Origin: Sphingomonas sp. EC-HK361
GTDB lineage: Bacteria; Pseudomonadota; Alphaproteobacteria; Sphingomonadales; Sphingomonadaceae
Assembly (NCBI RefSeq): GCF_902498785.1
Contig: NZ_LR701494.1
Location: 991,022-1,055,021 of the forward strand
Length of the DNA stretch: 64,000 nucleotides
Reading direction: 5' to 3'
Of the stretch, positions 1 to 64,000 are shown in pieces. Within the stretch, counting starts at the first letter, position 1, and each line of letters opens with the position of its first letter. Position numbers and translations under genes: made by a program. Under the pieces are notes generated by a model. The model saw only the letters and a program-made list of their open reading frames with translations. It had not been told where the DNA came from and made no database searches.

Positions 1-113
1 AGCAGCAGTTCGGCGCGCGCCATCGTCAGCAGCCCCGTCCAGCCCCCGGCATCCAGCCCCGCCACGGTTTCCGGACGGGTCAGCGCACGAGCGAGGAGGC
101 GCGCGTCGCTCAC
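1..113 (-). CDS. Nucleotidyltransferase-like protein, N-terminus only (HPr-rel-A cassette)
   Basis: Only the first 37 or so codons lie in the window; the gene runs off the left edge. It begins with GTG at 113-111, which overlaps the TGA of the upstream kinase gene as GTGA, so the two are translationally coupled. The visible peptide starts M-S-D-A-R-L-L-A-R-A-L and contains a Trp-Thr-Gly-Leu-Leu segment, which fits the helical N-terminus of the nucleotidyltransferases that follow HprK-related kinase A genes in sphingomonads. The catalytic region is not visible, so the family name rests mostly on context (inference). The operon is transcribed leftwards. Confidence 0.45.
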   Translation of the reverse strand, partial: MSDARLLARALTRPETVAGLDAGGWTGLLTMARAELL

Positions 114-955
114 GCCAGCGCCTCGACCGCGGCGATCCCGCTCGCCGTGTCGGGATAATCGATCGCCGTTGCCGGCACATCGGTGACGAAGCGCGTCAGC
201 GCTGCAAATCCCCGCTCGCCGAGCGCGACGTAGTTGGTCGACGCCTGGGTCAGCCGCACGAACGCCTCGCTGGGCGCAACGTCGCGCATGGCGCTTTCGA
301 ACCCGAAGCGCGGAAAGACCAGATGCGCTGGCAGCGCCGGCACCTCCATTGCCGCAAGCGCGCGGTCGTCGGGGCGCAGATGCCGGATATCACCTTTCGG
401 CGTCGCGGCCATCATCGGCCCCCATCGCCCCCCCGGCGCGGCAGCCGCCACGACGGCGATCGCCGCATTCTTCAGGCTGATCGCGCGCGGAAAGGCGTGG
501 ATCATCCCGGTCTCGGGCGAAAGCAGCGCGAACTCGTCCCCCATCAGCCGCCAGCCGCGCGTCATCAGCAGCGCGGCGAGCGTCGATTTGCCCGCACCGG
601 ATTCGCCCGTCAGCACGATCGCGCGGCCATCGCGCTCGACCGTGGCGGCGTGGAGCAGCAGATACTGGCGCTGGCCGATCGCCATCTGCAGGTTCATCGC
701 CATTTCCGCCGCCAGCAAGCCATGCGCGAGCGGCAACGGCGCGGCATCGGGGAGCGTGAAGTCGCCCGAAATCGCGACCTTGGGCCGAAGCCAGCGCCGC
801 CACGGCCGCGGCGCTTCCAGCCGAACGGTGAAATCGGCGATGTCGGGCTTCGGATAGCCCGTATAAAGCGCCTCGATCGCAGCGATCGGCGCGCGCCAGT
901 CGGACCCGACGCGAAAGCCCACCGGCCCGATCCGCACCGAAAAGGCGTGCCGCAT
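110..955 (-). CDS. HprK-related kinase A (HPr-rel-A system)
   Basis: Predicted 281-residue P-loop kinase related to the catalytic domain of HPr kinase/phosphorylase. A Walker A motif GESGAGKST lies near residue 115, after LLHAATVERDG, the usual HprK-like approach to the P-loop, and is followed by GDEFALLSPETG. There is no separate N-terminal HPr-sensing domain, as in the HprK-related kinases found in peptide-modification clusters. The ATG at 955 is preferred; it overlaps the TGA of the PqqD-like gene by one base (TGATG), though a GTG at 958 is possible. Its GTGA overlap with the next gene shows tight coupling. The substrate is unknown; a peptide or small protein encoded nearby is plausible (inference). 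Confidence 0.8.
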   Translation of the reverse strand: MRHAFSVRIGPVGFRVGSDWRAPIAAIEALYTGYPKPDIADFTVRLEAPRPWRRWLRPKVAISGDFTLPDAAPLPLAHGLLAAEMAMNLQMAIGQRQYLLLHAATVERDGRAIVLTGESGAGKSTLAALLMTRGWRLMGDEFALLSPETGMIHAFPRAISLKNAAIAVVAAAAPGGRWGPMMAATPKGDIRHLRPDDRALAAMEVPALPAHLVFPRFGFESAMRDVAPSEAFVRLTQASTNYVALGERGFAALTRFVTDVPATAIDYPDTASGIAAVEALA

Positions 956-1230
956 CACCGGGTCACCGCTTCCACCAGACCGGCGTCGATCAGCTCAGCC
1001 AGCCGCTCGGACAGCGCGTCGATTTCGCCAAGGTCGTAATCGGCCGCCAGCCGCGCGAGCAGTGCATCAGCCGATAGCGGCGCCTCGGCAAGCGCGGCCA
1101 GGATTTCCGGCGCGGGCGCGATGACGAGGTGCGTGGTGCCCGACGGGCGGTGGAAGATCGCGGTGAGAATGTCGAGCGTGATGCTGACCAACGCATCCGG
1201 CGGCGCGGCCCGGTATACGACCGCGCCCAT
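955..1230 (-). CDS. PqqD-family protein of the HPr-rel-A system
   Basis: A 91-residue protein of PqqD size. It has a short beta region (MGAVVYRAAP) and then helices rich in Leu/Ala, with the pattern ALLARLAADYDL...LSERLAELIDAGLVE, as in PqqD-like winged helix-turn-helix domains. Proteins of this fold (RiPP recognition elements) bind leader peptides and present them to modifying enzymes. It lies 5 bp downstream of a small Tat-leader protein and overlaps the kinase start, so the three probably form one transcript. The ATG at 1230 was chosen because a longer in-frame extension would overlap the upstream gene completely. Peptide binding is inferred from family and context. Confidence 0.7.
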   Translation of the reverse strand: MGAVVYRAAPPDALVSITLDILTAIFHRPSGTTHLVIAPAPEILAALAEAPLSADALLARLAADYDLGEIDALSERLAELIDAGLVEAVTR

Positions 1231-1235
1231 GCGTG

Positions 1236-1646
1236 TCAGCCGCGCGGCATCTGCAGCGATGCGAAACAGGTAAAGCCGCTCGTCCCGCGCTGGAGGCGGC
1301 GAATATAGTTCATATAGGCGCGGCTGCGCTGGCTGTCGTAACCGGGCAGCGAACCGCCCGTCGCCATCGCCTGGCGCACCGCCTCGCCCTTGATCGGACG
1401 CGGGGGCGCTGGAAAGGCGCCAGCGGTGTTCGCGGGAACCACCGTTCCGTCCGCCGCGATGTAGCTCCCCGCACGGCCAGCATCTGGCACCGGGATCTCG
1501 CATTGCAGGATCGATGCGTTGGTTTGCGCAAGCGCTGGCCGGATCGACACGACTGTTGCCGCACCCACCGCACCCAGCATCAGGGCACGGCGCCGCGTCG
1601 GGTGCGCATGGCCTGCCGGTGGGGTGCTGTCGGGTTCGTCGCTCAT
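1236..1646 (-). CDS. Small Tat-exported protein leading the HPr-rel-A cassette
   Basis: 136 residues, no recognised domain. Residues 1-17 are hydrophilic, then a twin-arginine-like motif (TRRRALMLGA), a hydrophobic segment and an Ala-Leu-Ala-Gln cleavage site near residue 40, so export by the Tat route is likely. The mature part has two cysteines (in ILQCEIP and FTCFASL), a Pro/Ala-rich middle and a C-terminal Arg-Gly. It is the first gene of the cassette and lies 5 bp before the PqqD-like gene. Its position and size make it a candidate substrate of the kinase/PqqD pair, but nothing in the sequence proves this; it could be an ordinary periplasmic accessory protein. Confidence 0.65.
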   Translation of the reverse strand: MSDEPDSTPPAGHAHPTRRRALMLGAVGAATVVSIRPALAQTNASILQCEIPVPDAGRAGSYIAADGTVVPANTAGAFPAPPRPIKGEAVRQAMATGGSLPGYDSQRSRAYMNYIRRLQRGTSGFTCFASLQMPRG

Positions 1647-1789
1647 GCCGGTCCTTTATGCGGCCCAAGCCCTTTCACAATCGTGCACGCCGGGCAAGCG
1701 CAGCGACAATCGCGTTCCAGCACGGGACAGCATCGGGCCACGTTCACCGGGAGTAGCCAGCAGCGCCGGCGCGGGCTAATCGCGCTGTC

Positions 1790-2989
1790 ATGCTTCAGGT
1801 GCCGGGCCGCTTCATCGTCGCGATCGCGCTGGTCGCCGTGGGCGCCGCCGCCAACCTGTTCCTGCCCGACGGCCTGCAATCCGCGCTCGTATCGCTGATC
1901 GCCGGGATCGCCGCGATCCTGGTCGTCGGGCTGATGGGGGACGAGGAGGACGCCGGCGCCGCCGTCAGCGATGTCGATCAGGCCCTCCACGCCGGTCCGC
2001 TCGACGAAGTGCTCGATGCCATTGCGGAACCGGTCCTGATCGTCAGCGAACGCCGCGTCGCTGCCGCCAATCGCGCCGCGATCGCACTGCTGGGCGGGCA
2101 TGTAATGGGCGAGGATGTGCGCACCGCAATCCGCCACCCCGCCGCAGCGGAGCGGCTGGCAAGCGACGCCGGCGACAGCACGCCAGTGCTGCTCGCCGGG
2201 CTAGGCGCGCCAGACCAGCGGTGGGAAATGCGCGTCACCTCGACGTCGGAAGGACTTAGTGTCGTCCACCTGATCGACCAGAGCGCGCGCCACGCCGCCG
2301 AGCAGATGCGGGTCGATTTCGTCGCTAACGCCAGCCACGAGCTGCGCACGCCGCTCGCCTCGATCCTCGGTTATGTCGAGACGTTGCGCGACGAGGCGGG
2401 CGAGGATGCAGAGGTCCGCGACCGTTTCCTGAAAATCATGTTCGACGAGGCGCGGCGGATGCAGCGGCTTGTCGATGACCTCATTTCTCTCTCGCGGATC
2501 GAATCGGAAAAGCACCGCCCTCCGGAGCGCGCGATCGATCTCGCCGAGCTGATCGAGGGGGTGCGCGACGAACTCGCCAACGATCACGGCGCGCGCGGAC
2601 AGGATATCGTCCTCGAGGCGCCCGCCACCTCGCCGCGCGTCACCGGCGACGAGACGCAAGTGTCGCAGGTCCTCCACAACATCATCGGCAATGCGATGAA
2701 ATATGGCCGCCCCGGCACACCGATCCGCATCACCCTCTCGTCCCCCGCGGGCGGGATGGTGCGGCTGACCGTCGCCGACGAAGGCGAAGGCATCGCGGCC
2801 GAGCACCTCCCGCGGCTGACCGAACGCTTCTACCGCGTCGATGCAGGGCGCAGCCGCGCGCTTGGCGGGACCGGACTCGGCCTTGCGATCGTCAAGCACA
2901 TCGTCGAGCGGCATCGCGGACGGCTGGAAATCGCGAGCACGCCCGGCGTCGGCACGCGCGTATCGATCCTGCTGCCGGTCACCGCCTGA
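1790..2989 (+). CDS. phoR: Phosphate regulon sensor histidine kinase PhoR
   Basis: 399-residue membrane sensor kinase that phosphorylates PhoB when phosphate is scarce. Two hydrophobic helices (about residues 7-24 and 29-48) anchor it, a PAS-like region covers about 65-165, and the HisKA domain carries ANASHELRTPLASI with the phospho-acceptor His at about 183. The ATP-binding domain shows an N box (HNIIGNAMKYG), G1 (DEGEGIA), an F box (ERFYRVD) and G2 (GGTGLGLAIVK). It is the first gene of the phoR-pstSCAB-phoU-phoB block and is separated from pstS by a Pho box. Lack of a large periplasmic loop is usual for PhoR, which senses through the Pst transporter and PhoU. Confidence 0.93.
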   Translation: MLQVPGRFIVAIALVAVGAAANLFLPDGLQSALVSLIAGIAAILVVGLMGDEEDAGAAVSDVDQALHAGPLDEVLDAIAEPVLIVSERRVAAANRAAIALLGGHVMGEDVRTAIRHPAAAERLASDAGDSTPVLLAGLGAPDQRWEMRVTSTSEGLSVVHLIDQSARHAAEQMRVDFVANASHELRTPLASILGYVETLRDEAGEDAEVRDRFLKIMFDEARRMQRLVDDLISLSRIESEKHRPPERAIDLAELIEGVRDELANDHGARGQDIVLEAPATSPRVTGDETQVSQVLHNIIGNAMKYGRPGTPIRITLSSPAGGMVRLTVADEGEGIAAEHLPRLTERFYRVDAGRSRALGGTGLGLAIVKHIVERHRGRLEIASTPGVGTRVSILLPVTA

Positions 2990-3022
2990 TCGGCGGCGGG
3001 CATCGGGTCACGACCCCAAACG

Positions 3023-3051
3023 CTGTCATCAATCCGTAACGGGAATGTCAC
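3023..3051 (+). promoter_or_regulatory. Pho box (PhoB-binding direct repeats) upstream of pstS
   Basis: Three 7-base direct repeats spaced by exactly 4 bases: CTGTCAT at 3023-3029, CCGTAAC at 3034-3040 and ATGTCAC at 3045-3051. The first is a perfect match to the Pho box half-site, and the 11-base period is the signature of PhoB sites. It lies 84 bp before the pstS start codon and so should drive pstSCAB-phoU-phoB under phosphate starvation. Confidence 0.85.
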
Positions 3052-3135
3052 ACAGCAGCCGGACCCGGCGGGTAACTGCCCCGACTCATGGGCTTCGATT
3101 GAGCGGAGCCGTCCACGGATCGAACCATCGCGCCT

Positions 3136-4209
3136 ATGCTCCGTTCCTTCGCCCTTCCCGCCTGCCTGGGTGTGGCCGCGCTTGCCGCATTCGTGCCGGC
3201 GTTGGTCGGCGGGTCGCTGCGCGATCAGGCGAATGGCGGCGGCGTCGGGTCGCGGGCGCAAATCCGCGCGGTAGGCTCCTCCACCGTCTACCCCTTCACG
3301 ACGATCGTCGCAGAACAGTGGCTCGCCAGCGCCCCCGATGCGCGCGCGCCGGTGATCGAATCGACCGGCACTGGCGCAGGGATGAAGCTGTTCTGCGCCG
3401 GCATCGGCGCGGCGCATCCGGATATCGCCGACGCATCGCGCCGGATGAAGCCGGCCGAGCTGCAGACCTGCGCGAAGAACGGTGCCGGCGAGGTGCTGGA
3501 AATCCAGGTCGGGATCGACGGCATCGCCTTTGCCGAGGCGAAGAACGGCCCGGCGATGCAGCTGACCCCGGCCGATCTCTACCGGGCGCTCGCCGCCGCC
3601 CCGCTCGGGCACCCAAACACCGCGCGGACGTGGCGTGACGTGAACCCAGCGCTCCCGGCCGTTCCGATCCAGGTTTACGGCCCGCCCTCGACCAGCGGCA
3701 CGCGCGATGCGCTGGCGGAGCTGATCCTGAAGCGCGGTTGCGAGGATACCGATCCGTCCGCCAAGTCGCTAAAGGACGACGCCTTGGCCGCGCGCTGCAC
3801 GCGAGTCCGTGAGGACGGCGCTTATGTCGATGCCGGCGAGAACGACAACCTGATCGTCCAGAAGCTGCAATCGAACCCCAATGCGATCGGCGTCTTCGGC
3901 TACAGCTACCTCGAAGAGAATGCGAACGCGGTGAACGGCGTGCCGATCAGCGGGGTGAAGCCCACTTATGACAGCATCGCATCGGGCGCCTATCCCGGAT
4001 CGCGGCCGCTCTACATCTATGTGAAGAAGGCGCATCTCGGCGCGATCCCGGGCCTGCGCCGCTTCGTCGTTGCCTACACGACATTATGGGGACCGGACGG
4101 CCCGCTGGTGAAGCGCGGGCTCATCGCCGCCCCGCCCGCGATCCGCGCCCGCTCAGCGGAGATCGTCCGGACCGAGCAAACGCTGACCGCGCAGGACCTC
4201 GGCGCGTGA
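3136..4209 (+). CDS. pstS: Phosphate ABC transporter substrate-binding protein PstS
   Basis: 357-residue periplasmic phosphate-binding protein. A hydrophobic export segment (FALPACLGVAALAAFVPAL) is followed by the family motifs VGSSTVYPFT near residue 56, ESTGTGAGMKLFC, SRRMKP, and PPSTSGTRDALAEL near residue 196, whose Ser/Thr/Arg residues contact phosphate in the family. ATG 3136 was chosen as the first start after the Pho box. The stop overlaps the GTG of pstC (GTGA). It delivers phosphate to the PstCAB complex and is expected to be the most strongly phosphate-regulated gene of the operon. Confidence 0.93.
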   Translation: MLRSFALPACLGVAALAAFVPALVGGSLRDQANGGGVGSRAQIRAVGSSTVYPFTTIVAEQWLASAPDARAPVIESTGTGAGMKLFCAGIGAAHPDIADASRRMKPAELQTCAKNGAGEVLEIQVGIDGIAFAEAKNGPAMQLTPADLYRALAAAPLGHPNTARTWRDVNPALPAVPIQVYGPPSTSGTRDALAELILKRGCEDTDPSAKSLKDDALAARCTRVREDGAYVDAGENDNLIVQKLQSNPNAIGVFGYSYLEENANAVNGVPISGVKPTYDSIASGAYPGSRPLYIYVKKAHLGAIPGLRRFVVAYTTLWGPDGPLVKRGLIAAPPAIRARSAEIVRTEQTLTAQDLGA

Positions 4210-5585
4210 GCGGCCCCGTCCTCCTGTTCCTGATCCTCGGCCTCGGCCTCATCGCCTGGCTCGCCGGGCGCGCGCGCGCGGTGCAGGGGCGCCGGGTCAG
4301 CGGATCGAAACGGTTCAGCTCGCTCCCCGGCCATCACGGCTGGTTCGTCGCGCTGTGGACGGTGCTGCCGCCGCTCGTCTTTCTCGGCATCTGGGCCTTC
4401 ACCTCGCCCGCGATGGTGACCAACGCGGTGCTTCAGGCGCCGTCCGCCGCGCAGCTGCCGGCGCCGGGGTTCGAGCGCGCCGCGATCCTCTCCGAAGCCC
4501 GCGCGCTTGCGAATGGCGCGACCTACGGCGCCTTCCACCCGCTCGCCGAGCTGCTCTCGCCGGCCTATGCCGCGGCACAGGCGCGCTACGACTGGATCGC
4601 GACCGCGCTGTCGATCCTCTTCGCCTTTGCAGGCGGCGCCCTCGCCTTCCTGATGGTCCGCCCCGGCTTCGGCGCGCGGACGCGGGTGGAACGGGTCATC
4701 ATGGGGCTGCTGCTCTCCGCCTCGCTCATCGCGATCCTGACGACGGTCGGCATCGTCGTGTCGCTGCTCTACGAAAGCATCCGCTTCTTCCATATCGTGC
4801 CGATCGGCGATTTCCTGTTCGGCACGCACTGGAGCCCGCAGGTTATCGATGCGCGCGATCCGGGCGCCAACCTGGGCGCGGTGCCGCTATTCTGGGGCAC
4901 GTTCTTCATCGGCGCGATCATCGCGATGGCGGTCGCGATCCCGTTCGGGCTGATGAGCGCGATCTATCTCACCCAATATGCGCGCAACACCACGCGCAAG
5001 TGGATGAAGCCGCTGCTCGAGATCCTCGCCGGCGTGCCGACCGTCGTCTACGGCTATTTCGCCGCGCTGACGGTGGCGCCCGCGGTGCGCGACTTCGCGG
5101 TGTCGGTCGGCATCACCTGGGCCAGTTCGGAAAGCGCGCTTGCCGCGGGCGTCGTCATGGGGGTGATGATCATCCCGTTCGTCTCCTCGATGGCGGACGA
5201 TTCGCTGTCCGCGGTGCCCGCATCGATGCGCGACGGCAGCCTGGCGATGGGCGCAACCCCGTCCGAGACGATCCGCCGCGTGCTCGTGCCCGCAGCACTC
5301 CCCGGCGTCGTCGGCGGCGTTCTCCTCGCGATCAGCCGCGCGATCGGCGAAACGATGATCGTCGTCATGGCGGCATCGGGCGTCGCGACGCTGACCGCGA
5401 ACCCGTTCGCCAGCGCCACCACCGTCACCAAGCAGATCGTCGACCTGCTGACCGGCGAGGCCGAGTTCGACAGCGCGAAAACGCTCGCCGCGTTCGCCTT
5501 GGGGCTGACACTGTTTATCATCACCCTCCTGCTCAACATCATCGCGCTCGTCGTGGTGAAGCGGTATCGTGAAGCCTATGACTGA
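4206..5585 (+). CDS. pstC: Phosphate ABC transporter permease PstC
   Basis: 459-residue inner-membrane permease. The start is GTG 4206, sharing GTGA with the pstS stop; an upstream in-frame extension would lie inside pstS and was rejected. The N-terminus has hydrophobic helices (VLLFLILGLGLIAWLAG, then FVALWTVLPPLVFLGIWAF) and a periplasmic segment. The C-terminal MetI-like domain starts near residue 235 and contains EILAGVPTVVYGYFAALT and the coupling-helix pattern GATPSETIRRVLVPAALPG. The long N-terminal portion compared with the roughly 320-residue E. coli protein is the usual alphaproteobacterial form. It pairs with PstA. Confidence 0.92.
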   Translation: MSGPVLLFLILGLGLIAWLAGRARAVQGRRVSGSKRFSSLPGHHGWFVALWTVLPPLVFLGIWAFTSPAMVTNAVLQAPSAAQLPAPGFERAAILSEARALANGATYGAFHPLAELLSPAYAAAQARYDWIATALSILFAFAGGALAFLMVRPGFGARTRVERVIMGLLLSASLIAILTTVGIVVSLLYESIRFFHIVPIGDFLFGTHWSPQVIDARDPGANLGAVPLFWGTFFIGAIIAMAVAIPFGLMSAIYLTQYARNTTRKWMKPLLEILAGVPTVVYGYFAALTVAPAVRDFAVSVGITWASSESALAAGVVMGVMIIPFVSSMADDSLSAVPASMRDGSLAMGATPSETIRRVLVPAALPGVVGGVLLAISRAIGETMIVVMAASGVATLTANPFASATTVTKQIVDLLTGEAEFDSAKTLAAFALGLTLFIITLLLNIIALVVVKRYREAYD

Positions 5586-6857
5586 CGCCCGCATGGCCCA
5601 GCCGGGCGTAAGTCGCGCGCCCACAGACTGGAAGACCAGGGCGATGCAGCGCCGCATCCGCCAGCGCTATGCGGCGGAACGGCGCTTCCGCCTGCTCGGA
5701 CTCGGCGCGGTCGTCGGTTCGGCGGCCTTCCTCGCCTTTCTGCTCGTCACGATGTTCGCGCAAGGTCTGCCCGGCTTCACCGAAACGCGCATCGCGCTGC
5801 CGATCGATCTGCCCGCGGCTGGCGTATCGCTCGATCCGGCGCGGCTGCGCGGAACGGGCGCCGATCTGGCGCTGACCGGCGCGGGGCTGGAAGGCGCGGT
5901 CGATGCAGCCGCAAGCGCTGCCTATCCGAACGATGGCGGCGCGGCGCTCCTGTCGGACGGCGCATGGACGGTCGTGCGCGACGCGGTGAAGCGTGACCCC
6001 TCGCTCCTCACGCGCCGCGCGATCATCGACGTGCCCGCCGCCAGCGAGATCGACATCGCCAACAAGGGCGACGGCGCGCCCGAAGCGGAGACGCAGGTCC
6101 GCCAGTTGCAGGCCCGCGGCGTCCTGTCGCGCGGGCTCAACACCGGTTTCTTCGGCGCGTCCGATTCGACCGACCCGACCCGCGTCGGCATCTGGGGCGC
6201 GTTCAAGGGATCGCTGCTGACGATGCTCGTCACGCTCGCGATCGCCTTTCCCGTGGGCGTGCTCTCCGCGCTTTATCTCGAGGAATATGCGCCGCGGAAC
6301 TGCTGGACCGACCTGATCGAGGTCTCGATCAACAACCTCGCCGCGGTGCCATCGATCATCTTCGGCCTGCTCGGCCTTGCAGTGTTCCTCGGCACGTTCG
6401 GGCTGCCACGCTCCGCCCCGATCGTCGGTGGCCTGACGCTCGCGCTGATGACGATGCCCGTCATCGTCATCGCCGGCCGCAACGCGATCAAGGGCGTGCC
6501 GCCGTCGATCCGCGATGCCGCACTCGGCGTCGGCGCGTCGCCGGTGCAGGTCGTGTTCCACCACGTCCTGCCGCTCGCGCTGCCCGGCATCCTGACCGGG
6601 ACGATCATCGGCATGGCGCGTGCGCTGGGCGAAACCGCGCCGCTCCTGATGATCGGCATGCGCGCCTTCATCGCCTCCCCGCCCGAGGGCCTGCGCGATC
6701 CCGCGACCGCGCTGCCGGTGCAGATTTTTCTGTGGTCCGACGAGGTCAATCGCGGCTTTGTGGAAAAGACGTCGGCGGCGATCATCGTCCTGCTCGTCTT
6801 CCTGCTCGCGATGAACGGGATCGCCATCTACCTCCGCAACAAGTTCGAGACACGCTG

Positions 6858-6861
<4 letters not shown>
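5578..6861 (+). CDS. pstA: Phosphate ABC transporter permease PstA (with N-terminal DUF3333-type region)
   Basis: 427-residue permease. ATG 5578 overlaps the end of pstC by 8 bases; GTG 5569 is an alternative three codons upstream. After a basic N-terminus there is one membrane helix ([19 protein letters not shown]), a long periplasmic region of about 170 residues typical of alphaproteobacterial PstA, then the MetI-like domain with [19 protein letters not shown] and the coupling pattern [19 protein letters not shown]. The stop overlaps the pstB GTG (GTGA). With PstC it forms the membrane channel for phosphate uptake. Confidence 0.91.
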
Positions 6862-7628
<767 letters not shown>

Positions 7629-7653
7629 GTAGCGACGGCTGAGGAGCAGGCAC

Positions 7654-8346
7654 ATGGCAACCGGCCAGGAACATACGGTCAAGGCCTTCGACACAGATAT
7701 CGGCCAGCTTCGCGGGCTGATCTCGCAGATGGGCGGGCTTGCCGAGGAAGCGATCGCGAGCGCGATGCTGTCGCTCCAGCGCAACGATCTGGCGCTTGCC
7801 CAGCGCGTTCGCGCCGCCGACAAGCAGATCGACGTGATCGAAAGCGAGGTCGAGCGGACCTGCGTGCGGATCATCGCGCTGCGCGCACCGATGGCGAACG
7901 ACCTGCGCGAGGTGGTCGCCGCGCTGAAGATCGCCGCGGTCGTCGAACGGATCGGCGACTATGCCAAGAACATCGCCAAGCGCGTGCCGCAGATCGAGAG
8001 CGAACACCGGATCGAGCCGATCTCGATCCTTCCCGCGATGGCGGAAATGGCCTCGCGGATGGTCCGCGAGGCGCTCGACGCGTTCGCCGCGCGTGACGCC
8101 GAGGCGGCGGTGCGTGTGCAGGAAGCGGACAACGCGCTCGACGATTTCTACGACAGCATCTTCCGCACCCTCGTCACCCACATGGTCGAGAATCCCAAGA
8201 CGATCGGCCAGGTCGCGCATCTCCTGTTCGTCGCCAAGAACCTGGAACGCATCGGCGATCACGCGACCAACGTCGCCGAAATGGTCTATTTCGCCGCCAC
8301 CGGCACCCAAATGGCCGAGCGCGACCGCTCGACCCGTACCGCCTGA
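7654..8346 (+). CDS. phoU: Phosphate signalling protein PhoU
   Basis: 230-residue all-helical protein with the two PhoU repeats. Each has the metal-contact pattern ending E/D-x-x-x-D-x-x-x-N: ERIGDYAKNIAKR in the first half and ERIGDHATNVAEM near the C-terminus. It opens with HTVKAFDTDIGQLRGLI, as usual. It lies 25 bp after pstB and 10 bp before phoB. PhoU links the Pst transporter to PhoR and switches the regulon off when phosphate is plentiful. Confidence 0.94.
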   Translation: MATGQEHTVKAFDTDIGQLRGLISQMGGLAEEAIASAMLSLQRNDLALAQRVRAADKQIDVIESEVERTCVRIIALRAPMANDLREVVAALKIAAVVERIGDYAKNIAKRVPQIESEHRIEPISILPAMAEMASRMVREALDAFAARDAEAAVRVQEADNALDDFYDSIFRTLVTHMVENPKTIGQVAHLLFVAKNLERIGDHATNVAEMVYFAATGTQMAERDRSTRTA

Positions 8347-8356
8347 GGAGACTCTT

Positions 8357-9049
8357 ATGGCCCGCGCCCGCATGCTGCTCGTCGAGGACGACGCCGCGCT
8401 TGCCGAACTGCTGATCTGGCACTTCAAGCGCGAGGAGTTCGATGTCGCGCACACGATCGACGGCGAGGAGGCGCTGCTGCTCGCCAAGGAGCATACGCCC
8501 GACATCGTCCTGCTCGACTGGATGGTCGAGGGCCTGTCCGGCATCGAGGTCTGCCGCCGCCTGCGCCGCGCGGCCGAGACGCAGAACGTGCCGATCATCA
8601 TGCTGACCGCGCGTGGCGAGGAAGAGGACCGCGTCCGCGGCCTCGAAACCGGCGCCGACGATTACGTGACCAAGCCGTTCAGCCCCCGCGAACTGGTCGC
8701 CCGCGTCGGCGCCGTGCTCCGCCGCGTTCGCCCCGCGCTTGCTGGCGAGGCGCTGATTTACGGCGATCTCGAGATGGACACCGTCGGTCACAAGGTCCGC
8801 CGCGGCGGCGACTTCGTGCCGCTCGGGCCGACCGAGTTTCGCCTGCTCAAGCATTTCCTCGAGCATCCCGGCCATGTCTTCTCGCGCGAGCGCCTGCTCG
8901 ACAGCGTATGGGGCCACGACAGCGATATCGAGAGCCGGACCGTCGACGTCCACATCCGCCGCCTGCGCAAGGCGATCAACGGCGACGGCAGGCCCGACAT
9001 CATCCGGACGGTCCGTTCGGCGGGTTATGCGCTCGATTCGGGTGCCTGA
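8357..9049 (+). CDS. phoB: Phosphate regulon response regulator PhoB
   Basis: 230-residue OmpR/PhoB-family regulator. The receiver domain shows LVEDD at residues 8-12, the phospho-acceptor Asp54 in IVLLDWM, Thr in IIMLTARG, and Lys in VTKPFSPREL. The winged-helix domain has GPTEFRLLKHFLEHPG, FSRERLLDSVWG and SRTVDVHIRRLRKAI. ATG 8357 sits just after GAGGAG; a longer open frame running back into phoU is not real. It should bind the Pho box at 3023-3051. That phoB ends the operon and phoR begins it is the standard alphaproteobacterial order. Confidence 0.94.
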   Translation: MARARMLLVEDDAALAELLIWHFKREEFDVAHTIDGEEALLLAKEHTPDIVLLDWMVEGLSGIEVCRRLRRAAETQNVPIIMLTARGEEEDRVRGLETGADDYVTKPFSPRELVARVGAVLRRVRPALAGEALIYGDLEMDTVGHKVRRGGDFVPLGPTEFRLLKHFLEHPGHVFSRERLLDSVWGHDSDIESRTVDVHIRRLRKAINGDGRPDIIRTVRSAGYALDSGA

Positions 9050-9169
9050 GGAAAGGCGAATCTCCTGAATCTTTGAATCGCCAGCGAAACGAAGGAGCCA
9101 AGTGCGAACTAGTGCGTTGGGAGCCAGCGCATACGACGCAATTCGTGCTCTTTACGAGGAGAGTCAGGC

Positions 9170-9607
9170 ATGAAGTTTCTTTTGCTGGCGGCTGCTGCCG
9201 TCATCGCCACGCCATTGATGGCACAGACCCAGACAACCCCGCCGGCAGACCCTGCGATGCAGACCGCTCCGGCCACGGACCCGGCCATGCAGACGCCGCC
9301 CGCGGCTGACCCGGCGCAGACGCCGCCGGCCGATCCGTCGGCCCAGACGGCCCCTGCCGCCCCGGCGGACAGCAGCATGCCGGCAACGATGCCTGCCCCC
9401 ACTACGGGCGGCACCGGCGGCGAGTCTGCCGGCGGATATCAGCCGGCCGGCCCGGCAACGACCGGCACCCCGGCACCGGGCGCAACCGTGCGCTTCCAGC
9501 CGGCGCCCGATCCCGCGACGGCTTTCCCGCCGCCCGCGCCGATGGACAAGTATCCGATGTGCAAGAAGGGTCAGACCGACCACTGCATGCAGCGCGGTGG
9601 CCGTTAA
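9170..9607 (+). CDS. Secreted Pro/Ala/Thr-rich repeat protein, function unknown
   Basis: 145 residues with a clear signal peptide (MKFLLLAAAAVIATPLMAQ). The mature part is low complexity: four or five degenerate units of the type TPPADPAMQTAPA between residues 22 and 60, then Gly/Pro-rich linker. It ends in a short conserved-looking block with two cysteines (MDKYPMCKKGQTDHCMQ). A strong Shine-Dalgarno (GAGGAGA) precedes ATG 9170. Codon use is like its neighbours. Similar proteins occur in sphingomonads with no assigned function; the Cys pair and the disordered tether suggest a periplasmic or surface role (inference). Confidence 0.7.
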   Translation: MKFLLLAAAAVIATPLMAQTQTTPPADPAMQTAPATDPAMQTPPAADPAQTPPADPSAQTAPAAPADSSMPATMPAPTTGGTGGESAGGYQPAGPATTGTPAPGATVRFQPAPDPATAFPPPAPMDKYPMCKKGQTDHCMQRGGR

Positions 9608-9621
9608 GGCTTGACGCACAC

Positions 9622-9648
9622 GTCAATCGGGCATTGCGCCCGACTGAC
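9622..9648 (+). terminator. Hairpin downstream of the small secreted protein
   Basis: GTCA and TCGGGC (9622-9632) pair with GCCCGA and TGAC (9638-9648) around a 5-base loop with one internal mismatch. There is no U-tract directly after it, so it is a weak terminator or a 3' stabilising hairpin. It is followed 13 bp later by a second, stronger hairpin. Confidence 0.45.
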
Positions 9649-9660
9649 GGCTGATTAAGG

Positions 9661-9697
9661 AAGGGCGCTCATTCTTCACGAAGGAGCGCCCTTTCTC
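9661..9697 (+). terminator. Strong terminator-like hairpin overlapping the SDR ribosome-binding site
   Basis: AAGGGCGCTC (9661-9670) is fully complementary to GAGCGCCCTT (9684-9693), with a 13-base loop and TTTCTC after it, which has the form of an intrinsic terminator. The only Shine-Dalgarno for the next gene, AAGGAG at 9681-9686, lies in the loop and the first bases of the descending stem, and the ATG is at 9698. The hairpin could therefore end the upstream transcript and also mask translation initiation of the SDR gene (inference). Confidence 0.6.
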
Positions 9698-10594
9698 ATG
9701 CCTATCCGCTTCGACAACAAGGTCGCGATCGTCACCGGCGCTGGCGGCGGTCTCGGTCGCGCCTATGCGCTGGAACTCGCGCGGCGCGGCGCGAAGGTCG
9801 TCGTCAACGATCTCGGCGGTGCGCGTGACGGCACCGGCCATTCCGACGCGGCGCTGAAGGTTGTCGAGGAAATCGAGGCAGCCGGCGGCGAGGCGATGTC
9901 GAACGGCGGCAGCGTCGCCGAATATGACCAGATGGTCGAGATGGTCGCGAAGGCCCGGGAAAAGTGGGGCGGTGTCCATATCCTCATCAACAATGCCGGC
10001 GTCCTGCGCGACAAGACCTTTGCCAAGATGGAGTCCGCCGATTTCGAGTTCGTGGTGAAGGTCCACCTCATCGGCTCGGCGATGGCGACAAAGGCGTGCT
10101 GGGAAACCATGCGCGAGCAGAATTACGGCCGCATCCTGATGACGGCATCGTCGACCGGGCTGTTCGGCAATTTCGGCCAGGCGAACTACGGCGCCGCGAA
10201 GCTCGGCCTCGCCGGCCTGACCAAGACGCTGTATCTCGAAGGCGCGAAGAACAACATCAAGGTCAACACGATCGCCCCCGTCGCGGGCACGCGGATGACC
10301 GAAGACCTGTTCCCGGCCGAGGCGTTCAAGGCCTTCGCACCCGAAAAGGTCGTCCCAGCCGCGCTATACCTCGTGTCGGAGGACGCCCCTTCCAACGCGA
10401 TCGTCGGCGCAGGTGCCGGCGTATTCCAGGCCTCCTACGTCACCTTGACCCAGGGCGCGCTTCTGACCGGCGACGACCTCTCACCGGAAGGGGTCGCGGC
10501 GCACTGGGCCGAGATCGCCGACCGTGCGGGCGAGATCGTCCCCAATTCTGGCGCCGAACAGTCGATGCTGATCGGGAAGAAACTGCAAGGGTAA
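9698..10594 (+). CDS. Short-chain dehydrogenase/reductase of the peroxisomal multifunctional-enzyme type
   Basis: 298-residue NAD(P)-dependent oxidoreductase. The cofactor motif TGAGGGLG spans residues 13-20, NNAG is at 98-101, and the catalytic set is Ser151, Tyr164 and Lys168 in NYGAAKLG. The segment VNDLGGARDGTGHSD after the second strand is characteristic of the hydroxyacyl-CoA dehydrogenase domain of MFE-2/Fox2-like proteins, so 3-hydroxyacyl-CoA is the likely substrate (family-based inference). The bacterial protein is the dehydrogenase domain alone; no hydratase domain is fused or adjacent. It appears to be a single-gene transcript with its ribosome-binding site inside a hairpin. Confidence 0.85.
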   Translation: MPIRFDNKVAIVTGAGGGLGRAYALELARRGAKVVVNDLGGARDGTGHSDAALKVVEEIEAAGGEAMSNGGSVAEYDQMVEMVAKAREKWGGVHILINNAGVLRDKTFAKMESADFEFVVKVHLIGSAMATKACWETMREQNYGRILMTASSTGLFGNFGQANYGAAKLGLAGLTKTLYLEGAKNNIKVNTIAPVAGTRMTEDLFPAEAFKAFAPEKVVPAALYLVSEDAPSNAIVGAGAGVFQASYVTLTQGALLTGDDLSPEGVAAHWAEIADRAGEIVPNSGAEQSMLIGKKLQG

Positions 10595-10834
10595 GCAGCG
10601 GGTCGGTTTTGCATCCGTTGCACACCTTAGCGAATACCGCTATCGGGGGCTGTCGGAAAAGGCAGTCTCGGTTTGGTAAGCCCGAGGCCTTTCGGTAACG
10701 AAAGCTCTGGTCTTTGGCCTCGCGCTTGAGACCCCCACGACGAGCATTGGCGCTGTGCAGGCGTCCCAATGTTCGTCCGTGCGGGTCGCCAGTTCGGGAA
10801 ACGCTCCGGTCGAACATCGACAAGGAGCGTATTT

Positions 10835-12394
10835 GTGTCCCGATCCGATTCCGCATTCGAAACCTATGACGTGGTGATCGCCGGTGCCGGTCCAGTGGGC
10901 TTGTTCCTCGCGTGCGAGTTGCAGTCCGCGGGCTGCTCGGTCGTCATCCTCGAAAAGGCACCGCATCCCGGCTCACCGCTGAAAGACCTGCCGTTCGGGC
11001 TGCGTGGCCTCACCGTGCCGACGATGGAGCATTTCGATCGTCGCGGTCTGCTGGGCGCGCTTGGAGATCGCGCGGCCGGGAGTCAGCCGCCCGTGACGCC
11101 GGATCGGACACACATCCAGCGCCGTCCGGCCGGTCATTTCGCGGGCATCCCGTTCTTCCACGATCAGATCGACAATGCGACATGGCCCTATCGTCTGCCC
11201 GGCCCGATCACCGCCATCGCGGCTGATATGGCGAGCATCGAAACCGTGCTTGCAGCACGCGCCGACGCACTAGGCGTGTTGATCCGGCGCGGTTGCAGCG
11301 TCGAGGGTTGCGCGCAGTCGCCCGATGGCGTGACCGTTCAGACAACTGACGGCACGATCCGTGGCCGCTGGCTCGTCGGTTGCGACGGCGGGCGCAGCAG
11401 GGTGCGCAAGGCGAGCGGAATCGCATTTGTCGGGACCGACTCGGAATTCACCGGCTATTCCGTTCAGGTTGAACTCGGTGGCCCGGAATCGCTCAACGTC
11501 GGCCGACATTACACGGCGACGGGCATGTATACCTACGCAGCGCCTGATACGATCGCGATGGTCGATTTCGATGGCGGCGCGTGCCATCGGACCGTCCCGA
11601 TCACGCGCGAACATGTCGAGGGCGTGCTACGCAAAATCTCCGGCATCGATGTTGTCGTCCGATCCCTGAAACTGGCGACCACCTGGACCGATCGCGCCTG
11701 TCAGGCAGTCGAATATCGCCGGGGTCGCATATTGCTGGCCGGCGATGCTGCGCACATCCATTCGCCGCTGGGCGGACAGGGTCTGAACCTCGGGCTCGGC
11801 GATGCCATGAACCTCGGCTGGAAACTGGCGGCGACCATTCGTGGCGATGCGCCGCCCGATCTGCTGGATAGCTATACCAGCGAGCGGCGTCCGATCGGCG
11901 CACAGGTGCTCGACTGGTCCCGCGCTCAGGTCGCGCTGATGCGACCGACGCGGAGCACTCGCGCGCTGGAAGGCATCATGCGCGCCCTGATCGATACGCG
12001 GGATGGCGCACGCTATTTTGCCGAGCGGTCCAGTGGGATTGGCCTGCGATATGATATCGGAGGCAACCATCCGCTGATCGGCCGCAGCGCACCCGACTTC
12101 GATCTGGTCGACGGCACGAGGCTGAACGCGCATTTTCGCTCCGGCCGCGGTGTGTTGCTCGATTTCGAAGGGTGTCCGGCGTTGCAAGACCTAACCGGCC
12201 ATCGGCAGTGGCAGTTGGCCTATGTTGCGGTCGACGCCAGGGATCGGCTTGGCGTTCGGGCCATGATGGCGCGTCCCGATGGCATCGTTGCATGGGTCAG
12301 CCCGACCGATCCGAACGACGAGACCGCCGAGGATGCCGCGATGCGGTGGTTTGGCGCGGTCGAAGAACAAGGCTCGTCTGTATTGCCCACTTAA
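10835..12394 (+). CDS. FAD-dependent aromatic-ring hydroxylase-type monooxygenase
   Basis: 519 residues from GTG 10835, which has AAGGAG 7 bases upstream; an in-frame extension back to 10769 has no comparable ribosome-binding site. The FAD-binding GAGPVG lies at residues 17-22, the DG motif is VGCDGGRSRVRKASG, and the GD motif is LAGDAAHIHSPLGGQG followed by NLGLGDAMNLGWKLA. The C-terminal about 110 residues, beginning near RSAPDFDLVDG, look like the thioredoxin-fold tail of phenol hydroxylase/MhpA-type enzymes. A polyketide or aromatic substrate is likely but cannot be named. It stands alone, with a 240-bp upstream region (10595-10834) in which I see no gene. Confidence 0.85.
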   Translation: MSRSDSAFETYDVVIAGAGPVGLFLACELQSAGCSVVILEKAPHPGSPLKDLPFGLRGLTVPTMEHFDRRGLLGALGDRAAGSQPPVTPDRTHIQRRPAGHFAGIPFFHDQIDNATWPYRLPGPITAIAADMASIETVLAARADALGVLIRRGCSVEGCAQSPDGVTVQTTDGTIRGRWLVGCDGGRSRVRKASGIAFVGTDSEFTGYSVQVELGGPESLNVGRHYTATGMYTYAAPDTIAMVDFDGGACHRTVPITREHVEGVLRKISGIDVVVRSLKLATTWTDRACQAVEYRRGRILLAGDAAHIHSPLGGQGLNLGLGDAMNLGWKLAATIRGDAPPDLLDSYTSERRPIGAQVLDWSRAQVALMRPTRSTRALEGIMRALIDTRDGARYFAERSSGIGLRYDIGGNHPLIGRSAPDFDLVDGTRLNAHFRSGRGVLLDFEGCPALQDLTGHRQWQLAYVAVDARDRLGVRAMMARPDGIVAWVSPTDPNDETAEDAAMRWFGAVEEQGSSVLPT

Positions 12395-12436
12395 TACACT
12401 CGTGTTACGTTTCACGCTCAACAGGGAGAGGACCGC

Positions 12437-13468
12437 ATGTATAGCGAAAGCGATATCGACGGCGCGGTGGCGGCGGGGGTGATGCCTGCCGCCACCGCGA
12501 CCGCGTTCCGCAATCACGTCGCCGGGGGGCGCAACACGCCGGCGGTGGATGAGGAGCATTTCCGGCTGCTGACCGGGTTCAACGATATCTTCGTCGCCAT
12601 CGCGATCGGGCTGCTGCTCGTCGCGCTGATGCAGATCGGGACGACGATCGCAAACCCGATCGGCGGCGTGCTGGTGGCCGCGGCTTCGTGGGGACTGGCC
12701 GAATATTTCACCACGCGCCGGCGCATGGCGCTGCCGAGCATCCTGTTGCTGTTGGGCTTCGTAGGCGGCGTCGTTGCCGCACTCGGCGCGACGATCGAAA
12801 TGATCGCGCCGCATATCTCCGATCGCGCCGGCGCGATCGCCGCGTCTGGCGTGGCACTGGCTGCGGCCGGTGCGGCGTGGGTCCATTGGCGCCGCTTCAT
12901 GGTGCCGATCACGATCGCGGCGCTCGCCGTGGCGGTGGTTGCGGTCGTCGTCGCGCTCGCGATCGCGGCAGTGCCCGGGGTGAAGGAGGCGATCTGGCCG
13001 GTACTGCTCGTCTGCGGGGTCGCGGTGTTCGCGCTCGCCATGCGCTGGGATCTGTCGGACCGGGAGCGGACGACCCGCCGCGCCGACGTCGCCTTCTGGC
13101 TCCATCTGGCTGCCGCACCGATGATCGCGCACCCGATCTTCCAGATGCTCGGCGTATTCGGCAACGAGATCGGTCTTGGCGTCGCGCTGATCGTGCTCGC
13201 GCTCTACCTCGTCTTCGCCTTCGTCGCGCTCGCGATCGATCGGCGCGCGCTTCTCGTCTCGGGGCTCGCCTATGTGCTCTACGCGATGTTCTCGGTCCTG
13301 CGATCGGCAGGGACTGTGGAGCTCTCCGCAGCGTTCACGGGCCTGATCATCGGCTCCGCGCTGCTGACGCTCTCCGCCTTCTGGCATCCGATGCGCCGCA
13401 TGGTCGTCGGGACGCTCGGCGACATGGGCAAGCGACTGCCCCCGGTCCAGACGCTGGCGATGGCCTGA
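12437..13468 (+). CDS. Polytopic membrane protein, function unknown
   Basis: 343 residues. A hydrophilic N-terminus of about 45 residues (starting MYSESDIDGAVAAGVMPAATA) precedes roughly ten hydrophobic helices that fill the rest, including FVAIAIGLLLVALMQIG, ILLLLGFVGGVVAALGA and LGVALIVLALYLVFAFVALA. The short charged domain followed by paired helices resembles DUF2157-like membrane proteins in layout, but I do not recognise the family. ATG 12437 follows GGGAGAGG. A perfect UUCG-loop hairpin follows its stop and separates it from the convergent DUF2794 gene. Confidence 0.75.
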   Translation: MYSESDIDGAVAAGVMPAATATAFRNHVAGGRNTPAVDEEHFRLLTGFNDIFVAIAIGLLLVALMQIGTTIANPIGGVLVAAASWGLAEYFTTRRRMALPSILLLLGFVGGVVAALGATIEMIAPHISDRAGAIAASGVALAAAGAAWVHWRRFMVPITIAALAVAVVAVVVALAIAAVPGVKEAIWPVLLVCGVAVFALAMRWDLSDRERTTRRADVAFWLHLAAAPMIAHPIFQMLGVFGNEIGLGVALIVLALYLVFAFVALAIDRRALLVSGLAYVLYAMFSVLRSAGTVELSAAFTGLIIGSALLTLSAFWHPMRRMVVGTLGDMGKRLPPVQTLAMA

Positions 13469-13476
13469 GCGACCGA

Positions 13477-13500
13477 CCCCTCCCGGTTCGCCGGGAGGGG
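13477..13500. terminator. Bidirectional hairpin between convergent genes
   Basis: CCCCTCCCGG (13477-13486) pairs perfectly with CCGGGAGGGG (13491-13500) around a TTCG tetraloop, an exceptionally stable form. It lies between the stop of the membrane protein gene (+) and the stop of the DUF2794 gene (-), and fits a shared terminator, though it lacks a long T-run on either side. Confidence 0.7.
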
Positions 13501-13845
13501 CTATTCCTCGACGAGCTTCAGCAGCCGGCGCTCGACCGGCGCCAGCACGGGGCCAAGCTCGCTGCCGCGCTTCAGCACGGAGCCATGCTCGCCGACCAGC
13601 GCCCACATGCCCTGCCGGTTGCGGAGTGCCGGACGCTTCTCGATCCGCACCTCGGGCCTCTCGGCGCTGCGCCGGAATGCCGCGAAGACCGCCGCGTCAC
13701 GGTTGAATTCGATGGCATAGTCCCGCCAGTGCCCGGCTGCGACCATCCGGCCGTACAGGTCGAGGATGCGGGTAAGCTCCAGGCGTTCGAACCCGATCTG
13801 GCTGGCCTTGCCGATTGCGGCAGGAAACGGCGTAACGACCCCCAT
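13501..13845 (-). CDS. DUF2794 domain protein
   Basis: 114 residues, matching the size and pattern of the alphaproteobacterial DUF2794 family: ILDLYGRMVAAGHWRDYAIEF, then AVFAAFRRSAERP, RIEKRPALRNRQGMWAL and a LKRG segment. Function is unknown. The start overlaps the cysE stop by one base (TGATG), so the two genes are co-transcribed. There is no signal peptide or membrane segment, so it should be cytoplasmic. Confidence 0.8.
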   Translation of the reverse strand: MGVVTPFPAAIGKASQIGFERLELTRILDLYGRMVAAGHWRDYAIEFNRDAAVFAAFRRSAERPEVRIEKRPALRNRQGMWALVGEHGSVLKRGSELGPVLAPVERRLLKLVEE

Positions 13846-14534
13846 CAGGCGCGGGTCGCCTCACGATCAGGCGCTTCCTGTTCCGCCACCAGCGCATCGA
13901 GCCGCTTGCGCAGCGCCTCGATCTCGCAGCGCAGAAGCTCGACCTTCTGTGTCGCCGGATCGAACGTCTCGCAGCACGGCGTGCCATAAGGAACGAAGCG
14001 CGGCTCGGGCGCCTGCCCGCCCTCGATCATGGTCGCGCGCGCCGGGATGCCGACCATCACCGCGCCCTCCGCGACATCCTTCGTCACCACCGCATTCGCA
14101 CCGATCCGCGACCGCGTGCCGACCGTGATCGGCCCCAGCACCTGCGCGCCGGACCCGATGATCGCACCGTCCAGAATCGTCGGATGCCGTTTGCCCGCGA
14201 CACCGTTGTCGGGGCTCGTCCCGCCGAGCGTGACGCACTGGTAGATGGTGACGTCGTTGCCGATCTCGGCGGTTTCGCCGATCACCACGAAGCCGTGGTC
14301 GATGAAGAAGTTGCGTCCGATCTTCGCGCCGGGGTGGATATCGATCGCGGTCGTCGCGCGCGAAAAATGGTTGATGGCGCGCGCCAGGAAATACAGCCGC
14401 CGCTTGTAGAGCGCGTGCGCGACGCGGTGCCAGCCGAGTGCCCACACACCGGGATAGGTCAGGATTTCGGCACGGCTATGCGGCGCCGGATCGCGGGCAC
14501 GAATCGAATCGAGATAGGCAAATAATCGCGGCAT
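13845..14534 (-). CDS. cysE: Serine O-acetyltransferase
   Basis: 229-residue enzyme making O-acetyl-L-serine from serine and acetyl-CoA for cysteine synthesis. It has the short-form (EpsC-type) layout: helical N-terminus (AEILTYPGVWALGWHRVAH), then the left-handed beta-helix with IDIHPGAKIGRNFFIDHG, VIGETAEIGNDVTIYQCVTLGG and hexapeptide repeats through GIPARATMI. The His in HPGAKIG and in FIDHG are the expected catalytic residues. The C-terminus is a predicted helix. ATG 14534 is chosen because the longer open frame upstream crosses the divergent promoter region and codes for non-family sequence. It precedes DUF2794. Confidence 0.92.
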   Translation of the reverse strand: MPRLFAYLDSIRARDPAPHSRAEILTYPGVWALGWHRVAHALYKRRLYFLARAINHFSRATTAIDIHPGAKIGRNFFIDHGFVVIGETAEIGNDVTIYQCVTLGGTSPDNGVAGKRHPTILDGAIIGSGAQVLGPITVGTRSRIGANAVVTKDVAEGAVMVGIPARATMIEGGQAPEPRFVPYGTPCCETFDPATQKVELLRCEIEALRKRLDALVAEQEAPDREATRA

Positions 14535-14600
14535 CGGCCACGCCCCTTTTCCAACGCGGTGAAAATAGGTCGGCGAACCCGGCTTTGCCAGAGCCGGCGC

Positions 14601-14640
14601 GCATATTTGCCATCGGCAATAAAGTCTATCTATCTTGTAG
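14601..14640. promoter_or_regulatory. AT-rich divergent promoter region between cysE and the TauE/SafE gene
   Basis: A locally AT-rich patch in an otherwise GC-rich window, holding the inverted repeat TTGCC-ATC-GGCAA (14607-14619) and the direct TCTA repeats of GTCTATCTATCTTG (14624-14637). It lies between two divergent genes plausibly linked by sulfur metabolism, so a shared regulator site is possible. No regulator can be named from the sequence. Confidence 0.35.
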
Positions 14641-14685
14641 GCATTGTCTTGCTGCGGCATCCCACACCGGTTTGCAGGAGGTTTG

Positions 14686-15450
14686 ATGCTCGATTGGAGC
14701 CTGGTCGATCTGGAGATGATCCTGCCGTTCATCGCGGTCGGCTTCGCAGCGCAGGTCGTGGACGGCGCGCTGGGCATGGCGTTCGGCGTCATATCGAACA
14801 CGCTGCTGCTGAGCCTGGGGGTGCCACCCGCCGCAGCGTCCGCAGGGGTCCACACGGTCGAAACCTTCACGACCGCGGTATCTGGGATCAGTCACGCGCT
14901 TCACCGCAATGTCCGGTGGAAGATGTTCTTTCGCCTGATGATTCCGGGCGTCATCGGCGGCGCGCTTGGCGCCTATGTCCTGTCGAACATCGATGCCGGC
15001 ATCGCGAAGCCGTTCATCCTCGGCTACCTCGCCCTCATCGGGCTATACCTGCTGTGGCGCGCGATCCGCTACCCGCCGCACCCGCGCGAGCCGAAGATCG
15101 TCGAGCCGCTGGGCTTTGTCGGCGGGTTTCTGGATGCCGCGGGCGGCGGCGGATGGGGGCCGGTCGTGACCTCCAACCTGCTCGTCCAGGGCGCCTCGCC
15201 GCGCGAGACGATCGGCACCGTCAACACCGCCGAGTTCTTCCTGACGCTCACCATATCGGCGACGTTCATCAGCCAGCTTGGCCTCGCGGCCTTCACGCTC
15301 GCCACCGTCGGCCTGCTGATCGGCGGCGTGTGCGCCGCCCCGTTCGGCGCGATGCTGGCAAAGCGCGTGCCGGCGCGGGCTTTGCTGGTGATGGTCGGCA
15401 CGATCCTGACCATCACCAGCCTTTACGGCGTCTATATCGCGACTCGCTGA
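14686..15450 (+). CDS. TauE/SafE-family permease
   Basis: 254-residue membrane protein with about eight hydrophobic segments. Family features are VDGALGMAFGVISNTLLLSLG near the N-terminus and the matching second-half repeat GGFLDAAGGGGWGPVVTSNLL. ATG 14686 follows a perfect AGGAGG at 14676-14681. TauE/SafE proteins export or import small sulfur-containing organic anions such as sulfoacetate or sulfite, and the divergent cysE supports a sulfur role (inference). The 3' end converges on ahpD with only 5 bp between stops. Confidence 0.85.
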   Translation: MLDWSLVDLEMILPFIAVGFAAQVVDGALGMAFGVISNTLLLSLGVPPAAASAGVHTVETFTTAVSGISHALHRNVRWKMFFRLMIPGVIGGALGAYVLSNIDAGIAKPFILGYLALIGLYLLWRAIRYPPHPREPKIVEPLGFVGGFLDAAGGGGWGPVVTSNLLVQGASPRETIGTVNTAEFFLTLTISATFISQLGLAAFTLATVGLLIGGVCAAPFGAMLAKRVPARALLVMVGTILTITSLYGVYIATR

Positions 15451-15455
15451 GCCCG

Positions 15456-15977
15456 TCAGTTGAGCGCGGAATGGACCGTCGCGACCGCCGTCATGACCGC
15501 GCCGATGCGGACCGACGTCTGGATGATGTCGGCGGAGACGCCAGCGCCCTTCAGCACGGCCTCGTGCGCGTCGATGCAGCGGCCGCAGCCGTTCATCGCG
15601 CTCACCGCCAGGCTGAACAGCTCGAAATCGACCTTCTCGATTCCCGGCTGGCCGATGACGTTCATCCGCAGCTTCGCCGGCATCCTGGCGTATTCCTCGT
15701 TCCCGGCGAGGTGGGTGAACCGGTAATAGACGTTGTTCATCGCCATCACCGCAGCCGCGGCCCGCGCGGCATTTGCGGCCTCCGCCGACAGCTTCGGCGC
15801 GCATTCTGCCTCGGCGGCATCGACCAGCGGCTTGTGGCCGGTCGCATGCGCGCAGGCCAGGAACAGCCCGAACTTGCGCTGATCGGATAGTTGCGGCTCG
15901 TTCAGCAGCGATCCGACGTTCAGCCGCACGTCCTTGGCGAAATCGGGAAGCGTTCCCGCGAAATCCTTGAGCGACAT
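15456..15977 (-). CDS. ahpD: Alkyl hydroperoxide reductase AhpD
   Basis: 173-residue carboxymuconolactone-decarboxylase-fold peroxidase and AhpC reductant. The redox motif NGCGRCIDAHE puts Cys131, Cys134 and His138 almost exactly at the catalytic positions of M. tuberculosis AhpD (130, 133, 137). The proton-relay Glu is in LVDAAEAECAP. ATG 15977 has AGGAGA upstream. It is downstream of ahpC on the same strand, separated by 71 bp containing a terminator-like hairpin, so expression relative to ahpC may be attenuated. Confidence 0.93.
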   Translation of the reverse strand: MSLKDFAGTLPDFAKDVRLNVGSLLNEPQLSDQRKFGLFLACAHATGHKPLVDAAEAECAPKLSAEAANAARAAAAVMAMNNVYYRFTHLAGNEEYARMPAKLRMNVIGQPGIEKVDFELFSLAVSAMNGCGRCIDAHEAVLKGAGVSADIIQTSVRIGAVMTAVATVHSALN

Positions 15978-16000
15978 GGGAAAGTCTCCTGTGAGCAACG

Positions 16001-16031
16001 AAAAGGGGCGCAGGATTTCCTCCCGCGCCCC
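16001..16031 (-). terminator. Hairpin with U-tract between ahpC and ahpD
   Basis: Read on the minus strand, GGGGCGC (16031-16025) pairs with GCGCCCC (16011-16005) around a 13-base loop and is followed by TTTT (16004-16001). This is an intrinsic terminator form placed inside the ahpCD transcription unit, 24 bp before the ahpD start. It would lower ahpD relative to ahpC. Confidence 0.65.
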
Positions 16032-16048
16032 AACTCTATGCGGGTCGG

Positions 16049-16594
16049 TTACGCCGCGATCTTCAGCACGTCGTCGCCCTTGTTCCAGTTGCACGGGCAA
16101 AGCTCGTCCGTCTGGAGCGCGTCGAGCACGCGCAGCGTCTCGGCCGGGTTGCGGCCGACGTTCAGCCCGTTGACCTGCACTGCCTGGATCACATTGTCCG
16201 GATCGATGATGAACGTCGCGCGGAACGCGACATGCTCGGCCTTGTCGAGGATGCCGAGCGCGTCGGCGAGCTTCGCCCCGTTATCGGCAAGCCACGGGAA
16301 GTCCGCCGCGGCGAGGTCCGGGTCCGACTTGCGCCAGGCGAGGTGAACGTGCGCGGTGTCGGTCGACGCACCGATCAGCACCGCATCGCGATCCTCGAAA
16401 TCGCCTTTGATGTCGCTGTAGCCGACGATCTCGGTCGGGCAGACGAAGGTGAAGTCCTTCGGCCAGTAGAACAGCACCTTCCACTTGCCCGGATAGGCGG
16501 TGGTCAGATCGAGCGTCTCGCCCGCGGGAAGTGCGTCGGTGCCCTGCTGGACGGGAATTGTGATGGCGGGAAACTGATCGCCGATGGTGAGCAT
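16049..16594 (-). CDS. ahpC: Peroxiredoxin AhpC
   Basis: 181-residue 2-Cys peroxiredoxin reducing hydrogen peroxide and organic hydroperoxides. The peroxidatic Cys52 is in FTFVCPTEI, the catalytic Arg is in VAFRATFIID, and the C-terminal resolving region is DELCPCNWNKGD. A CPC motif near the C-terminus is typical of AhpC proteins that use AhpD rather than AhpF. It is divergent from oxyR across a 143-bp region with a candidate OxyR site, so peroxide induction is expected. Confidence 0.94.
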   Translation of the reverse strand: MLTIGDQFPAITIPVQQGTDALPAGETLDLTTAYPGKWKVLFYWPKDFTFVCPTEIVGYSDIKGDFEDRDAVLIGASTDTAHVHLAWRKSDPDLAAADFPWLADNGAKLADALGILDKAEHVAFRATFIIDPDNVIQAVQVNGLNVGRNPAETLRVLDALQTDELCPCNWNKGDDVLKIAA

Positions 16595-16674
16595 GGTGGC
16601 CTCCGTATGGAATGGGTCACCTCAGTCACACCCTCTCGCGCCGGCTCTTCGCCGTGTCGTTGACGGGGGGCGAT

Positions 16675-16727
16675 ATAGACGGTGGATTAATCGATCCAAT
16701 AGCCTATTTCATAAATATCGATCGATT
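16675..16727. promoter_or_regulatory. Candidate OxyR operator in the ahpC-oxyR divergent promoter
   Basis: The intergenic region is AT-rich and symmetrical. AATCGATC at 16689-16696 is an exact inverted repeat of GATCGATT at 16720-16727, enclosing 23 bases. ATAG occurs at 16675-16678 and 16699-16702, with CTAT at 16704-16707, elements of the ATAG/CTAT OxyR motif, although the spacing does not fit the E. coli consensus exactly. The position between divergent oxyR and ahpC is the classic location. Confidence 0.5.
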
Positions 16728-16737
16728 GAGGCAATCA

Positions 16738-17640
16738 ATGGCCGCGACCTACCTGCCCACGCTCAAGCAGCTCCAATATCTCGTCGCGCTGCGCGACCAC
16801 GGCCATTTCGGCCGCGCGGCGGAGGCGTGCTTCGTGACCCAATCGACGCTGTCCGCTGGACTTCGCGAACTGGAGACGCTGATCGGGGTGACGCTGGTCG
16901 AGCGCACGCGGCGCGTCGTCCGCTTCACGCCGCTGGGCGAGCGGATCGCGGACAAGGCGCGCAAGGTCCTGCGCGAGGCGGACGAGCTGGGCGACATGGC
17001 GCGCGCCGCCGGCCGTCCGCTCTCGGGCGAAATGCGAATGAGCGTCATCCCGACAATCGCGCCGTTCCTGCTGCCGAGCATCCTGCCGCGCCTTCGCCGA
17101 GACTATCCCGACCTGAAACTGTTCCTGCGCGAGGAGCCGAGCGGCGCGGCATGCGAGGCGCTCCACAACGGGCGCGCCGACTGCGTGCTGCTCGCGCTTC
17201 CCTATGCGTGCGGCGAAGTGACCGCCGCGCCGCTGTTCGACGACCGGCTGTTCCTGGCCTTTCCCGAAGGCGAGATCGACGCCGCGCCGACGATCACCGC
17301 GCAGGATATCGACGAGACGCGGCTACTGCTGCTCGAAGACGGGCATTGCCTGAAGGATCACGCGCTTTCCGCCTGCAACCGACCGGAACTGCGCGCCGAG
17401 GCGACGATGATGGGCACCTCGCTCCACACGATCGTCCAGATGGTCGATAACGGGCTGGGCGTGACGATGCTGCCCGAAATGGCGGTGAAGGCAGGCATTC
17501 TCGATCACACCCGCGTCACCGCTCGCCCGTTGGAGGCCGATCATCCCTCGCGCACGATCGCGCTCGTCTGGCGCCGAGGCTCGCCGCGCGAGCGCGACTT
17601 TCGGCTGCTGGCGGACGTGCTCGGCGCGGCGGGCACGTAG
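16738..17640 (+). CDS. oxyR: Hydrogen peroxide-responsive LysR regulator OxyR
   Basis: 300-residue LysR-type regulator. N-terminal helix-turn-helix: FGRAAEACFVTQSTLSAGLRE. The sensing pair is Cys204 and Cys213 in DGHCLKDHALSAC, the same 9-residue spacing as Cys199/Cys208 of E. coli OxyR. ATG 16738 gives the correct LysR N-terminus; the open frame extending further upstream crosses the operator region. It is divergent from ahpC-ahpD and is expected to activate them and to control its own expression. Confidence 0.94.
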   Translation: MAATYLPTLKQLQYLVALRDHGHFGRAAEACFVTQSTLSAGLRELETLIGVTLVERTRRVVRFTPLGERIADKARKVLREADELGDMARAAGRPLSGEMRMSVIPTIAPFLLPSILPRLRRDYPDLKLFLREEPSGAACEALHNGRADCVLLALPYACGEVTAAPLFDDRLFLAFPEGEIDAAPTITAQDIDETRLLLLEDGHCLKDHALSACNRPELRAEATMMGTSLHTIVQMVDNGLGVTMLPEMAVKAGILDHTRVTARPLEADHPSRTIALVWRRGSPRERDFRLLADVLGAAGT

Positions 17641-17716
17641 CGCCCCGCGCAACCATTTCGCCCCCGGTCCGTATCTCCGCCGTGCGACGCACGACCAACC
17701 AGTCCGGGAGAGACTC

Positions 17717-18346
17717 ATGACCAGATCGAAGCTGCCCTTCGTCGCGCTCGTCGCGGCATTCGCGCTCGCAGGCTGCGAGACGATGGGCACCACCAATACC
17801 GCCGCCCCCGCCGATACGACCGCCGCGGCCCCTGCTCCGGCGGAACCGGCGGCCCCTGCTAATCCCACCGTCGGCGGCGCCGCGATGCTGTCGACCCGCA
17901 CGATCGTCGACAACGCCTCGGCGGCGCCCAATCTCACCACGCTCGTCGCCGCGGTGAAAGCCGCCGGCCTGGTCCCGACGCTGTCCGGCCCCGGCCCCTT
18001 CACCGTCTTCGCGCCGACCAACGACGCCTTTGGCCGCCTCGCCCCCGGCACGGTCGAGAATCTGTTGAAGCCCGAGAACAAGGCCTCGCTCGTCAAGGTC
18101 CTGACCTATCACGTCGTCCCCGGCACGCTGACCGGCGCGGACCTGCAGGCGAAGATGCAGGCCGGCGGCGGCAAGGCAACGCTGACCACCGTCGAAGGCG
18201 CGCCGCTGACGATCATGATGGAAGGCCAGGCGATCGTGCTGACCGACGTCAACGGCAACAAGAGCTATGTCGAGACCCCCGACGTGCGCCAGTCGAACGG
18301 CGTCGTGCATGTGGTGAACGGCGTGATGGTGCCGAAGCTGGGGTAA
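17717..18346 (+). CDS. Fasciclin-domain lipoprotein
   Basis: 209 residues. A type II signal with lipobox LAGC (Cys20), then a Thr/Pro/Ala-rich tether to about residue 55, then one FAS1 domain. The domain shows TIVDNASAAPNLTTLVAAVKAAGL, FTVFAPTNDAF, a YHVVPGTLT segment and the closing NGVVHVVNGVM. FAS1 lipoproteins are cell-envelope proteins thought to act in adhesion. The gene is monocistronic and ends 10 bp before a family 1 palindromic repeat, which it shares with the convergent moaE. Confidence 0.88.
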   Translation: MTRSKLPFVALVAAFALAGCETMGTTNTAAPADTTAAAPAPAEPAAPANPTVGGAAMLSTRTIVDNASAAPNLTTLVAAVKAAGLVPTLSGPGPFTVFAPTNDAFGRLAPGTVENLLKPENKASLVKVLTYHVVPGTLTGADLQAKMQAGGGKATLTTVEGAPLTIMMEGQAIVLTDVNGNKSYVETPDVRQSNGVVHVVNGVMVPKLG

Positions 18347-18356
18347 GGCGTCCCTT

Positions 18357-18479
18357 ATCCTCCCCTGCAAGGGGAGGGGGACCATGCGCAGCATGGTGGA
18401 GGGGTATCGCCCTATCGAGAGCGCGACACCCCTCCGTCAGTCGCTGACGCGACTGCCACCTCCCCTTCCAGGGGAGGAT
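18357..18479. repeat. Family 1 palindromic repeat, copy A
   Basis: 123 bp with mirrored ends ATCCTCCCCT / AGGGGAGGAT. Each end is itself a small hairpin, and internal arms contain GGAGGGGTATC and ACACCCCTCC. It follows the fasciclin stop by 10 bp, and on the other strand it encodes the last 21 or so residues of MoaE. Three related copies lie at 22298, 58533 and 60664. Confidence 0.9.
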
Positions 18480-18918
18480 TGATAGGGGTCCACCGCGCGG
18501 CGGCGGCATCGTCGCTGTCGCGCGGTTCAACCCAGTTCGATGCCATTCCCCGCGTTTCGCGTTTCCAGAAGGGCGCGTCGGTCTTCAGTCGATCGATGAG
18601 GTAGGTGCACGCCTCCAGCGCGGCGCCGCGGTGGGCTGCGCTCGCGCCGACGAAGACGATCCGCTCGCCCGGCGCCATCGGGCCGACGCGGTGGACGATC
18701 GTCGCGGCGCAGAGCGACCACCGCGAAGTAGCCACGTTCGCCAGCCGCACCAGCGCAGCCTCGGTCGCTCCGGGATAATGCTCCAGGTCCAGCACCGAAA
18801 CGCCGTCGTCGGCGCGGACGAGGCCGGTGAAGGTCGCAACCGCGCCCGCCGACCCTTCGATCATCGCCATTTCGGTGGCGACGTCGATCTGCACTTCAGA
18901 AACGATGACCCGGATCAT
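18412..18918 (-). CDS. moaE: Molybdopterin synthase catalytic subunit MoaE
   Basis: 168 residues. Large subunit of molybdopterin synthase, which with MoaD converts cyclic pyranopterin monophosphate to molybdopterin. Family features include GAVATFTGLVR with LDLEHYPGATEAAL, IVHRVGPMAPGE, VFVGASAAHRGAALEA and the catalytic Lys in DRLKTDAPFWKRE. ATG 18918 overlaps the moaD stop (ATGA). The normal domain ends at about WVEPRDSD; the tail from about residue 143 to the stop is encoded by a family 1 repeat and its junction, giving a foreign-looking NPPLEGEVAVAS segment, so the protein is some 15 to 20 residues longer than usual. Confidence 0.92.
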   Translation of the reverse strand: MIRVIVSEVQIDVATEMAMIEGSAGAVATFTGLVRADDGVSVLDLEHYPGATEAALVRLANVATSRWSLCAATIVHRVGPMAPGERIVFVGASAAHRGAALEACTYLIDRLKTDAPFWKRETRGMASNWVEPRDSDDAAAARWTPINPPLEGEVAVASATDGGVSRSR

Positions 18919-19166
18919 CCGCCAGTCACCGGCGGAAAGATCGCGATTTCGCGCGCGCCGCGCACCGAAGCATCCAATCCGACAAAGGCCTGATCGACCG
19001 CGGCGCGCAGGCGGTCCCGATCCGCAAAGGCGCGGGCATGGCCCTCGCTCGTCGTCGCCAGCCAGTCGATGAGCGCACCGACCGTTACCGCCTCGGGCGG
19101 CGGATCGATGATCTCCTCGGGCATGCCGACGGCCTCACGCACCCAGGCAAAATACAGGATACGCAT
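18915..19166 (-). CDS. moaD: Molybdopterin synthase sulfur-carrier subunit MoaD
   Basis: 83-residue ubiquitin-fold protein ending in the required Gly-Gly (FPPVTGG), which is thiocarboxylated to carry sulfur into molybdopterin. The start MRILYFAWVREAVG is typical of MoaD. It overlaps moaE by 4 bases (ATGA) and lies 5 bp after pgsA on the same strand, so pgsA-moaD-moaE are probably one transcript. A longer open frame through pgsA was rejected because pgsA is clearly coding in another frame. Confidence 0.93.
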   Translation of the reverse strand: MRILYFAWVREAVGMPEEIIDPPPEAVTVGALIDWLATTSEGHARAFADRDRLRAAVDQAFVGLDASVRGAREIAIFPPVTGG

Positions 19167-19171
19167 GCCGA

Positions 19172-19723
19172 TCAGTCCATGTGCTTCAGGCCGACGCGCA
19201 GATAGTCCCAGCCGGTCACCAGGGTGAGCGCAGCCGCGCCCCAGAGCGCGGCAAGCCCGACGTCCTTGATCCACCACTGTACCGGCAGCGCCCCGGCGAG
19301 GATCAGCGCACCTAGCGCGACCAGCTGCAACGTCGTCTTCCACTTGGCGAGACGGCTCACCGGCACCGAAACCTGGATGCCGCCCAGAAACTCTCGCAGC
19401 CCCGACACCGCGATCTCGCGCAGCAGGATGACGAGCGCCGCGATCAGGTGAATCCCCATGATGTCGTGCGTGCCGACCAGCATCAGAATGACCGCCGCGA
19501 CCATGATCTTGTCCGCGATCGGATCGAGGAAAATGCCCAACCGCGACACCGCGCCCTGTGCGCGCGCCAGATAGCCATCGAAGTAATCGGTGATGCCCAT
19601 CAGGCAGTAGAGCGCAAACGCCAGCGCATAGCCCGCCGCCCACGCCGGCCACCACAGACACGCGACGAGCAGCGGCAGCGCGACGATCCGCGAGAGGGTG
19701 AGGATGTTCGGCAGCGTCAGCAT
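19172..19723 (-). CDS. pgsA: CDP-diacylglycerol--glycerol-3-phosphate 3-phosphatidyltransferase
   Basis: 183-residue membrane enzyme making phosphatidylglycerol phosphate. It has the CDP-alcohol phosphatidyltransferase signature DxxDGxxAR(x8)GxxxDxxxD in DYFDGYLARAQ followed by GIFLDPIADK, and four to five hydrophobic helices. The start MLTLPNILTLSRI is typical. ATG 19723 is chosen over one 15 codons upstream because the family N-terminus begins here. It heads the pgsA-moaD-moaE unit. Confidence 0.92.
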   Translation of the reverse strand: MLTLPNILTLSRIVALPLLVACLWWPAWAAGYALAFALYCLMGITDYFDGYLARAQGAVSRLGIFLDPIADKIMVAAVILMLVGTHDIMGIHLIAALVILLREIAVSGLREFLGGIQVSVPVSRLAKWKTTLQLVALGALILAGALPVQWWIKDVGLAALWGAAALTLVTGWDYLRVGLKHMD

Positions 19724-19839
19724 CGAACCTAGCTGTAGCCCCGCGCGGGCAGACCGCAAGGCGCGCATTTGCGTTTGGCCGCGCCTTCATGCTGCGCTAT
19801 GCCCGCCGCAATCCTGCCACAACCGGGCGTCCAGCGTTC

Positions 19840-21135
19840 ATGATCAATGCCCTCGGGCTCCTCAAGCGGCGCCGTTTCCTGCCGCTGTTCACCACGCAGT
19901 TTCTGGGTGCCTTCAACGACAACCTGTTCAAGACCGCGATGGTGCTGTTCGCCACCTACGAGATCTTCGCCGATGAAAAGGCGGAGAGCTTTTTCAATGC
20001 GCTCGCGGCCGCGCTCTTCATCCTGCCCTTTTTCCTGCTGTCGGCGCTCGCCGGGCAGATCGCAGACACTACCGACAAGGCGAAGATCATCCGGCTGGTA
20101 AAGGTGTGGGAGATCGTCATCATGCTCGTCGGCGGCGCAGGGCTGTTGCTCGCGCGGACGGGGGCGGTGACGGCGCCGCTGGTGCTGATGCTGACCGCGG
20201 TGACGATGCTGGGGGTTCACTCGACCTTTTTCGGCCCGATCAAATACGCGATCCTGCCGCAGCATCTGGACGAGGACGACGTGCTGGGCGGCACCGGGCT
20301 GGTCGAGGCGGGGACGTATCTCTCGATCCTGCTGGGCACCATCCTGGCAGGCTTCATCTACCGCTCCACGCTCATCGTGGTCGGCACGACCCTCGTCGTC
20401 GCGCTGCTGGGCCTGCTGACCGCGCGCGCCGTCCCGCCCGCGCCGCGCCTCGGGCCGCCGCTCGTGCTCGACTGGAACCCGTTCCGCGCCTCGTGGCGGC
20501 TCATCAACGCCACGATGCACATCCCGCGGCTGTTCCTCGCCATCGTGGCGATCAGCTTCTTCTGGACGATCGGTTCCGTCCTCATCATCGTCTTCCCGCC
20601 GCTGGTGAAGAACGTCCTCACCTCCGATGCCGGCGTCGCGAGCCTGGTTCTCGCGATCTTCTCGATCGGTGTGGCGATCGGATCCGTGGTCATCAACCTG
20701 CTGTTGAAAGGCGCGATTTCCGCGCGCTACGCCCCGGCCTCGGTCATCGCGATGGGTGCGGCGGTTCTCGCCTTTCACTTCGTGGTGAACCTGTGGACGC
20801 CGGCACCTGTGGGCCAGCTCTACACCGTGTGGACCTTCCTCGCGCACCCGCACGCCGCGCTCGTGCTCGTCACGCTGCTGTTCGTTGCGATCTTCGGCGG
20901 CATGTTCGTCGTGCCGCTCTACGCCTTCCTGACCACGACCGTCGCAAAGGACGAGACGGCACGCACGGTCGCGGCCAACAACGTCGTCAATGCGGGCGCG
21001 ATGACGCTCGGCTCGGTCGCGGTCGCCGGCGCGAGCGCTGCGGGCGTGACCACCGGGCAGCTGTTGCTGATCGTCGTCGGCATGTGCCTCGTTTCCGCGT
21101 TGCTCGCGCAGAAGCTCCACCGCGCCTGCGACTGA
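19840..21135 (+). CDS. MFS transporter, LplT-like (lysophospholipid transporter type)
   Basis: 431 residues (448 if ATG 19789 is used), about twelve membrane helices. The opening LFTTQFLGAFNDNLFKTAM and the HSTFFGPIKYAILPQHL segment are diagnostic of the LplT branch, which flips lysophospholipids inward for re-acylation. The acyltransferase/synthetase Aas found fused or adjacent in other bacteria is not seen here. It is divergent from pgsA, another phospholipid gene. Function is assigned by family only. Confidence 0.82.
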   Translation: MINALGLLKRRRFLPLFTTQFLGAFNDNLFKTAMVLFATYEIFADEKAESFFNALAAALFILPFFLLSALAGQIADTTDKAKIIRLVKVWEIVIMLVGGAGLLLARTGAVTAPLVLMLTAVTMLGVHSTFFGPIKYAILPQHLDEDDVLGGTGLVEAGTYLSILLGTILAGFIYRSTLIVVGTTLVVALLGLLTARAVPPAPRLGPPLVLDWNPFRASWRLINATMHIPRLFLAIVAISFFWTIGSVLIIVFPPLVKNVLTSDAGVASLVLAIFSIGVAIGSVVINLLLKGAISARYAPASVIAMGAAVLAFHFVVNLWTPAPVGQLYTVWTFLAHPHAALVLVTLLFVAIFGGMFVVPLYAFLTTTVAKDETARTVAANNVVNAGAMTLGSVAVAGASAAGVTTGQLLLIVVGMCLVSALLAQKLHRACD

Positions 21136-21145
21136 GCCGGGCGCG

Positions 21146-21703
21146 TCAGGCGTGCCCACTCTCGCTGGCGAGGAGGCGCGGGTCGATTCCCGCGGTCGCG
21201 AAACCCCGCTCCCACCGATCGGCGACATCGGTCGCGTAGATCATCCCGGCATCGTCGGCGACGTTCATCCAGCCGTGGCGGGTCATCTCGCCGTCGAGCT
21301 GCCCCTCGCCCCAGCCGGCATAGCCGAGCGCCACGAGCCAGTGCGTCGGCCCCTTGCCTTGCGCGATCGCGCGCAGCACGTCGATCGTGCCCGACAGCGC
21401 CCAGCGCCCGGCGACGTCGATCGTGTCCTGCCCCGCCCAGTCGTCGGTGTGCAGCACGAAGCCGCGCGTGGGCTCGACGGGACCGCCGAAATGAATTGGT
21501 ACGTCGGGGGCGTTGCCAGGCTCGATCTCGAGCTGGGAGAGAACATCGTGGAGGGTCAGCCCGTCGATCTCCGCGCCGATGCCGACGCCGATCGCACCAT
21601 TCTCGTCATGTGCGCACACCGCGATCACCGCGCGCTCGAACCGTGGGTCGCCGATCCCCGGCATCGCAAGCAGAAACTGACCGGTAAGATATTGGGAGTC
21701 CAT
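21146..21703 (-). CDS. YqgE/AlgH family protein
   Basis: 185 residues. Family pattern: YLTGQFLLAMPGIGDPRFERAV, the HDENGAIGV segment, then HFGGPVEPTRGFVLH and the GYAGWGEGQLDGE stretch. ATG 21703 is the normal family start; an open frame extending to 21790 is not needed. Function is unresolved across bacteria despite the old AlgH name. It converges on the LplT-like gene with 10 bp between stops and is divergent from the peroxiredoxin gene. Confidence 0.9.
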   Translation of the reverse strand: MDSQYLTGQFLLAMPGIGDPRFERAVIAVCAHDENGAIGVGIGAEIDGLTLHDVLSQLEIEPGNAPDVPIHFGGPVEPTRGFVLHTDDWAGQDTIDVAGRWALSGTIDVLRAIAQGKGPTHWLVALGYAGWGEGQLDGEMTRHGWMNVADDAGMIYATDVADRWERGFATAGIDPRLLASESGHA

Positions 21704-21813
21704 GATCGCCCGAAGATAGTGCGCGCATTCGCTGCACGCCACGCTTGAAATCCGGCGCCTCCTCCCCGAGTTGGGCAGCGACGCCAACACCAGCGCATCA
21801 GGAGACTTGCACC

Positions 21814-22293
21814 ATGACGATCAAGGTCGGCGACCGCCTGCCCCAGGCCACCCTCGTGAAGGCGACCCCCGACGGTCCCGATGCGACCGATACCGAAAGC
21901 TTCTTCAAGGGCCGCCGCGTCGCGCTCTTCGCGGTGCCGGGTGCGTTTACGCCCACCTGCTCGGCCAAGCACCTGCCCGGATTTGTCGACAAGGAAGGCG
22001 AGCTTAAGGCCAAGGGCGTCGATGCCATCGCCTGCACCGCGGTCAACGATCCCTTCGTGCTCGGCGCGTGGAGCAAGTCGGCGGGTGCCGGCGACATCAC
22101 GATGCTGGCGGATGGCAATGGCGATTTCGCCGAGGCGATCGGGCTCACCATGGACGGCAGCAAGTTCGGCATGGGCAAGCGCAGCCAGCGTTATTCGATG
22201 GTCGTCAACGACGGCGTCGTCGAGCAGCTGAACGTCGAGGGTCCGGGCGAGTTCAAGGTCAGCTCGGCGGAGCACATGCTCGAGCAGATGTAG
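21814..22293 (+). CDS. Peroxiredoxin, Prx5/glutaredoxin-dependent type
   Basis: 159-residue atypical peroxiredoxin. The peroxidatic Cys49 lies in VPGAFTPTCSAKH, the catalytic Arg is in GKRSQRYSMVV, and the family block GDRLPQATL starts the protein. A second Cys (ACTAVND) corresponds to the position found in Prx5-like proteins that use glutathione/glutaredoxin. ATG 21814 follows AGGAGA. It ends 4 bp before a family 1 repeat. This is a second peroxide-removing system in the window, beside ahpCD. Confidence 0.9.
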   Translation: MTIKVGDRLPQATLVKATPDGPDATDTESFFKGRRVALFAVPGAFTPTCSAKHLPGFVDKEGELKAKGVDAIACTAVNDPFVLGAWSKSAGAGDITMLADGNGDFAEAIGLTMDGSKFGMGKRSQRYSMVVNDGVVEQLNVEGPGEFKVSSAEHMLEQM

Positions 22294-22297
22294 CTAA

Positions 22298-22417
22298 ATC
22301 CTCCCCTGCAAGGGGAGGTGGCAGCGCGCAGCGCTGACGGAGGGGTATCACCCGATCGAGAGGGCGATACCCCTCCACCATGCTGCGCATGGTCCCCCTC
22401 CCCTTCCAGGGGAGGAT
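22298..22417. repeat. Family 1 palindromic repeat, copy B
   Basis: 120 bp, ends ATCCTCCCCT / AGGGGAGGAT, inner arms GGAGGGGTATC / GATACCCCTCC. The right inner part reads CCACCATGCTGCGCATGGT, a nested palindrome also present (reversed) in copy A. It lies 4 bp after the peroxiredoxin stop and 51 bp before amn. Confidence 0.92.
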
Positions 22418-22468
22418 CACCTGTCCCCCGGTCTTGCCAGCGTCACACCGCGCGCGTAACGCTCGTGG

Positions 22469-23902
22469 ATGACAACTGCACAGACGATCGTCGCCGAGCT
22501 CGACCGGCTCTATTCCGCCTCCGTCTCGCGCCTTCAGGCAGCGCTGACCGCGTATCTGGCGGACGGGACCACCCCCGATCCCAAGGCGCGCAAGGACGGC
22601 AGCTTCGCCTATCCGGAAATCCGCCTGCGCTACGCCGGCGCCGATCCCCGCCCTGCCCCGCTACGGTCGTTCGGCCGCCTGACTGCACCCGGCGAGTATC
22701 GGATCAGCGTCACCAAGCCGACGCAATTCGCCGATTACCTCGCCGAACAGCTCACGCTGCTGGTCGAGGATTATGACGTGACGGTCGAAGCAGTGCCCGG
22801 CTCGACCGAAATTCCCTTCCCCTACGTTCTCGATCCCGGCCACGCGCTGAGCCTCGACGCAGTCTCCGCCGCCGAACTCGCACGCTGGTTCCCCGCGACC
22901 GAGCTCGCCTATATCGGCGACGAGATCGCAGACGGGCTGTGGGCATCGATCGACGGCACCCGCCCGCTCGCGCTGTTCGATGCGCTGCGCACCGATTTCA
23001 GCCTCGCGCGGCTGCGCCACTATACCGGCACCCCGCCCGAGCACGTCCAGCGCTACGTGCTGTTCACCAACTATCACCGCTATGTCGACGAGTTCGTCCG
23101 CTGGGGCGCGCAGCAGGTCGGCGGCGACAGCCGCTACACCGCGCTCTCCGGCCCCGGCGGCGTGTTGTTTCAGGCGGGCGACGACCCCGCGATCCTGGAC
23201 GACAGCGCGTGGCGGCGGCTGCAGATGCCCGCCTACCACCTGATGGCGGACGACCGCACCGGGATCACCCTCGTCAATATCGGTGTCGGGCCGTCGAACG
23301 CGAAGACGATCACCGATCATCTGGCGGTGCTGCGGCCCGAGGCGTGGATGATGATCGGGCATTGCGGCGGCCTGCGCCCGTCGCAGCGGATCGGCGATTA
23401 TGTCCTCGCGCACGCTTATCTTCGCGACGACCATGTCCTCGACGACGTGCTGCCGCCCGAAATCCCGGTCCCGGCCATCGCCGAGGTGCAGCAGGCCCTC
23501 GCGCGTGCGGCGGAAACCGTGTCCGGCCAGTCGGGCGAGGAGCTGAAGCGCCGGCTGCGCACCGGCACGATCGTGACGACCGACGATCGCAACTGGGAGT
23601 TGCGCTACAGCCGCTCCGCGCTGCGCTTTTCCTTGAGCCGCGCGGTCGGGATCGACATGGAGTCAGCGACGATCGCCGCGCAGGGCTATCGCTTCCGCGT
23701 GCCGTACGGAACGCTGCTCTGCGTGTCGGACAAGCCGCTCCACGGTGAGCTGAAGCTGCCGGGCCAGGCCAATCGCTTCTACGAACGCGCGATCGCGGAG
23801 CACATGAAGATCGGCATCGAGACCTGCGAGGAGCTTCGGCGCGAGGGCGCGAAGCTGCACAGCCGCAAGCTGCGCGCGTTCAACGAGCCGCCCTTTCGCT
23901 GA
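22469..23902 (+). CDS. amn: AMP nucleosidase
   Basis: 477 residues, close to the 484 of E. coli Amn. Hydrolyses AMP to adenine and ribose 5-phosphate. The N-terminal regulatory domain (to about 180) contains YRISVTKPTQFADYLAEQ, and the phosphorylase-like catalytic domain has FTNYHRYVDEFVRWG, TLVNIGVGPSNAKTITDHL, MIGHCGGLRPSQRIGDYVL and the DMESATIAAQGYRF block containing the catalytic acid. Transcribed alone, directly after a family 1 repeat. Confidence 0.93.
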   Translation: MTTAQTIVAELDRLYSASVSRLQAALTAYLADGTTPDPKARKDGSFAYPEIRLRYAGADPRPAPLRSFGRLTAPGEYRISVTKPTQFADYLAEQLTLLVEDYDVTVEAVPGSTEIPFPYVLDPGHALSLDAVSAAELARWFPATELAYIGDEIADGLWASIDGTRPLALFDALRTDFSLARLRHYTGTPPEHVQRYVLFTNYHRYVDEFVRWGAQQVGGDSRYTALSGPGGVLFQAGDDPAILDDSAWRRLQMPAYHLMADDRTGITLVNIGVGPSNAKTITDHLAVLRPEAWMMIGHCGGLRPSQRIGDYVLAHAYLRDDHVLDDVLPPEIPVPAIAEVQQALARAAETVSGQSGEELKRRLRTGTIVTTDDRNWELRYSRSALRFSLSRAVGIDMESATIAAQGYRFRVPYGTLLCVSDKPLHGELKLPGQANRFYERAIAEHMKIGIETCEELRREGAKLHSRKLRAFNEPPFR

Positions 23903-23962
23903 TCCGGAGCGGAATCGCCGCTCGAGCGTTACGCGAAGCGAACGATCAAACGGGGATTCATC

Positions 23963-24463
23963 ATGGCCAACGACACCGACACGCCGACGCCGACTGAGGC
24001 CAAAAAGCCGGCAGCAACCCGCCGCCGCGCGCCGCGCAAGACCACCGCGACCGGAGCGGCAAAGAAGCCTGCGGCGCGCAAGCCTGCCACGAAGCGCACC
24101 GTAACCGCTGCTGCGCCAGCGGCCAGCGCGCCAGCGTCCGCATCCACGCGCAAGACCGTCGCCGCCAAGCCGCGCGCCGCTGCGCGACCCAAGCCAGTCG
24201 CTCCGCACCGCGCGCCGGTCAGCGCAAGCCAGCCCAAGGCTTCCACCAAAAAGACCGGTAAATGGGGAACCGCGACGATCGCGGGCGGGATTGCCGCGGT
24301 GGGTGCCGTCGCGACCGCAGCGCTCCTGTCGCTGCGCGGCTCGACGCCGAAGGACAAGCCGACGCCGAAGGGCAAGCACGCGCATCAGCCCGACGGCAAG
24401 GACTCATCGAAGTCCTTCGAGGCCGGCATCGCCGACGAGAACACGATCCCCGACAAGGATTGA
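23963..24463 (+). CDS. Basic Ala/Lys/Pro-rich protein with one membrane helix
   Basis: 166 residues. Residues 14-95 are an Ala/Lys/Pro/Thr-rich, strongly basic, histone H1-like stretch (for example KKPAATRRRAPRKTTA and KKPAARKPATKR). A single hydrophobic helix follows (GTATIAGGIAAVGAVATAALLS, about 99-120), then a charged tail ending in acidic residues. Basic tails of this kind bind nucleic acid or acidic polymers; joined to a membrane helix it could tether DNA to the inner membrane (inference). No domain is recognised, and low complexity makes homology unreliable. Confidence 0.65.
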   Translation: MANDTDTPTPTEAKKPAATRRRAPRKTTATGAAKKPAARKPATKRTVTAAAPAASAPASASTRKTVAAKPRAAARPKPVAPHRAPVSASQPKASTKKTGKWGTATIAGGIAAVGAVATAALLSLRGSTPKDKPTPKGKHAHQPDGKDSSKSFEAGIADENTIPDKD

Positions 24464-24508
24464 GCGATCGACTTCGTTCGACGGAGCAACACGCGCCCAA
24501 ACCGCTCC

Positions 24509-24595
24509 GTGCTCCCGCGAAGGCGGGAGCCGAGGGTTTCTAACAATAGACCGTTTCTCTGCTTGGCCCTGGATCCCCGCCTTCGCGGGGATACG
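24509..24595. repeat. Family 2 repeat, interrupted or diverged copy
   Basis: The arm GTGCTCCCGCGAAGGCGGGA at 24509-24528 and the arm GGATCCCCGCCTTCGCGGGG at 24571-24590 are the family 2 halves, but separated by about 42 unrelated bases instead of the usual 10 to 12. It sits between the basic membrane protein and the SIMPL gene. Confidence 0.75.
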
Positions 24596-24651
24596 GCAAC
24601 AACAGGCGGTAGATTGCGATTCATACCCCTCCGAAGCGGGGCTAAGCCTAT

Positions 24652-25365
24652 CTACTTCGCGACCAGCGCATAATCGATCCACACTGTAACCCGCGTCTCT
24701 TGCTGACCCGGCCGGATCGGCGCAGCCGCTGCTCTCGATCCGGTCACGACGATGTCGCTTCCGCCGTCCGATCGTGCCGCCCTCTCGCTTACGCGCAGCA
24801 CCCGTAACGGCCGCATCCCCAATGCCGATGCGTAATCCTCCGCTTGCATGGATGCCGCTGCAACCGCCCTCTTCCGAGCAGCCTTCTTTAAGAGCGCATC
24901 GTCGGCGAAGCTGAAGTTCGGCCCCTCGACCTCGGTCGCACCTGCCTTGGCCAAGGCGTCGAGCACCGCTGGCGCACGGGAAATGTCGCGCACCGTCAAG
25001 GTCAGCCGATTGCTCGCCCTATAACCGATAAGCTCGTCAGTATCGTCGCCATCCTTATCCTTCTTGTAGCGGGCACGAACCGAAAGGTTGTTCGTCCGCT
25101 GATCCATGGCCGGAACCCCGACCGAACCGATCGCCGCGACCAGGCGCCCAGCCCGCAGCGCATTGGCATCCATCGCCTCCTTCGCGGTTCGCCCGTCGGT
25201 CGTTACAGCGGTCGAAAACTCGGCCTGATCCGGCACGTCCTTTACGACCCCCTCCGCCTCCACCTGCAGCAACGTCTCGTTCGGCTCCAGCAGCGTCGTT
25301 CCCTGCTGCGCGGCGAGCGGTGCGCTGGCGACGAGCGCCATCGCGGTGAGTGCGGTCTTTACCAC
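24652..25365 (-). CDS. SIMPL-domain (DUF541) periplasmic protein
   Basis: 237 residues from GTG 25365, which gives a proper signal peptide (VVKTALTAMALVASAPLAAQ) and overlaps the end of the M2 peptidase gene by 7 bases. The DUF541 pattern is visible: LLQVEAEGVVKDVPDQAEFS, the TDGRTAKEAMDANALRAGRL helix, a SVRARYKKDKD strand and ARKRAVAAASMQAEDYASALG near the end. SIMPL proteins are periplasmic or outer-membrane proteins of uncertain role, linked to stress. Co-transcription with the peptidase is likely from the overlap. Confidence 0.85.
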   Translation of the reverse strand: MVKTALTAMALVASAPLAAQQGTTLLEPNETLLQVEAEGVVKDVPDQAEFSTAVTTDGRTAKEAMDANALRAGRLVAAIGSVGVPAMDQRTNNLSVRARYKKDKDGDDTDELIGYRASNRLTLTVRDISRAPAVLDALAKAGATEVEGPNFSFADDALLKKAARKRAVAAASMQAEDYASALGMRPLRVLRVSERAARSDGGSDIVVTGSRAAAAPIRPGQQETRVTVWIDYALVAK

Positions 25366-27197
25366 CCCTGCGGCTTCCCCTTGTTCTGCTTGTCGAGCCA
25401 AGCCTTCAGCGGCGCGAAATACTCGACCATCGCCTTGCCCGACATTTGCGACGTGCCGGTGAACGCCTTCAGCGCCTCAGGCCAGGGCTTCGACTGGCCC
25501 ATTTCCAGCATCGCGTTCAGCCGCGCGCCGACCGTCTTGTCGCCGAAGAACGAGCAGCGGTGGAGCAGCCCCTTCCACCCGGCCTGATCGCACGCCGCCT
25601 TGTAGAACTGGAACTGGAGAATGCGGGCGAGGAAATAGCGCGCATAGGGCGTCGAGGCCGGGATGTGGTATTTCGCGCCCGGATCGAACTTCGTCTCGTC
25701 ACGCGCGACCGGGGGCACGACGCCCTGATATTGCAGCCGCAGATCGTCCCAGCCCTTCTGGTAGCTACCCGTCGGGATCGCCCCGGAGAACACGCCCCAG
25801 CGCCACTTGTCCATGAGCAGCCCGAACGGCAGGAACGCGACCTTGTCCATCGCCTGCCGCAGCAGCAGCCCGATATCCTTGTCCGCCCCCGGCACCTTCG
25901 CGGGATCGAGCAGGTTGATCTTCACCAGATAATCGGGCGTGATCGAGAGCGCGACGAAATCGCCGATCGCCTCGTGGAAACCGTCATTCGCGCCGTTCTG
26001 ATAGAGGAACGGCTGCTTGTTATAGGCGCGCTGATAGTAATTGTGGCCGAGCTCGTGGTGGATCGTCACGAAATCGTCGGCATTGACCTTGGTGCACATC
26101 TTGATGCGCACATCGTCCTTGCTGTCGATATCCCAGGCGGACGCATGGCAGATCACCTCGCGGTCGCGCGGCTTCACGATCTGCGACCGCTCCCAGAAGG
26201 TCTGCGGTAGCGGCGCGAAGCCGAGCGACGAATAGAAGCCTTCGCCCGTCTTCACCATCTTGACCGGATCATAGCCCTTCGCCGTCAACAGCTCGCCGAC
26301 GTCATAGCCAAGGTCGCCCGATCCCTTGGGCGCCACCACATCGTAGATGTTCCCCCATTCCTGCGCCCACATATTGCCGAGCAGATCGGCGCGGATCGGG
26401 CCGGTCTTCGCCTGCACCGCATCGCCGTATTTCTCGTTCAGCTTCCACCGCACATAGGTGTGGAGCGCGAGATACAGCGGCTTCACTTCGCCCCAGAGCT
26501 GGTCGGTCAGCTTGGCGAAGTCATCGGCTGGCATGTCGTAGCCCGATCGCCACATCGCGCCGGTATCGGCATAGCCCAGCTCCTTCGATCCCGCGTTCGC
26601 GATGCCGACCAGCTTCGCATAGTCGCCGCGCATCGGGGCGCCGACATTGTCGTGCCAGCTGACCCACATCTCCTTGAGTTCATCGGGGTTGCGATCGGTC
26701 CCCATCGCGGCCTCGATGTCCGATCCGTTGATCGGCTGCCCCTTCAGCATGCCCTTGCCCTTGCCATAGGACGAGGCGAGCTTCGTGGAGATGTCGTTCA
26801 ATTCCTGCGCCGCGCCGGGCGTGGTCGGCGCCGGCAGCGTGATCGCGTTCTTCATCAGGTCGAGCTTGCGGCGGGTGTCGGTCGAGATGCCCGAAACCTT
26901 GTCGAACTTCGCCGCCTCCAGCGCGAACCGCACGGCCATCTCGGTGCCGATCGCCCCCGATTTCGCCGCCAGCGCATCGGTATCGTCGGTGATGAAGGTC
27001 GCGTTCACCCAGGCGGTGCGCTGGGCATCGACCGAATAGGCGTAGAACTCCTTCTGCGCGCGCTCGACAAAAGCGTCGGCATCGGCGGCGGTCAGCGCCT
27101 GAGCGGGCGCAGCGGCGGGCGCGGCCGGCGCGGCGGCCTGGGCGAGCGCGGGCGTCGCGCAGACGAGCGCGAGGGCGGATACGGCGGTGCGGAACAT
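25359..27197 (-). CDS. Peptidase family M2 (angiotensin-converting-enzyme-like dipeptidyl carboxypeptidase)
   Basis: 612 residues, exported by a signal peptide (MFRTAVSALALVCATPALAQ). Zinc metallopeptidase: HHELGHNYYQ near residue 380 is the HExxH motif, and a downstream Glu in DGFHEAIGDFVALS is the third zinc ligand. The chloride/substrate region includes FLYQNGAND. Family M2 enzymes remove C-terminal dipeptides from peptides. It is periplasmic and probably nutritional. The gene runs into the SIMPL gene with a 7-base overlap. Confidence 0.92.
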   Translation of the reverse strand: MFRTAVSALALVCATPALAQAAAPAAPAAAPAQALTAADADAFVERAQKEFYAYSVDAQRTAWVNATFITDDTDALAAKSGAIGTEMAVRFALEAAKFDKVSGISTDTRRKLDLMKNAITLPAPTTPGAAQELNDISTKLASSYGKGKGMLKGQPINGSDIEAAMGTDRNPDELKEMWVSWHDNVGAPMRGDYAKLVGIANAGSKELGYADTGAMWRSGYDMPADDFAKLTDQLWGEVKPLYLALHTYVRWKLNEKYGDAVQAKTGPIRADLLGNMWAQEWGNIYDVVAPKGSGDLGYDVGELLTAKGYDPVKMVKTGEGFYSSLGFAPLPQTFWERSQIVKPRDREVICHASAWDIDSKDDVRIKMCTKVNADDFVTIHHELGHNYYQRAYNKQPFLYQNGANDGFHEAIGDFVALSITPDYLVKINLLDPAKVPGADKDIGLLLRQAMDKVAFLPFGLLMDKWRWGVFSGAIPTGSYQKGWDDLRLQYQGVVPPVARDETKFDPGAKYHIPASTPYARYFLARILQFQFYKAACDQAGWKGLLHRCSFFGDKTVGARLNAMLEMGQSKPWPEALKAFTGTSQMSGKAMVEYFAPLKAWLDKQNKGKPQGW

Positions 27198-27260
27198 GAA
27201 GGAACTCCCCGGGGCAGGTTTCTGGTTATCGCCTGAACCTGTCCGCCCGCGCGTGCCCGG

Positions 27261-28031
27261 TCAAGCGGCGGCGAGAAAGTCCGCGATCGCCTGGCCAAGC
27301 TCCGGCTTCGTCACCGCGCTCATATGATTACCCGGCACCTCGCGGAAGATCGCGGCGGGCAGCGCATCCGCCAGCGCCGCCGCCGATCCGTTATCCTCGT
27401 CCTCCACGCCCGACACGACGAGCGTTGACTGGATGATCCCCGCCAGCGCCTCGACGGGGGTATCGACAAAGGTGTCGAGCACACCGAGCAGCGCGACCGG
27501 ATCGCCGTTGGTCGTCTTCAGGAACGCCTCGGTCAGCCACTCGCTCGTCCCGCGCTCGAAGCTGCCGAGGTTGGTGAGGACGTGGCGGAAATAGCCCCCC
27601 CGCCCCGCCGTACTGACGATCCCGGTCAGCCCCATGCCGGATAGCACGACACGACGCGGCTCCGCACCATTCACGAGCATCCGGACGGTGGTGCGCGCGC
27701 CGAGCGAATAGCCGCCCAGGTCATAATCCGTCAGGCCGAGATGCTCGATGAGCGCCAACCCGTCGCGCATCAGCGCATCGGCGGCATAGGCCGCCTTGTC
27801 GTGCGGCTTGTCGCTCGCCCCGTGCCCGCGCAGATCGGGCATGATGACCCGAAAGCCTTGGGCGGCGATGGCAGCGGCATGCCCGTAGCGCACCCAATTG
27901 ACCTCGGCATTGGAGAAATAGCCGTGGATCAGCACCACAGGGCGCCCCTCGCCCAACTCGCGCCACGCGATCCGCGTGCCGTCGAAGCTTTCGAAATATT
28001 CGGGGTCAGTCGGGAAGCTTGCCGACGGCAT
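27261..28031 (-). CDS. Alpha/beta hydrolase
   Basis: 256 residues. Oxyanion region LIHGYFSNAE, DLRGHGASDKP, nucleophile elbow GGYSLGART with Ser109, and the closing His in PGNHMSAVTKP. No signal peptide; cytoplasmic. The substrate is unknown. The start ATG 28031 lies inside the end of the GFA gene (26-base overlap), so the two are probably translated from one message. 64 bp separate it from the M2 peptidase. Confidence 0.88.
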   Translation of the reverse strand: MPSASFPTDPEYFESFDGTRIAWRELGEGRPVVLIHGYFSNAEVNWVRYGHAAAIAAQGFRVIMPDLRGHGASDKPHDKAAYAADALMRDGLALIEHLGLTDYDLGGYSLGARTTVRMLVNGAEPRRVVLSGMGLTGIVSTAGRGGYFRHVLTNLGSFERGTSEWLTEAFLKTTNGDPVALLGVLDTFVDTPVEALAGIIQSTLVVSGVEDEDNGSAAALADALPAAIFREVPGNHMSAVTKPELGQAIADFLAAA

Positions 28032-28449
28032 CCATCCACCTTTTCACGACGTTCGGGTTCTCCTCGGTCCGTATCCGCGGAAGGCCGTGCGTGTCGACCC
28101 ACGCTTCATGGATGCTCTCGATCGCGTAATGGTGGACCGGGCGAAAGCGGTAGGGATGGTCGAAACTCCCCACCGTCAGATCCATATTCGCGCCATCGAG
28201 GAAGGCGAAGCCGAGCGGCGTCCCGCATTCGCGGCAGAACGGCCGGTGCGCGATCGGTGAGGATCGATACCAGTCCGGCTCGCTCTCCCAAGTCACCGCC
28301 GTTACGGGCACGCCCTTGAACGCGATCGAGACGCCGCCGGTCGCGCGCTGGCACATCCGGCAGTGGCACAGATAGGCCTCGTCATCCGCGATCTCGACCG
28401 CATAGCGCACTCGCCCGCACTGGCAGCCGCCGTGGACAGTCTCCGTCAT
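28006..28449 (-). CDS. GFA (glutathione-dependent formaldehyde-activating-like) / CENP-V domain protein
   Basis: 147 residues. Zinc-binding Cys pattern of the family: GGCQCGRVRY near the N-terminus, HCRMCQRATGG, and FCRECGTPLG. It ends ESIHEAWVDTHGLPRI, a common GFA ending. Members bind zinc; glutathione or formaldehyde activity is not established for most, so the function is left open. It overlaps the downstream hydrolase gene by 26 bases and lies 27 bp after the TetR gene on the same strand. Confidence 0.88.
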   Translation of the reverse strand: MTETVHGGCQCGRVRYAVEIADDEAYLCHCRMCQRATGGVSIAFKGVPVTAVTWESEPDWYRSSPIAHRPFCRECGTPLGFAFLDGANMDLTVGSFDHPYRFRPVHHYAIESIHEAWVDTHGLPRIRTEENPNVVKRWMDAVGKLPD

Positions 28450-28476
28450 CGCCGTCTCCCTTCCCGCGCTTGCCCG

Positions 28477-29091
28477 TCAGGCCGTGTCATGCCGCAACAG
28501 GCGCGCGACATAGGCGAATGCGGTGTCAGGGGATATGCCGCCTTCCTCGTGCAGCATCTCCTCCACCGCAAAGCCGATCTCGACCGACAGGCGTAACCGT
28601 TGCCACAGATCGGCGCGATCGACGTCAGGCAGGTGGCGGGCATAGGCGTCCGTCAGGCGGTCGGTCACGAAGCGGTGCGATTCCAGCCGGATATGGATGA
28701 GCCGCGGCGAGGCGTGCAGCGCGCGCAGAATCCATTCCGCGCCCGGCTCCTGCTTCGTGACCTCGGCGGTTTCGCGCAGCAGGTCCTCGATATGATCGCG
28801 CAGCGCGTCGGCGCCGTCATCGACATGGCGCGCGATCCAGCGTTCGAGCACGGCGTTCTGGCGGTCCATCAGCCGCCTGCCGAGTGCCTCGAGCACCGCA
28901 TATTTGTCCTTGAAATAGCGGTAGAGCGCAGGCGGGCTCAGCCCGGCGCGCGCGCAGATCAGGTTGGTCGAAATCTGGTCGATGCCGACTTCCGCGAGCA
29001 GCTCGCCCGCGACCGCGAGCAGCCGGTCATAGGTCTGCTGCGCGCGTTCCTGCTTCGGACGCGAGCGGCGGGCGGCAAGGGCGGCGGTCAT
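28477..29091 (-). CDS. TetR-family regulator ending a PLP-enzyme/MFS operon
   Basis: 204 residues. N-terminal helix-turn-helix: TYDRLLAVAGELLAEVGID, then STNLICARAGLSPPALYRYFKDK. The C-terminal ligand domain is all helical. ATG 29091 overlaps the MFS gene stop (ATGA), so the regulator is translated last in the operon of PLP enzyme, MFS and TetR. Autoregulation of that operon is the natural reading (inference). A longer open frame upstream lies inside the MFS gene and was rejected. Confidence 0.87.
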   Translation of the reverse strand: MTAALAARRSRPKQERAQQTYDRLLAVAGELLAEVGIDQISTNLICARAGLSPPALYRYFKDKYAVLEALGRRLMDRQNAVLERWIARHVDDGADALRDHIEDLLRETAEVTKQEPGAEWILRALHASPRLIHIRLESHRFVTDRLTDAYARHLPDVDRADLWQRLRLSVEIGFAVEEMLHEEGGISPDTAFAYVARLLRHDTA

Positions 29092-30233
29092 AGGGCAAGC
29101 GTCTGCACGCGGCGGCGGCGCGCGGCAACCGTCAACAACAGCATCGCGACGATGATGCTCGCCGCGCCGAACCACAGCACCGCGCCCGTTGCGCCGTCGC
29201 CGATCAGCAAGGCGGCGGTAAACGGGCCAAGGCTCGATCCCACCAGCTGCGCCCCCCCGATCAGCGCGGCGGCGCGTCGCGACGGATCGGCGGCGATGAC
29301 CGCCGGCACCTGGAACGGCATCGCGAAGAGCCACAGGAACCCGAACACCGAAGTCGCGGCGAGAAAAGCCCCCGCGCTCGGCGGCGTGCCGATCACGAAC
29401 AGCAGCAGCAGATTCACCGCGCCCACCGCGACCAGCGTCGGCAGCGCCGGAACATGGCCGGCCAGCATCGTCGCGGCGCCAGCCCCGACCACCTGCATCG
29501 CAAGCGACAGCGGCGCGATGACGGCGATCGTTCCTGCGGGAATGGCGCGTTCACGGGCGAGCGGCTCGACATAGACCCACACCGCAACCACGAAGGCGAG
29601 GTAGACCAGCACGCCCGCGAGTGCCATGAAGCCGCGCGCGGGGATCGGCGCCGCATTCGCCGCATCATCGCGCACCAGTGGCGCGTAGCGGCGCGGCAGC
29701 CACGGCACTGCGATCAGGCCAAGCACCGTCGCGATGCCGAGCGCCTGAAAGCCCCCGGCCGATCCGGCCGCCGGAATGACATACAACCCAAGCAGGGTCG
29801 CGACCGCGAACTGCGCCAGCGTCTGGATCGCGAGATAGACGCCCGACCATCGCGCCGGTTCTGCAGCGCGCACGATCAACCCGATCGCGAGCCAGATGAG
29901 CACGCCCTCCCCCAGCCCCACTACCGCGCGGATCGCCACCAGGGCAGCGCCGGAGATGCCGGGGGTGAGCGCGTCGAGCGCGGCGACGAGCAGGATCACT
30001 GCGGCTGCGGTGGCTCGCAATCGGGTGATCGGCAGGACGAAGCCCGCTCCGCCCGCGGCGATGCCCATCGCGAGCAGTTCGGCGGTCGCGACATGCCCGA
30101 GCAGGCTCTCGCTGACCCGCCCCTCCGCCGCCAGCGCGCCGAGCAATTGCGGTTGGAGGCCGGGGATCAGCACACCGACGACACCGACCGCGAGCACCGC
30201 GATGCGCTGCGCGACGGTGAAGCCGCCACTCAT
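29088..30233 (-). CDS. MFS transporter
   Basis: 381 residues with about twelve hydrophobic helices in two halves. It starts MSGGFTVAQRIAVLAVGVVGVLIPGLQPQLLGALA, and the second half includes VLVYLAFVVAVWVYVEPLA. It overlaps its neighbours by four bases on both sides (ATGA with the PLP enzyme upstream and the TetR gene downstream). The substrate is not visible; linkage to a D-amino-acid-type enzyme suggests an amino-acid-like compound or a drug (inference). Confidence 0.85.
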   Translation of the reverse strand: MSGGFTVAQRIAVLAVGVVGVLIPGLQPQLLGALAAEGRVSESLLGHVATAELLAMGIAAGGAGFVLPITRLRATAAAVILLVAALDALTPGISGAALVAIRAVVGLGEGVLIWLAIGLIVRAAEPARWSGVYLAIQTLAQFAVATLLGLYVIPAAGSAGGFQALGIATVLGLIAVPWLPRRYAPLVRDDAANAAPIPARGFMALAGVLVYLAFVVAVWVYVEPLARERAIPAGTIAVIAPLSLAMQVVGAGAATMLAGHVPALPTLVAVGAVNLLLLFVIGTPPSAGAFLAATSVFGFLWLFAMPFQVPAVIAADPSRRAAALIGGAQLVGSSLGPFTAALLIGDGATGAVLWFGAASIIVAMLLLTVAARRRRVQTLAL

Positions 30234-31372
30234 CGCGCCCGGCCCCGCGCCGACACCGGCCAGAGATCGATCAGCGTGTCGCCCCGGACGATATGATAGG
30301 TGTCATGCAGGTTCACGGTCGGGTCACAGTGCGGCACGGTCAGCGTCACCGCATCGCCGGGTCGCAGCCTCTCACCGATGCCGTCACCGATCAGCGCAGC
30401 GTGCTCGTCCCCCATGAAGGCGAAATGCGTATCGGCCGGCGCGCCGCGCATCACGCGAGCCGCGCCGCCGTCAGTGGATAGCGATTTGAACCCGGCATCG
30501 ATCGTCACCAGCATCGCGTGGTTCGCACTCACCACCCGCGCATCGACGGCAAGCGCGGTTTCGAACGGCGGCGTGCCGTCACCCGTCAGGTCGCAATCGA
30601 GATACTGGCGGTCCATGAATATGTAGGAGCCGACCTGCAATTCGGTAAAGACGCCGAGGTCGAGATCGATCCGGTGCGTGCCGGTGCCCCCGCCGGTAAT
30701 GATGTCCGGCGCGAAACCCGCCCCGGTCAACGCGTCGATCACCTCCCGAAGATAGTCGGTGCGCTCCGCGATCGCGGCGCGTCGTTCGGCATAGTCCTCG
30801 ATATGCTGCTGCGCGCCGCAATAGAATTGCACGCCGCGCAGCGTCAGGTTCGGCAGGGCTGCTATGGTTTGTGCGAGCGCCACTGCCGCCTCGGGCGAGG
30901 CGACCCCGGTGCGGCGAATGCCGGGATCGATATCGATCACCACGTCGAGCGTCGCACCCGCTTCGGCGAGCGCGCGATCGATCGCTGTCGCCACCGCCAG
31001 ATGATCGACGACCGCCATCAACCCCGAAGCGCGCGCCGCCAGCGCCGCCAGCCGCTCGATTGCGCCCGGCGCGGCGACCGGCGAGGTGATGAGCACGCCC
31101 GCGATCCCGCCATCGACCAGCACCTCGGCCTCGCCGATCTTGGCGCAGCATTGCCCCACCGCGCCGGCCGCGATCTGACGTCGTGCGATATCGACGCTCT
31201 TGTGCGTCTTGGCATGCGGCCGGAGCGCCACGCTGCGCGCCTTTGCGAGCGCGGCCATTGTCGCGATGTTGCGATCGAGTGCGTCGAGGTCGAGGACAAG
31301 CACCGGCGTATTGAGCGCGGCGCGGGAGCCCTGCTGGCCGATCAGGTGTCTATGAAGTTCCTCGTCAGTCAT
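30230..31372 (-). CDS. DSD1-family PLP enzyme (D-serine dehydratase / D-threonine aldolase-like)
   Basis: 380 residues with an alanine-racemase-type N-terminal barrel. The PLP Lys55 is in RPHAKTHKS, the phosphate loop is GGGTGTHRID, and the C-terminal metal ligands are in PHCDPTVNLHD, a His-x-Cys zinc pair as in D-serine dehydratases and D-threonine aldolases of this fold. Which reaction it catalyses cannot be decided from sequence. It is first in an ATGA-linked operon with an MFS transporter and a TetR regulator. Confidence 0.86.
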   Translation of the reverse strand: MTDEELHRHLIGQQGSRAALNTPVLVLDLDALDRNIATMAALAKARSVALRPHAKTHKSVDIARRQIAAGAVGQCCAKIGEAEVLVDGGIAGVLITSPVAAPGAIERLAALAARASGLMAVVDHLAVATAIDRALAEAGATLDVVIDIDPGIRRTGVASPEAAVALAQTIAALPNLTLRGVQFYCGAQQHIEDYAERRAAIAERTDYLREVIDALTGAGFAPDIITGGGTGTHRIDLDLGVFTELQVGSYIFMDRQYLDCDLTGDGTPPFETALAVDARVVSANHAMLVTIDAGFKSLSTDGGAARVMRGAPADTHFAFMGDEHAALIGDGIGERLRPGDAVTLTVPHCDPTVNLHDTYHIVRGDTLIDLWPVSARGRAR

Positions 31373-31400
31373 GAACTCGCAAGGTCCCCGTTTTTTGGAG

Positions 31401-31457
31401 ATGTGCTCGCGCGAAGGCGGGAGCCCAGACTGGATCCCCGCCTTCGCGGGGATACAT
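31401..31457. repeat. Family 2 palindromic repeat
   Basis: 57 bp; ends ATGTGCTC / GATACAT, arms GCGCGAAGGCGGGAGC and TCCCCGCCTTCGCGGGG around CCAGACTGG. It lies between the lactone oxidase stop and the DSD1-family gene start, both on the minus strand. Confidence 0.9.
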
Positions 31458-31472
31458 CGGATAGGGCGCGCA

Positions 31473-32729
31473 TCACGAGAACAACGCCGCCAGATGCGGG
31501 TTCAGGAACTTGCCCGCGGGATCAGCCTCGCGCCGCACCGCGCGGTATCGCTCTGCCATGGGATAGAGCGCATCGACATCGTCGCGCGTCAACGTATGCC
31601 GTTTGGCCCAATGCGGGCGCCCGCCATGTGCGCGAAAGATCGCCTCGGAGTCGGCGAACAGCTTTTGCCACGGCATCTTCGCATATTGATGCATCGAGAT
31701 CGACGCGACCGGCCCGGCGTGCATCGGGCTCATCCAGATATCGTCCGCCGCGACGACGCGGTATTCGAACGGGAAGGACACCGGCAGCCGCTTCGCGCGG
31801 ATCCAGCGCACGACCTCGTCCAGCGTGTCGAGCCCGACCGCGCGCGGCATCTCATATTCCATTTCCTCGAAGCGCAGCGTCCGGTCGGACGGGAAGATCG
31901 CGTGTGCCGGCCCGCGCCGCCGCCCGCTCAGCCGCGCGCGCATCATCAGTCGCTGAAGGAACGGCACCAGTGCCGGCACGACCGCGCCGATGTTCAGCAC
32001 GCGCCGGAACGCGGTTTCCTCCATGTCAGTCGTCGATGGCGGGAGATCGCACGGGTCGCAGGGTTCGAGCGTCTTCAGGATCACGCTGTCGGCATGCGGG
32101 AAGAACCAGAATTCGATATGGCGCTGCTGCTCGACCAGATCGTCGAACTGCTCGCGCACCTCCGCCCAACGGCGTTTCTCGATCCGTTCGGCAAGGTGAA
32201 AGGCCGGGACCACCGCGATCTCGATCTCGGTCGCGATGCCGAACATACCGAGCGAGAGCCGCGCCGCCTGAAAAAGATCGGGGTTCTCATCCGCGCTGCA
32301 CCAGCACGCATCGCCGTCGGACCCGATCAACCGCATGCCACGCACGAAGGTGGACAGCGATCCCAGTTCGCGACCGGTGCCATGCGTGCCGGTCGCGGTC
32401 GATCCGGCGAGCGACTGCGGGTTCACGTCGCCCTGATTGGCGAGAGCCAGCCCCTCGTCCCACAACGCAGCGGTGAGCCGCTTGAGGCTCCACCCCGCCG
32501 GCGCGCGCACGCTCCGCCGATCCGCCGCCACGCCCAAACTTCCCGCCATATCCTCCAGGTTCACGATGAAATCGTTGGAAGCACAGAGCGGCATGAACGA
32601 ATGCCCAGCACCGGTCGCGCGCACGCGGCTCGCCGCGGCGACGGCTCCCGCCAGTTCATCCTCGTCACGAGGCCGCAGCACGCTCGCCTCGGCGGTTACG
32701 CTGCCCGACCAGTTCGACCAGCGCGTCAT
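31473..32729 (-). CDS. D-arabinono-1,4-lactone oxidase-type FAD enzyme
   Basis: 418 residues. N-terminal FAD-binding type 4 domain with RATGAGHSFMPLC (the GHS region that holds FAD) and QSLAGSTATGTHGTG, and a C-terminal ALO domain ending FLNPHLAALFS. Such enzymes oxidise aldonolactones or related polyols. No signal peptide is seen, so it is expected in the cytoplasm. ATG 32729 overlaps the diheme cytochrome stop (ATGA), which makes it the last gene of the TonB receptor/beta-helix/diheme/oxidase set. A start 14 codons upstream is possible but would increase the overlap. Confidence 0.88.
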   Translation of the reverse strand: MTRWSNWSGSVTAEASVLRPRDEDELAGAVAAASRVRATGAGHSFMPLCASNDFIVNLEDMAGSLGVAADRRSVRAPAGWSLKRLTAALWDEGLALANQGDVNPQSLAGSTATGTHGTGRELGSLSTFVRGMRLIGSDGDACWCSADENPDLFQAARLSLGMFGIATEIEIAVVPAFHLAERIEKRRWAEVREQFDDLVEQQRHIEFWFFPHADSVILKTLEPCDPCDLPPSTTDMEETAFRRVLNIGAVVPALVPFLQRLMMRARLSGRRRGPAHAIFPSDRTLRFEEMEYEMPRAVGLDTLDEVVRWIRAKRLPVSFPFEYRVVAADDIWMSPMHAGPVASISMHQYAKMPWQKLFADSEAIFRAHGGRPHWAKRHTLTRDDVDALYPMAERYRAVRREADPAGKFLNPHLAALFS

Positions 32730-33895
32730 CGCCGGCTCGCGATCTCGCGCGGGCCATCGTCTTCCTCGCATGCCCCTTTCAGATCTAGGATATATTTCGT
32801 GACCAGCGCGACACCCTCCTTATGGGGCAGCGCGCGGCCGAGTTCGGGCATCATCTCGCCGGGATCGGTGCTCGCCATCCGGTAGGTCAGGATCGACGCG
32901 TCGGGATGCCCCGGCACGACATCGAACGACCGGTTGCCGGTGCCCCGCCCCGCCGCGACCGGCGGCTTGCACATGCCGAGCACCCGCGGGTCGATCGTCT
33001 TCGCATCGAGCCACAGCCCCGACGTACGCGCCGCGCCGGTCGCGTTGTGGCAATGGCTGCAATTGATATCGAGATAGGCGCGCGCCTGCGCGGTCGTGCC
33101 CTCGCGCGGGTCCTGCCAGTCTGCATTGCGCGGCAGCGCCGTCCCCGGAACGCCGGTCAGATAGCCGAGCGCAACGAAGCGTTTCAGCTGGTTGATGTCG
33201 CCGCCCGCGCCGGGAAAGTCGCGGTCCAGATGCCGTGCCTTCAACCCGATCGGATCGATCGCGCGGGTCCGGAAATCCTGCGCGTGACAGCCGGCGCACT
33301 GGTTCTGGTTCGGCACCGAATAGACGAACTGGCTCCTCTCGGCGCCGTCCTGGAACGTCAGCGGAATTTCAGCGCCCGTCCGCTCCAGCGTCGCGTCGCT
33401 GCCGTCGGCGTTCCAGACATAGGGAAGCGCGACCCAGCCTGCCGCGCGCTTCACCAGCAGGCGGGTCTCGATCAACCTGACGCTTTTGAGGTCGAGCCCG
33501 TTCACCCCCGTCTGATAGGTGGCAGGTGTCATCTTCACGACCGTCCCGCTACCCTGCGGATCGGCAGCACCCGCGGGCGTGGTGTAATAGAAGGTCTTGG
33601 TGACGATCGTGCCGAACGGGAAGTCGAACCACTTGTCCGGATCGTATCTGGCGGAGGCGCCCTTCGGCATCCAGATCGTGCGCCACTTCTGCGCATAATC
33701 GCTGAACAGCGGCGTCGCGAGTTCGTACGTCACCATGCCTGCATGGGGCGCGATCCGCCCGCCGGCGACCGTGAAAAGTCCCCATTCGGACAGCTTCTCC
33801 GGATTGCGGTCGGCGTGGAACGTCACCCGATCGGGAGGGCGCGTGCAGCCGAACGAAAATAGGCACGCCAGCAATGTCAGGATACGCAAAATCAC
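32726..33895 (-). CDS. SO2930-family (TIGR03806-like) diheme c-type cytochrome lipoprotein
   Basis: 389 residues from GTG 33895, giving a lipoprotein signal (ILRILTLLACLFSFGC). Two haem-attachment motifs are present: CAGCH in NQCAGCHAQDF and CSHCH in DINCSHCHNATG. The N-terminal block SEWGLFTVAGGRIAPHAGMV and WIPKG-like KWRTIWMPKG agree with the conserved family found beside parallel beta-helix proteins. It should be periplasmic and membrane-anchored. An in-frame ATG at 33958 would add about 20 residues coded wholly by a family 2 repeat and was rejected. There is no clear Shine-Dalgarno except GGGAG inside the repeat. Confidence 0.85.
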   Translation of the reverse strand: MILRILTLLACLFSFGCTRPPDRVTFHADRNPEKLSEWGLFTVAGGRIAPHAGMVTYELATPLFSDYAQKWRTIWMPKGASARYDPDKWFDFPFGTIVTKTFYYTTPAGAADPQGSGTVVKMTPATYQTGVNGLDLKSVRLIETRLLVKRAAGWVALPYVWNADGSDATLERTGAEIPLTFQDGAERSQFVYSVPNQNQCAGCHAQDFRTRAIDPIGLKARHLDRDFPGAGGDINQLKRFVALGYLTGVPGTALPRNADWQDPREGTTAQARAYLDINCSHCHNATGAARTSGLWLDAKTIDPRVLGMCKPPVAAGRGTGNRSFDVVPGHPDASILTYRMASTDPGEMMPELGRALPHKEGVALVTKYILDLKGACEEDDGPREIASRR

Positions 33896-33901
33896 GGGAA
33901 A

Positions 33902-33958
33902 ATGTGCTCCCGCGAAGGCGGGAGCCCAGACTGGGTCCCCGCCTTCGCGGGGACACAT
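33902..33958. repeat. Family 2 palindromic repeat at the diheme cytochrome start
   Basis: 57 bp; ends ATGTGCTCC / GGACACAT, arms CCCGCGAAGGCGGG and CCCCGCCTTCGCGGGG. It fills the whole space between the beta-helix stop (33975) and the GTG start of the cytochrome gene (33895), so the leader of the latter is repeat sequence. Confidence 0.92.
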
Positions 33959-33974
33959 TTGATATCGAGCCAGG

Positions 33975-35204
33975 TCATTTCGCGGTGCCGCTATCTTTGG
34001 TCATCGCAGCTGGTAGCGTGATCTCCGGCAACCGCGTCTTCGGCGCGCAGTTCACTGCGGTGTCGATCCGCGCTTTCGCAAACTTGCCCGGCCCGTCGGC
34101 GTTCAGCGTCTTCGCGTCGCCATTCTGCACGCAGATACCCGGATCAGGGCGTTTGGGATCGACGAAGCCGTCCCACAGCACCGCGGGCAGCGTCCCGCCG
34201 GCCAGCGCCTTCAACGGTGCATAGCGGTTGCCCGGATTCGTGCCGCCGCCGGAAAAGCGGTTGCCGGTGATGTAGATGTCCTGCGGATAGGGATCATAGG
34301 CTTCGGCGATGCCGCGCTTGGTATCGAAGCCGGTCGAATAGTAGCTCGAGATGATGACGTTCGCGGTCTGGTTGTCGGCGATGTCGTTGTCGAAGATCTC
34401 GACCATATCGTTCGAATTGACGATGATGCCGGAACCCGGCGGCACGCTGCTGACCGCACTTCCCTTCGCGCCGAAATTCGCGTGGTTGTTGGCCTTCACC
34501 ACATTCTTGAACACGCGCGTCGCGCTGCCCGGCACCGGCAGGTTCGGCATGTTGAACACCAGGATGCCGCCGGCATTGCCGGTCGCGGTGTTGCCATAGA
34601 CGTCGGCGTGGCTCGAATTCTCGATCTCGATCCCGGCGACATTGCCCTCGGCGCGATTGTCGCGGACGATGATGTTGCTCGACTGGCCGACATAGATGCC
34701 GGCGTCCGATGCGCCCTTCACCACGCTTCCTTCGATCAGCACGTTCGTGACCTGCACCGGATAAAGGCCATAGGCGCCGTTCGAAGTCTTCGGCCCGCCA
34801 GTCCATTCGGCGCGCACGCGGCGCATTACCGCGTTCTTCGTGCCGTTGATCTTCAGCGCATCGCCCTTCGTGTCCTCCAGCGCGATATCCTGCAGCGTGA
34901 AATCATCGCCGGTGACGAGCAGCCCCTCGGCACCCGAATTGGCCTTGGCGAAGGACAGGACCGTCTTGTCCATTCCCGCGCCCTTGATCGTCACGCCGTT
35001 GGCGGCGAGGCTCAGGCTGCGGCTCAGCGCATATTTGCCCGCCGGAATGTCGATCACGTCGCCGGGCTTGGCGTCGAGCAACTGCTGCTGCAGTTTCTTC
35101 TCGAACCCGGCATCGACGACGAACCCTTCGGCGTCGGTCTTCTTGCCGCACCCGCCGAGCAGCGGCAGCGTCGCCAGCGCGGCGATTATAACGACCTTAC
35201 GCAT
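33975..35204 (-). CDS. Parallel beta-helix repeat lipoprotein (TIGR03805-like)
   Basis: 409 residues. The lipobox is LLGGC (Cys19). The mature protein is built of beta-helix turns: [81 protein letters not shown], then [18 protein letters not shown]. This is the fold of polysaccharide lyases and epimerases, but no catalytic set is obvious. It sits 14 bp downstream of the TonB receptor and upstream of the diheme cytochrome, the pairing seen for this family elsewhere. It probably faces the periplasm and binds a carbohydrate (inference). Confidence 0.87.
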
Positions 35205-35218
35205 TGCGATCCTCTCCT

Positions 35219-37645
35219 TCAGAATTTGAACCCGATTTCGACGCCGTAGAATGCCGGGCGATCGAGCCGGACATAGGGCGTCCGGAAGATATCGGCGCTG
35301 ATCGTGTTGAGCGCGCGCGGCCGCTGATCGTCGAAGATGTTCTCGCCGTAGACCGCGACCGTGAACTGGTCCCCCGGCAGCCGCCAGCCGATCTTCGCAT
35401 TCACGTTGCTGCGCGCGCTGTAGAGCTTGCCGAGCTTCGAGAAGTCGACCTCCGATCCGCCATCCGCAACCGACGCCGCAAGCCCGGCATTGATCGCGCG
35501 CGTCGCATCGTTGAGCAGGATGCGCGAGGTGTAGCTCCAGCTCGCATCCGCGAACAGGCTGCCGGGTCCGCCGAAATCATGATCGAAATGCCCCGACAGG
35601 ACGCCGCGGAAGCGCGGTTCGCCGGTCGGCTGGCCCGAAATGTCGATATTCTGTTCGGTTCGCGTCACCCACTTCGAATTGACGTAGCCCGCGACCGCCG
35701 AAAGCGAGAAATCGCGACTGACGACGAACTGGGTCTCGACATCGACGCCATACGCCTCCGAGTCGCCGGACCGCGTGATGTACTGCGGCAACTGCCCGCC
35801 GGTATCCTCCAGGCTGATCGACTGGCGGTTCTTGTATTTGAAATAATAGCCCGAGGCGTTGAAGCGCACGCGCCGATCGAACAGCTCGGTCTTGAAGCCA
35901 CCTTCGTAGTTCCAGACATTCTCCGGGGCGAAGAACGAGTTGATCTGCACCGAATTGAACCCGCCCGCCTTATAGCCGCGCGTTGCCGAGGCATAGAGCA
36001 GCACGTTCGGATCGGCCTGATACTGGACGACGAAGCGCGGGGACACATCGTTGAAGACCGCGCGCCGGGTAAATGGCACGTTCTCCAGCGCGCCTACATC
36101 GAAGATCAGGCCGTTGGGTCCGACCGTCGCGCGGTAGAAATCTGCGGCGCTGACGAAGGTGCCGACCGGAAACAGGTTCGCGCCGAGGATGGCGTTGTAG
36201 ACCGCACCGTCCGCGCCCGTCGTCTCCAGCCCCCCGCCGTCGAAGCCGCCGTTGAGCCAGGTAAAGCGTTTAAGATCGTGCGTGTAGCGAATGCCGCCGA
36301 TCAGGCTCAGCTTGTCGGTGATGCGGAAGGTCGCGTCGCCGAATGCCGCGAAGCTTTCGTTGGCGGCGCGGTTGTTCATATCCTCGCGGAATTGCTGGCC
36401 GAAGACGTTCGGGATGCCGACAGAATCGAGGATCGAAAAGATCGGAAAATCCGCGACAGCGCCGAGCAGATTATCGACCGAATCCGACAGCAACGTCACC
36501 GCGCTGGTTTGCCGGGCGCGCTCGTGGAAGTAACTCACCCCCAGAAGGGCGTTGATCCGATCGGTGTCGTAGGATGCGCGCAATTCCTGATAGAGGCTCG
36601 CATTCCGCTCGATATTCTCGGTATCGAGATACAGCCGCGGATTGGCGGTGCCGTCCTCGTCCTCGCGGTTGTGCGTTTCGAAATGCTTGAACGCGGAGAT
36701 GCTCGTGAAGGTGAGGTCGCCCGCCCGCGCATTCGCGGTCAGCGTGACGGCGTTCAGAAGCCGCGTTTCCTTGTTGTCGATTACGTCGTTCGAGAACGGC
36801 CCGAACGGCGACTTGCTGAGCGCGTAGACGCCGATGCCGATCGCGGTCGGGCCGTCCTGTGCGGTGTCGTCATGGTCATAGGCCAGCGTCACGTCGGTTG
36901 CGGCCGACGGTTCCCAGCGTAGTGCCGCGCGCCCCGATGTGTTGTCCTCCTTCTGGCGCCGCGCCCCGTTCAGCGCGTCCTTTAGATAGCCGTTGCGGCG
37001 ATTGATCACGCCATTCACGCGCAGAAAGAGATTGTCGGCGATCGGCGTATTCCCGGTGACGTCGAGCCGCGCCTTTTCGTAATTGCCGAGCTGGATCGTG
37101 CCCTTCATCTCGGTCTTGTCGTTCGGCTGGTTGGTGATGATCGAGATCGCGCCAGCGGAGGTATTTCGCCCGAAGAGCGTGCCCTGCGGCCCCTTCAGCA
37201 CCTCGACCCGCGCGACATCGTTGAAGAAGATCAGCGACGAACCCGATCGCCCCGAATAGACCCCGTCGATGAAGATGCCGACCGACGGCTCGGTTCCGAT
37301 CCCGAAATCGTCGGTCTTCACCCCGCGGATCGAATAGCTCGGCTGGGTCACCGAATCGTCGTTGATCGTGAGGCCCGGCGTGAAGGTGTCGAGATCGCCG
37401 ATCGTCTCCGCGCTGAGCGCCGCCAGCGCCTGGCCGTCAAAGGCCTTGATGCTGATCGGCACCTTCTGCAGCGATTGCTCGCGCTTCTGGGCGGTGACGA
37501 TAATGTCGTCCACCGCAAGGTCATCCCCTTGCGGCGTCTGGGTGGCCGCCGACGGGTTGTCCGGCGCGACCTGCGCCTGCGCGGATGTCGCCGCTGCCAG
37601 TGCCAGGCCCGACACCATGATCGCGAACATGTTTTGCCCCGCCAT
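35219..37645 (-). CDS. TonB-dependent receptor heading the beta-helix/diheme operon
   Basis: 808 residues, outer-membrane barrel. Signal peptide to about Ala24 (the start could also be the Met six codons in). Plug domain with DDIIVTAQKREQSLQKVPIS (TonB box region), YSIRGVKTDDFG and VEVLKGPQGTLFGRNTSAG. The barrel ends in Phe (VEIGFKF), as required for insertion. The ligand is unknown; iron, carbohydrate and other compounds all use this type. Transcription continues into the beta-helix gene 14 bp later. The 102-bp region upstream carries overlapping small palindromes. Confidence 0.92.
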   Translation of the reverse strand: MAGQNMFAIMVSGLALAAATSAQAQVAPDNPSAATQTPQGDDLAVDDIIVTAQKREQSLQKVPISIKAFDGQALAALSAETIGDLDTFTPGLTINDDSVTQPSYSIRGVKTDDFGIGTEPSVGIFIDGVYSGRSGSSLIFFNDVARVEVLKGPQGTLFGRNTSAGAISIITNQPNDKTEMKGTIQLGNYEKARLDVTGNTPIADNLFLRVNGVINRRNGYLKDALNGARRQKEDNTSGRAALRWEPSAATDVTLAYDHDDTAQDGPTAIGIGVYALSKSPFGPFSNDVIDNKETRLLNAVTLTANARAGDLTFTSISAFKHFETHNREDEDGTANPRLYLDTENIERNASLYQELRASYDTDRINALLGVSYFHERARQTSAVTLLSDSVDNLLGAVADFPIFSILDSVGIPNVFGQQFREDMNNRAANESFAAFGDATFRITDKLSLIGGIRYTHDLKRFTWLNGGFDGGGLETTGADGAVYNAILGANLFPVGTFVSAADFYRATVGPNGLIFDVGALENVPFTRRAVFNDVSPRFVVQYQADPNVLLYASATRGYKAGGFNSVQINSFFAPENVWNYEGGFKTELFDRRVRFNASGYYFKYKNRQSISLEDTGGQLPQYITRSGDSEAYGVDVETQFVVSRDFSLSAVAGYVNSKWVTRTEQNIDISGQPTGEPRFRGVLSGHFDHDFGGPGSLFADASWSYTSRILLNDATRAINAGLAASVADGGSEVDFSKLGKLYSARSNVNAKIGWRLPGDQFTVAVYGENIFDDQRPRALNTISADIFRTPYVRLDRPAFYGVEIGFKF

Positions 37646-37667
37646 CCCCTGTCCCCTTATTTTTGTG

Positions 37668-37687
37668 AGCCATGGCTATCATATAGC
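37668..37687. promoter_or_regulatory. Overlapping palindromes upstream of the TonB receptor
   Basis: AGCCATGGCT (37668-37677) is a perfect 10-base palindrome and GCTAT-CAT-ATAGC (37675-37687) is a perfect inverted repeat overlapping it. They lie 23 bp upstream of the receptor start, in the 102-bp gap shared with rluE, and could be an operator. No regulator gene is adjacent. Confidence 0.35.
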
Positions 37688-37747
37688 GATCGGTATCGAA
37701 AGGGGGTGCGATTGGCGCGCTGATGGGCTCAGGCTACAGCGCCGCGC

Positions 37748-38314
37748 ATGCTGATCCTCTTCAACAAGCCCTATGACGTGCTCAGCCAGTTCACCGATCG
37801 CGGCACCGCCGGATCGACGCGGCGCACGATGTCGGACTTCATCGATGTGCCGGGCGTCTATCCGGCAGGACGACTCGATCGCGATAGTGAAGGCCTGATG
37901 CTGCTGACCGACGATGGCCGGTTGCAGGCGCGGATCGCCGATCCACGGTTCAAGATGCCCAAAACCTATCTCGTGCAGGTTGAAGGGGAGGTCGCGGACG
38001 ACGCGCTGATCGCGCTGCGGCGCGGCATCCGGTTGAAGGACGGCCCGACCCGGCCTGCCGAGATCGAGCGGATCGACGACCCGCAACTCTGGCCGCGCAA
38101 TCCGCCGATCCGCGTCCGCAAGGCCATCCCCGACTGCTGGCTTCGCCTGACGATCCGCGAAGGACGCAACCGCCAAGTTCGCCGCATGACCGCCGCGATC
38201 GGCAACCCGACGCTGCGGCTCGTGCGCTGGAGCATCGGCGACTGGTCGATCGAGGGCCTAGCGCCCGGAGAATGGCGCAGCGCTGCCGGTCCCCGGACTG
38301 AACCGGGCGACTAG
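37748..38314 (+). CDS. rluE: 23S rRNA pseudouridine synthase RluE type
   Basis: 188-residue RsuA-family pseudouridine synthase without an S4 domain, the RluE form that modifies U2457 of 23S rRNA in E. coli. The catalytic Asp is in [26 protein letters not shown] and [16 protein letters not shown] are the other conserved blocks. Its 3' end overlaps the convergent hutC coding region by 57 bases (38258-38314), which is unusual and means the two C-termini are coded on opposite strands of the same DNA. Confidence 0.9.
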
Positions 38315-38968
38315 ATCGAACCGATCGCCGCGAAACAGTTGCCGGACGAATGTCACGGTTTCCTCCGCGCGCCATGTCGTGCGCCTCAGTTCCAGACAGG
38401 CGCTCCGTGCACGCAGGCCAAGCGCGCGCGCTTCGGCAGGCGACGCCTCGACCGCCTTGATCTGATGCTCCGCCGTCGTCCACGGCACGTGGCGCAGCAG
38501 CCACGTGCCGGGCGCCTCCTCCAGAAAGCTGGCCTTGGCCGCGTCCGGCACCACGGCGAGCACTATCAGGCGACGTTCGAGCGCGAAGGGTTCGCCGCCG
38601 CCGCAATGCACGCCCTCGATCAGCAACGCCGGCGAGGGAAAGTCGGGGCAGTCGTCCGGGCGACTGTCACGGCGCACGGTCTGCTGCCAGCGATACGCCT
38701 CCCCGCGCGCGGTGATGACCTCGGCGAGATCGGGCACGGCGAGGACCGCCGAATGGACCTGCGGATGCGCGACGAACGATCCGGCCTTGCGCCGCCGTTC
38801 GATCAGCCCGGACCGCGCGAGCGTTCCCAGTGCCTTGCCCACCGTCGCCCGCGCGCAGCCATAGGTCGCCACGAGTTCATGCTCGAACGGAATACGGTCG
38901 CCCGGGCGCCATTCGCCAGAGTGAATCCGCGCCTCGATATCGCTGCGGATGCGACGTTCGATCGTCAC
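38258..38968 (-). CDS. hutC: Histidine utilisation repressor HutC (GntR family)
   Basis: 236 residues. N-terminal winged helix: [21 protein letters not shown], then [20 protein letters not shown], and a C-terminal UTRA ligand domain with [11 protein letters not shown] and [14 protein letters not shown]. HutC proteins bind urocanate and release hut operators. ATG 38968 overlaps the hutF stop (ATGA), so hutF-hutC are co-transcribed. The expected operator is the perfect palindrome at 40333-40350. The last 57 coding bases overlap rluE. Confidence 0.92.
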
Positions 38969-40314
38969 GAAAGCAGGCCGGCCACGGTGCGGCGATAGGC
39001 CTCAGAAACCTGGCCTGCCGCGACATGCCGGCCGCCCTCGACCTGCTTGCGACCGCCGCGCCACACGCAATCGATGACACTGGACCGCGCGGCGAAGACC
39101 CAGCGATCGAACAGCGTGTCGGTGTCGGCGCCGGCCATCGCGGGATGTGTCCTGTCGAGCGAGACGAGGTCGGCCGAAGCGCCGACCTGCAATCCGCCCG
39201 CGACGCCGAGCGCCTGCGCGCCGCCCTGTAGCGCGGTCGTGAACAGCCGCTTTCCGACCGATGGCTCGCGGTCGTCAGCGAGCACGGCGCGGCGGCGATG
39301 CGTCAGCCGCTGCGAATATTCGATCGCCCGCAGTTCGGCCGCGGCATCGACGAGGATATTCGAATCGGTGCCGACCCCGAACCGACCGCCCGCGCCAAGG
39401 TAGCGTTCGGCCGGGAAGATGCCGTCGCCCAGATTGGCCTCGGTCACCGGGCACAGTCCCGCGACCGCGCCGCTGGCTGCCAGTCGGTCGCATTCCGCGT
39501 CGCTCAGATGGGTGGCGTGGATCAGGCACCAGCGGGCGTCGATCTCGGCATGATCGAGCAGCCACTCGACCGGCCGCGCCCTGCTCCACGCGACGCACGC
39601 CTCGACCTCGCGCATCTGCTCAGCGGCGTGGATGTGGATGGGTCCGTCGTGCGCAAGCGGAAGAATCGCGGCCAGCTCATCCGGCGTGATCGCGCGCAGC
39701 GAATGGGGCGCGATGCCCTGCCGCGCGTCGGCGGGAAGCTTCGACCGGCTCGCCTCGACCAGCGGCGCGAAATCATCGATGGTCGACAGGAAACGTCGCT
39801 GGCCGGGCGCCGGCGCGGCGCCGCCGAAATCGCCATGCGCGTAGAACACCGGGAGCAGCGTCAACCCGATCCCGCTCGTCTGCGCCGCCGCGACGATCGC
39901 ACCGGCGGTTTCCGCAGGATCGGCATAGCGCCGGCCATCAATGTCGTTGTGAAGATAGTGGAATTCGCCGACGCGGGTGAACCCCGATTCCAGCATCTCG
40001 ACATAGGCCTGCGCGGTGATCGCGGCGATATCGTCGGGAGTCAGCCGGTCGAGGAACCGGTACATGACCTCGCGCCAGCTCCAGAAATCGTCGTCCGGGC
40101 GCCCACGTCGTTCCGACAAGCCCGCCATGCCACGCTGGAAACCGTGGCTGTGGACGTTGCACAGGCCAGGGAGCGCGGTGCTGTGCCGCTCGTCCCCCGG
40201 CAGCGGCGCAATATCGGCGTCGACCGAGACGATGCACCCGCCGGAAATCCCGATCCGCACCCGCTGCGCCCAGCCTTGCGGCAACAGGGCGTTTTCGAAC
40301 CAGAGATGTGTCAT
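38965..40314 (-). CDS. hutF: Formimidoylglutamate deiminase HutF
   Basis: 449-residue amidohydrolase converting N-formimidoyl-L-glutamate to N-formyl-L-glutamate, the substrate of HutG. Metal ligands His55 and His57 are in [11 protein letters not shown], a further His in IHIHAAEQ, and the terminal Asp in GVGTDSNI. The segment [16 protein letters not shown] is typical of HutF. ATG 40314 is chosen; the longer frame upstream crosses the palindromic operator and hutI. It is divergent from hutI, with the operator between. Confidence 0.93.
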
Positions 40315-40332
40315 CAGGCCTCCCTCGCGCAT

Positions 40333-40350
40333 ATTATGTCTAGACATAAT
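40333..40350. promoter_or_regulatory. Probable HutC operator, perfect 18-bp palindrome
   Basis: ATTATGTCTAGACATAAT is its own reverse complement over all 18 bases and stands out in the GC-rich background. It lies 19 bp upstream of hutF and 26 bp upstream of hutI, in the divergent promoter, so one site can control both arms. The TGTCTAGACA core fits the type of palindrome bound by GntR/HutC-family repressors. Confidence 0.8.
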
Positions 40351-40375
40351 CGGGCGCGTTGCGCAACATCGCGGC

Positions 40376-41566
40376 ATGGATCGGCTGTGGACCAATGCCC
40401 GACTCGCGACGATGACCGGTGACGGGCTGGGCATTGTCGAAGACGGCGTGGTCGCCAGCCGCGACGGGCGGATCGCCTATGCCGGCCCGCGCGCGGCTGC
40501 ACCCGATATGGCAGGCGAGATCATCGACTGCGCCGGGCGGTGGATTACGCCGGGGCTGATCGACTGCCACACCCACCTGATCCACGCCGGCGACCGCGCC
40601 GGCGAATGGGCGATGCGGCTGGAAGGTGCGAGCTATGAGGCAATCGCGCGTGCCGGCGGCGGCATCCTCTCGACGATGCGCGCCACCCGCGCGGCAAGCG
40701 AGGCTGAACTCGTCGCCACCGCCCTGCCGCGGCTCGATGCGCTGCTGGCGGAAGGCGTCACGACGATCGAGGTGAAGTCGGGCTACGGACTTACCACGGC
40801 GGACGAGCTCAAGATGCTCCGCGCGGCGCGGGCGCTGGGCGATGCCCGCGCAGTCAGCGTCGCTACGACGCTGCTCGGCGCGCATGCATTGCCGCCGGAA
40901 TATGTCGGGCGCGCGGACGACTATGTCGCGCTGGTCGCCGACGAAATGATCCCCGCCGCCAGGGGCATGGCGGACGCTGTCGATGCTTTTTGCGAAGGAA
41001 TCGGCTTCTCGACCGAGCAGACCACGCGCGTGTTCGACGCGGCGAAGGCGGCAGGCTTGCCGGTGAAGCTCCACGCCGAGCAACTCTCGGCGCTCAACGG
41101 CGCAAGCCTCGCTGCCCGTTATGGCGCGCTCTCCGCCGATCATCTGGAGCATGCCGACGAAAGCGACGTCCGCGCGATGGCCGAGGCCGGAACCGTCGCG
41201 GTGCTGCTGCCCGGCGCCTATTATTTCATGCGCGAGACGCAGCTGCCGCCGATCGACCGGTTCCGCGCGCATCACGTGCCGATCGCGATCGCGACAGATT
41301 GCAATCCGGGCACATCGCCGACGACGTCGCTGCTGCTCATGCTCAACATGGCGGCGACGCTGTTCCGGCTGACGGTGACGGAATGCCTGCGCGGGGTGAC
41401 GGCGAATGCCGCCCGCGCGCTCGGTCGCTCCGCCTCAATCGGCACGATCGAAACGGGGAAAGCCTGCGATCTCGCTGTCTGGAACATCACCGACCCGGCG
41501 GAGCTGGTCTACCGGATCGGCTTCAATCCCCTGTTCCAGCGCGTGAAGGACGGCCGATGCTGCTAA
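40376..41566 (+). CDS. hutI: Imidazolonepropionase HutI
   Basis: 396-residue metal-dependent amidohydrolase opening imidazolone propionate to N-formimidoylglutamate. His65 and His67 lie in [10 protein letters not shown]; other metal residues are in VKLHAEQLS and ATDCNPGT. The [14 protein letters not shown] block is typical of HutI. ATG 40376 is the first start after the operator. The stop overlaps hutH by 10 bases. Third step of histidine breakdown. Confidence 0.95.
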
Positions 41567-43077
41567 CCCCCGGCGCCGTTTCCTTTGCGGCGTGGCGCGA
41601 TATCTACGCGGGCGCGATCCCCGTCCTCGATCCGGATTGCCGCCCGGCTATTGCTGAAAGCGCCGCTGCGGTCGCACGGATTCTCGCGCGGGGTGAACCG
41701 GTCTACGGCATCAACACCGGCTTCGGAAAACTCGCGAGTGTGCGGATCGAAGGCTGCGATCTGGCCGCGCTCCAGCGTAACATCGTGCTGAGCCACGCCG
41801 CGGGTGTCGGCGATCCGATGCCGGTGCCGGTGGCGCGGCTGATGATGGCGCTGAAGCTCGCGAGCCTCGCCCGCGGTGCCTCGGGCGTGGCGCCCGCGAC
41901 GGTCGCGCTCCTCGAAGCGATGCTCGCGCGCGGGCTTACCTCGGTGGTGCCGGCCAAGGGATCGGTCGGCGCCTCGGGCGATCTCGCCCCGCTTGCACAC
42001 ATGACCGCCGCGATGATCGGTGTCGGCGAGGTTTTCGTGGACGGCGCGCGGATACCCGCGCAGCGGGCGATGGCCGATGCGGGCCTCGCGCCGCTGGAAT
42101 TGGGCCCCAAGGAAGGACTCGCGCTGCTCAACGGCACGCAATTCTCGTGCGCCTACGCGCTCGCCGCCCTCTTCGAGGCGGAGCGGCTGTATCGCACCGC
42201 GCTCGTCACCGGGGTGCTGTCGACCGAGGCGGCCAAGGGGTCCGACACGCCGTTCGACCACCGCATCCACGCTTTGCGTGGACACCCAGGCCAGATCGAA
42301 ACCGCCGCGGCCTTGCGCGGACTCATGAAAGGGTCGGCGATCCGCGCATCCCACCGGATCGACGATCTGCGGGTGCAGGACCCCTATTGCCTGCGCTGCC
42401 AGCCACAGGTGATGGGCGCGGTGCTCACGCTGCTGCGCCAGGCGGCGGACACGTTGCTGACCGAAGCCAATGGCGTGTCGGACAACCCACTGATCTTCGC
42501 CGACACCGACGAAGCCTTGTCGGGCGGCAACTTCCACGCCGAGCCGGTCGCGTTTGCCGCGGACATGATCGCGATCGCCTTGTGCGAGATCGGCAGCCTG
42601 TCCGAGCGGCGGATCGCGATGCTCGTCGATCCCGCACTTTCGGGCCTGCCCGCCTTCCTGACCCCGCGGCCGGGGCTCAATTCAGGATTCATGATCCCGC
42701 AGGTGACCGCTGCGGCACTGGTCAGCGAGAACAAGCAGCGCGCCTATCCTGCAAGCGTCGATTCGATCCCGACCTCGGCCAATCAGGAAGATCACGTGTC
42801 GATGGCAGCGCACGGCGCCCGGCGGTTGATCGAGATGGCCGCCAATGTCGAACAGGTGCTGGCGATCGAGCTGCTCGCGGGTGCGCAGGGCTGCGACTTC
42901 CACGCCCCGCTCGCATCCAGCGCGCCGGTGGAGGCGGTCCGGGCGTTGTTGCGCGCTGAGGTGCCGACGCTCGACCACGACCGCTACATGGCGCCGGACA
43001 TCGAGGCCGCGGCGGTGCTGATCCGCGCGCCGGAGCTGCTGGCGGCGGTGGGCACGTTGCCGGGAGTGGCGGGGTGA
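41557..43077 (+). CDS. hutH: Histidine ammonia-lyase HutH
   Basis: 506-residue enzyme deaminating histidine to urocanate. The Ala139-Ser140-Gly141 triad in [13 protein letters not shown] forms the MIO cofactor autocatalytically. Other family marks are [36 protein letters not shown] and [17 protein letters not shown] 41557 overlaps the end of hutI by 10 bases. A 110-bp palindromic repeat separates it from hutG. Confidence 0.96.
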
Positions 43078-43086
43078 GCGCCATAA

Positions 43087-43196
43087 ATTCTCCCCGGCGA
43101 AGGCCGGGGCCCAGTTGGGAAGGTGGCAGTGCTCTGGTGCGGCATTCTCCCAATGATCGTGCCCTAACTGGACCCCGGCCTTCGCCGGGGAGGAAT
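43087..43196. repeat. Long palindromic repeat (family 2 relative) inside the hut operon
   Basis: 110 bp with arms TTCTCCCCGGCGAAGGCCGG and CCGGCCTTCGCCGGGGAGGA flanking CCCAGTTGGG / AACTGGA segments. Each arm is also a hairpin by itself. It is built like family 2 but uses CCGGCGAAGGCCGG. It fills nearly all of the 136-bp gap between hutH and hutG, the only large gap in the hutIHGU arm. Confidence 0.88.
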
Positions 43197-43213
43197 CAAG
43201 GGGAGAGCCGGAC

Positions 43214-44014
43214 ATGACCCATTGGCTCCACGTACGCCGCGCGGACACCCCGCTGATCCTCGCCTTCCCGCACGGCGGCACCGCAATCCCCGACGACCTG
43301 CTCGGCGCCTTCCGTTCGCGCTGGTGGGCGATCCGCGATGCCGACTGGCATATTCGCCAACTCTATGACGGGCTTGCCGACGCCACCATGATCTGGAATG
43401 ACATGTCGCGCAGCGTCATCGACTGCAACCGCGATCCGTCCGGCGCATCGCTCTATCCCGGACAGGCGACCACCGGGCTTTGCCCGACCGAGACGTTCGA
43501 TGGCGAGCCGCTGTATCGCGACGGCGCGACGCCCGACATCGCCGCGCGCCGCGCTGCCTGGTTCACCCCCTATCATGCGGCGATCGAGGCCGAGATCGCG
43601 CGGTTGCGCGCGCACCATCCCCGCGTCGTGCTCTACGATTGCCACGCGATCCGCAGCCGCATCCCGCGCCTGTTCGATGGCGAATTGCCCGAACTCAATA
43701 TCGGCACCGATGGCGGCGCAACGTGTGCCCCGGCTCTCAGCGAAGCGGTGGTCGCAGCCTGTCGCGGGCGATCACACATCCTGAACGGCCGGTTCCGCGG
43801 CGGCTGGACGACGCGGCATTACGGGCGACCCGAAGAGGGTGTCCATGCCATCCAGATGGAGATCGCGATGCGCGCCTATCTCGACGAGCCGCCGGACGAA
43901 CCGGACGAGCACAACTGGCCACCCGTTTGGAACCCCGCGCGCGCCGCGCCGCTGCGCGCCGACCTCGAACGCATCCTCGCCGCCGTCACCGCCTTCGCCA
44001 AGGACCAGACATGA
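43214..44014 (+). CDS. hutG: N-formylglutamate deformylase HutG
   Basis: 266-residue zinc hydrolase releasing formate and glutamate from N-formylglutamate. Family features: [15 protein letters not shown] near the N-terminus, the [15 protein letters not shown] block, [16 protein letters not shown], and [14 protein letters not shown]. With HutF it forms the two-step route that yields ammonia and formate rather than formamide. The stop overlaps hutU (ATGA). Confidence 0.93.
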
Positions 44015-45672
44015 CCCGCCTCGACAACCAGCGCCACATCGCCGCGCCCACCGGCACCGCACTCAGCGCGAAGAGCTGGCTCACCGAAGCGCCGCTGCGG
44101 ATGCTGATGAACAATCTCGACGCGCGGGTTGCGGAAAACCCCCAGGAACTCGTCGTCTATGGCGGCATCGGTCGCGCCGCGCGCGACTGGGAAAGCTATG
44201 ACCGGATCGTCGAGACGCTGCGGCGGCTTGGGGACGACCAGACCCTGCTGATCCAGTCGGGGAAGCCCGTCGGCGTGTTCCGCACCCACCGCGATGCGCC
44301 GCGCGTGCTCCTCGCCAACTCCAACCTCGTGCCGCACTGGGCGACGTGGGAGCATTTCGCCGAGCTCGATCGGGCCGGGCTCATAATGTACGGCCAGATG
44401 ACCGCCGGCTCCTGGATCTACATCGGCAGCCAGGGCATCGTTCAGGGCACTTACGAGACGTTCGTCGAGATGGGGCGCCAGCATTATGACGGCGATCTGA
44501 CCGGCCGCTGGCTGCTCACCGCCGGCCTTGGCGGGATGGGCGGCGCGCAGCCGCTTGCCAGCGTGATGGCGGGCGCCTCGTGCCTCGCGATCGAATGCCA
44601 GCCGAGCCGGATCGAGATGCGGCTCCAGACCGGCTATCTCGATGCGCGCGCGGATACGATCGAGGACGCGGTGGCGATCCTCGACCGCGCAAAGGCGGAC
44701 GGCAAGCCGGTGTCGGTCGGGCTGCTCGGCAATGCCGCCGAGCTGCTGCCCGAGATATACCGCCGCGGCATCCGTCCCGATCTGCTGACCGATCAGACCT
44801 CCGCGCACGATCCGGCGAACGGCTATCTCCCCGCCGGATGGACGCTGGAGCAATGGGCCGGAGGCCGCGAGCGCGACCCTGCTGGCGTCGCCAGCGCCGC
44901 GAAGGCCTCGATGGCGGCGCACGTCCGCGCGATGCTCGATTTTCAGGGTGCGGGCGTGCCGACGGTCGATTACGGCAACAATATCCGACAGGTCGCAAAG
45001 GACGAAGGCGTCGCCAACGCGTTCGATTTTCCCGGCTTTGTGCCCGCCTATATCCGCCCGCTCTTCTGCCGCGGCATCGGCCCGTTCCGCTGGGTCGCAC
45101 TGTCCGGCGACCCGGAGGACATCTACAGGACCGACGCCAAGGTGAAGGAGCTGCTGCCCGACAATGCGGCGCTGCACCGCTGGCTTGATATGGCGCGCGA
45201 GCGAATCCAGTTTCAGGGGCTGCCCGCGCGCATCTGCTGGGTGGGGTTAGGCGACCGCCACCGGCTCGGCCTTGCGTTCAACGACATGGTCGCCTCGGGT
45301 GAGTTGTCGGCGCCGGTCGTGATCGGCCGCGACCATCTCGACAGCGGCTCGGTCGCCAGCCCCAATCGCGAGACCGAGGCGATGCGCGACGGATCGGACG
45401 CCGTCTCCGACTGGCCGCTCCTCAACGCGCTGCTGAACACTGCAAGCGGCGCGACCTGGGTATCGCTGCACCATGGCGGCGGTGTCGGCATGGGGTTTTC
45501 GCAGCACGCCGGCATGGTGATCGTCGCGGACGGCACGCCGGAGGCCGCGGCGCGGCTGGAGCGCGTCTTGTGGAACGACCCGGCAACCGGCGTCATGCGC
45601 CACGCCGATGCCGGCTATGCCGACGCGATCGCTTGCGCCGCGACCTGCGACCTGGATTTGCCGAGCGTGTGA
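44011..45672 (+). CDS. hutU: Urocanate hydratase HutU
   Basis: 553-residue enzyme converting urocanate to imidazolone propionate with tightly bound NAD. The NAD-binding [12 protein letters not shown] segment, [27 protein letters not shown] and [16 protein letters not shown] are all family blocks. ATG 44011 overlaps the hutG stop; a longer open frame upstream lies in hutG and was rejected. It is the last gene of the hutI-hutH-hutG-hutU unit and completes the pathway. Confidence 0.95.
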
Positions 45673-45711
45673 CTCTGCGAGCAGTCGCTCGCATCTCCGC
45701 CGCGCGCGGGA

Positions 45712-46728
45712 TCAGGCGGTGCCCATCACCTGCGACGCGAAGCGCTCCATTTCCTCATGCTGCGGACTCATCTGCAGCAGGAGCAGGTCGAGACCCGCGG
45801 CTTCATATTCGGCGATCCGCTCGCGCAGCTGTTCCGGCGTTCCAACCAGATTGGGGCGCAGCCCGCGGTTGGACACCGAGTATTCCCGGACCTTCAGCTC
45901 GCGCTCCAATTGGGTGCCCGACAGCCACTGATCGAAATTGGCATAGCCTGCGGGCAGTTCGCTGACCGTGGTAATGCGTTCGAGCTCGCGCTTCGCCTCC
46001 GCCTCGCTGTCGCGCACGATCGCATAGGCGGCCATGCCATAGTGCATCGGCCCGCCGCCCGCCGCCGCCCGCCGTGCCGCCATGTCGGCGATCTTGGGTG
46101 CAATCGCGGTCGCAGGGTCGCCGTGCATCACATAGGCGTCGCACTGTGTCGCGATCATCGTCTTGGCCGCGTCGCTCTCGCCGCCGGCATAGACGGTCGG
46201 GCGCTTTTCCGGCTTGGGTGCGCAGATCGCGTCCTGCGTCGTGTAGAACTGACCATCGAACGTGAAGCGATCCTTGCTCCACAGGCCGTCGACGACGCGC
46301 AGCCATTCCGCGGTGCGGGCATAGCGATCGTCATGCTGGTCGAACTGGAGGCCATATTGCTTGGCCTCGTCGGCCCACCAGGACGACACCACGTTGAGCG
46401 CGAGGCGTCCTCCGGCGATCCGATCGATATTGGCGGCCGCCTTCGCGAACAGCGCCGGATGGTGGAAGTTGGGCCGGACCGCGACCATGAGCTCGATCGA
46501 CTCCGTGACCGCGGCAAGCGCCGCGGCGGTCGACCAGGCGTCGAGCGCGGGCTGCTCCACGCCCTTGATATCGTTGAGGTTCAGCTCGGCGATGAGCGTC
46601 AGGTCGTAACCCCAGCGCTCGGCCGCCTGGGTCAGGCGCTTCGTATACTCCCACGTCGCCGCCATGCCTTCATCGGGCACGTTGCGCAGCCAGCCGCCGA
46701 ACACCGGCGTCCAATATCCGTAGCGCAT
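45712..46728 (-). CDS. LLM-class FMN-dependent monooxygenase
   Basis: 338 residues, luciferase-like TIM barrel. MRYGYWTPVFGGWLRNV opens the protein; LMVAVRPNFHHPALFAKAAANID, GRLALNVVSSWW and VYAGGESDAAKTMIA match the alkanesulfonate/dimethylsulfone monooxygenase branch (SsuD/SfnG-like), where reduced FMN is supplied by a separate reductase. No reductase gene is adjacent. The start overlaps the ATP-grasp stop by one base (TGATG), so the pair is one operon. A sulfonate substrate is possible but unproven. Confidence 0.85.
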   Translation of the reverse strand: MRYGYWTPVFGGWLRNVPDEGMAATWEYTKRLTQAAERWGYDLTLIAELNLNDIKGVEQPALDAWSTAAALAAVTESIELMVAVRPNFHHPALFAKAAANIDRIAGGRLALNVVSSWWADEAKQYGLQFDQHDDRYARTAEWLRVVDGLWSKDRFTFDGQFYTTQDAICAPKPEKRPTVYAGGESDAAKTMIATQCDAYVMHGDPATAIAPKIADMAARRAAAGGGPMHYGMAAYAIVRDSEAEAKRELERITTVSELPAGYANFDQWLSGTQLERELKVREYSVSNRGLRPNLVGTPEQLRERIAEYEAAGLDLLLLQMSPQHEEMERFASQVMGTA

Positions 46729-47633
46729 CAGCGCGCCTCCTCGATCCAGCCGACCAGCCGGTCGACAAGGCGGTCATGCGGGTCCCAGCCCAGCACGTCC
46801 AGCGGCCGTGCGACGAAATTGGACAGCGCGTTGATGTCGTAGAAGCGAGGGCAACCGTCGCGATCGTCGATCATAACCTCGACCCCACCGACATCGAGGT
46901 GCGCCGCGCGCGCGATTGCCTCGGCCGCCTCGCGCAAGCCAGTCGGCGGTTCCGACGCCGTCATCTGGATCGCGCTGCTCGGCACCTGGCATGCATCGGC
47001 GGGACACAGGTCAAACGCCCCCGCACCGGCGATATCGATCGCGTAGAGATGCACGCGGTCGAGCGTCTCGATACGCGTTACGGTGCCGCCGCGCGCCGGC
47101 ACATAATCCTGCACCAGCAGCACGCCGTCGATGCTCGTCGGAAGCGTATGATCCGCGATCGCAGCGCGTAATGCTTCCCGGTCGTCATAACGCGCGATCC
47201 CCGCTCCCGCGCCGCCGATATTGGCCTTCACGATCAGCGGAAATCCGATCGTCTCCGCCGCCGCGACCGTATCGGCTGCGCGGTGGACGACGCGGGTTGC
47301 TGGGATCGCCAGGCCGAGGCTCGCGATCAGTGACAGCTGGCGCGCCTTTGACGTATCGATCGCCAGTGCCGCGGTCCCGTTCAGCACGCGCGCGCCGGCC
47401 TGCTCCCACCCGCCGAGACGCGCGCCGGCCCAGTAGATCGGATGCTCAGCGTCCCTGAGGAAGGCAGACATCGCGATCCGGTTTAAGACGACCGGCGCCG
47501 GCAGCGACCGATCGGCGGGATCGAACGCGACTCCCGTCGACAGCGGCGTGTAGTCAACCCCGCGACGGTCGAGCGCCGCGAACAAGGGCGCGAACCAGAC
47601 GGGATGTTCGTAGAGGATTGCTAGATCGGTCAC
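46728..47633 (-). CDS. ATP-grasp (RimK-like) ligase
   Basis: 301 residues. ATP-grasp features: DTSKARQLSLIASLGLAIP before the central domain, PLIVKANIGGAGAGIARYD for the glycine-rich loop, LVQDYVP and GGVEVMIDDRDG followed by FYDINALSNF with the Mg-binding Asn/Asp. Such enzymes join a carboxylate to an amine through an acyl phosphate. It is upstream of and coupled to the LLM monooxygenase by a one-base overlap. Substrates are unknown; together they could build and oxidise a small amide (inference). Confidence 0.83.
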   Translation of the reverse strand: MTDLAILYEHPVWFAPLFAALDRRGVDYTPLSTGVAFDPADRSLPAPVVLNRIAMSAFLRDAEHPIYWAGARLGGWEQAGARVLNGTAALAIDTSKARQLSLIASLGLAIPATRVVHRAADTVAAAETIGFPLIVKANIGGAGAGIARYDDREALRAAIADHTLPTSIDGVLLVQDYVPARGGTVTRIETLDRVHLYAIDIAGAGAFDLCPADACQVPSSAIQMTASEPPTGLREAAEAIARAAHLDVGGVEVMIDDRDGCPRFYDINALSNFVARPLDVLGWDPHDRLVDRLVGWIEEAR

Positions 47634-47744
47634 GGGCGATTCCAGTGGGTTTGCGCGGAACGCCCTAGCGTCTATCGCACGCCTCTGTCCGACCTAAAAT
47701 GCAGCGCGTCGCTGCGCGCGTGAATGTCCGACGCGTTTCGTAAA

Positions 47745-47834
<90 letters not shown>

Positions 47835-47968
47835 GCGAGGACGTATCCGGCAGCGCGAACACGCTGCCCAACGGGTCGAGCGGCGCCCTCTAACGGCATC
47901 GAAGGGTGGGCGCAAGCGCCCTGACGCAGAACGCTTGTGCACCGCCGAACGCGCACTAGATTGGGCTG

Positions 47969-48343
47969 ATGATCTCCCCGCAAATCTCGATCGACGATTC
48001 CCTTCGGCAAGCGCCGCCGGTCAGCCATGCCCGCTTCGCGATCGGCGATGTCGTGCGCCACCGGCTGTTCGATTTCCGCGGCGTCGTGTTCGATATCGAC
48101 CCCGTCTTCGCCAATTCCGCGGAATGGTATGAGGCGATCCCGGAAAAGCTGCGCCCGGCAAAGGACCAGCCCTTCTACCACCTGCTCGCCGAAAATGCCG
48201 AATCGAGCTACGTCGCCTATGTGAGCCAGCAGAACCTGGTGTCGGACGACAGCGACGAGCCGATCGACCACCCCGCCATCGCGGGGTTGTTCACAGGATA
48301 TGAGGACGGCCGCTACAGCCTGAGGCGCGAACACCGACACTGA
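47969..48343 (+). CDS. hspQ: Heat shock protein HspQ
   Basis: 124 residues; hemimethylated-DNA-binding/YccV-like fold. Family blocks are ARFAIGDVVRHRLFDFRGVVFDIDP and QPFYHLLAENAESSYVAYVSQQNL. HspQ is a specificity factor/adaptor linked to Lon protease in enterobacteria. The N-terminal about 20 residues before the domain are extra. The gene is alone, followed by a family 3 repeat. Confidence 0.88.
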   Translation: MISPQISIDDSLRQAPPVSHARFAIGDVVRHRLFDFRGVVFDIDPVFANSAEWYEAIPEKLRPAKDQPFYHLLAENAESSYVAYVSQQNLVSDDSDEPIDHPAIAGLFTGYEDGRYSLRREHRH

Positions 48344-48388
48344 TGCTGGCGGATCGCGGCGGCAGCGGAGGTGGCAACGCCGCCTTCA

Positions 48389-48513
48389 TCTGACGGCGCG
48401 GCCTGGACCCTTCGACTTCGCTCAGGGCGAACGGAGGGCGGTGGCGTTTGGGCCGACTTTCTCCTCCCAAATCCGTTAGTGCTGAGCGAAGTCGAAGCAC
48501 ACTCGCCGTCAGA
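48389..48513. repeat. Family 3 palindromic repeat, long copy
   Basis: Outer ends TCTGACGGCG / CGCCGTCAGA mirror each other. Inside are arms CCCTTCGACTTCGCTCAGGG (48409-48428) and GTGCTGAGCGAAGTCGAAGC (48479-48498). About 125 bp, between hspQ and the end of the TonB receptor gene, so it could terminate both convergent transcripts. Confidence 0.85.
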
Positions 48514-48545
48514 CGGGGCCGGCGTTGCCGACCCCTCTGCCCGCC

Positions 48546-51164
48546 TCAAAAATTGAACGCCACGCGGCCATACAGGAACCGCCCGTTGAAGCCGAATGGC
48601 GACAGGCTGCTGTACGGCAGGAAGTAGCTGTTCGGGCTGAACCCTGCGGTGCCGAGCGGCAGCGCATCGGGATAGACGTCAAAGACGTTGTCCGCGCCCA
48701 CCGCCAGCGTCACCTGGTCGATCGGATGCACGCGCAGCTCGACGTCGGTCACCCATTTCGGCGTCATCTTGAAATCGCCAGCGACCGTGCCGAGCGGCGC
48801 CGACAGCGCGCCGGATGCGGCCGACCATACGGTGCCGTAGCGGTTGGTGCGGATCGTCGCGCCGATCCTGTCGAGATCCCAGTCCGCCGACAGGTTCAGC
48901 TTGGTACGCGGCTGCGCGTCGGTCAGGCGGAAGGATTCGGCGCGCCCGAACAGCACCACACCCGGTAGCGACGGCAGCACGGCGCGGCTGAGGATCTTCG
49001 TCTCGTTATAATTGTAGCCGGCGGTGAGGGTAAATTTCCCCGCACCGAAATCGGGCACACGGTACGTGCCGACCACATCGACACCCTGGGTGCGCGTATC
49101 CACGCCGTTGACGAAGAAGCGCGCCGACGTGACGTTGGTGATCCCCGCCGCGTTCAGCAGGGTGACCACTGAGGTTCCCGTCAGATTCTCGGTCAGCGTC
49201 ACCCGGTCCTTGATCAGGATGTTGTAGTAATCCGCGGTGAGGCTGAACCCGCTGAACGGCGTGAGCACGAGCCCGCCCGCGATGTTGAGCGCCTTTTCCG
49301 GCTTCAGCTGCTTGCCGCCGAGCGCGACCGCGACCGGACTCGTCGCCGGGAAGGTGCCGACCTCGATCAGCTGCGCGACGCCGTTGACGACCGTGTTGTT
49401 GGTGGAGGTCGTCGCGAAATATTGCTGCGCCAGGCTCGGCGCGCGAAAGCCCGTCGCGATCGATCCGCGCACCGCGATGCCGCGCACCGGTTCCAGCCGG
49501 GCGGCGATCTTGCCGTTCACGGTGTCGCCGAAATCGGAATAATGCTCGTAGCGGCCGGCACCCTGCAGCGTGAACTTCTCGCTCACATCGGCATCGACCT
49601 CAAAATAGCCGGCATAGCTGTCCCGCGACACGTCGATCGCGTTGGTCGGGCGGAAGCCAGGAAACACCTGCGCCCCGCCGCCCGCCCCGTTCGCGGTGAA
49701 CGGCCCGTTGATGTAGCTCGCCACATCGCCTGCGCGGATCTTGAAGTTCTCGTTGCGATATTCGGCACCGAACGCGATGCCGAAGCTCGACAGCCAGCTC
49801 ACATCCCATTTGCGGCTGAGGTCGAGGTTCGCGGTCGTCTGGCCGTAAGCGATCCCGCCCGCGTCGAAGCGATTGGGCGACAAGGCGCCGCCGAGCGACG
49901 TGTTGAAACTATTGATCGTCTTGTAGTTGAGTTCGTTCGATCCGTAGACGACCGACAGGTCCGCCTTCAGCCCCGCGACATCGCCCTTGATGCCGACCGC
50001 GCCCGAGACATCCTCGATCTCGCTCTGGATCTTGGGCAGGAATCCGTCCGCATAATAGGGCACGAACGTCGTCGTCGACGCATTGAAATCGCGGTTCCGC
50101 GCGTCGTTCGAGCGGCGGTAGAAGCCCGCGCCGATGCCGTCGCGGATGCCGTAGCTGCCGAATGCGTAGAGCTCGGCGGTCGCGCCGATATTCATGCCCG
50201 CATTGGCGAAGAGGTTGTAGTCGGTCGCCTTGCCGTCGCCATAGCCATGGGTGAAGCGATCGATCGTCAGTTCGCGCGGATCGCCGACATTGAAATATTG
50301 CCGCCGCGGATCGGCACCCGAACGCTGGGTCGGGTCGCGATCCCGGAACTGCGCGGAGAAGGTGAAGAAGCCGCCGGGGCCGATCGGCAGGCCGAGCCGG
50401 GTCGCCAGCGTCAGCGTGTCGCCATCGTGACGCACGACTTCGCCGCCGTAGTTGAGCTTCAGGATATCGCCCTGCGCGTTCGAACCTGCGGTCAGCACTG
50501 TCGGCAGGCCGTTCGCGTCGGTCGCGACTCCGGTCACCGAATTCACGCCGTCCATCTTGGTGCGGTACTGGCCGTAGGTCACCGATCCGGCGACGCCTTC
50601 CTTGCGCGACAGCTGGATGTTGATGACGCCGGCGATCGCATCGGAACCATATTGCGACGACGCGCCGTCGCGCAGCACTTCGATCCGGTCGATCGCGATC
50701 GGCGGGATCTCGTTCAGATCGACCGCAGTGGCGCCGCGCCCGACCGATCCGTTGAGGTTGAGCAGCGCCGCCTGATGCCGCCGCTTGCCGTTGATCAGCA
50801 CCAGCGTCTGGTCGGGCGAGAGCCCGCGCAGCGTCGCCGGGCGCAGCGAATCGGTGCCATCGGTCAGCGACGGCTGCGGGAAGTTGAAGGAGGGAACGAG
50901 CTGATTGAGGACCTTGTTGGTCTCGGTCTGCCCGGAATTGGAAAGTTGATCGCCGCCGATGACGTCGATCGGCACCGGGCTGTCGGCGACGGTGCGTCCG
51001 CCGACGCGGTTGCCCGTCACGACGATGTCCTGCGAGGGGTCGGCATCCGGCGCAGCGGCCTGATCGGCGGGCAGCTGATCGGGCACGGTCTGCGCCAGCG
51101 CAGGTTGAGCAAACGCCATCGCCGTCGTGGTCAGCGCCACCGCGAGCAAGTTTCTGCGCATCAT
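48546..51164 (-). CDS. TonB-dependent receptor
   Basis: 872 residues. Signal peptide MMRRNLLAVALTTTAMAFAQ then Pro-Ala-Leu-Ala-Gln. Plug domain: QDIVVTGNRVGGRTVADSPVP, TLRGLSPDQTLVLINGKRRH, RIEVLRDGASSQYGSDAIAG; the INGKRRHQAALLN type plug is the large-receptor form common in sphingomonads and Caulobacter. The barrel ends in Phe (GRVAFNF). ATG 51164 has a GGGGG-rich site upstream; the open frame continues to 51863 but that part is the antisense of rplU. The ligand is unknown. The 270-bp region 51165-51434 upstream holds promoters. Confidence 0.92.
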   Translation of the reverse strand: MMRRNLLAVALTTTAMAFAQPALAQTVPDQLPADQAAAPDADPSQDIVVTGNRVGGRTVADSPVPIDVIGGDQLSNSGQTETNKVLNQLVPSFNFPQPSLTDGTDSLRPATLRGLSPDQTLVLINGKRRHQAALLNLNGSVGRGATAVDLNEIPPIAIDRIEVLRDGASSQYGSDAIAGVINIQLSRKEGVAGSVTYGQYRTKMDGVNSVTGVATDANGLPTVLTAGSNAQGDILKLNYGGEVVRHDGDTLTLATRLGLPIGPGGFFTFSAQFRDRDPTQRSGADPRRQYFNVGDPRELTIDRFTHGYGDGKATDYNLFANAGMNIGATAELYAFGSYGIRDGIGAGFYRRSNDARNRDFNASTTTFVPYYADGFLPKIQSEIEDVSGAVGIKGDVAGLKADLSVVYGSNELNYKTINSFNTSLGGALSPNRFDAGGIAYGQTTANLDLSRKWDVSWLSSFGIAFGAEYRNENFKIRAGDVASYINGPFTANGAGGGAQVFPGFRPTNAIDVSRDSYAGYFEVDADVSEKFTLQGAGRYEHYSDFGDTVNGKIAARLEPVRGIAVRGSIATGFRAPSLAQQYFATTSTNNTVVNGVAQLIEVGTFPATSPVAVALGGKQLKPEKALNIAGGLVLTPFSGFSLTADYYNILIKDRVTLTENLTGTSVVTLLNAAGITNVTSARFFVNGVDTRTQGVDVVGTYRVPDFGAGKFTLTAGYNYNETKILSRAVLPSLPGVVLFGRAESFRLTDAQPRTKLNLSADWDLDRIGATIRTNRYGTVWSAASGALSAPLGTVAGDFKMTPKWVTDVELRVHPIDQVTLAVGADNVFDVYPDALPLGTAGFSPNSYFLPYSSLSPFGFNGRFLYGRVAFNF

Positions 51165-51232
51165 CGACCCCCTGCCGTGTAACGGACGATCCGTAAGTCG
51201 CCCTTTCCCCGACACTTTATGACCTAAGCGCC

Positions 51233-51250
51233 ATGTCACAATGCCGTAAC
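51233..51250 (+). promoter_or_regulatory. Pho-box-like double repeat
   Basis: ATGTCAC (51233-51239) and CCGTAAC (51244-51250) with a 4-base spacer. These are exactly the third and second heptamers of the pstS Pho box, in swapped order and with the correct 11-base period. It lies between the TonB receptor (-) and rplU (+). The repeats point towards rplU, opposite to the receptor, so the target gene is unclear. Confidence 0.4.
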
Positions 51251-51343
51251 GACCTCCGGCGCTCATTTGGTGATCGGGGTGTTGCTGCAACGCAACAGCG
51301 GGCACGGAGGCCCTGATGCATCCCGCAAGGCGTGGGTTCGCGG

Positions 51344-51371
51344 TTGACAGCGCGCGCCACCTGCCATAGCA
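51344..51371 (+). promoter_or_regulatory. Probable housekeeping promoter of rplU-rpmA
   Basis: A perfect -35 TTGACA (51344-51349) with a -10-like CATAGC or ATAGCA (51365-51371) 15 to 16 bases on, about 64 bp upstream of the rplU ATG. It is the best sigma-70-like element in the gap. Confidence 0.55.
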
Positions 51372-51434
51372 GCGGCCCTTCTCCCGGCGAGGCCATCCTC
51401 GTGCGGGCACATGTATTTGGGAAGATTCGAGGCC

Positions 51435-51815
51435 ATGTTCGCTATCGTGCGCACAGGCGGCAAGCAGTATCGCGTCGCCGCCGGAGACAAGATCGTCGTC
51501 GACAAGATCGACGGCGAAGCCGGTTCGTCCATCACGCTGGGCGACGTGCTGCTCGCTGGCGAGGGCTCGGACCTGAAGGCCGCGGCCGGCTTGACCGTCG
51601 CTGCCGAGATCGTCGCGCAGGCGAAGGGCGAGAAGGTCATCGTCTTCAAGAAGCGCCGCCGCCACAATTATCGTCGTCGCAACGGCCACCGCCAGCTGCA
51701 CACGATCCTGAAGATCGTGAGCGTCGGCAGCGAAGAGAAGAAGAAGGCCGCGCCCAAAAAGGCTGCCGCCAAGACCGCCGAGTCCGAGGCCCCGGCCCCG
51801 GCCGCGCAGGCGTAA
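51435..51815 (+). CDS. rplU: 50S ribosomal protein L21
   Basis: 126 residues. [20 protein letters not shown] opens the standard L21 domain; [19 protein letters not shown] is the RNA-binding C-terminal block. The last 25 residues ([20 protein letters not shown]...) form an Ala/Lys-rich tail common in alphaproteobacterial L21. ATG 51435 was chosen; 13 bp separate it from rpmA. Confidence 0.96.
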
Positions 51816-51828
51816 GGAGTAGTTCGCA

Positions 51829-52098
51829 ATGGCACATAAGAAAGCAGGCGGTTCGTCGCGCAACGGTCGTGATTCGGCCGGTCGTCGCCTTGGCGTGAAG
51901 AAGTTCGGCGGTCAGGAAGCGACCGCGGGCAATATTCTCGTCCGCCAGCGCGGGACGAAGTTCTACCCGGGCCGCAACGTCGGCATCGGCAAGGATCACA
52001 CCCTTTTCGCGCTTATCGACGGCCGCGTGGTGTTCCACGACGGCAAGCTCGGCCGAAAGTTCTGTTCGGTCGATATGATTGCGCAAGCGGCCGAATAA
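51829..52098 (+). CDS. rpmA: 50S ribosomal protein L27
   Basis: 89 residues: [20 protein letters not shown], then [21 protein letters not shown]. The N-terminal tail reaching the peptidyl-transferase centre is intact, with no N-terminal pre-sequence as in Firmicutes. Directly downstream of rplU with a GGAG ribosome-binding site. Two hairpins follow it. Confidence 0.97.
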
Positions 52099-52113
52099 CA
52101 TCGGGTAACCACA

Positions 52114-52137
52114 CGGGTTGCCCACCAGGGCGACCCG
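52114..52137 (+). terminator. Hairpin after rpmA
   Basis: CGGGTTGCCC (52114-52123) pairs with GGGCGACCCG (52128-52137) around a 4-base loop, with one U-G wobble. The following GGTTTCTT is only weakly U-rich, so it may be a 3' stabilising hairpin. Confidence 0.5.
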
Positions 52138-52164
52138 GGTTTCTTGCACAGGAACCAGCCAGAC

Positions 52165-52197
52165 AAGGGAGACGGGTCCGCCCCGGCTCCCTTTTTT
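52165..52197 (+). terminator. Intrinsic terminator of rplU-rpmA
   Basis: AAGGGAG (52165-52171) pairs with CTCCCTT (52187-52193), a 15-base loop between, and the stem runs into six Ts (52192-52197). It is the clearest rho-independent terminator in the window, between rpmA and the GNAT gene. Confidence 0.8.
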
Positions 52198-52270
52198 CTT
52201 GCTCCCTCAACCCTGTCGCCGCCGCGTCACACAGACGTGGCAGCGGCTCGCGCAGGTGAGGAGCGAGATA

Positions 52271-52816
52271 ATGTTCGCGCGGACGAAGAGACTGACGTTA
52301 CGCCCCGGCTGGCCCGAGGATGCCGCTGCCCTGACGCAGGCGATCGCGCACGAATGCGTCGCGACCAAACTCGCGCGCATGCCGTGGCCGTACCAGATCG
52401 ACGACGCGGTTACCTTCCTGTCGATCCCGCGCGCGGCGACCGATCCGTCCTTCCTGATCTTCAGTCACGAGGCGGACCATCCGCAGCTGGTGGGTTCGAT
52501 CGGCCTGCGTGCCGAGGGTGGCTGGTGGGAACTCGGTTACTGGCTGACCCCCAACGCCTGGGGTCGCGGCTACGCAACGGAGGCGGGTGAAGCCGTCCTC
52601 CACACCGCGCGCCACGCCCTGCCCCGCCGCCCGATCCGCGCCTATCATCAGCTTGCCAACCCCGCCTCCGGGCGGGTGTTGGCGAAGCTCGGCCTGCGCA
52701 AGGTCGGCGAGCAGATGCGCTACAGCCTCGCGCAGGACCGCGACGTCGCGTGCGCGGTGTTCGAAGGCGATGTGCTGGACGGCGACCGAACCGGCGACAT
52801 GCCGATCGCGGCTTAA
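52271..52816 (+). CDS. GNAT-family N-acetyltransferase (RimJ/RimL type)
   Basis: 181 residues. RTKRLTLRPGWPEDAAALTQAI opens a typical RimJ/RimL-like GNAT; GSIGLRAEGGWWELGYWLTPNAWGRGYATEAG contains the acetyl-CoA loop (WGRGYATEA); NPASGRVLAKLGLRKVGE ends the fold. ATG 52271 follows GGAG; the longer open frame covers the terminator and was rejected. The acceptor is unknown. This gene commonly follows rpmA in sphingomonads. Confidence 0.9.
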   Translation: MFARTKRLTLRPGWPEDAAALTQAIAHECVATKLARMPWPYQIDDAVTFLSIPRAATDPSFLIFSHEADHPQLVGSIGLRAEGGWWELGYWLTPNAWGRGYATEAGEAVLHTARHALPRRPIRAYHQLANPASGRVLAKLGLRKVGEQMRYSLAQDRDVACAVFEGDVLDGDRTGDMPIAA

Positions 52817-52827
52817 ATGGTTGACGG

Positions 52828-52884
52828 ATGTGTCCCCGCGAAGGCGGGGACCCAGACTGGGCTCCCGCCTTCGCGGGAGCACAT
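52828..52884. repeat. Family 2 palindromic repeat
   Basis: 57 bp; ends ATGTGTCC / GAGCACAT, arms CCCCGCGAAGGCGGGG and CTCCCGCCTTCGCGGGAG around CCCAGACTGGG. It lies 12 bp after the GNAT stop and 52 bp before the TetR start. Orientation is opposite to the copies at 31401 and 33902. Confidence 0.92.
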
Positions 52885-52936
52885 CCTCACCGTGCTCCGA
52901 TTGCCTTCCGCTCCAAACAAGCCGACACCCCCCGTC

Positions 52937-53530
52937 ATGTCCGTCGTCCCCCTCCCCACCCGCAAGCGCCTCTCCCCCGAGGAGTCCCGCGACGCCGCGC
53001 TGGAAGCCGCCCGCGCGCTCCTCGTCGAGGTCGGCCCGCAGGCCGTCACCCTGAAGGCGGTCGCCGCGCGGATCGGGCGGACCCACGCCAACCTCCTCCA
53101 CCATTTCGGCTCGGCCGACGGGCTGCAAAAGGCGCTCATCGCCCGCATGGCCGCCTTCGTGACCTCCACCATCCGCGAGGCCGTGCTGCGTCAGCGCGGC
53201 GGCGATCAGAACCCGTCCGAAATCGTCGACCTCGCCTTCGACGCCTTCGACTCGGGCGGCGCGGGCGCGCTCGCCAGCTGGATGATCCTCTCCGGCAACG
53301 AGGACGCGCTCGATCCCATCCTCAACGCGATCCATGATCTCGTCGACGATCTGTCGGCGGACCATTCGAAGCCCGACCAGCCGATCGAGGACGAAACGCT
53401 GCAACTCGTTCTGCTCGCGCTCGGCGACGCGCTGTTCGGTGCGCCGCTCACCCGCGCACTCGGCGTGCCGCGCGAACGTGCGCGCGAACTGGCGCGGGGT
53501 TTGCTGATCGCGGGGCGGAAGGAAAAATAA
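52937..53530 (+). CDS. TetR-family transcriptional regulator
   Basis: 197 residues. N-terminal DNA-binding domain: SRDAALEAARALLVEVGPQAVT followed by LKAVAARIGRTHANLLHHFGS. The C-terminal domain is helical, with no recognised ligand signature. ATG 52937 is chosen because upstream in-frame sequence is family 2 repeat. The gene stands between GNAT and obgE; its target is not evident. Confidence 0.85.
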   Translation: MSVVPLPTRKRLSPEESRDAALEAARALLVEVGPQAVTLKAVAARIGRTHANLLHHFGSADGLQKALIARMAAFVTSTIREAVLRQRGGDQNPSEIVDLAFDAFDSGGAGALASWMILSGNEDALDPILNAIHDLVDDLSADHSKPDQPIEDETLQLVLLALGDALFGAPLTRALGVPRERARELARGLLIAGRKEK

Positions 53531-53538
53531 CCCCAACC

Positions 53539-53570
53539 GTTCGTGTCGAGCGAAGTCGAGACACCTCGCA
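53539..53570. repeat. Family 3 half-element
   Basis: CCGTTCGTGTCGAGCGAAGT followed by CGAGACACC is one arm of family 3, capable of a small TGTC...GACA hairpin, without the partner arm. It lies 9 bp after the TetR stop and could act as its 3' hairpin. Confidence 0.65.
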
Positions 53571-53632
53571 CGCCCGTTAGCCAAAACCTGGCCGCGATGG
53601 CATCGCGCCGGCCGGGCGCGCTGCTGGCTGTC

Positions 53633-53651
53633 GCTTTAGCGGCGCTAAAGC
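53633..53651. repeat. Perfect inverted repeat before obgE
   Basis: GCTTTAGC (53633-53640) and GCTAAAGC (53644-53651) flank a GGC loop, 15 bp upstream of the obgE ATG. It overlaps the expected ribosome-binding region and could affect translation or bind a regulator; no assignment is possible. Confidence 0.55.
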
Positions 53652-53666
53652 GCTAGGCAGCGCGCC

Positions 53667-54713
53667 ATGCACTTCCTAGACCAGGCAAAGATCTTCGCCC
53701 GTTCCGGCGCCGGTGGCCCCGGCGCGGTCAGTTTCCGGCGCGAAAAGTTCATCGAATATGGCGGCCCCGACGGCGGTAATGGCGGCAAGGGCGGCGATAT
53801 CGTGTTCGAAGCGGTCGCCGGGCTCAACACCCTCATCGACTTTCGTTACACCCAGCATTTCCGCGCGCCCCGCGGGCACGGCGGATCGGGCAGCAACCGC
53901 ACCGGCGGCGGCGGCGACGATCTCGTTATCAAGGTGCCGGTCGGCACGCAGGTCCTGTCCGAAGACAAGGACGAGGTCCTGCTCGACTTCACGAAGGTCG
54001 GCCAGCGCGAGGTCTTCCTGCGCGGCGGCGACGGCGGGCGCGGCAACGCCAGCTACAAGACGTCCACCAACCGCGCGCCCCGCCAGCAGGGCACCGGCTG
54101 GCCTCACGAAGAGGCGTGGGTGTGGCTGCGGCTGAAGCTGCTTGCCGACGCCGGCCTTGTCGGGCTGCCCAATGCGGGCAAATCGACCTTCATCAATGCG
54201 GTGACGAACGCGCAGGCCAAGGTCGGCGCATACGCGTTCACCACCACGCGCCCGCAATTGGGCGTCGTCCGCCACAAGGGCCGCGAGTTCGTGATCGCCG
54301 ACATTCCCGGCCTGATCGAGGGTGCGGCCGATGGCGCCGGCATCGGCGACCGCTTCCTCGGGCATATCGAGCGCTGCCGCGTATTGCTCCACCTCGTCGA
54401 TGCGAACGACGCGGATGTGGCGGAGAGCTACCGCATCGTCCGCGATGAACTCGAGGCCTATGGCGCGGGGCTCGCCGACAAGCCCCACGTCGTCGCGCTC
54501 AACAAGATCGACACGCTCGACGACGAGCTCATCGCCGCCCTGTCCGCCGAACTGGAAGACGCGAGCGGCACCGAGGTGCTGCCGATTTCCGGCGCAAGCG
54601 GCGTTGGTGCCGACTGGGCGCTCGACCGGCTGCTTGAAGCGATCCCCGATACCGCCGCCAGCGTGGAAGCCGACGACGACGGCGAGGACGCGATCGAATG
54701 GTCGCCGGTGTGA
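53667..54713 (+). CDS. obgE: GTPase Obg
   Basis: 348 residues. The glycine-rich Obg fold (about 1-158, with [14 protein letters not shown] and [15 protein letters not shown]) is followed by the G domain: G1 GLPNAGKST, switch with [10 protein letters not shown]3 [10 protein letters not shown]4 NKID. The C-terminal OCT domain is absent, as often in alphaproteobacteria. Essential ribosome-assembly/stress GTPase. Followed by proB 65 bp later. Confidence 0.96.
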
Positions 54714-54778
54714 AAGTTTAAGGACATCCCCTTTTCCACGGATTGGCCCGGCAAGCCCTTCCCGCTAACGCTTACCGC

Positions 54779-55882
54779 ATGTCCCTCTTTCCGCCCGCCA
54801 CGACACCGCGTCTGATCGTCAAGATCGGGTCGGCGTTGCTCGTCGATCCGGACGGCGCGGTGCGGCGCGCGTGGCTTTCGGGGATCACGGCCGACCTCGC
54901 GGTGCGCATTCGCGAGGGCCAGCAGGTCGCCGTCGTCTCCTCGGGGGCGATCGCGCTCGGCGCGCGGCGGCTGGGGCTTGCCAAGGGCGGCCGTGCGAGC
55001 CTTGAGGATGCGCAGGCCGCCGCGGCGACCGGGCAGATCGCGCTCAGCCAGGTCTGGGCCGAGGTGCTCGGCGCCGAGGGGCTGACCGCCGCGCAGATGC
55101 TCGTCACGCTCGACGATCTGGAGGACCGGCGCCGCTACCTCAATGCGTCGGCGACGCTCGGGCGGCTGCTGCAACTCGGCGTCGTGCCGATCATCAACGA
55201 GAATGACAGCGTCGCGACCGCCGAAATCCGTTTCGGCGACAATGATCGCCTCGCCGCGCGGGTGGCGCAGGCGGCGGGGGCGCAGGGCGTGCTGCTGCTC
55301 TCCGACGTGGACGGCCTCTACGATCGCAATCCGGCGGAGCCCGGCGCGGTGCATGTCCCACGCGTCGAGGGCGTCGATGCGCGGATCGAGACGATGGCGG
55401 ATCGCGGCTCCGCATCGGGCATGGGGTCGGGCGGGATGGTGTCGAAGATCGCCGCCGCGCGGATCGCCAATGCGACTGGCGCGCATCTCGCCATCGCCAG
55501 CGGGCGCGTCGACCGGCCGCTATCCACCGACGCGCGACACACGCTGTTCGTGGCGGAAAAGACGGCGTCCGCGCGCAAGGCGTGGCTCGCGGGCGGGCTG
55601 ACCGCGCGCGGCACGGTCCACGTCGATGCGGGCGCGGCGAAGGCGCTGGCCGATGGCGCGAGCCTGCTGGCCGCCGGTGTGAAGCGGGTCGAGGGCGCCT
55701 TCGTGCGCGGCGATCTGGTGGCGATCACCGGCCCCGACGGCCCGATCGCGCGGGGCCTTGCGGAGTATGACGCGGAGGATGCCGCCCGGTTGCTGGGGCG
55801 GCGCAGCGAGGATCATGCCGCGATCCTCGGCTACGCACCGCGGGCAGCGCTGGTGCATCGCAGCCATATGGCGTTGCTGTGA
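54779..55882 (+). CDS. proB: Glutamate 5-kinase
   Basis: 367 residues. Amino-acid kinase domain with LIVKIGSALLV, VSSGAIALGARRLG, NENDSVATAEIRFGDNDRLAA and GSGGMVSKIAAA, then a C-terminal PUA domain (about 275 on) typical of ProB. Makes glutamyl 5-phosphate for proline. ATG 54779 is preferred over one 12 codons upstream because the family N-terminus begins near here. Ends 17 bp before a family 2 repeat. Confidence 0.95.
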   Translation: MSLFPPATTPRLIVKIGSALLVDPDGAVRRAWLSGITADLAVRIREGQQVAVVSSGAIALGARRLGLAKGGRASLEDAQAAAATGQIALSQVWAEVLGAEGLTAAQMLVTLDDLEDRRRYLNASATLGRLLQLGVVPIINENDSVATAEIRFGDNDRLAARVAQAAGAQGVLLLSDVDGLYDRNPAEPGAVHVPRVEGVDARIETMADRGSASGMGSGGMVSKIAAARIANATGAHLAIASGRVDRPLSTDARHTLFVAEKTASARKAWLAGGLTARGTVHVDAGAAKALADGASLLAAGVKRVEGAFVRGDLVAITGPDGPIARGLAEYDAEDAARLLGRRSEDHAAILGYAPRAALVHRSHMALL

Positions 55883-55899
55883 AAGCGTCCGCGCGCGAG

Positions 55900-55956
55900 A
55901 TGTGTCCCCGCGGAGGCGGGGACCCAGTCTGGGCTCCCGCCTTCGCGGGAGCACAT
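55900..55956. repeat. Family 2 palindromic repeat
   Basis: 57 bp; ends ATGTGTCC / GAGCACAT, arms CCCCGCGGAGGCGGGG and CTCCCGCCTTCGCGGGAG; the left arm has one change from the family. It is between proB and the CerR-like gene, 14 bp before the latter's ATG. Confidence 0.92.
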
Positions 55957-55970
55957 CCGAGGACGCCGCA

Positions 55971-56870
55971 ATGATCCTCGCCATCACCGGCGGCACCGGA
56001 TTCGTCGGAGGCCACACGATCCGCCGCGCCCTGGAGGCAGGATACCATGTCCGCGCCCTCACCCGGCGGCCGCAACCGGTGCGAGAGGGCGTCTCCTGGG
56101 TCGCTGGCGGCCTGTCGGACAGCACAGCGCTGGCCGACCTCATGCGCGGCGCCGACGCGGTGCTGCACATCGCCGGCGTCGTGAACGCGTCCGACCGCGC
56201 CGGCTTCGCCGCGGGCAATATCGACGGCACGGCTAGCGTTCTCGCAGCCGCCAGCGACGCGAATGTTGCGCGCTTCGTCCATGTCTCGTCACTGGCAGCG
56301 CGCGAGCCGGCGCTTTCCACCTATGGCTGGTCGAAGGCCGAAGCGGAACATCACGTCCAGGCCTCCGATCGAGAGTGGACGATCGTGCGCCCACCCGGAG
56401 TCTATGGCCCCGGCGACATGGAAATGCGCGACCTGTTCCGCGTGGCGAAGCTCGGCATCGCGCTGCTCCCCCCACCGGGCCGTATCTCGCTGATCGCGGT
56501 CGACGACCTTGCCCGCCTCCTCGTGGCGCTGGCCGAGATCAACGGTCCATGTGCGATTATCGAGGCGGATGACGGCGCCCCCCTCACGCATGAGCAGATG
56601 GCGCGCGCAATCGGGCGCGCAGTCGGCCAACCCCGCATCCTCCCGCTCCACCTGCCGAGAGCGCTCTTGTCGCTGGGCGCCCGTATCGATGGCGCCATGC
56701 GCGGCAAAAAGGCCAAGCTCACCCCGGACCGGGTCGGCTATCTCGCCCATGCCGACTGGACCGCCGACCCCGTCCGTCGCCCGCCGCCCGACCTGTGGAC
56801 ACCGGCGATCCCGCTGGCAGACGGCTTTGCCGAGACCGCGCGGTGGTATCGTGCCCAAGGCCTGCTATAG
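55971..56870 (+). CDS. NAD(P)-dependent epimerase/dehydratase, probable ceramide-pathway reductase CerR
   Basis: 299 residues of the extended SDR fold. Dinucleotide motif GGTGFVGGH near residue 7, HIAGVVNASDRAGFAAGNIDGT, catalytic Ser in VHVSSLAARE and Tyr-x-x-x-Lys in YGWSKAEAEH, and VRPPGVYGPGD. Directly upstream of the acyl carrier protein and spt genes, the same set as Caulobacter, where the NAD-epimerase-like CerR reduces the 3-keto group during ceramide synthesis. The assignment to that role rests on gene order (inference). ATG 55971 is used; the upstream in-frame part is repeat and proB. Confidence 0.82.
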   Translation: MILAITGGTGFVGGHTIRRALEAGYHVRALTRRPQPVREGVSWVAGGLSDSTALADLMRGADAVLHIAGVVNASDRAGFAAGNIDGTASVLAAASDANVARFVHVSSLAAREPALSTYGWSKAEAEHHVQASDREWTIVRPPGVYGPGDMEMRDLFRVAKLGIALLPPPGRISLIAVDDLARLLVALAEINGPCAIIEADDGAPLTHEQMARAIGRAVGQPRILPLHLPRALLSLGARIDGAMRGKKAKLTPDRVGYLAHADWTADPVRRPPPDLWTPAIPLADGFAETARWYRAQGLL

Positions 56871-56932
56871 CCCGGTCGAAATCGCGCCGCATTTCGCTGC
56901 GAGAGCCGACGCCTACAAGCCAAGGGACCGAC

Positions 56933-57175
56933 ATGACCGACCGCGCGCAGATCCTCGACATCGTCAAGGCGCAGATCGAGCCGTTCAACAAGAAGGGCGT
57001 CGCACTGACCGAAGCGACGACGTTTCAGGGCGATCTCGAATGGGATTCGCTGACCGTCATGGATTTCGTCGCCGCGATCGAGGATGAGTTCGACATCATC
57101 ATCACGATGAACATGCAGGCCGAGATCGAGACGGTCGGCCAGCTGGCCGATGCCGTCGCGAAGCTGAAGAACTGA
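56933..57175 (+). CDS. Acyl carrier protein dedicated to sphingolipid synthesis (AcpR-like)
   Basis: 80 residues. The phosphopantetheine site is the Asp-Ser-Leu in EWDSLTVMDF (Ser39), followed by the acidic recognition helix FVAAIEDEFDI. It starts with MTDRAQILDIVKAQIEPFNKK, different from housekeeping AcpP. Placed 62 bp after the cerR-like gene and 95 bp before spt, it probably delivers the acyl chain to serine palmitoyltransferase, as AcpR does in Caulobacter (inference from order). Confidence 0.88.
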   Translation: MTDRAQILDIVKAQIEPFNKKGVALTEATTFQGDLEWDSLTVMDFVAAIEDEFDIIITMNMQAEIETVGQLADAVAKLKN

Positions 57176-57184
57176 TCCCCCCAC

Positions 57185-57255
57185 TCCGTTCGTGCTGAGC
57201 GAAGTCGAAGCACCTTTGGCTCAGGCCCTTCGACTTCGCTCAGGGCAAACGGAGG
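57185..57255. repeat. Family 3 palindromic repeat
   Basis: CTCCGTTCGTGCTGAGCGAA then GTCGAAGCAC form the left arm and GCCCTTCGACTTCGCTCAGG then GCAAACGGAG the right arm, separated by about 11 bases. It fills most of the 95-bp space between the ACP gene and spt, giving a strong stem between co-oriented pathway genes. Confidence 0.9.
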
Positions 57256-57270
57256 GATAGAGGAATACCG

Positions 57271-58533
57271 ATGACCGAAGCCGCCGCCTCCGCCCACGCA
57301 CTCCCCGAAACCCCCGACACGGTCGCCCCCGAACGCGACCTGCTCTCGAAGTTCGACGCGCTCATCGCCGAACGCCAGGCCCTCGTCGACAGCGGCGTGC
57401 GCGATCCGTTCGCGATCGTCATGGACGCGGTGAAATCGCCTACGCTCGCGGTGATCAAGGGCAAGGAGACGATCCTCCTCGGCACCTACAATTACATGGG
57501 CATGACCTTCGATCCCGACGTCATCGCCGCGGGCAAGGCCGCGCTCGACCAGTTCGGGTCGGGCACCAACGGCAGCCGGATGCTCAACGGCACCTTCCGC
57601 GATCACGTTGAGGCGGAAGAAGCACTCCGCGAGTTCTATGGCACGACCGGCGCGATCGTGTTCTCGACCGGCTATCAGGCGAACCTCGGCATCATTTCCG
57701 CGATCGCCGGCAAGGGCGAATACATCATCCTCGACGCCGACAGCCACGCGTCGATCTATGACGGCTGCGCGATGGGCAATGCAGAGGTCGTCCGTTTCCG
57801 TCACAATTCGGTCGAGGATCTCGACAAGCGCCTCTCGCGCCTCCCCGCCGACCCCGGCAAGCTCGTGGTGCTGGAGGGGGTCTATTCGATGCTCGGCGAT
57901 ATCGCGCCGCTGAAGGACATGGTCGCCGTCGCGAAGAAGCACGGCTGCATGGTCTTGGTCGACGAAGCGCATTCCATGGGCTTTTTCGGCGAGCATGGCC
58001 GCGGCGTGTATGAGGAAATGGGCCTCACCGACGATGTCGATTTCGTCGTCGGCACCTTCTCCAAATCGGTCGGCACCGTCGGCGGCTTCTGCGTGTCGAA
58101 CCACCCGAAGTTCGAGGTCATGCGGATGGTCTGCCGCCCGTACATCTTCACCGCCAGCCTGCCCCCTTCCGTCGTCGCCACCGCCGCGACCTCGATCCGC
58201 AAGCTGATGACCGCGCACGAAAAGCGCGCGCGTCTTTGGGAAAGCTCGCGCCGCCTCCATGCGGGGCTGACCGCGATGGGATTCAGACTCGGCACCGAAA
58301 CGTGCCAGTCGGCGATCATCGCGGTGCTGCTCGACGATCAGGAGAAGGCCGTCGCCATGTGGCAGGCGCTGCTCGAGGCGGGCCTCTACGTCAACGTCGC
58401 TCGCCCCCCCGCGACGCCGGCGGGGATGTTCCTGCTGCGCTGCTCGGTCTGCGCGGAGCATACGCCGGAACAGGTGGAAGCGATCCTCGGCATGTTCGAG
58501 GCAGCGGGCAAGGCGACCGGCACGATCGGTTAA
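57271..58533 (+). CDS. spt: Serine palmitoyltransferase
   Basis: 420 residues, the same length as the soluble Sphingomonas paucimobilis enzyme. Condenses serine with an acyl thioester to 3-ketosphinganine, the first committed sphingolipid step. PLP Lys265 in GTFSKSVGTVGG, His159 in DADSHAS, Asp231 and His234 in VDEAHSMG agree with the known numbering. No membrane segment, so it is the bacterial homodimeric form. The stop codon touches a family 1 repeat. Confidence 0.96.
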   Translation: MTEAAASAHALPETPDTVAPERDLLSKFDALIAERQALVDSGVRDPFAIVMDAVKSPTLAVIKGKETILLGTYNYMGMTFDPDVIAAGKAALDQFGSGTNGSRMLNGTFRDHVEAEEALREFYGTTGAIVFSTGYQANLGIISAIAGKGEYIILDADSHASIYDGCAMGNAEVVRFRHNSVEDLDKRLSRLPADPGKLVVLEGVYSMLGDIAPLKDMVAVAKKHGCMVLVDEAHSMGFFGEHGRGVYEEMGLTDDVDFVVGTFSKSVGTVGGFCVSNHPKFEVMRMVCRPYIFTASLPPSVVATAATSIRKLMTAHEKRARLWESSRRLHAGLTAMGFRLGTETCQSAIIAVLLDDQEKAVAMWQALLEAGLYVNVARPPATPAGMFLLRCSVCAEHTPEQVEAILGMFEAAGKATGTIG

Positions 58534-58649
58534 TCCTCCCTACAAGGGGAGGGGAACCAGCGGAGCTGGTGGAGGGGTGTCCCGCTATCGAAAGGGCGAT
58601 ACCCCTCCGTCATCGCTACGCGCTGCCACCTCCCCTTCCAGGGGAGGAT
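58533..58649. repeat. Family 1 palindromic repeat, copy C
   Basis: 117 bp; left end ATCCTCCCTACAAGGGGAGG (one base shorter arm than other copies), right end TCCCCTTCCAGGGGAGGAT, inner arms GGAGGGGTGTC / GATACCCCTCC. The first base is the last base of the spt stop codon. Confidence 0.92.
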
Positions 58650-58716
58650 ATGGTTCGCCCCCCTCCCGTCCCGCGCTTCTTTCCACTCGGCGCATCATCG
58701 GCTACGCTCGTGCGCG

Positions 58717-60663
58717 GTGGATGAGGTGGCGGTCCTGACGCCCCGGGGGGGGCTGCGCGCGCAGTGGCGCACGATCACGCTCGTGGTGATGGCCGCGCTT
58801 GGCGTTGCGGTCGTCGTCGCGCTCGTCTTCACGCTCGGCATGGCGAACAGCCAGCGCGACCGCGCGCTTCGCCTGCAAAGCCACAGCTACGACGTGATGA
58901 TCCTCGCCAAGACGCTTGCCGGGACGATCGGCCGGTCGGAGGCGTCACTCGGCCGCTACGTCATCTCGGGCGACAAGGCGCAGGGTCAGCTCTATTTCGA
59001 CGACTGGCGCCTCGCCGCGGACCAGCTTTCCCGGCTCGACGAGATCACCGGCGACAGCGGTGAGCAGCAGCACCGCATCGATCGCCTGCGCGACGCCTAT
59101 TACGCGCGCGGCGGCGAGCTCTCGCTCATCGCGCTCAGCACCAATTACGGCAAGAACGATCAGGCGCTCTCGCGCTATTACCAGGCGCGGAAGGCCCCGT
59201 CGCTCGCCGCGATCAACACCACGCTCGACCAGATCATCAACCGCGAGCGCGTCCTGCTCGACCAGCGGACCGCACAGGCGCTCGCGACGGTCGAATGGTC
59301 GGGCAAGGCGGCGAGCGTCCTGTCGGTGTTCGGCATGCTCATCGTCGTCGGAGCGATCGCGCTCGGCTGGCTGACGGTGCGTGCGCAGACCGAGCGCGCG
59401 GTCGCCCGCGCTGACGCCGACGCGGCACGGCTGCGGGCCGAGGGACTTGCCTTCGCGGTGGCCGAGGCGACGGAGGAGCTGCGCGCCCAGGAAGCGCGAT
59501 TGCGGCAGGTGCAGAAGATGGAGGCGGTCGGCCAGCTTACCGGCGGCATCGCACATGATTTCAACAACATGCTCGCGGTTGTTCTTGGCGGACTGGAGCT
59601 TGCCAAGCGCAGCCTGCGCACCCGCAATACCGCCGCCGAACGCCACATCGACAGCGCGATGGAAGGCGCGGCGCGCGCAACCGCGCTGACCCGGCAGCTG
59701 CTCGCCTTCGCGCGCGAGGAGGCGATCAATCCCGAACCGATCGACGCGGGCGGACTGCTGTCGGGCATGTCCGACCTGCTCGACCGGACGCTGGGCGATG
59801 CGATCACCGTCAAGGTGATCGACGCGAGCGAGGGCTGGCTCGTCCGGGCCGATCGGGTTCAGCTGGAAAATGCGATCCTCAACCTCGCGGTCAACGCGCG
59901 CGATGCGATGAACGGGCGCGGGCAGATGACGATCACCGCGAGCGCGCATGTCCTGGCCACAGGCGAACGCACCGATTGTCCGCCCGGCGACTATCTGACG
60001 ATCGCCGTGACCGATACCGGCGCCGGGATGACGCCGGACGTTGCAGAGCGCGTGTTCGAGCCGTTCTTCACCACCAAACCGGTCGGCAAGGGCACCGGCC
60101 TCGGCCTCAGCCAGATCTTCGGCTTCGTCCGTCAGCTCGGCGGCGCGATCGCGGTCGATACCGCGCCCGGCAAGGGCACGACGGTCGCGCTGCTGCTGCC
60201 GCGCGACACGAGCGCCGCCCCGGCGAAGCCTGCAACACAGCTCGCCGAGCCCATCCCGGCCGAGCTCTCGCCGCTCGATATCCTCGTCGTCGAGGACGAT
60301 CCGCGCGTGTTGCGCGCGACGATGGGAGCGCTCGAGGAACTGGGCCACAACGCCGTCGCCTGCCCCGATCCGCTCGCCGCGCCGGCCGTGCTGGCGAGCC
60401 AGGCATCGATCGATCTCATCATCACCGACGTGCTGATGCCCGGCAAGACGGGTCCGGAGATGATCGCCGAGATCGATGCGCGCCACCGCGGGATCGCGGT
60501 CCTATTCGTCACCGGATTTGCCGGCGAAGCGGGCGAGGCCGGGCTGTTCGGCGGTCACCATGTGCTCCGCAAGCCGTTCACGATCGCCGCACTGGAACGC
60601 GCGATCGACCAGGCAATGGCCGACGCGCGCGCCGCCGGCCCGCACAGCCTGGCGGCGGAGTAA
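58717..60663 (+). CDS. Hybrid sensor histidine kinase with C-terminal receiver
   Basis: 648 residues. Two membrane helices (about 19-41 and 198-220) enclose a periplasmic CHASE3-like helical sensor. A coiled-coil linker is followed by the phospho-acceptor His280 in GGIAHDFNNMLAVVLGG, an NtrB-like H-box, then the ATPase domain (NLAVNARDAM, DTGAGMTPDV, FFTTKPVGKGTGLGL). The C-terminal receiver has VVEDDPRV, Asp in IITDVLMPGK and Lys in LRKPFT. Starts with GTG 58717. No output regulator is adjacent. The stop abuts a family 1 repeat. Confidence 0.9.
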   Translation: MDEVAVLTPRGGLRAQWRTITLVVMAALGVAVVVALVFTLGMANSQRDRALRLQSHSYDVMILAKTLAGTIGRSEASLGRYVISGDKAQGQLYFDDWRLAADQLSRLDEITGDSGEQQHRIDRLRDAYYARGGELSLIALSTNYGKNDQALSRYYQARKAPSLAAINTTLDQIINRERVLLDQRTAQALATVEWSGKAASVLSVFGMLIVVGAIALGWLTVRAQTERAVARADADAARLRAEGLAFAVAEATEELRAQEARLRQVQKMEAVGQLTGGIAHDFNNMLAVVLGGLELAKRSLRTRNTAAERHIDSAMEGAARATALTRQLLAFAREEAINPEPIDAGGLLSGMSDLLDRTLGDAITVKVIDASEGWLVRADRVQLENAILNLAVNARDAMNGRGQMTITASAHVLATGERTDCPPGDYLTIAVTDTGAGMTPDVAERVFEPFFTTKPVGKGTGLGLSQIFGFVRQLGGAIAVDTAPGKGTTVALLLPRDTSAAPAKPATQLAEPIPAELSPLDILVVEDDPRVLRATMGALEELGHNAVACPDPLAAPAVLASQASIDLIITDVLMPGKTGPEMIAEIDARHRGIAVLFVTGFAGEAGEAGLFGGHHVLRKPFTIAALERAIDQAMADARAAGPHSLAAE

Positions 60664-60781
60664 TTCCTCCCCTTCAAGGGGAGGTGGCAGCGCGCAGCGC
60701 TGACGGAGGGGTATCGCCCCATCGATAGCGGAACACCCCTCCACCAGCTTCGCTGGTCCCCCTCCCCTTGCAGGGGAGGAT
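60664..60781. repeat. Family 1 palindromic repeat, copy D
   Basis: 118 bp starting one base after the kinase stop codon. Left end TTCCTCCCCTTCAAGGGGAG, right end CCCCTTGCAGGGGAGGATT; inner GGAGGGGTATC / AACACCCCTCC. 116 bp remain before lptF, with no gene. Confidence 0.92.
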
Positions 60782-60897
60782 TTCTGTCAGCGCCCGCAAA
60801 GCCTCGCGGCGGAATGAGCTGCGCACAAAAAGGCTGACGCGCGCGCCGCGCCCGCCTATATCCCCCGCTCAAGCAGCGGAGCCGTAGCGCCACCTTC

Positions 60898-62097
60898 ATG
60901 AAATCGATCGACCGCTACATGGCCCGGCTGATCGCGTTGCCGCTGTTCGCGACGCTGACGATCGCCGCGATGCTGCTCATCCTCGACCGCATCCAGAAGC
61001 TGTTCGATTTCGTCGCCACCGAGGGCGGCCCGGTCAGCGTAGTGTGGAAGATGCTGGCCAACCTGCTACCCGAATATCTCGGTCTCGGCATTCCGATCGG
61101 GCTGATGCTCGGCGTGCTTCTCGCCTTCCGCCGGCTCGCGACCTCGTCGGAGCTCGACGTCATGCGCGGCGTTGGCATGAGCTATGGTCGGCTGCTGCGC
61201 GTGCCTTACATGTATGCGATCGGCCTCGCCGTCCTGAACCTCGCGATCGTCAGCTATGTCCAGCCCAAGGCGCGCTACGCCTATGAACAGCTGCGGTTCG
61301 AGCTGCGCACCGGCGCGCTCGGTGCTTCGATCAAGGTGGGGGAGTTCACCCATCTCGGCGACCGGATGACGCTCCGGATCGAGGAAAGCCGCGACAAGGG
61401 CAGCAAGCTCAGCGGCATCTTCGTCAACGCGAAGACCCCCAAGGGCGACTGGATCGGCGTGACGGCGGAGCGCGGGCAGTTCCTGGCGACCGACGACCCG
61501 AACGTCATCATCTTCCGCCTGACCAACGGCACGCTGATCCACAACCGTGCCGATTTCAAGGTGCCGCGCGTGCTGACCTTCAGCAGCCACGATCTGCCGA
61601 TCGATCTGCCCAAGTTCGAAAGCTTCCGCCAGCGCGGCGGGCGCAATCTGGAGCTGACCCTGCCCGAACTGGCGAAGACCGGGCATGACGGCGCGACCAA
61701 GCAGCTGCGCGACAGCAGCCGCTCCGAATTCCATTTCCGCCTGGCGGAGGTCGCATCGATGTTCCTGCTGCCGTTGCTCGCGGTCGCGCTGGGCGTGCCG
61801 CCGAAACGATCATCCTCGGCGCTCGGCGTGTTCATCTCGATCGTGATGATCGTCACCTACCACAAGGTGAACCAGTATGGCGCGTCGATCGGGGAGCTCG
61901 GCCGGATCGACCCGATCATCGCGCTATGGGCGCCGTTCTGCGTCTTCGCCGCGCTGGTGCTGTGGATGTATTACACCATCGCCTATGTCCCCGGCGGACA
62001 GCCGATCGCCGCGCTGGAGCGCTGGGCGGGCAAGGCTTGGAAGGGCTTTGCACGCCACGTTCTGCGTCGTCGTCGCCGCGAATTGGCGACCGTCTGA
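60898..62097 (+). CDS. lptF: LPS export ABC permease LptF
   Basis: 399 residues, YjgP/YjgQ family. MKSIDRYMARLIALPLFATL opens the first of six helices; the periplasmic beta-jellyroll domain (about 130-270) lies between helices 3 and 4, and the C-terminal half has LPLLAVALGVPP. LptF and LptG form the membrane part of LptB2FG, which extracts lipopolysaccharide (or an analogous lipid) for transport to the outer membrane. It overlaps lptG by one base (TGATG). Confidence 0.9.
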   Translation: MKSIDRYMARLIALPLFATLTIAAMLLILDRIQKLFDFVATEGGPVSVVWKMLANLLPEYLGLGIPIGLMLGVLLAFRRLATSSELDVMRGVGMSYGRLLRVPYMYAIGLAVLNLAIVSYVQPKARYAYEQLRFELRTGALGASIKVGEFTHLGDRMTLRIEESRDKGSKLSGIFVNAKTPKGDWIGVTAERGQFLATDDPNVIIFRLTNGTLIHNRADFKVPRVLTFSSHDLPIDLPKFESFRQRGGRNLELTLPELAKTGHDGATKQLRDSSRSEFHFRLAEVASMFLLPLLAVALGVPPKRSSSALGVFISIVMIVTYHKVNQYGASIGELGRIDPIIALWAPFCVFAALVLWMYYTIAYVPGGQPIAALERWAGKAWKGFARHVLRRRRRELATV

Positions 62098-63191
62098 TGC
62101 TGAGCGGCTTTTTCCCGTCGCGCACGGTCGCGGTTTACATGGCGCGGATGTTCCTCATCCGGACCTTCGCGATCCTCTTTGCGCTGGTTCTGGTGCTTCA
62201 GGCGCTCGACCTGCTGAGCGAGTCCGGGCGAATCCTCGCCACGCAGGGCAATGGCGATCCCGAAGTCTGGCGCTACGTGTCGCTCCGCCTGCCCCAGATC
62301 GCTGCGTTCTTCCTGCCTTTCTCGGTGCTGCTCGGCACGATCCTGACGCTCATCACGATGAACCAGAACAGCGAGGTCGTCGCGCTGAAGGCATCGGGCA
62401 TGTCGGCGCATCAGGTGCTGGCGCCGCTGCTCGTCGCCAGCCTCGGGGTCGCGCTCCTGAACTTCGCCTTCAACGACCGCGTCGTCAGCCGCGCAACGGC
62501 GACGCTCAGCCAGTGGCAGAAGGTGAATTACGGCAAGCTGCCGATCGACCGGGGCGACCGATCGAACGTCTGGGTGCGCGACGGCGACGACCTGATCGAA
62601 GTCGATCAGATCAAGGGACGCGGCGATGCGACTCAGCTCGGCAACGTGACGCTCTACGACCGGTCGGGTGGCAGCCTGCAGGCGCTGGTCACGGCGCCGC
62701 GCGGGCATCGCAGTGGCGACGGATGGGCGATCGGCCCGGCGAAGCGCTTCGACGTCGCCAGCGGGCAGGTCGCGACGCTGCCGTCGCTCGTGATCGGCCA
62801 CGGCGTGCGCCCCGATCAGTTCACGCTCGCGAGCGTCGATGCGGACAGCCTCTCCTTCGGCGCGCTCAAGTCGGCGATCGGCGATCTGTCCGAATCCGGG
62901 CGACCGACCAAGGCGCTGGAAGGATCGTTGTGGCACAAGCTCTCCAGCCCCCTGTCCTCGGTGCTGATGCCGCTGCTGGGCGCAGTCGCGGCGTTCGGAA
63001 TCGCGCGGTCGGGCAAGCTGTTCGTGCGCGCGGTCATCGGCATGGGGCTCGGTTTCCTGTATTTCGTGGCGGACAATTTCGCGCTCGCGATGGGCAATAT
63101 CGGCGCCTATCCGCCGTTCCTCGCCGCATGGGCGCCGTTCCTGCTGTTCCTGCTGATCGGTGAGGCCGTGCTGATCCGCACGGAAGAATAA
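62097..63191 (+). CDS. lptG: LPS export ABC permease LptG
   Basis: 364 residues, partner of LptF with the same layout: VAVYMARMFLIRTFAILFAL at the N-terminus, MNQNSEVVALKASGMSAHQVL after the second helix (the conserved coupling region), a periplasmic domain and three C-terminal helices (VLMPLLGAVAAFGIARSG). ATG 62097 overlaps the lptF stop. The stop at 63189-63191 is in the same frame as the following secreted-protein gene. Confidence 0.9.
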   Translation: MLSGFFPSRTVAVYMARMFLIRTFAILFALVLVLQALDLLSESGRILATQGNGDPEVWRYVSLRLPQIAAFFLPFSVLLGTILTLITMNQNSEVVALKASGMSAHQVLAPLLVASLGVALLNFAFNDRVVSRATATLSQWQKVNYGKLPIDRGDRSNVWVRDGDDLIEVDQIKGRGDATQLGNVTLYDRSGGSLQALVTAPRGHRSGDGWAIGPAKRFDVASGQVATLPSLVIGHGVRPDQFTLASVDADSLSFGALKSAIGDLSESGRPTKALEGSLWHKLSSPLSSVLMPLLGAVAAFGIARSGKLFVRAVIGMGLGFLYFVADNFALAMGNIGAYPPFLAAWAPFLLFLLIGEAVLIRTEE

Positions 63192-63212
63192 ACGCGGGCG
63201 TTCTTTCGCCTG

Positions 63213-64000
63213 TTGGTGGCAATCGCCGGGTTTGTGGCGCTGCCCGCCGCTGGCCTGGCGCAAGTACCGCAGTCGCCGCCGTGCCGCACCGTCGGCGACA
63301 GCCCCGCGCGCGACGGTGCCCGGCAATTCCTGCGCATCGACCCTGATTCCGCACAGCGGCTGGCCGCAATCGGGCTGGACCGCGCGGCGATCTTCGCGCG
63401 GATGCAGGAGACTTCGGTTCCGGAGACGATGGGCTGTTGGGCGATGCCCGCGGGCAATTTCGACAGCCAGCTCGTCTCGGTCGGCATGGCGCAGTGGAAC
63501 TACGGCACCGGCAGCCTCCAGCCGCTGCTGATCCGCTGGCGCGACGGCTTCGCTTCCCGCCGCGACTTTGAACAAGCGCTGGCAACGATCGCCCCGACCT
63601 ATGGCGCCTTGCTCTTTTCCAGCGACTGTCTCGCCGTCCCCGTCAAACCCGCGTGCCGCGCCGGGATTCTCGCCGCGGAAGATGCACAGGGAAAGCTCTC
63701 CTCCACCCTCCAGGCCGAGCTCACCGCCTTGTTCGAGGACGACGCGATGCTGCAGGTGCAGACCGATCTCTACGTCGCGCTGCTCGATCAGGTCCGGCTC
63801 GACCTGCTGCGCGTCTTCCCGCAATATCCGGGCGCGCTGCGGCCGATCACGATGCGCAAGGTCCGCTGGGCGATTGACACGCGCGTGCAGCAGGGCGGGC
63901 TGCCGGGGGACGAGGACATCTATCGGCTGCGCACGAAGCTCGCCGCGATGCCGCCGTCCGATTACTGGCCGCGGCTGACCGCGATCTTCGACTGGTATGA
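63213..64000 (+). CDS. Secreted protein with non-ATG start, 3' end outside the window
   Basis: At least 262 codons open to the window edge. No ATG is available near the start; TTG 63213 or GTG 63216 begins a hydrophobic signal peptide (VAIAGFVALPAAGLAQ). The mature part contains a GCW motif (ETMGCWAMP), a striking GMAQWNYGTGSLQPLL block, and a Cys pair in SSDCLAVPVKPACRAG. I do not recognise the family. The GMAQWNYGTGSL region looks like a lysozyme/chitosanase-type active-site helix, but this is only a resemblance. It follows lptG by 21 bp and is likely co-transcribed. Confidence 0.6.
   Translation, partial: MVAIAGFVALPAAGLAQVPQSPPCRTVGDSPARDGARQFLRIDPDSAQRLAAIGLDRAAIFARMQETSVPETMGCWAMPAGNFDSQLVSVGMAQWNYGTGSLQPLLIRWRDGFASRRDFEQALATIAPTYGALLFSSDCLAVPVKPACRAGILAAEDAQGKLSSTLQAELTALFEDDAMLQVQTDLYVALLDQVRLDLLRVFPQYPGALRPITMRKVRWAIDTRVQQGGLPGDEDIYRLRTKLAAMPPSDYWPRLTAIFDWY

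Follow-up and report, generated by a model that had tools for sequence, protein, structure and literature searches.

A four-gene cassette with a PqqD-like protein and an HprK-related kinase as a candidate leader-guided modification system for Tat-exported proteins

The window analysed, a stretch of 64,000 nucleotides from Sphingomonas sp. EC-HK361, begins with four closely spaced genes on the minus strand. The initial annotation had read them, in order, as a small protein with a Tat leader, a PqqD-like protein, an HprK-like kinase and a nucleotidyltransferase-like protein, and all four genes were confirmed. The gene for the Tat-leader protein, the predicted substrate (1236..1646, minus strand; 136 aa and a stop codon, outside any described family), is followed after a gap of 5 nt by the gene for the PqqD-like protein (955..1230, minus strand; 91 aa), whose stop codon is overlapped by the ATG at 955 of HprK-related kinase A (110..955, minus strand; 281 aa), which could also start with a GTG at 958. 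The nucleotidyltransferase-like gene starts with a GTG at 113 that overlaps the kinase stop codon and exits the window after 37 codons, leaving its 5' part (1..113, minus strand). Outside the cassette, a PhoR-like histidine kinase is encoded as a divergent neighbour (1790..2989, plus strand), scoring 309.9 bits against TIGR02966, under the cut-off of 334.2. Judged from sequence comparison, the four-gene cassette is present in many proteobacteria.

Two of the products are members of the HPr-rel-A system of NCBIfam above the curated cut-offs, namely the kinase (TIGR04352, 243.2 bits against a cut-off of 200) and the PqqD-like protein (TIGR04353, 54.8 bits against 35). Like HprK/P, the kinase has an alignable P-loop region, with the His, the Walker-A Lys and the Asp of the His-Lys-Asp-Asp set, a set expected also of the peptide kinases PadeK and LppK, in place; it differs in having E142 where the second Asp is expected, in scoring 25.5 bits against an HprK/P family cut-off of 240, and in sharing its operon with an RRE and a nucleotidyltransferase. 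H103, K124, D141 and E142 were kept in 137/137 sequences. For the PqqD-like protein, a confident model of the fold (pLDDT 93.5) predicts a RiPP recognition element (RRE), the best PDB match being TbiB1 with its leader (5v1v; Foldseek probability 1.00, E 2.8e-4, TM 0.66), and an iterated profile failed to find such a frame at 9 of 136 loci. The 37-codon fragment of the fourth gene matched no family, and the gene is called PF14907-like because the one in the same place in Sphingomonas mali, the closest relative found (locus L001, orthologue at 10763-11773), scores 162 bits to PF14907. Of 137 kinase loci searched, 130 have a PF14907 nucleotidyltransferase, always on the same strand; a PDB sequence search with the nucleotidyltransferase gave nothing significant. 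Some relatives have a TPR-sulfotransferase in its place.

The small protein itself matches none of the NCBIfam families at E<=1 and, in Pfam, only weakly a Tat-signal model (PF10399, E 0.022), and nothing significant was obtained when it and eight other partners were compared with Pfam and NCBIfam. Its AlphaFold model is of moderate quality (mean pLDDT 68.3), better in the core and at about 50 in residues 121-136. With zero Foldseek matches in the PDB at E<=0.001 (best 5.0) and chance matches only when the substrate alignment was searched against PDB sequences, none of these sources assigned it to a known fold or family. HPr-rel-A as defined in NCBIfam names a peptide chaperone, and none of its models significantly matched the substrates scanned. 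The leader (residues 1-40; 1527..1646, minus strand), with a cleavage site predicted from AxA, consists of an acidic n-region, RRR, a hydrophobic stretch and VSIRPALA ahead of the predicted signal peptidase site. R19, L22, G25, A26, P37 and A40 were invariant in the 25 sequences aligned.

It was proposed in the initial annotation that the small protein could be the substrate of the cassette, and the comparison of genomes supports this, so that the Tat protein is very probably what the enzymes act on. When the first-gene proteins were compared over sphingomonads, all 80 kinase loci retained from one genome scan carried a substrate homologue (E 3.8e-21 to 6e-57), so the frame is no product of chance. 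In the order to which the closest relative belongs, the kinase occurs in 79 of 147 genomes and a Tat-leader partner in 75/75 of the examinable ones, and the 34/34 genomes with a match to the substrate profile all fall among those 79 (hypergeometric 1e-11, with kinship ignored). Of the 136 kinase loci in the first sets, 130 had a Tat-leader frame upstream, two of the remaining six had one elsewhere in the genome, and no partner was found upstream in L147, L168 and L170; out of sample, the partner was present in 30 of 33 testable new loci, the other three lacking one across regions of 12-14 kb. An identical Tat-leader test was passed by 124/136 kinase anchors vs 97/837 other genes, and by 112/136 vs 3/837 when CxxS was also demanded. 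For the substrate set, frames were fixed by inspection at L006, L148, L155, L156, L174, L186, L190, L191 and L314; four spurious frames (L258.1, L294.1, L296.1, L299.0) and a wrong pick at L168 were left out, and in L313, L315, L318, L322 and L335 only the first frame was used, the second being unrelated.

The condition set in the initial annotation, that the small protein be neither missing nor unrelated next to other HPr-rel-A kinases, was borne out for presence. The core is often unrelated, the partners splitting into 25 BLAST clusters, and a literal reading of the condition would turn this against the proposal; relatedness held for the leader and mostly for a C-terminal motif. In profile comparisons between substrate classes only the leader aligned (E 2.8e-6 and 8e-6), and within class B the identity of 0.62 in the leader and 0.58 in the C-terminal tail falls to 0.27 in the core. 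A strict leader pattern, chosen post hoc and fitting 119/182 in-sample leaders, matched 23 of 27 out-of-sample substrates vs 0/20 control Tat leaders, while with a class-B leader profile just one of 48 type-A leaders outscored the best control Tat leader. That the leader and mostly the [ST]CxxS motif are kept over unrelated cores is the behaviour of leader-guided modification systems.

The motif, [ST]CxxS followed by a hydrophobic residue, was found in 181 of 212 partners, mostly close to the C-terminus. It was defined on the first data set, where 168/182 substrates have it and 164 have it inside the last 36 residues vs 0.66 expected by shuffling; among out-of-sample upstream substrates (n=27), 13 carry [ST]CxxS (0.29 expected), 10 carry [ST]PGYW and 4 neither. 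In the window the conserved motif, here TCFAS, lies in the tail FTCFASLQMPRG (residues 125-136; 1239..1274, minus strand), and its serine, Ser130 (codon 1257..1259, minus strand), is invariant in A1 and is the first candidate phosphoacceptor. No variant with threonine in place of the motif serine was found, and the HprK-like kinase LppK is reported to phosphorylate a precursor serine and not Thr (PMC13381572, excerpt). In four loci without the motif cysteine a serine is kept, apparently in the same place by an alignment made by eye (AYTSI, AFTSL, AYTSL, ALQSF). This bears on the suggestion that the cysteine is the functional residue, with CxxS as the site of redox activity or of a cofactor in a secreted protein and the cassette enzymes serving to mature that site. 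Conservation of both Cys and Ser over the classes would fit that suggestion, but the four loci just described speak against it, the median of 5 residues beyond the motif is too short for a thioredoxin-type fold, for which reason that reading of CxxS was dropped, and the neighbouring enzymes are of the Ser-kinase type together with a nucleotidyltransferase. A further cysteine lies near the mature N-terminus in 168/168 motif-bearing substrates, and the even cysteine count in 166/168 points to disulfides. We regard the cysteine as very improbable as the functional residue.

Ser130 is not the sole conserved hydroxyl, since a second serine precedes the first cysteine by six residues or fewer in 181/181 motif-bearing substrates (77 expected by a crude shuffle), at a distance of four in most. 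In the window this is Ser45 (codon 1512..1514, minus strand), four residues ahead of Cys49, invariant in A1 and the second candidate phosphoacceptor; the serine after the leader is no less conserved than the C-terminal one. The modification might be real but fall on another residue, above all Ser45, with the C-terminal motif serving folding or the final target. Ser3, the core residue that LppK modifies, likewise lies near the leader (PMC13381572, excerpt), and 21 of the 31 substrates lacking [ST]CxxS have Cys-x(2,3)-Ser-[GAS] directly after the leader (1.17 expected, for a pattern chosen after the fact), from which it follows that one site does not serve all partners. On the other side, the C-terminal serine is kept at a fixed distance from the cysteine over core clusters that share no detectable similarity, and the low model confidence of the tail is what an exposed tail would give. 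The conserved serine before the first cysteine led us to put less weight on Ser130 and more on the other serine, which we nonetheless consider a rather unlikely site, though the foremost alternative.

It could also be that the Tat protein is exported as an unmodified partner. A small molecule or a precursor of polysaccharide would then be what the kinase and nucleotidyltransferase act on, and the PqqD-like protein would recruit something else. XrtA/PEP-CTERM exopolysaccharide genes were found in 25 of 46 non-type-A loci, and at L170, where the small protein and PqqD are absent, a glycosyltransferase stands immediately upstream of the kinase; both observations would suit such a role. RREs, however, are established binders of peptide leaders in lasso peptide and other RiPP biosynthesis, and the leader and motif are common to unrelated cores. 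In five genomes of the order survey the partner stands apart from the kinase and is still kept, and at type-A loci none of the three XrtA genes searched was found (0/90). We judge an unmodified partner to be improbable.

The cassette looks like a proteobacterial, whole-protein counterpart of its nearest known relatives, the phosphorylated lasso peptides and the linear polyphosphorylated peptides (LPP) of Bacillota. In paeninodin and pseudomycoidin clusters, as described in excerpts of PMC9266682, a B1/PqqD-type RRE is present and an HprK-like kinase acts on the C-terminal serine before a nucleotidyltransferase, with PadeK phosphorylating the precursor serine; the cassette has counterparts of these enzymes. 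In contrast to lasso clusters, the four genes include neither a macrolactam cyclase nor a B2 peptidase, no such cyclase was annotated near the Sphingomonas parapaucimobilis cassette, and the partner is a Tat-leader protein and not a threaded peptide. Membership in the lasso class was not supported at one scanned locus (L154), whose asparagine-synthase gene is the XrtA/EPS amidotransferase TIGR03108 (1018 bits; the lasso cyclase model, with a cut-off of 525, gave 239.5). LPP, according to excerpts of PMC13381572, shares with the cassette an RRE, an HprK-like kinase and an NTP transferase, a conserved N-terminal leader ahead of a variable remainder, removal of the leader by a signal-peptidase-type enzyme, and frequent placement in polysaccharide loci, as in the non-type-A loci with XrtA genes. 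Deletion of the nucleotidyltransferase in LPP is reported there to have left the detected products unchanged. LPP differs in its YxxP leader, where the cassette has a Tat signal, and in owning an SpI-like leader peptidase and an MsbA-like transporter, neither of which is encoded by the four genes or, in S. parapaucimobilis, by any of the ten genes annotated up to 4 kb away; with a Tat leader both would be unnecessary. Unlike those of LPP, the partners described here are proteins, a conserved C-terminal serine is present in many of them, and their hosts are Pseudomonadota. In the literature searched, no mention of HPr-rel-A was found, nothing combined PqqD, twin-arginine, kinase and leader peptide or HprK, lasso peptide, nucleotidyltransferase and kinase, and PMC13381572 alone was found for HprK-related, HPr kinase-like or HprK-like kinases.

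The cassette order, the near-constant partnership, the common leader and motif and the intact catalytic His, Lys and Asp of the kinase are features of the sequences themselves. The reading that we consider somewhat better than even takes the cassette for a leader-guided system that modifies serine in Tat-exported proteins, with Ser130 as the most likely site; the motifs of the kinase and of the nucleotidyltransferase also count in its favour. In the order of steps that we infer, the Tat signal peptide would serve also as a RiPP-type leader, which the PqqD-like RRE would bind, delivering the protein, complete but not yet exported, to the HprK-related kinase. The kinase would add one or more phosphates to a serine that is conserved; the likeliest is the one in the C-terminal [ST]CxxS, and Ser45 just past the leader is the main alternative. 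The nucleotidyltransferase, or the TPR-sulfotransferase of some relatives, may then act on the phosphoserine. The modified protein would leave through Tat, signal peptidase would cut off the leader, and the motif cysteine may pair with the cysteine near the mature N-terminus. Because a C-terminal residue becomes available for modification only when translation is complete, a post-translational exporter such as Tat would suit this scheme.

The HPr-rel-A family had been named before without a substrate in the libraries and literature searched, and a substrate gene, two candidate serines and a leader can now be proposed for it. Related chemistry was previously known for small peptides of other bacteria, not for exported proteins of such kind. 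If the proposal is true, leader-guided modification extends from small peptides to whole Tat-exported proteins, use of the Tat route is explained by the need to modify a C-terminal residue before export, and proteobacteria have a counterpart to the LPPs, which, like paeninodins, are stated to be restricted to Bacillota in an excerpt of PMC13381572 (2026). There is perhaps an even chance that these genes mark a widespread class of exported Gram-negative proteins on which a RiPP-type machine acts ahead of export, taking the Tat signal as its leader; one segment would recruit the RRE, kinase and nucleotidyltransferase and then direct translocation, and the tailored serine (a phosphate, or a phosphosugar after the nucleotidyltransferase) may link the protein to surface polysaccharide.

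Regulation by Pho was considered and set aside. In 69 of the 80 loci a divergent PhoR-like frame is found no more than 2.5 kb upstream of the kinase, but a two-repeat Pho-box consensus scored hardly better upstream of substrates than in shuffled DNA.

At the left end of the window, four minus-strand genes stand in the order read by the initial annotation: a Tat-leader protein of 136 residues (1236-1646), which opens the operon, a PqqD-like protein (955-1230), an HprK-related kinase (110-955), and a nucleotidyltransferase-like protein, represented by its first 37 codons (1-113) and identified via its Sphingomonas mali orthologue (PF14907, 162 bits). The first intergenic interval is 5 nt, and the later start codons overlap the preceding stops. 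Both the PqqD-like protein and the kinase score above the curated thresholds of their models, TIGR04353 and TIGR04352, and by these two models the cassette is the HPr-rel-A system of NCBIfam. No family was found for the small protein in Pfam or NCBIfam, and in Sphingomonas parapaucimobilis (NZ_CP155749), where gene order is identical, the first gene is annotated as a hypothetical protein. A PhoR-like gene (1790-2989 in the window) is divergent to the cassette in 69 of 80 loci (L001-L080), and kinase-separated substrates at L301, L302 and L304 adjoin a similar histidine kinase, the PhoR model having been checked for L304; a search for Pho-box enrichment found none.

The small protein was a near-constant partner of the kinase. 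A genome scan with the kinase retained the 80 top-ranking of 84 loci; almost all of them have sphingomonad titles, and all 80 had the PqqD gene and a homologue of the small protein. Genomes above the TIGR04352 cut-off numbered 8 among 289 sampled from the class and 61 among 398 from the phylum (67 genomes in all); regions were taken from 56 of these, and from four with weaker kinases, and together with the 80 this made 136 loci, at least two places being counted twice (L196 = L002, L198 = L074). A Tat-leader frame was present at 124 of the 136 kinases by regular expression, versus 97 of 837 other genes of the same loci, and at 130 after inspection; requiring CxxS as well gave 112 of 136 versus 3 of 837. 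Absence of the small protein beside other HPr-rel-A kinases, which the initial annotation would have held against its being the substrate, was rare. Among the six misses, L054 retained the substrate core with an unreadable leader, and L187 and L201 had the partner elsewhere in the genome; upstream of the kinase at L147, L168 and L170 no Tat-leader partner was seen.

Within the order that includes S. mali, 147 genomes were surveyed; the kinase exceeded its cut-off in 79 and the substrate profile A1 matched in 34, all of them within the 79 (hypergeometric 1e-11, kinship ignored); 19 of the 23 strong matches adjoin the kinase by coordinates. At the remaining loci that were fetched, the Tat-leader proteins are different ones: each of the 51 loci L246-L296 has one upstream (49 by rule, two by inspection; one is an A1 genome). 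Counting genomes, which are not independent events, the partner was present in all 75 examined of the 79 (G749, G691, G695 and G674 were left out), adjoining the kinase in 70 and apart from it in five, as a called gene in G716, G733 and G537 and as a profile match alone in G484 and G755; in G537 substrate and PqqD gene lie together on a different contig from the kinase. The Tat rule, motif and leader pattern were then fixed beforehand and applied to 34 loci with unviewed surroundings, from two orders and the unfetched part of a third, of which 33 were testable, one lacking upstream sequence. An upstream Tat-leader protein was found in 27 (26 by rule, L314 by inspection) and a wider search located the partner downstream of the kinase in three more, giving 30 of 33; in G349, G400 and G308 no Tat-leader partner was found within regions of 12-14 kb. 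L281, L285, L295 and L305 provide cases of tandem paralogous substrates preceding a single kinase and of an extra substrate on a non-kinase contig; one kinase may serve several proteins. A record titled Bacillus sp. 2B10 (L020, RPSH01000014.1) carries a sphingomonad-like cassette, with a kinase 69% identical to that of the window, and is perhaps mislabelled or contaminated.

The concern that the small proteins beside other kinases might be unrelated was borne out for the cores, which form 25 BLASTP clusters among 182 first-set substrates, and not for the leader, to which the alignment was confined when profiles of substrate classes A and B, and B and C, were compared (E 2.8e-6 and 8e-6). Class-B sequences are most alike in the leader (mean pairwise identity 0.62) and the C-terminal tail (0.58) and less so in the core (0.27); leader residues R37, R38, K42, P49 and T53 are invariant in 22 sequences. 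The class-B leader profile gave 20.9 to 48.0 bits for five of six odd-core substrates and 1.7 for the other, the top of 20 control Tat leaders scoring 8.2; 8 of 10 class-C leaders and, among 48 of type A, all but one (12.5; top score of the others 7.3) did not exceed that control, which counts against a shared leader. A post hoc strict pattern for the leader, shaped by the first data, matched 119 of 182 substrates in-sample, 23 of 27 out-of-sample and none of the 20 controls. Very acidic stretches (DDDD runs) occur in 19 of the 182 (L275, L288 and L294, for example), and Gly/Asn-rich linkers were seen in cores.

At the other end of the substrate, [ST]CxxS plus a hydrophobic residue, a definition shaped by the first data, occurs in 168 of the 182, and in 164 it lies within the last 36 residues, versus 0.66 expected from shuffled sequences. 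The motif, whose serine is Ser130 in the window, spans clusters without detectable core similarity and is present in 181 of 212 substrates overall; no threonine variant was found among 209 searched, and at L179, L324, L325 and L344, aligned by eye, the cysteine is apparently lost and the serine kept. In all 168 motif-bearing first-set substrates the leader is soon followed by a further cysteine (68.9 expected), and 166 have an even cysteine count, as would suit disulfide-bonded exported proteins. A serine precedes the first cysteine by at most six residues, most commonly four, in 181 of 181 motif-bearing substrates (about 77 expected from a crude shuffle); thus Ser45, its counterpart in the window and invariant in A1, is by conservation as good a candidate as Ser130. 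LPP, the linear polyphosphorylated peptides, are modified near the leader, as described in PMC13381572. Of 27 out-of-sample substrates, 13 carry the C-terminal motif, ten have [ST]PGYW downstream of a cysteine, and the other four lack both. A post hoc pattern just after the leader, Cys-x(2,3)-Ser-[GAS], is found in 21 of 31 substrates without the C-terminal motif (1.17 expected) and in only 2 of 181 with it, suggesting that a CxxS-like element may be located at either end; this and the second serine lower confidence in Ser130 as the site. The [ST]PGYW class (L308-L313, L315, L316, L320, L322, L343 and others) usually has Cys-x(2,3)-Ser-[GA] after the leader and no C-terminal motif, and the two members scanned, L156 and L191, matched no Pfam or NCBIfam family. 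In an AlphaFold model of the substrate, core residues 61-120 are better predicted, and leader and tail (121-136) have low confidence, which is compatible with an accessible tail and no proof of disorder; Foldseek found no relative in the PDB.

The PqqD-like protein is confidently predicted (mean pLDDT 93.5), and the top six PDB matches of its model are lasso RiPP recognition elements (RREs) solved with leader peptides (one E below 0.001, the rest to 0.013), with RiPP enzymes that bear an RRE next in rank. Among PDB entries its sequence profile matched TfuB1 (E 0.003) and TbiB1 (E 0.014), both lasso RREs; a higher-ranking match to the repeat protein CpcN (E 1.3e-4) was judged spurious. The kinase profile matches HPr kinase/phosphorylase across the P-loop, with H103, K124, D141 and E142 kept in 137 of 137 sequences, and 125 to 127 of 130 nucleotidyltransferases retain the GRxxxDxD motif. 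A TPR-sulfotransferase gene occurs in 11 of 46 non-type-A loci (L158, L165-L167, L173, L175-L177, L180-L182); at L176, L177, L181 and L182 a nucleotidyltransferase was searched for and none detected, the TPR-sulfotransferase being present instead.

As described in a review (PMC9266682), PadeK places phosphate on a lasso precursor's C-terminal serine and PsmN attaches hexoses to phosphoserine; LppK polyphosphorylates a linear precursor at Ser3, with threonine not accepted (PMC13381572). By analogy with these three, the cassette kinase probably phosphorylates a conserved serine of a substrate whose Tat leader would be bound by the RRE; the nucleotidyltransferase would act next, and Tat export and leader removal would follow. 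The cassette would then work like the LPP and paeninodin-type systems and may be regarded as a variant on their logic. LPP systems have their own peptidase and transporter, and lasso systems a cyclase, none of which is among the four cassette genes (the flanks covered being those of a single annotated record and a single scanned locus). PMC13381572 describes both families as restricted to Bacillota, and a word search of its text gave no mention of twin-arginine or Pseudomonadota.

A Vibrio alfacsensis plasmid (L306:3764-6831) has the cassette order of Tat-leader protein, 84-residue ORF, HprK-related kinase A and nucleotidyltransferase, and the ORF, which is unannotated, matches the PqqD profile weakly (12.9 bits). 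At the more distant L202 (7849-10407), a single protein combines PqqD with an HprK-like kinase, the following gene resembles a nucleotidyltransferase at its start, and an 81-residue Tat peptide (RRRFLATCGKFA...) adjoins; an 89-residue relative of this peptide lies near the L203 kinase (L203:5892-6161), and the two loci possibly represent a further family that works along the same lines.
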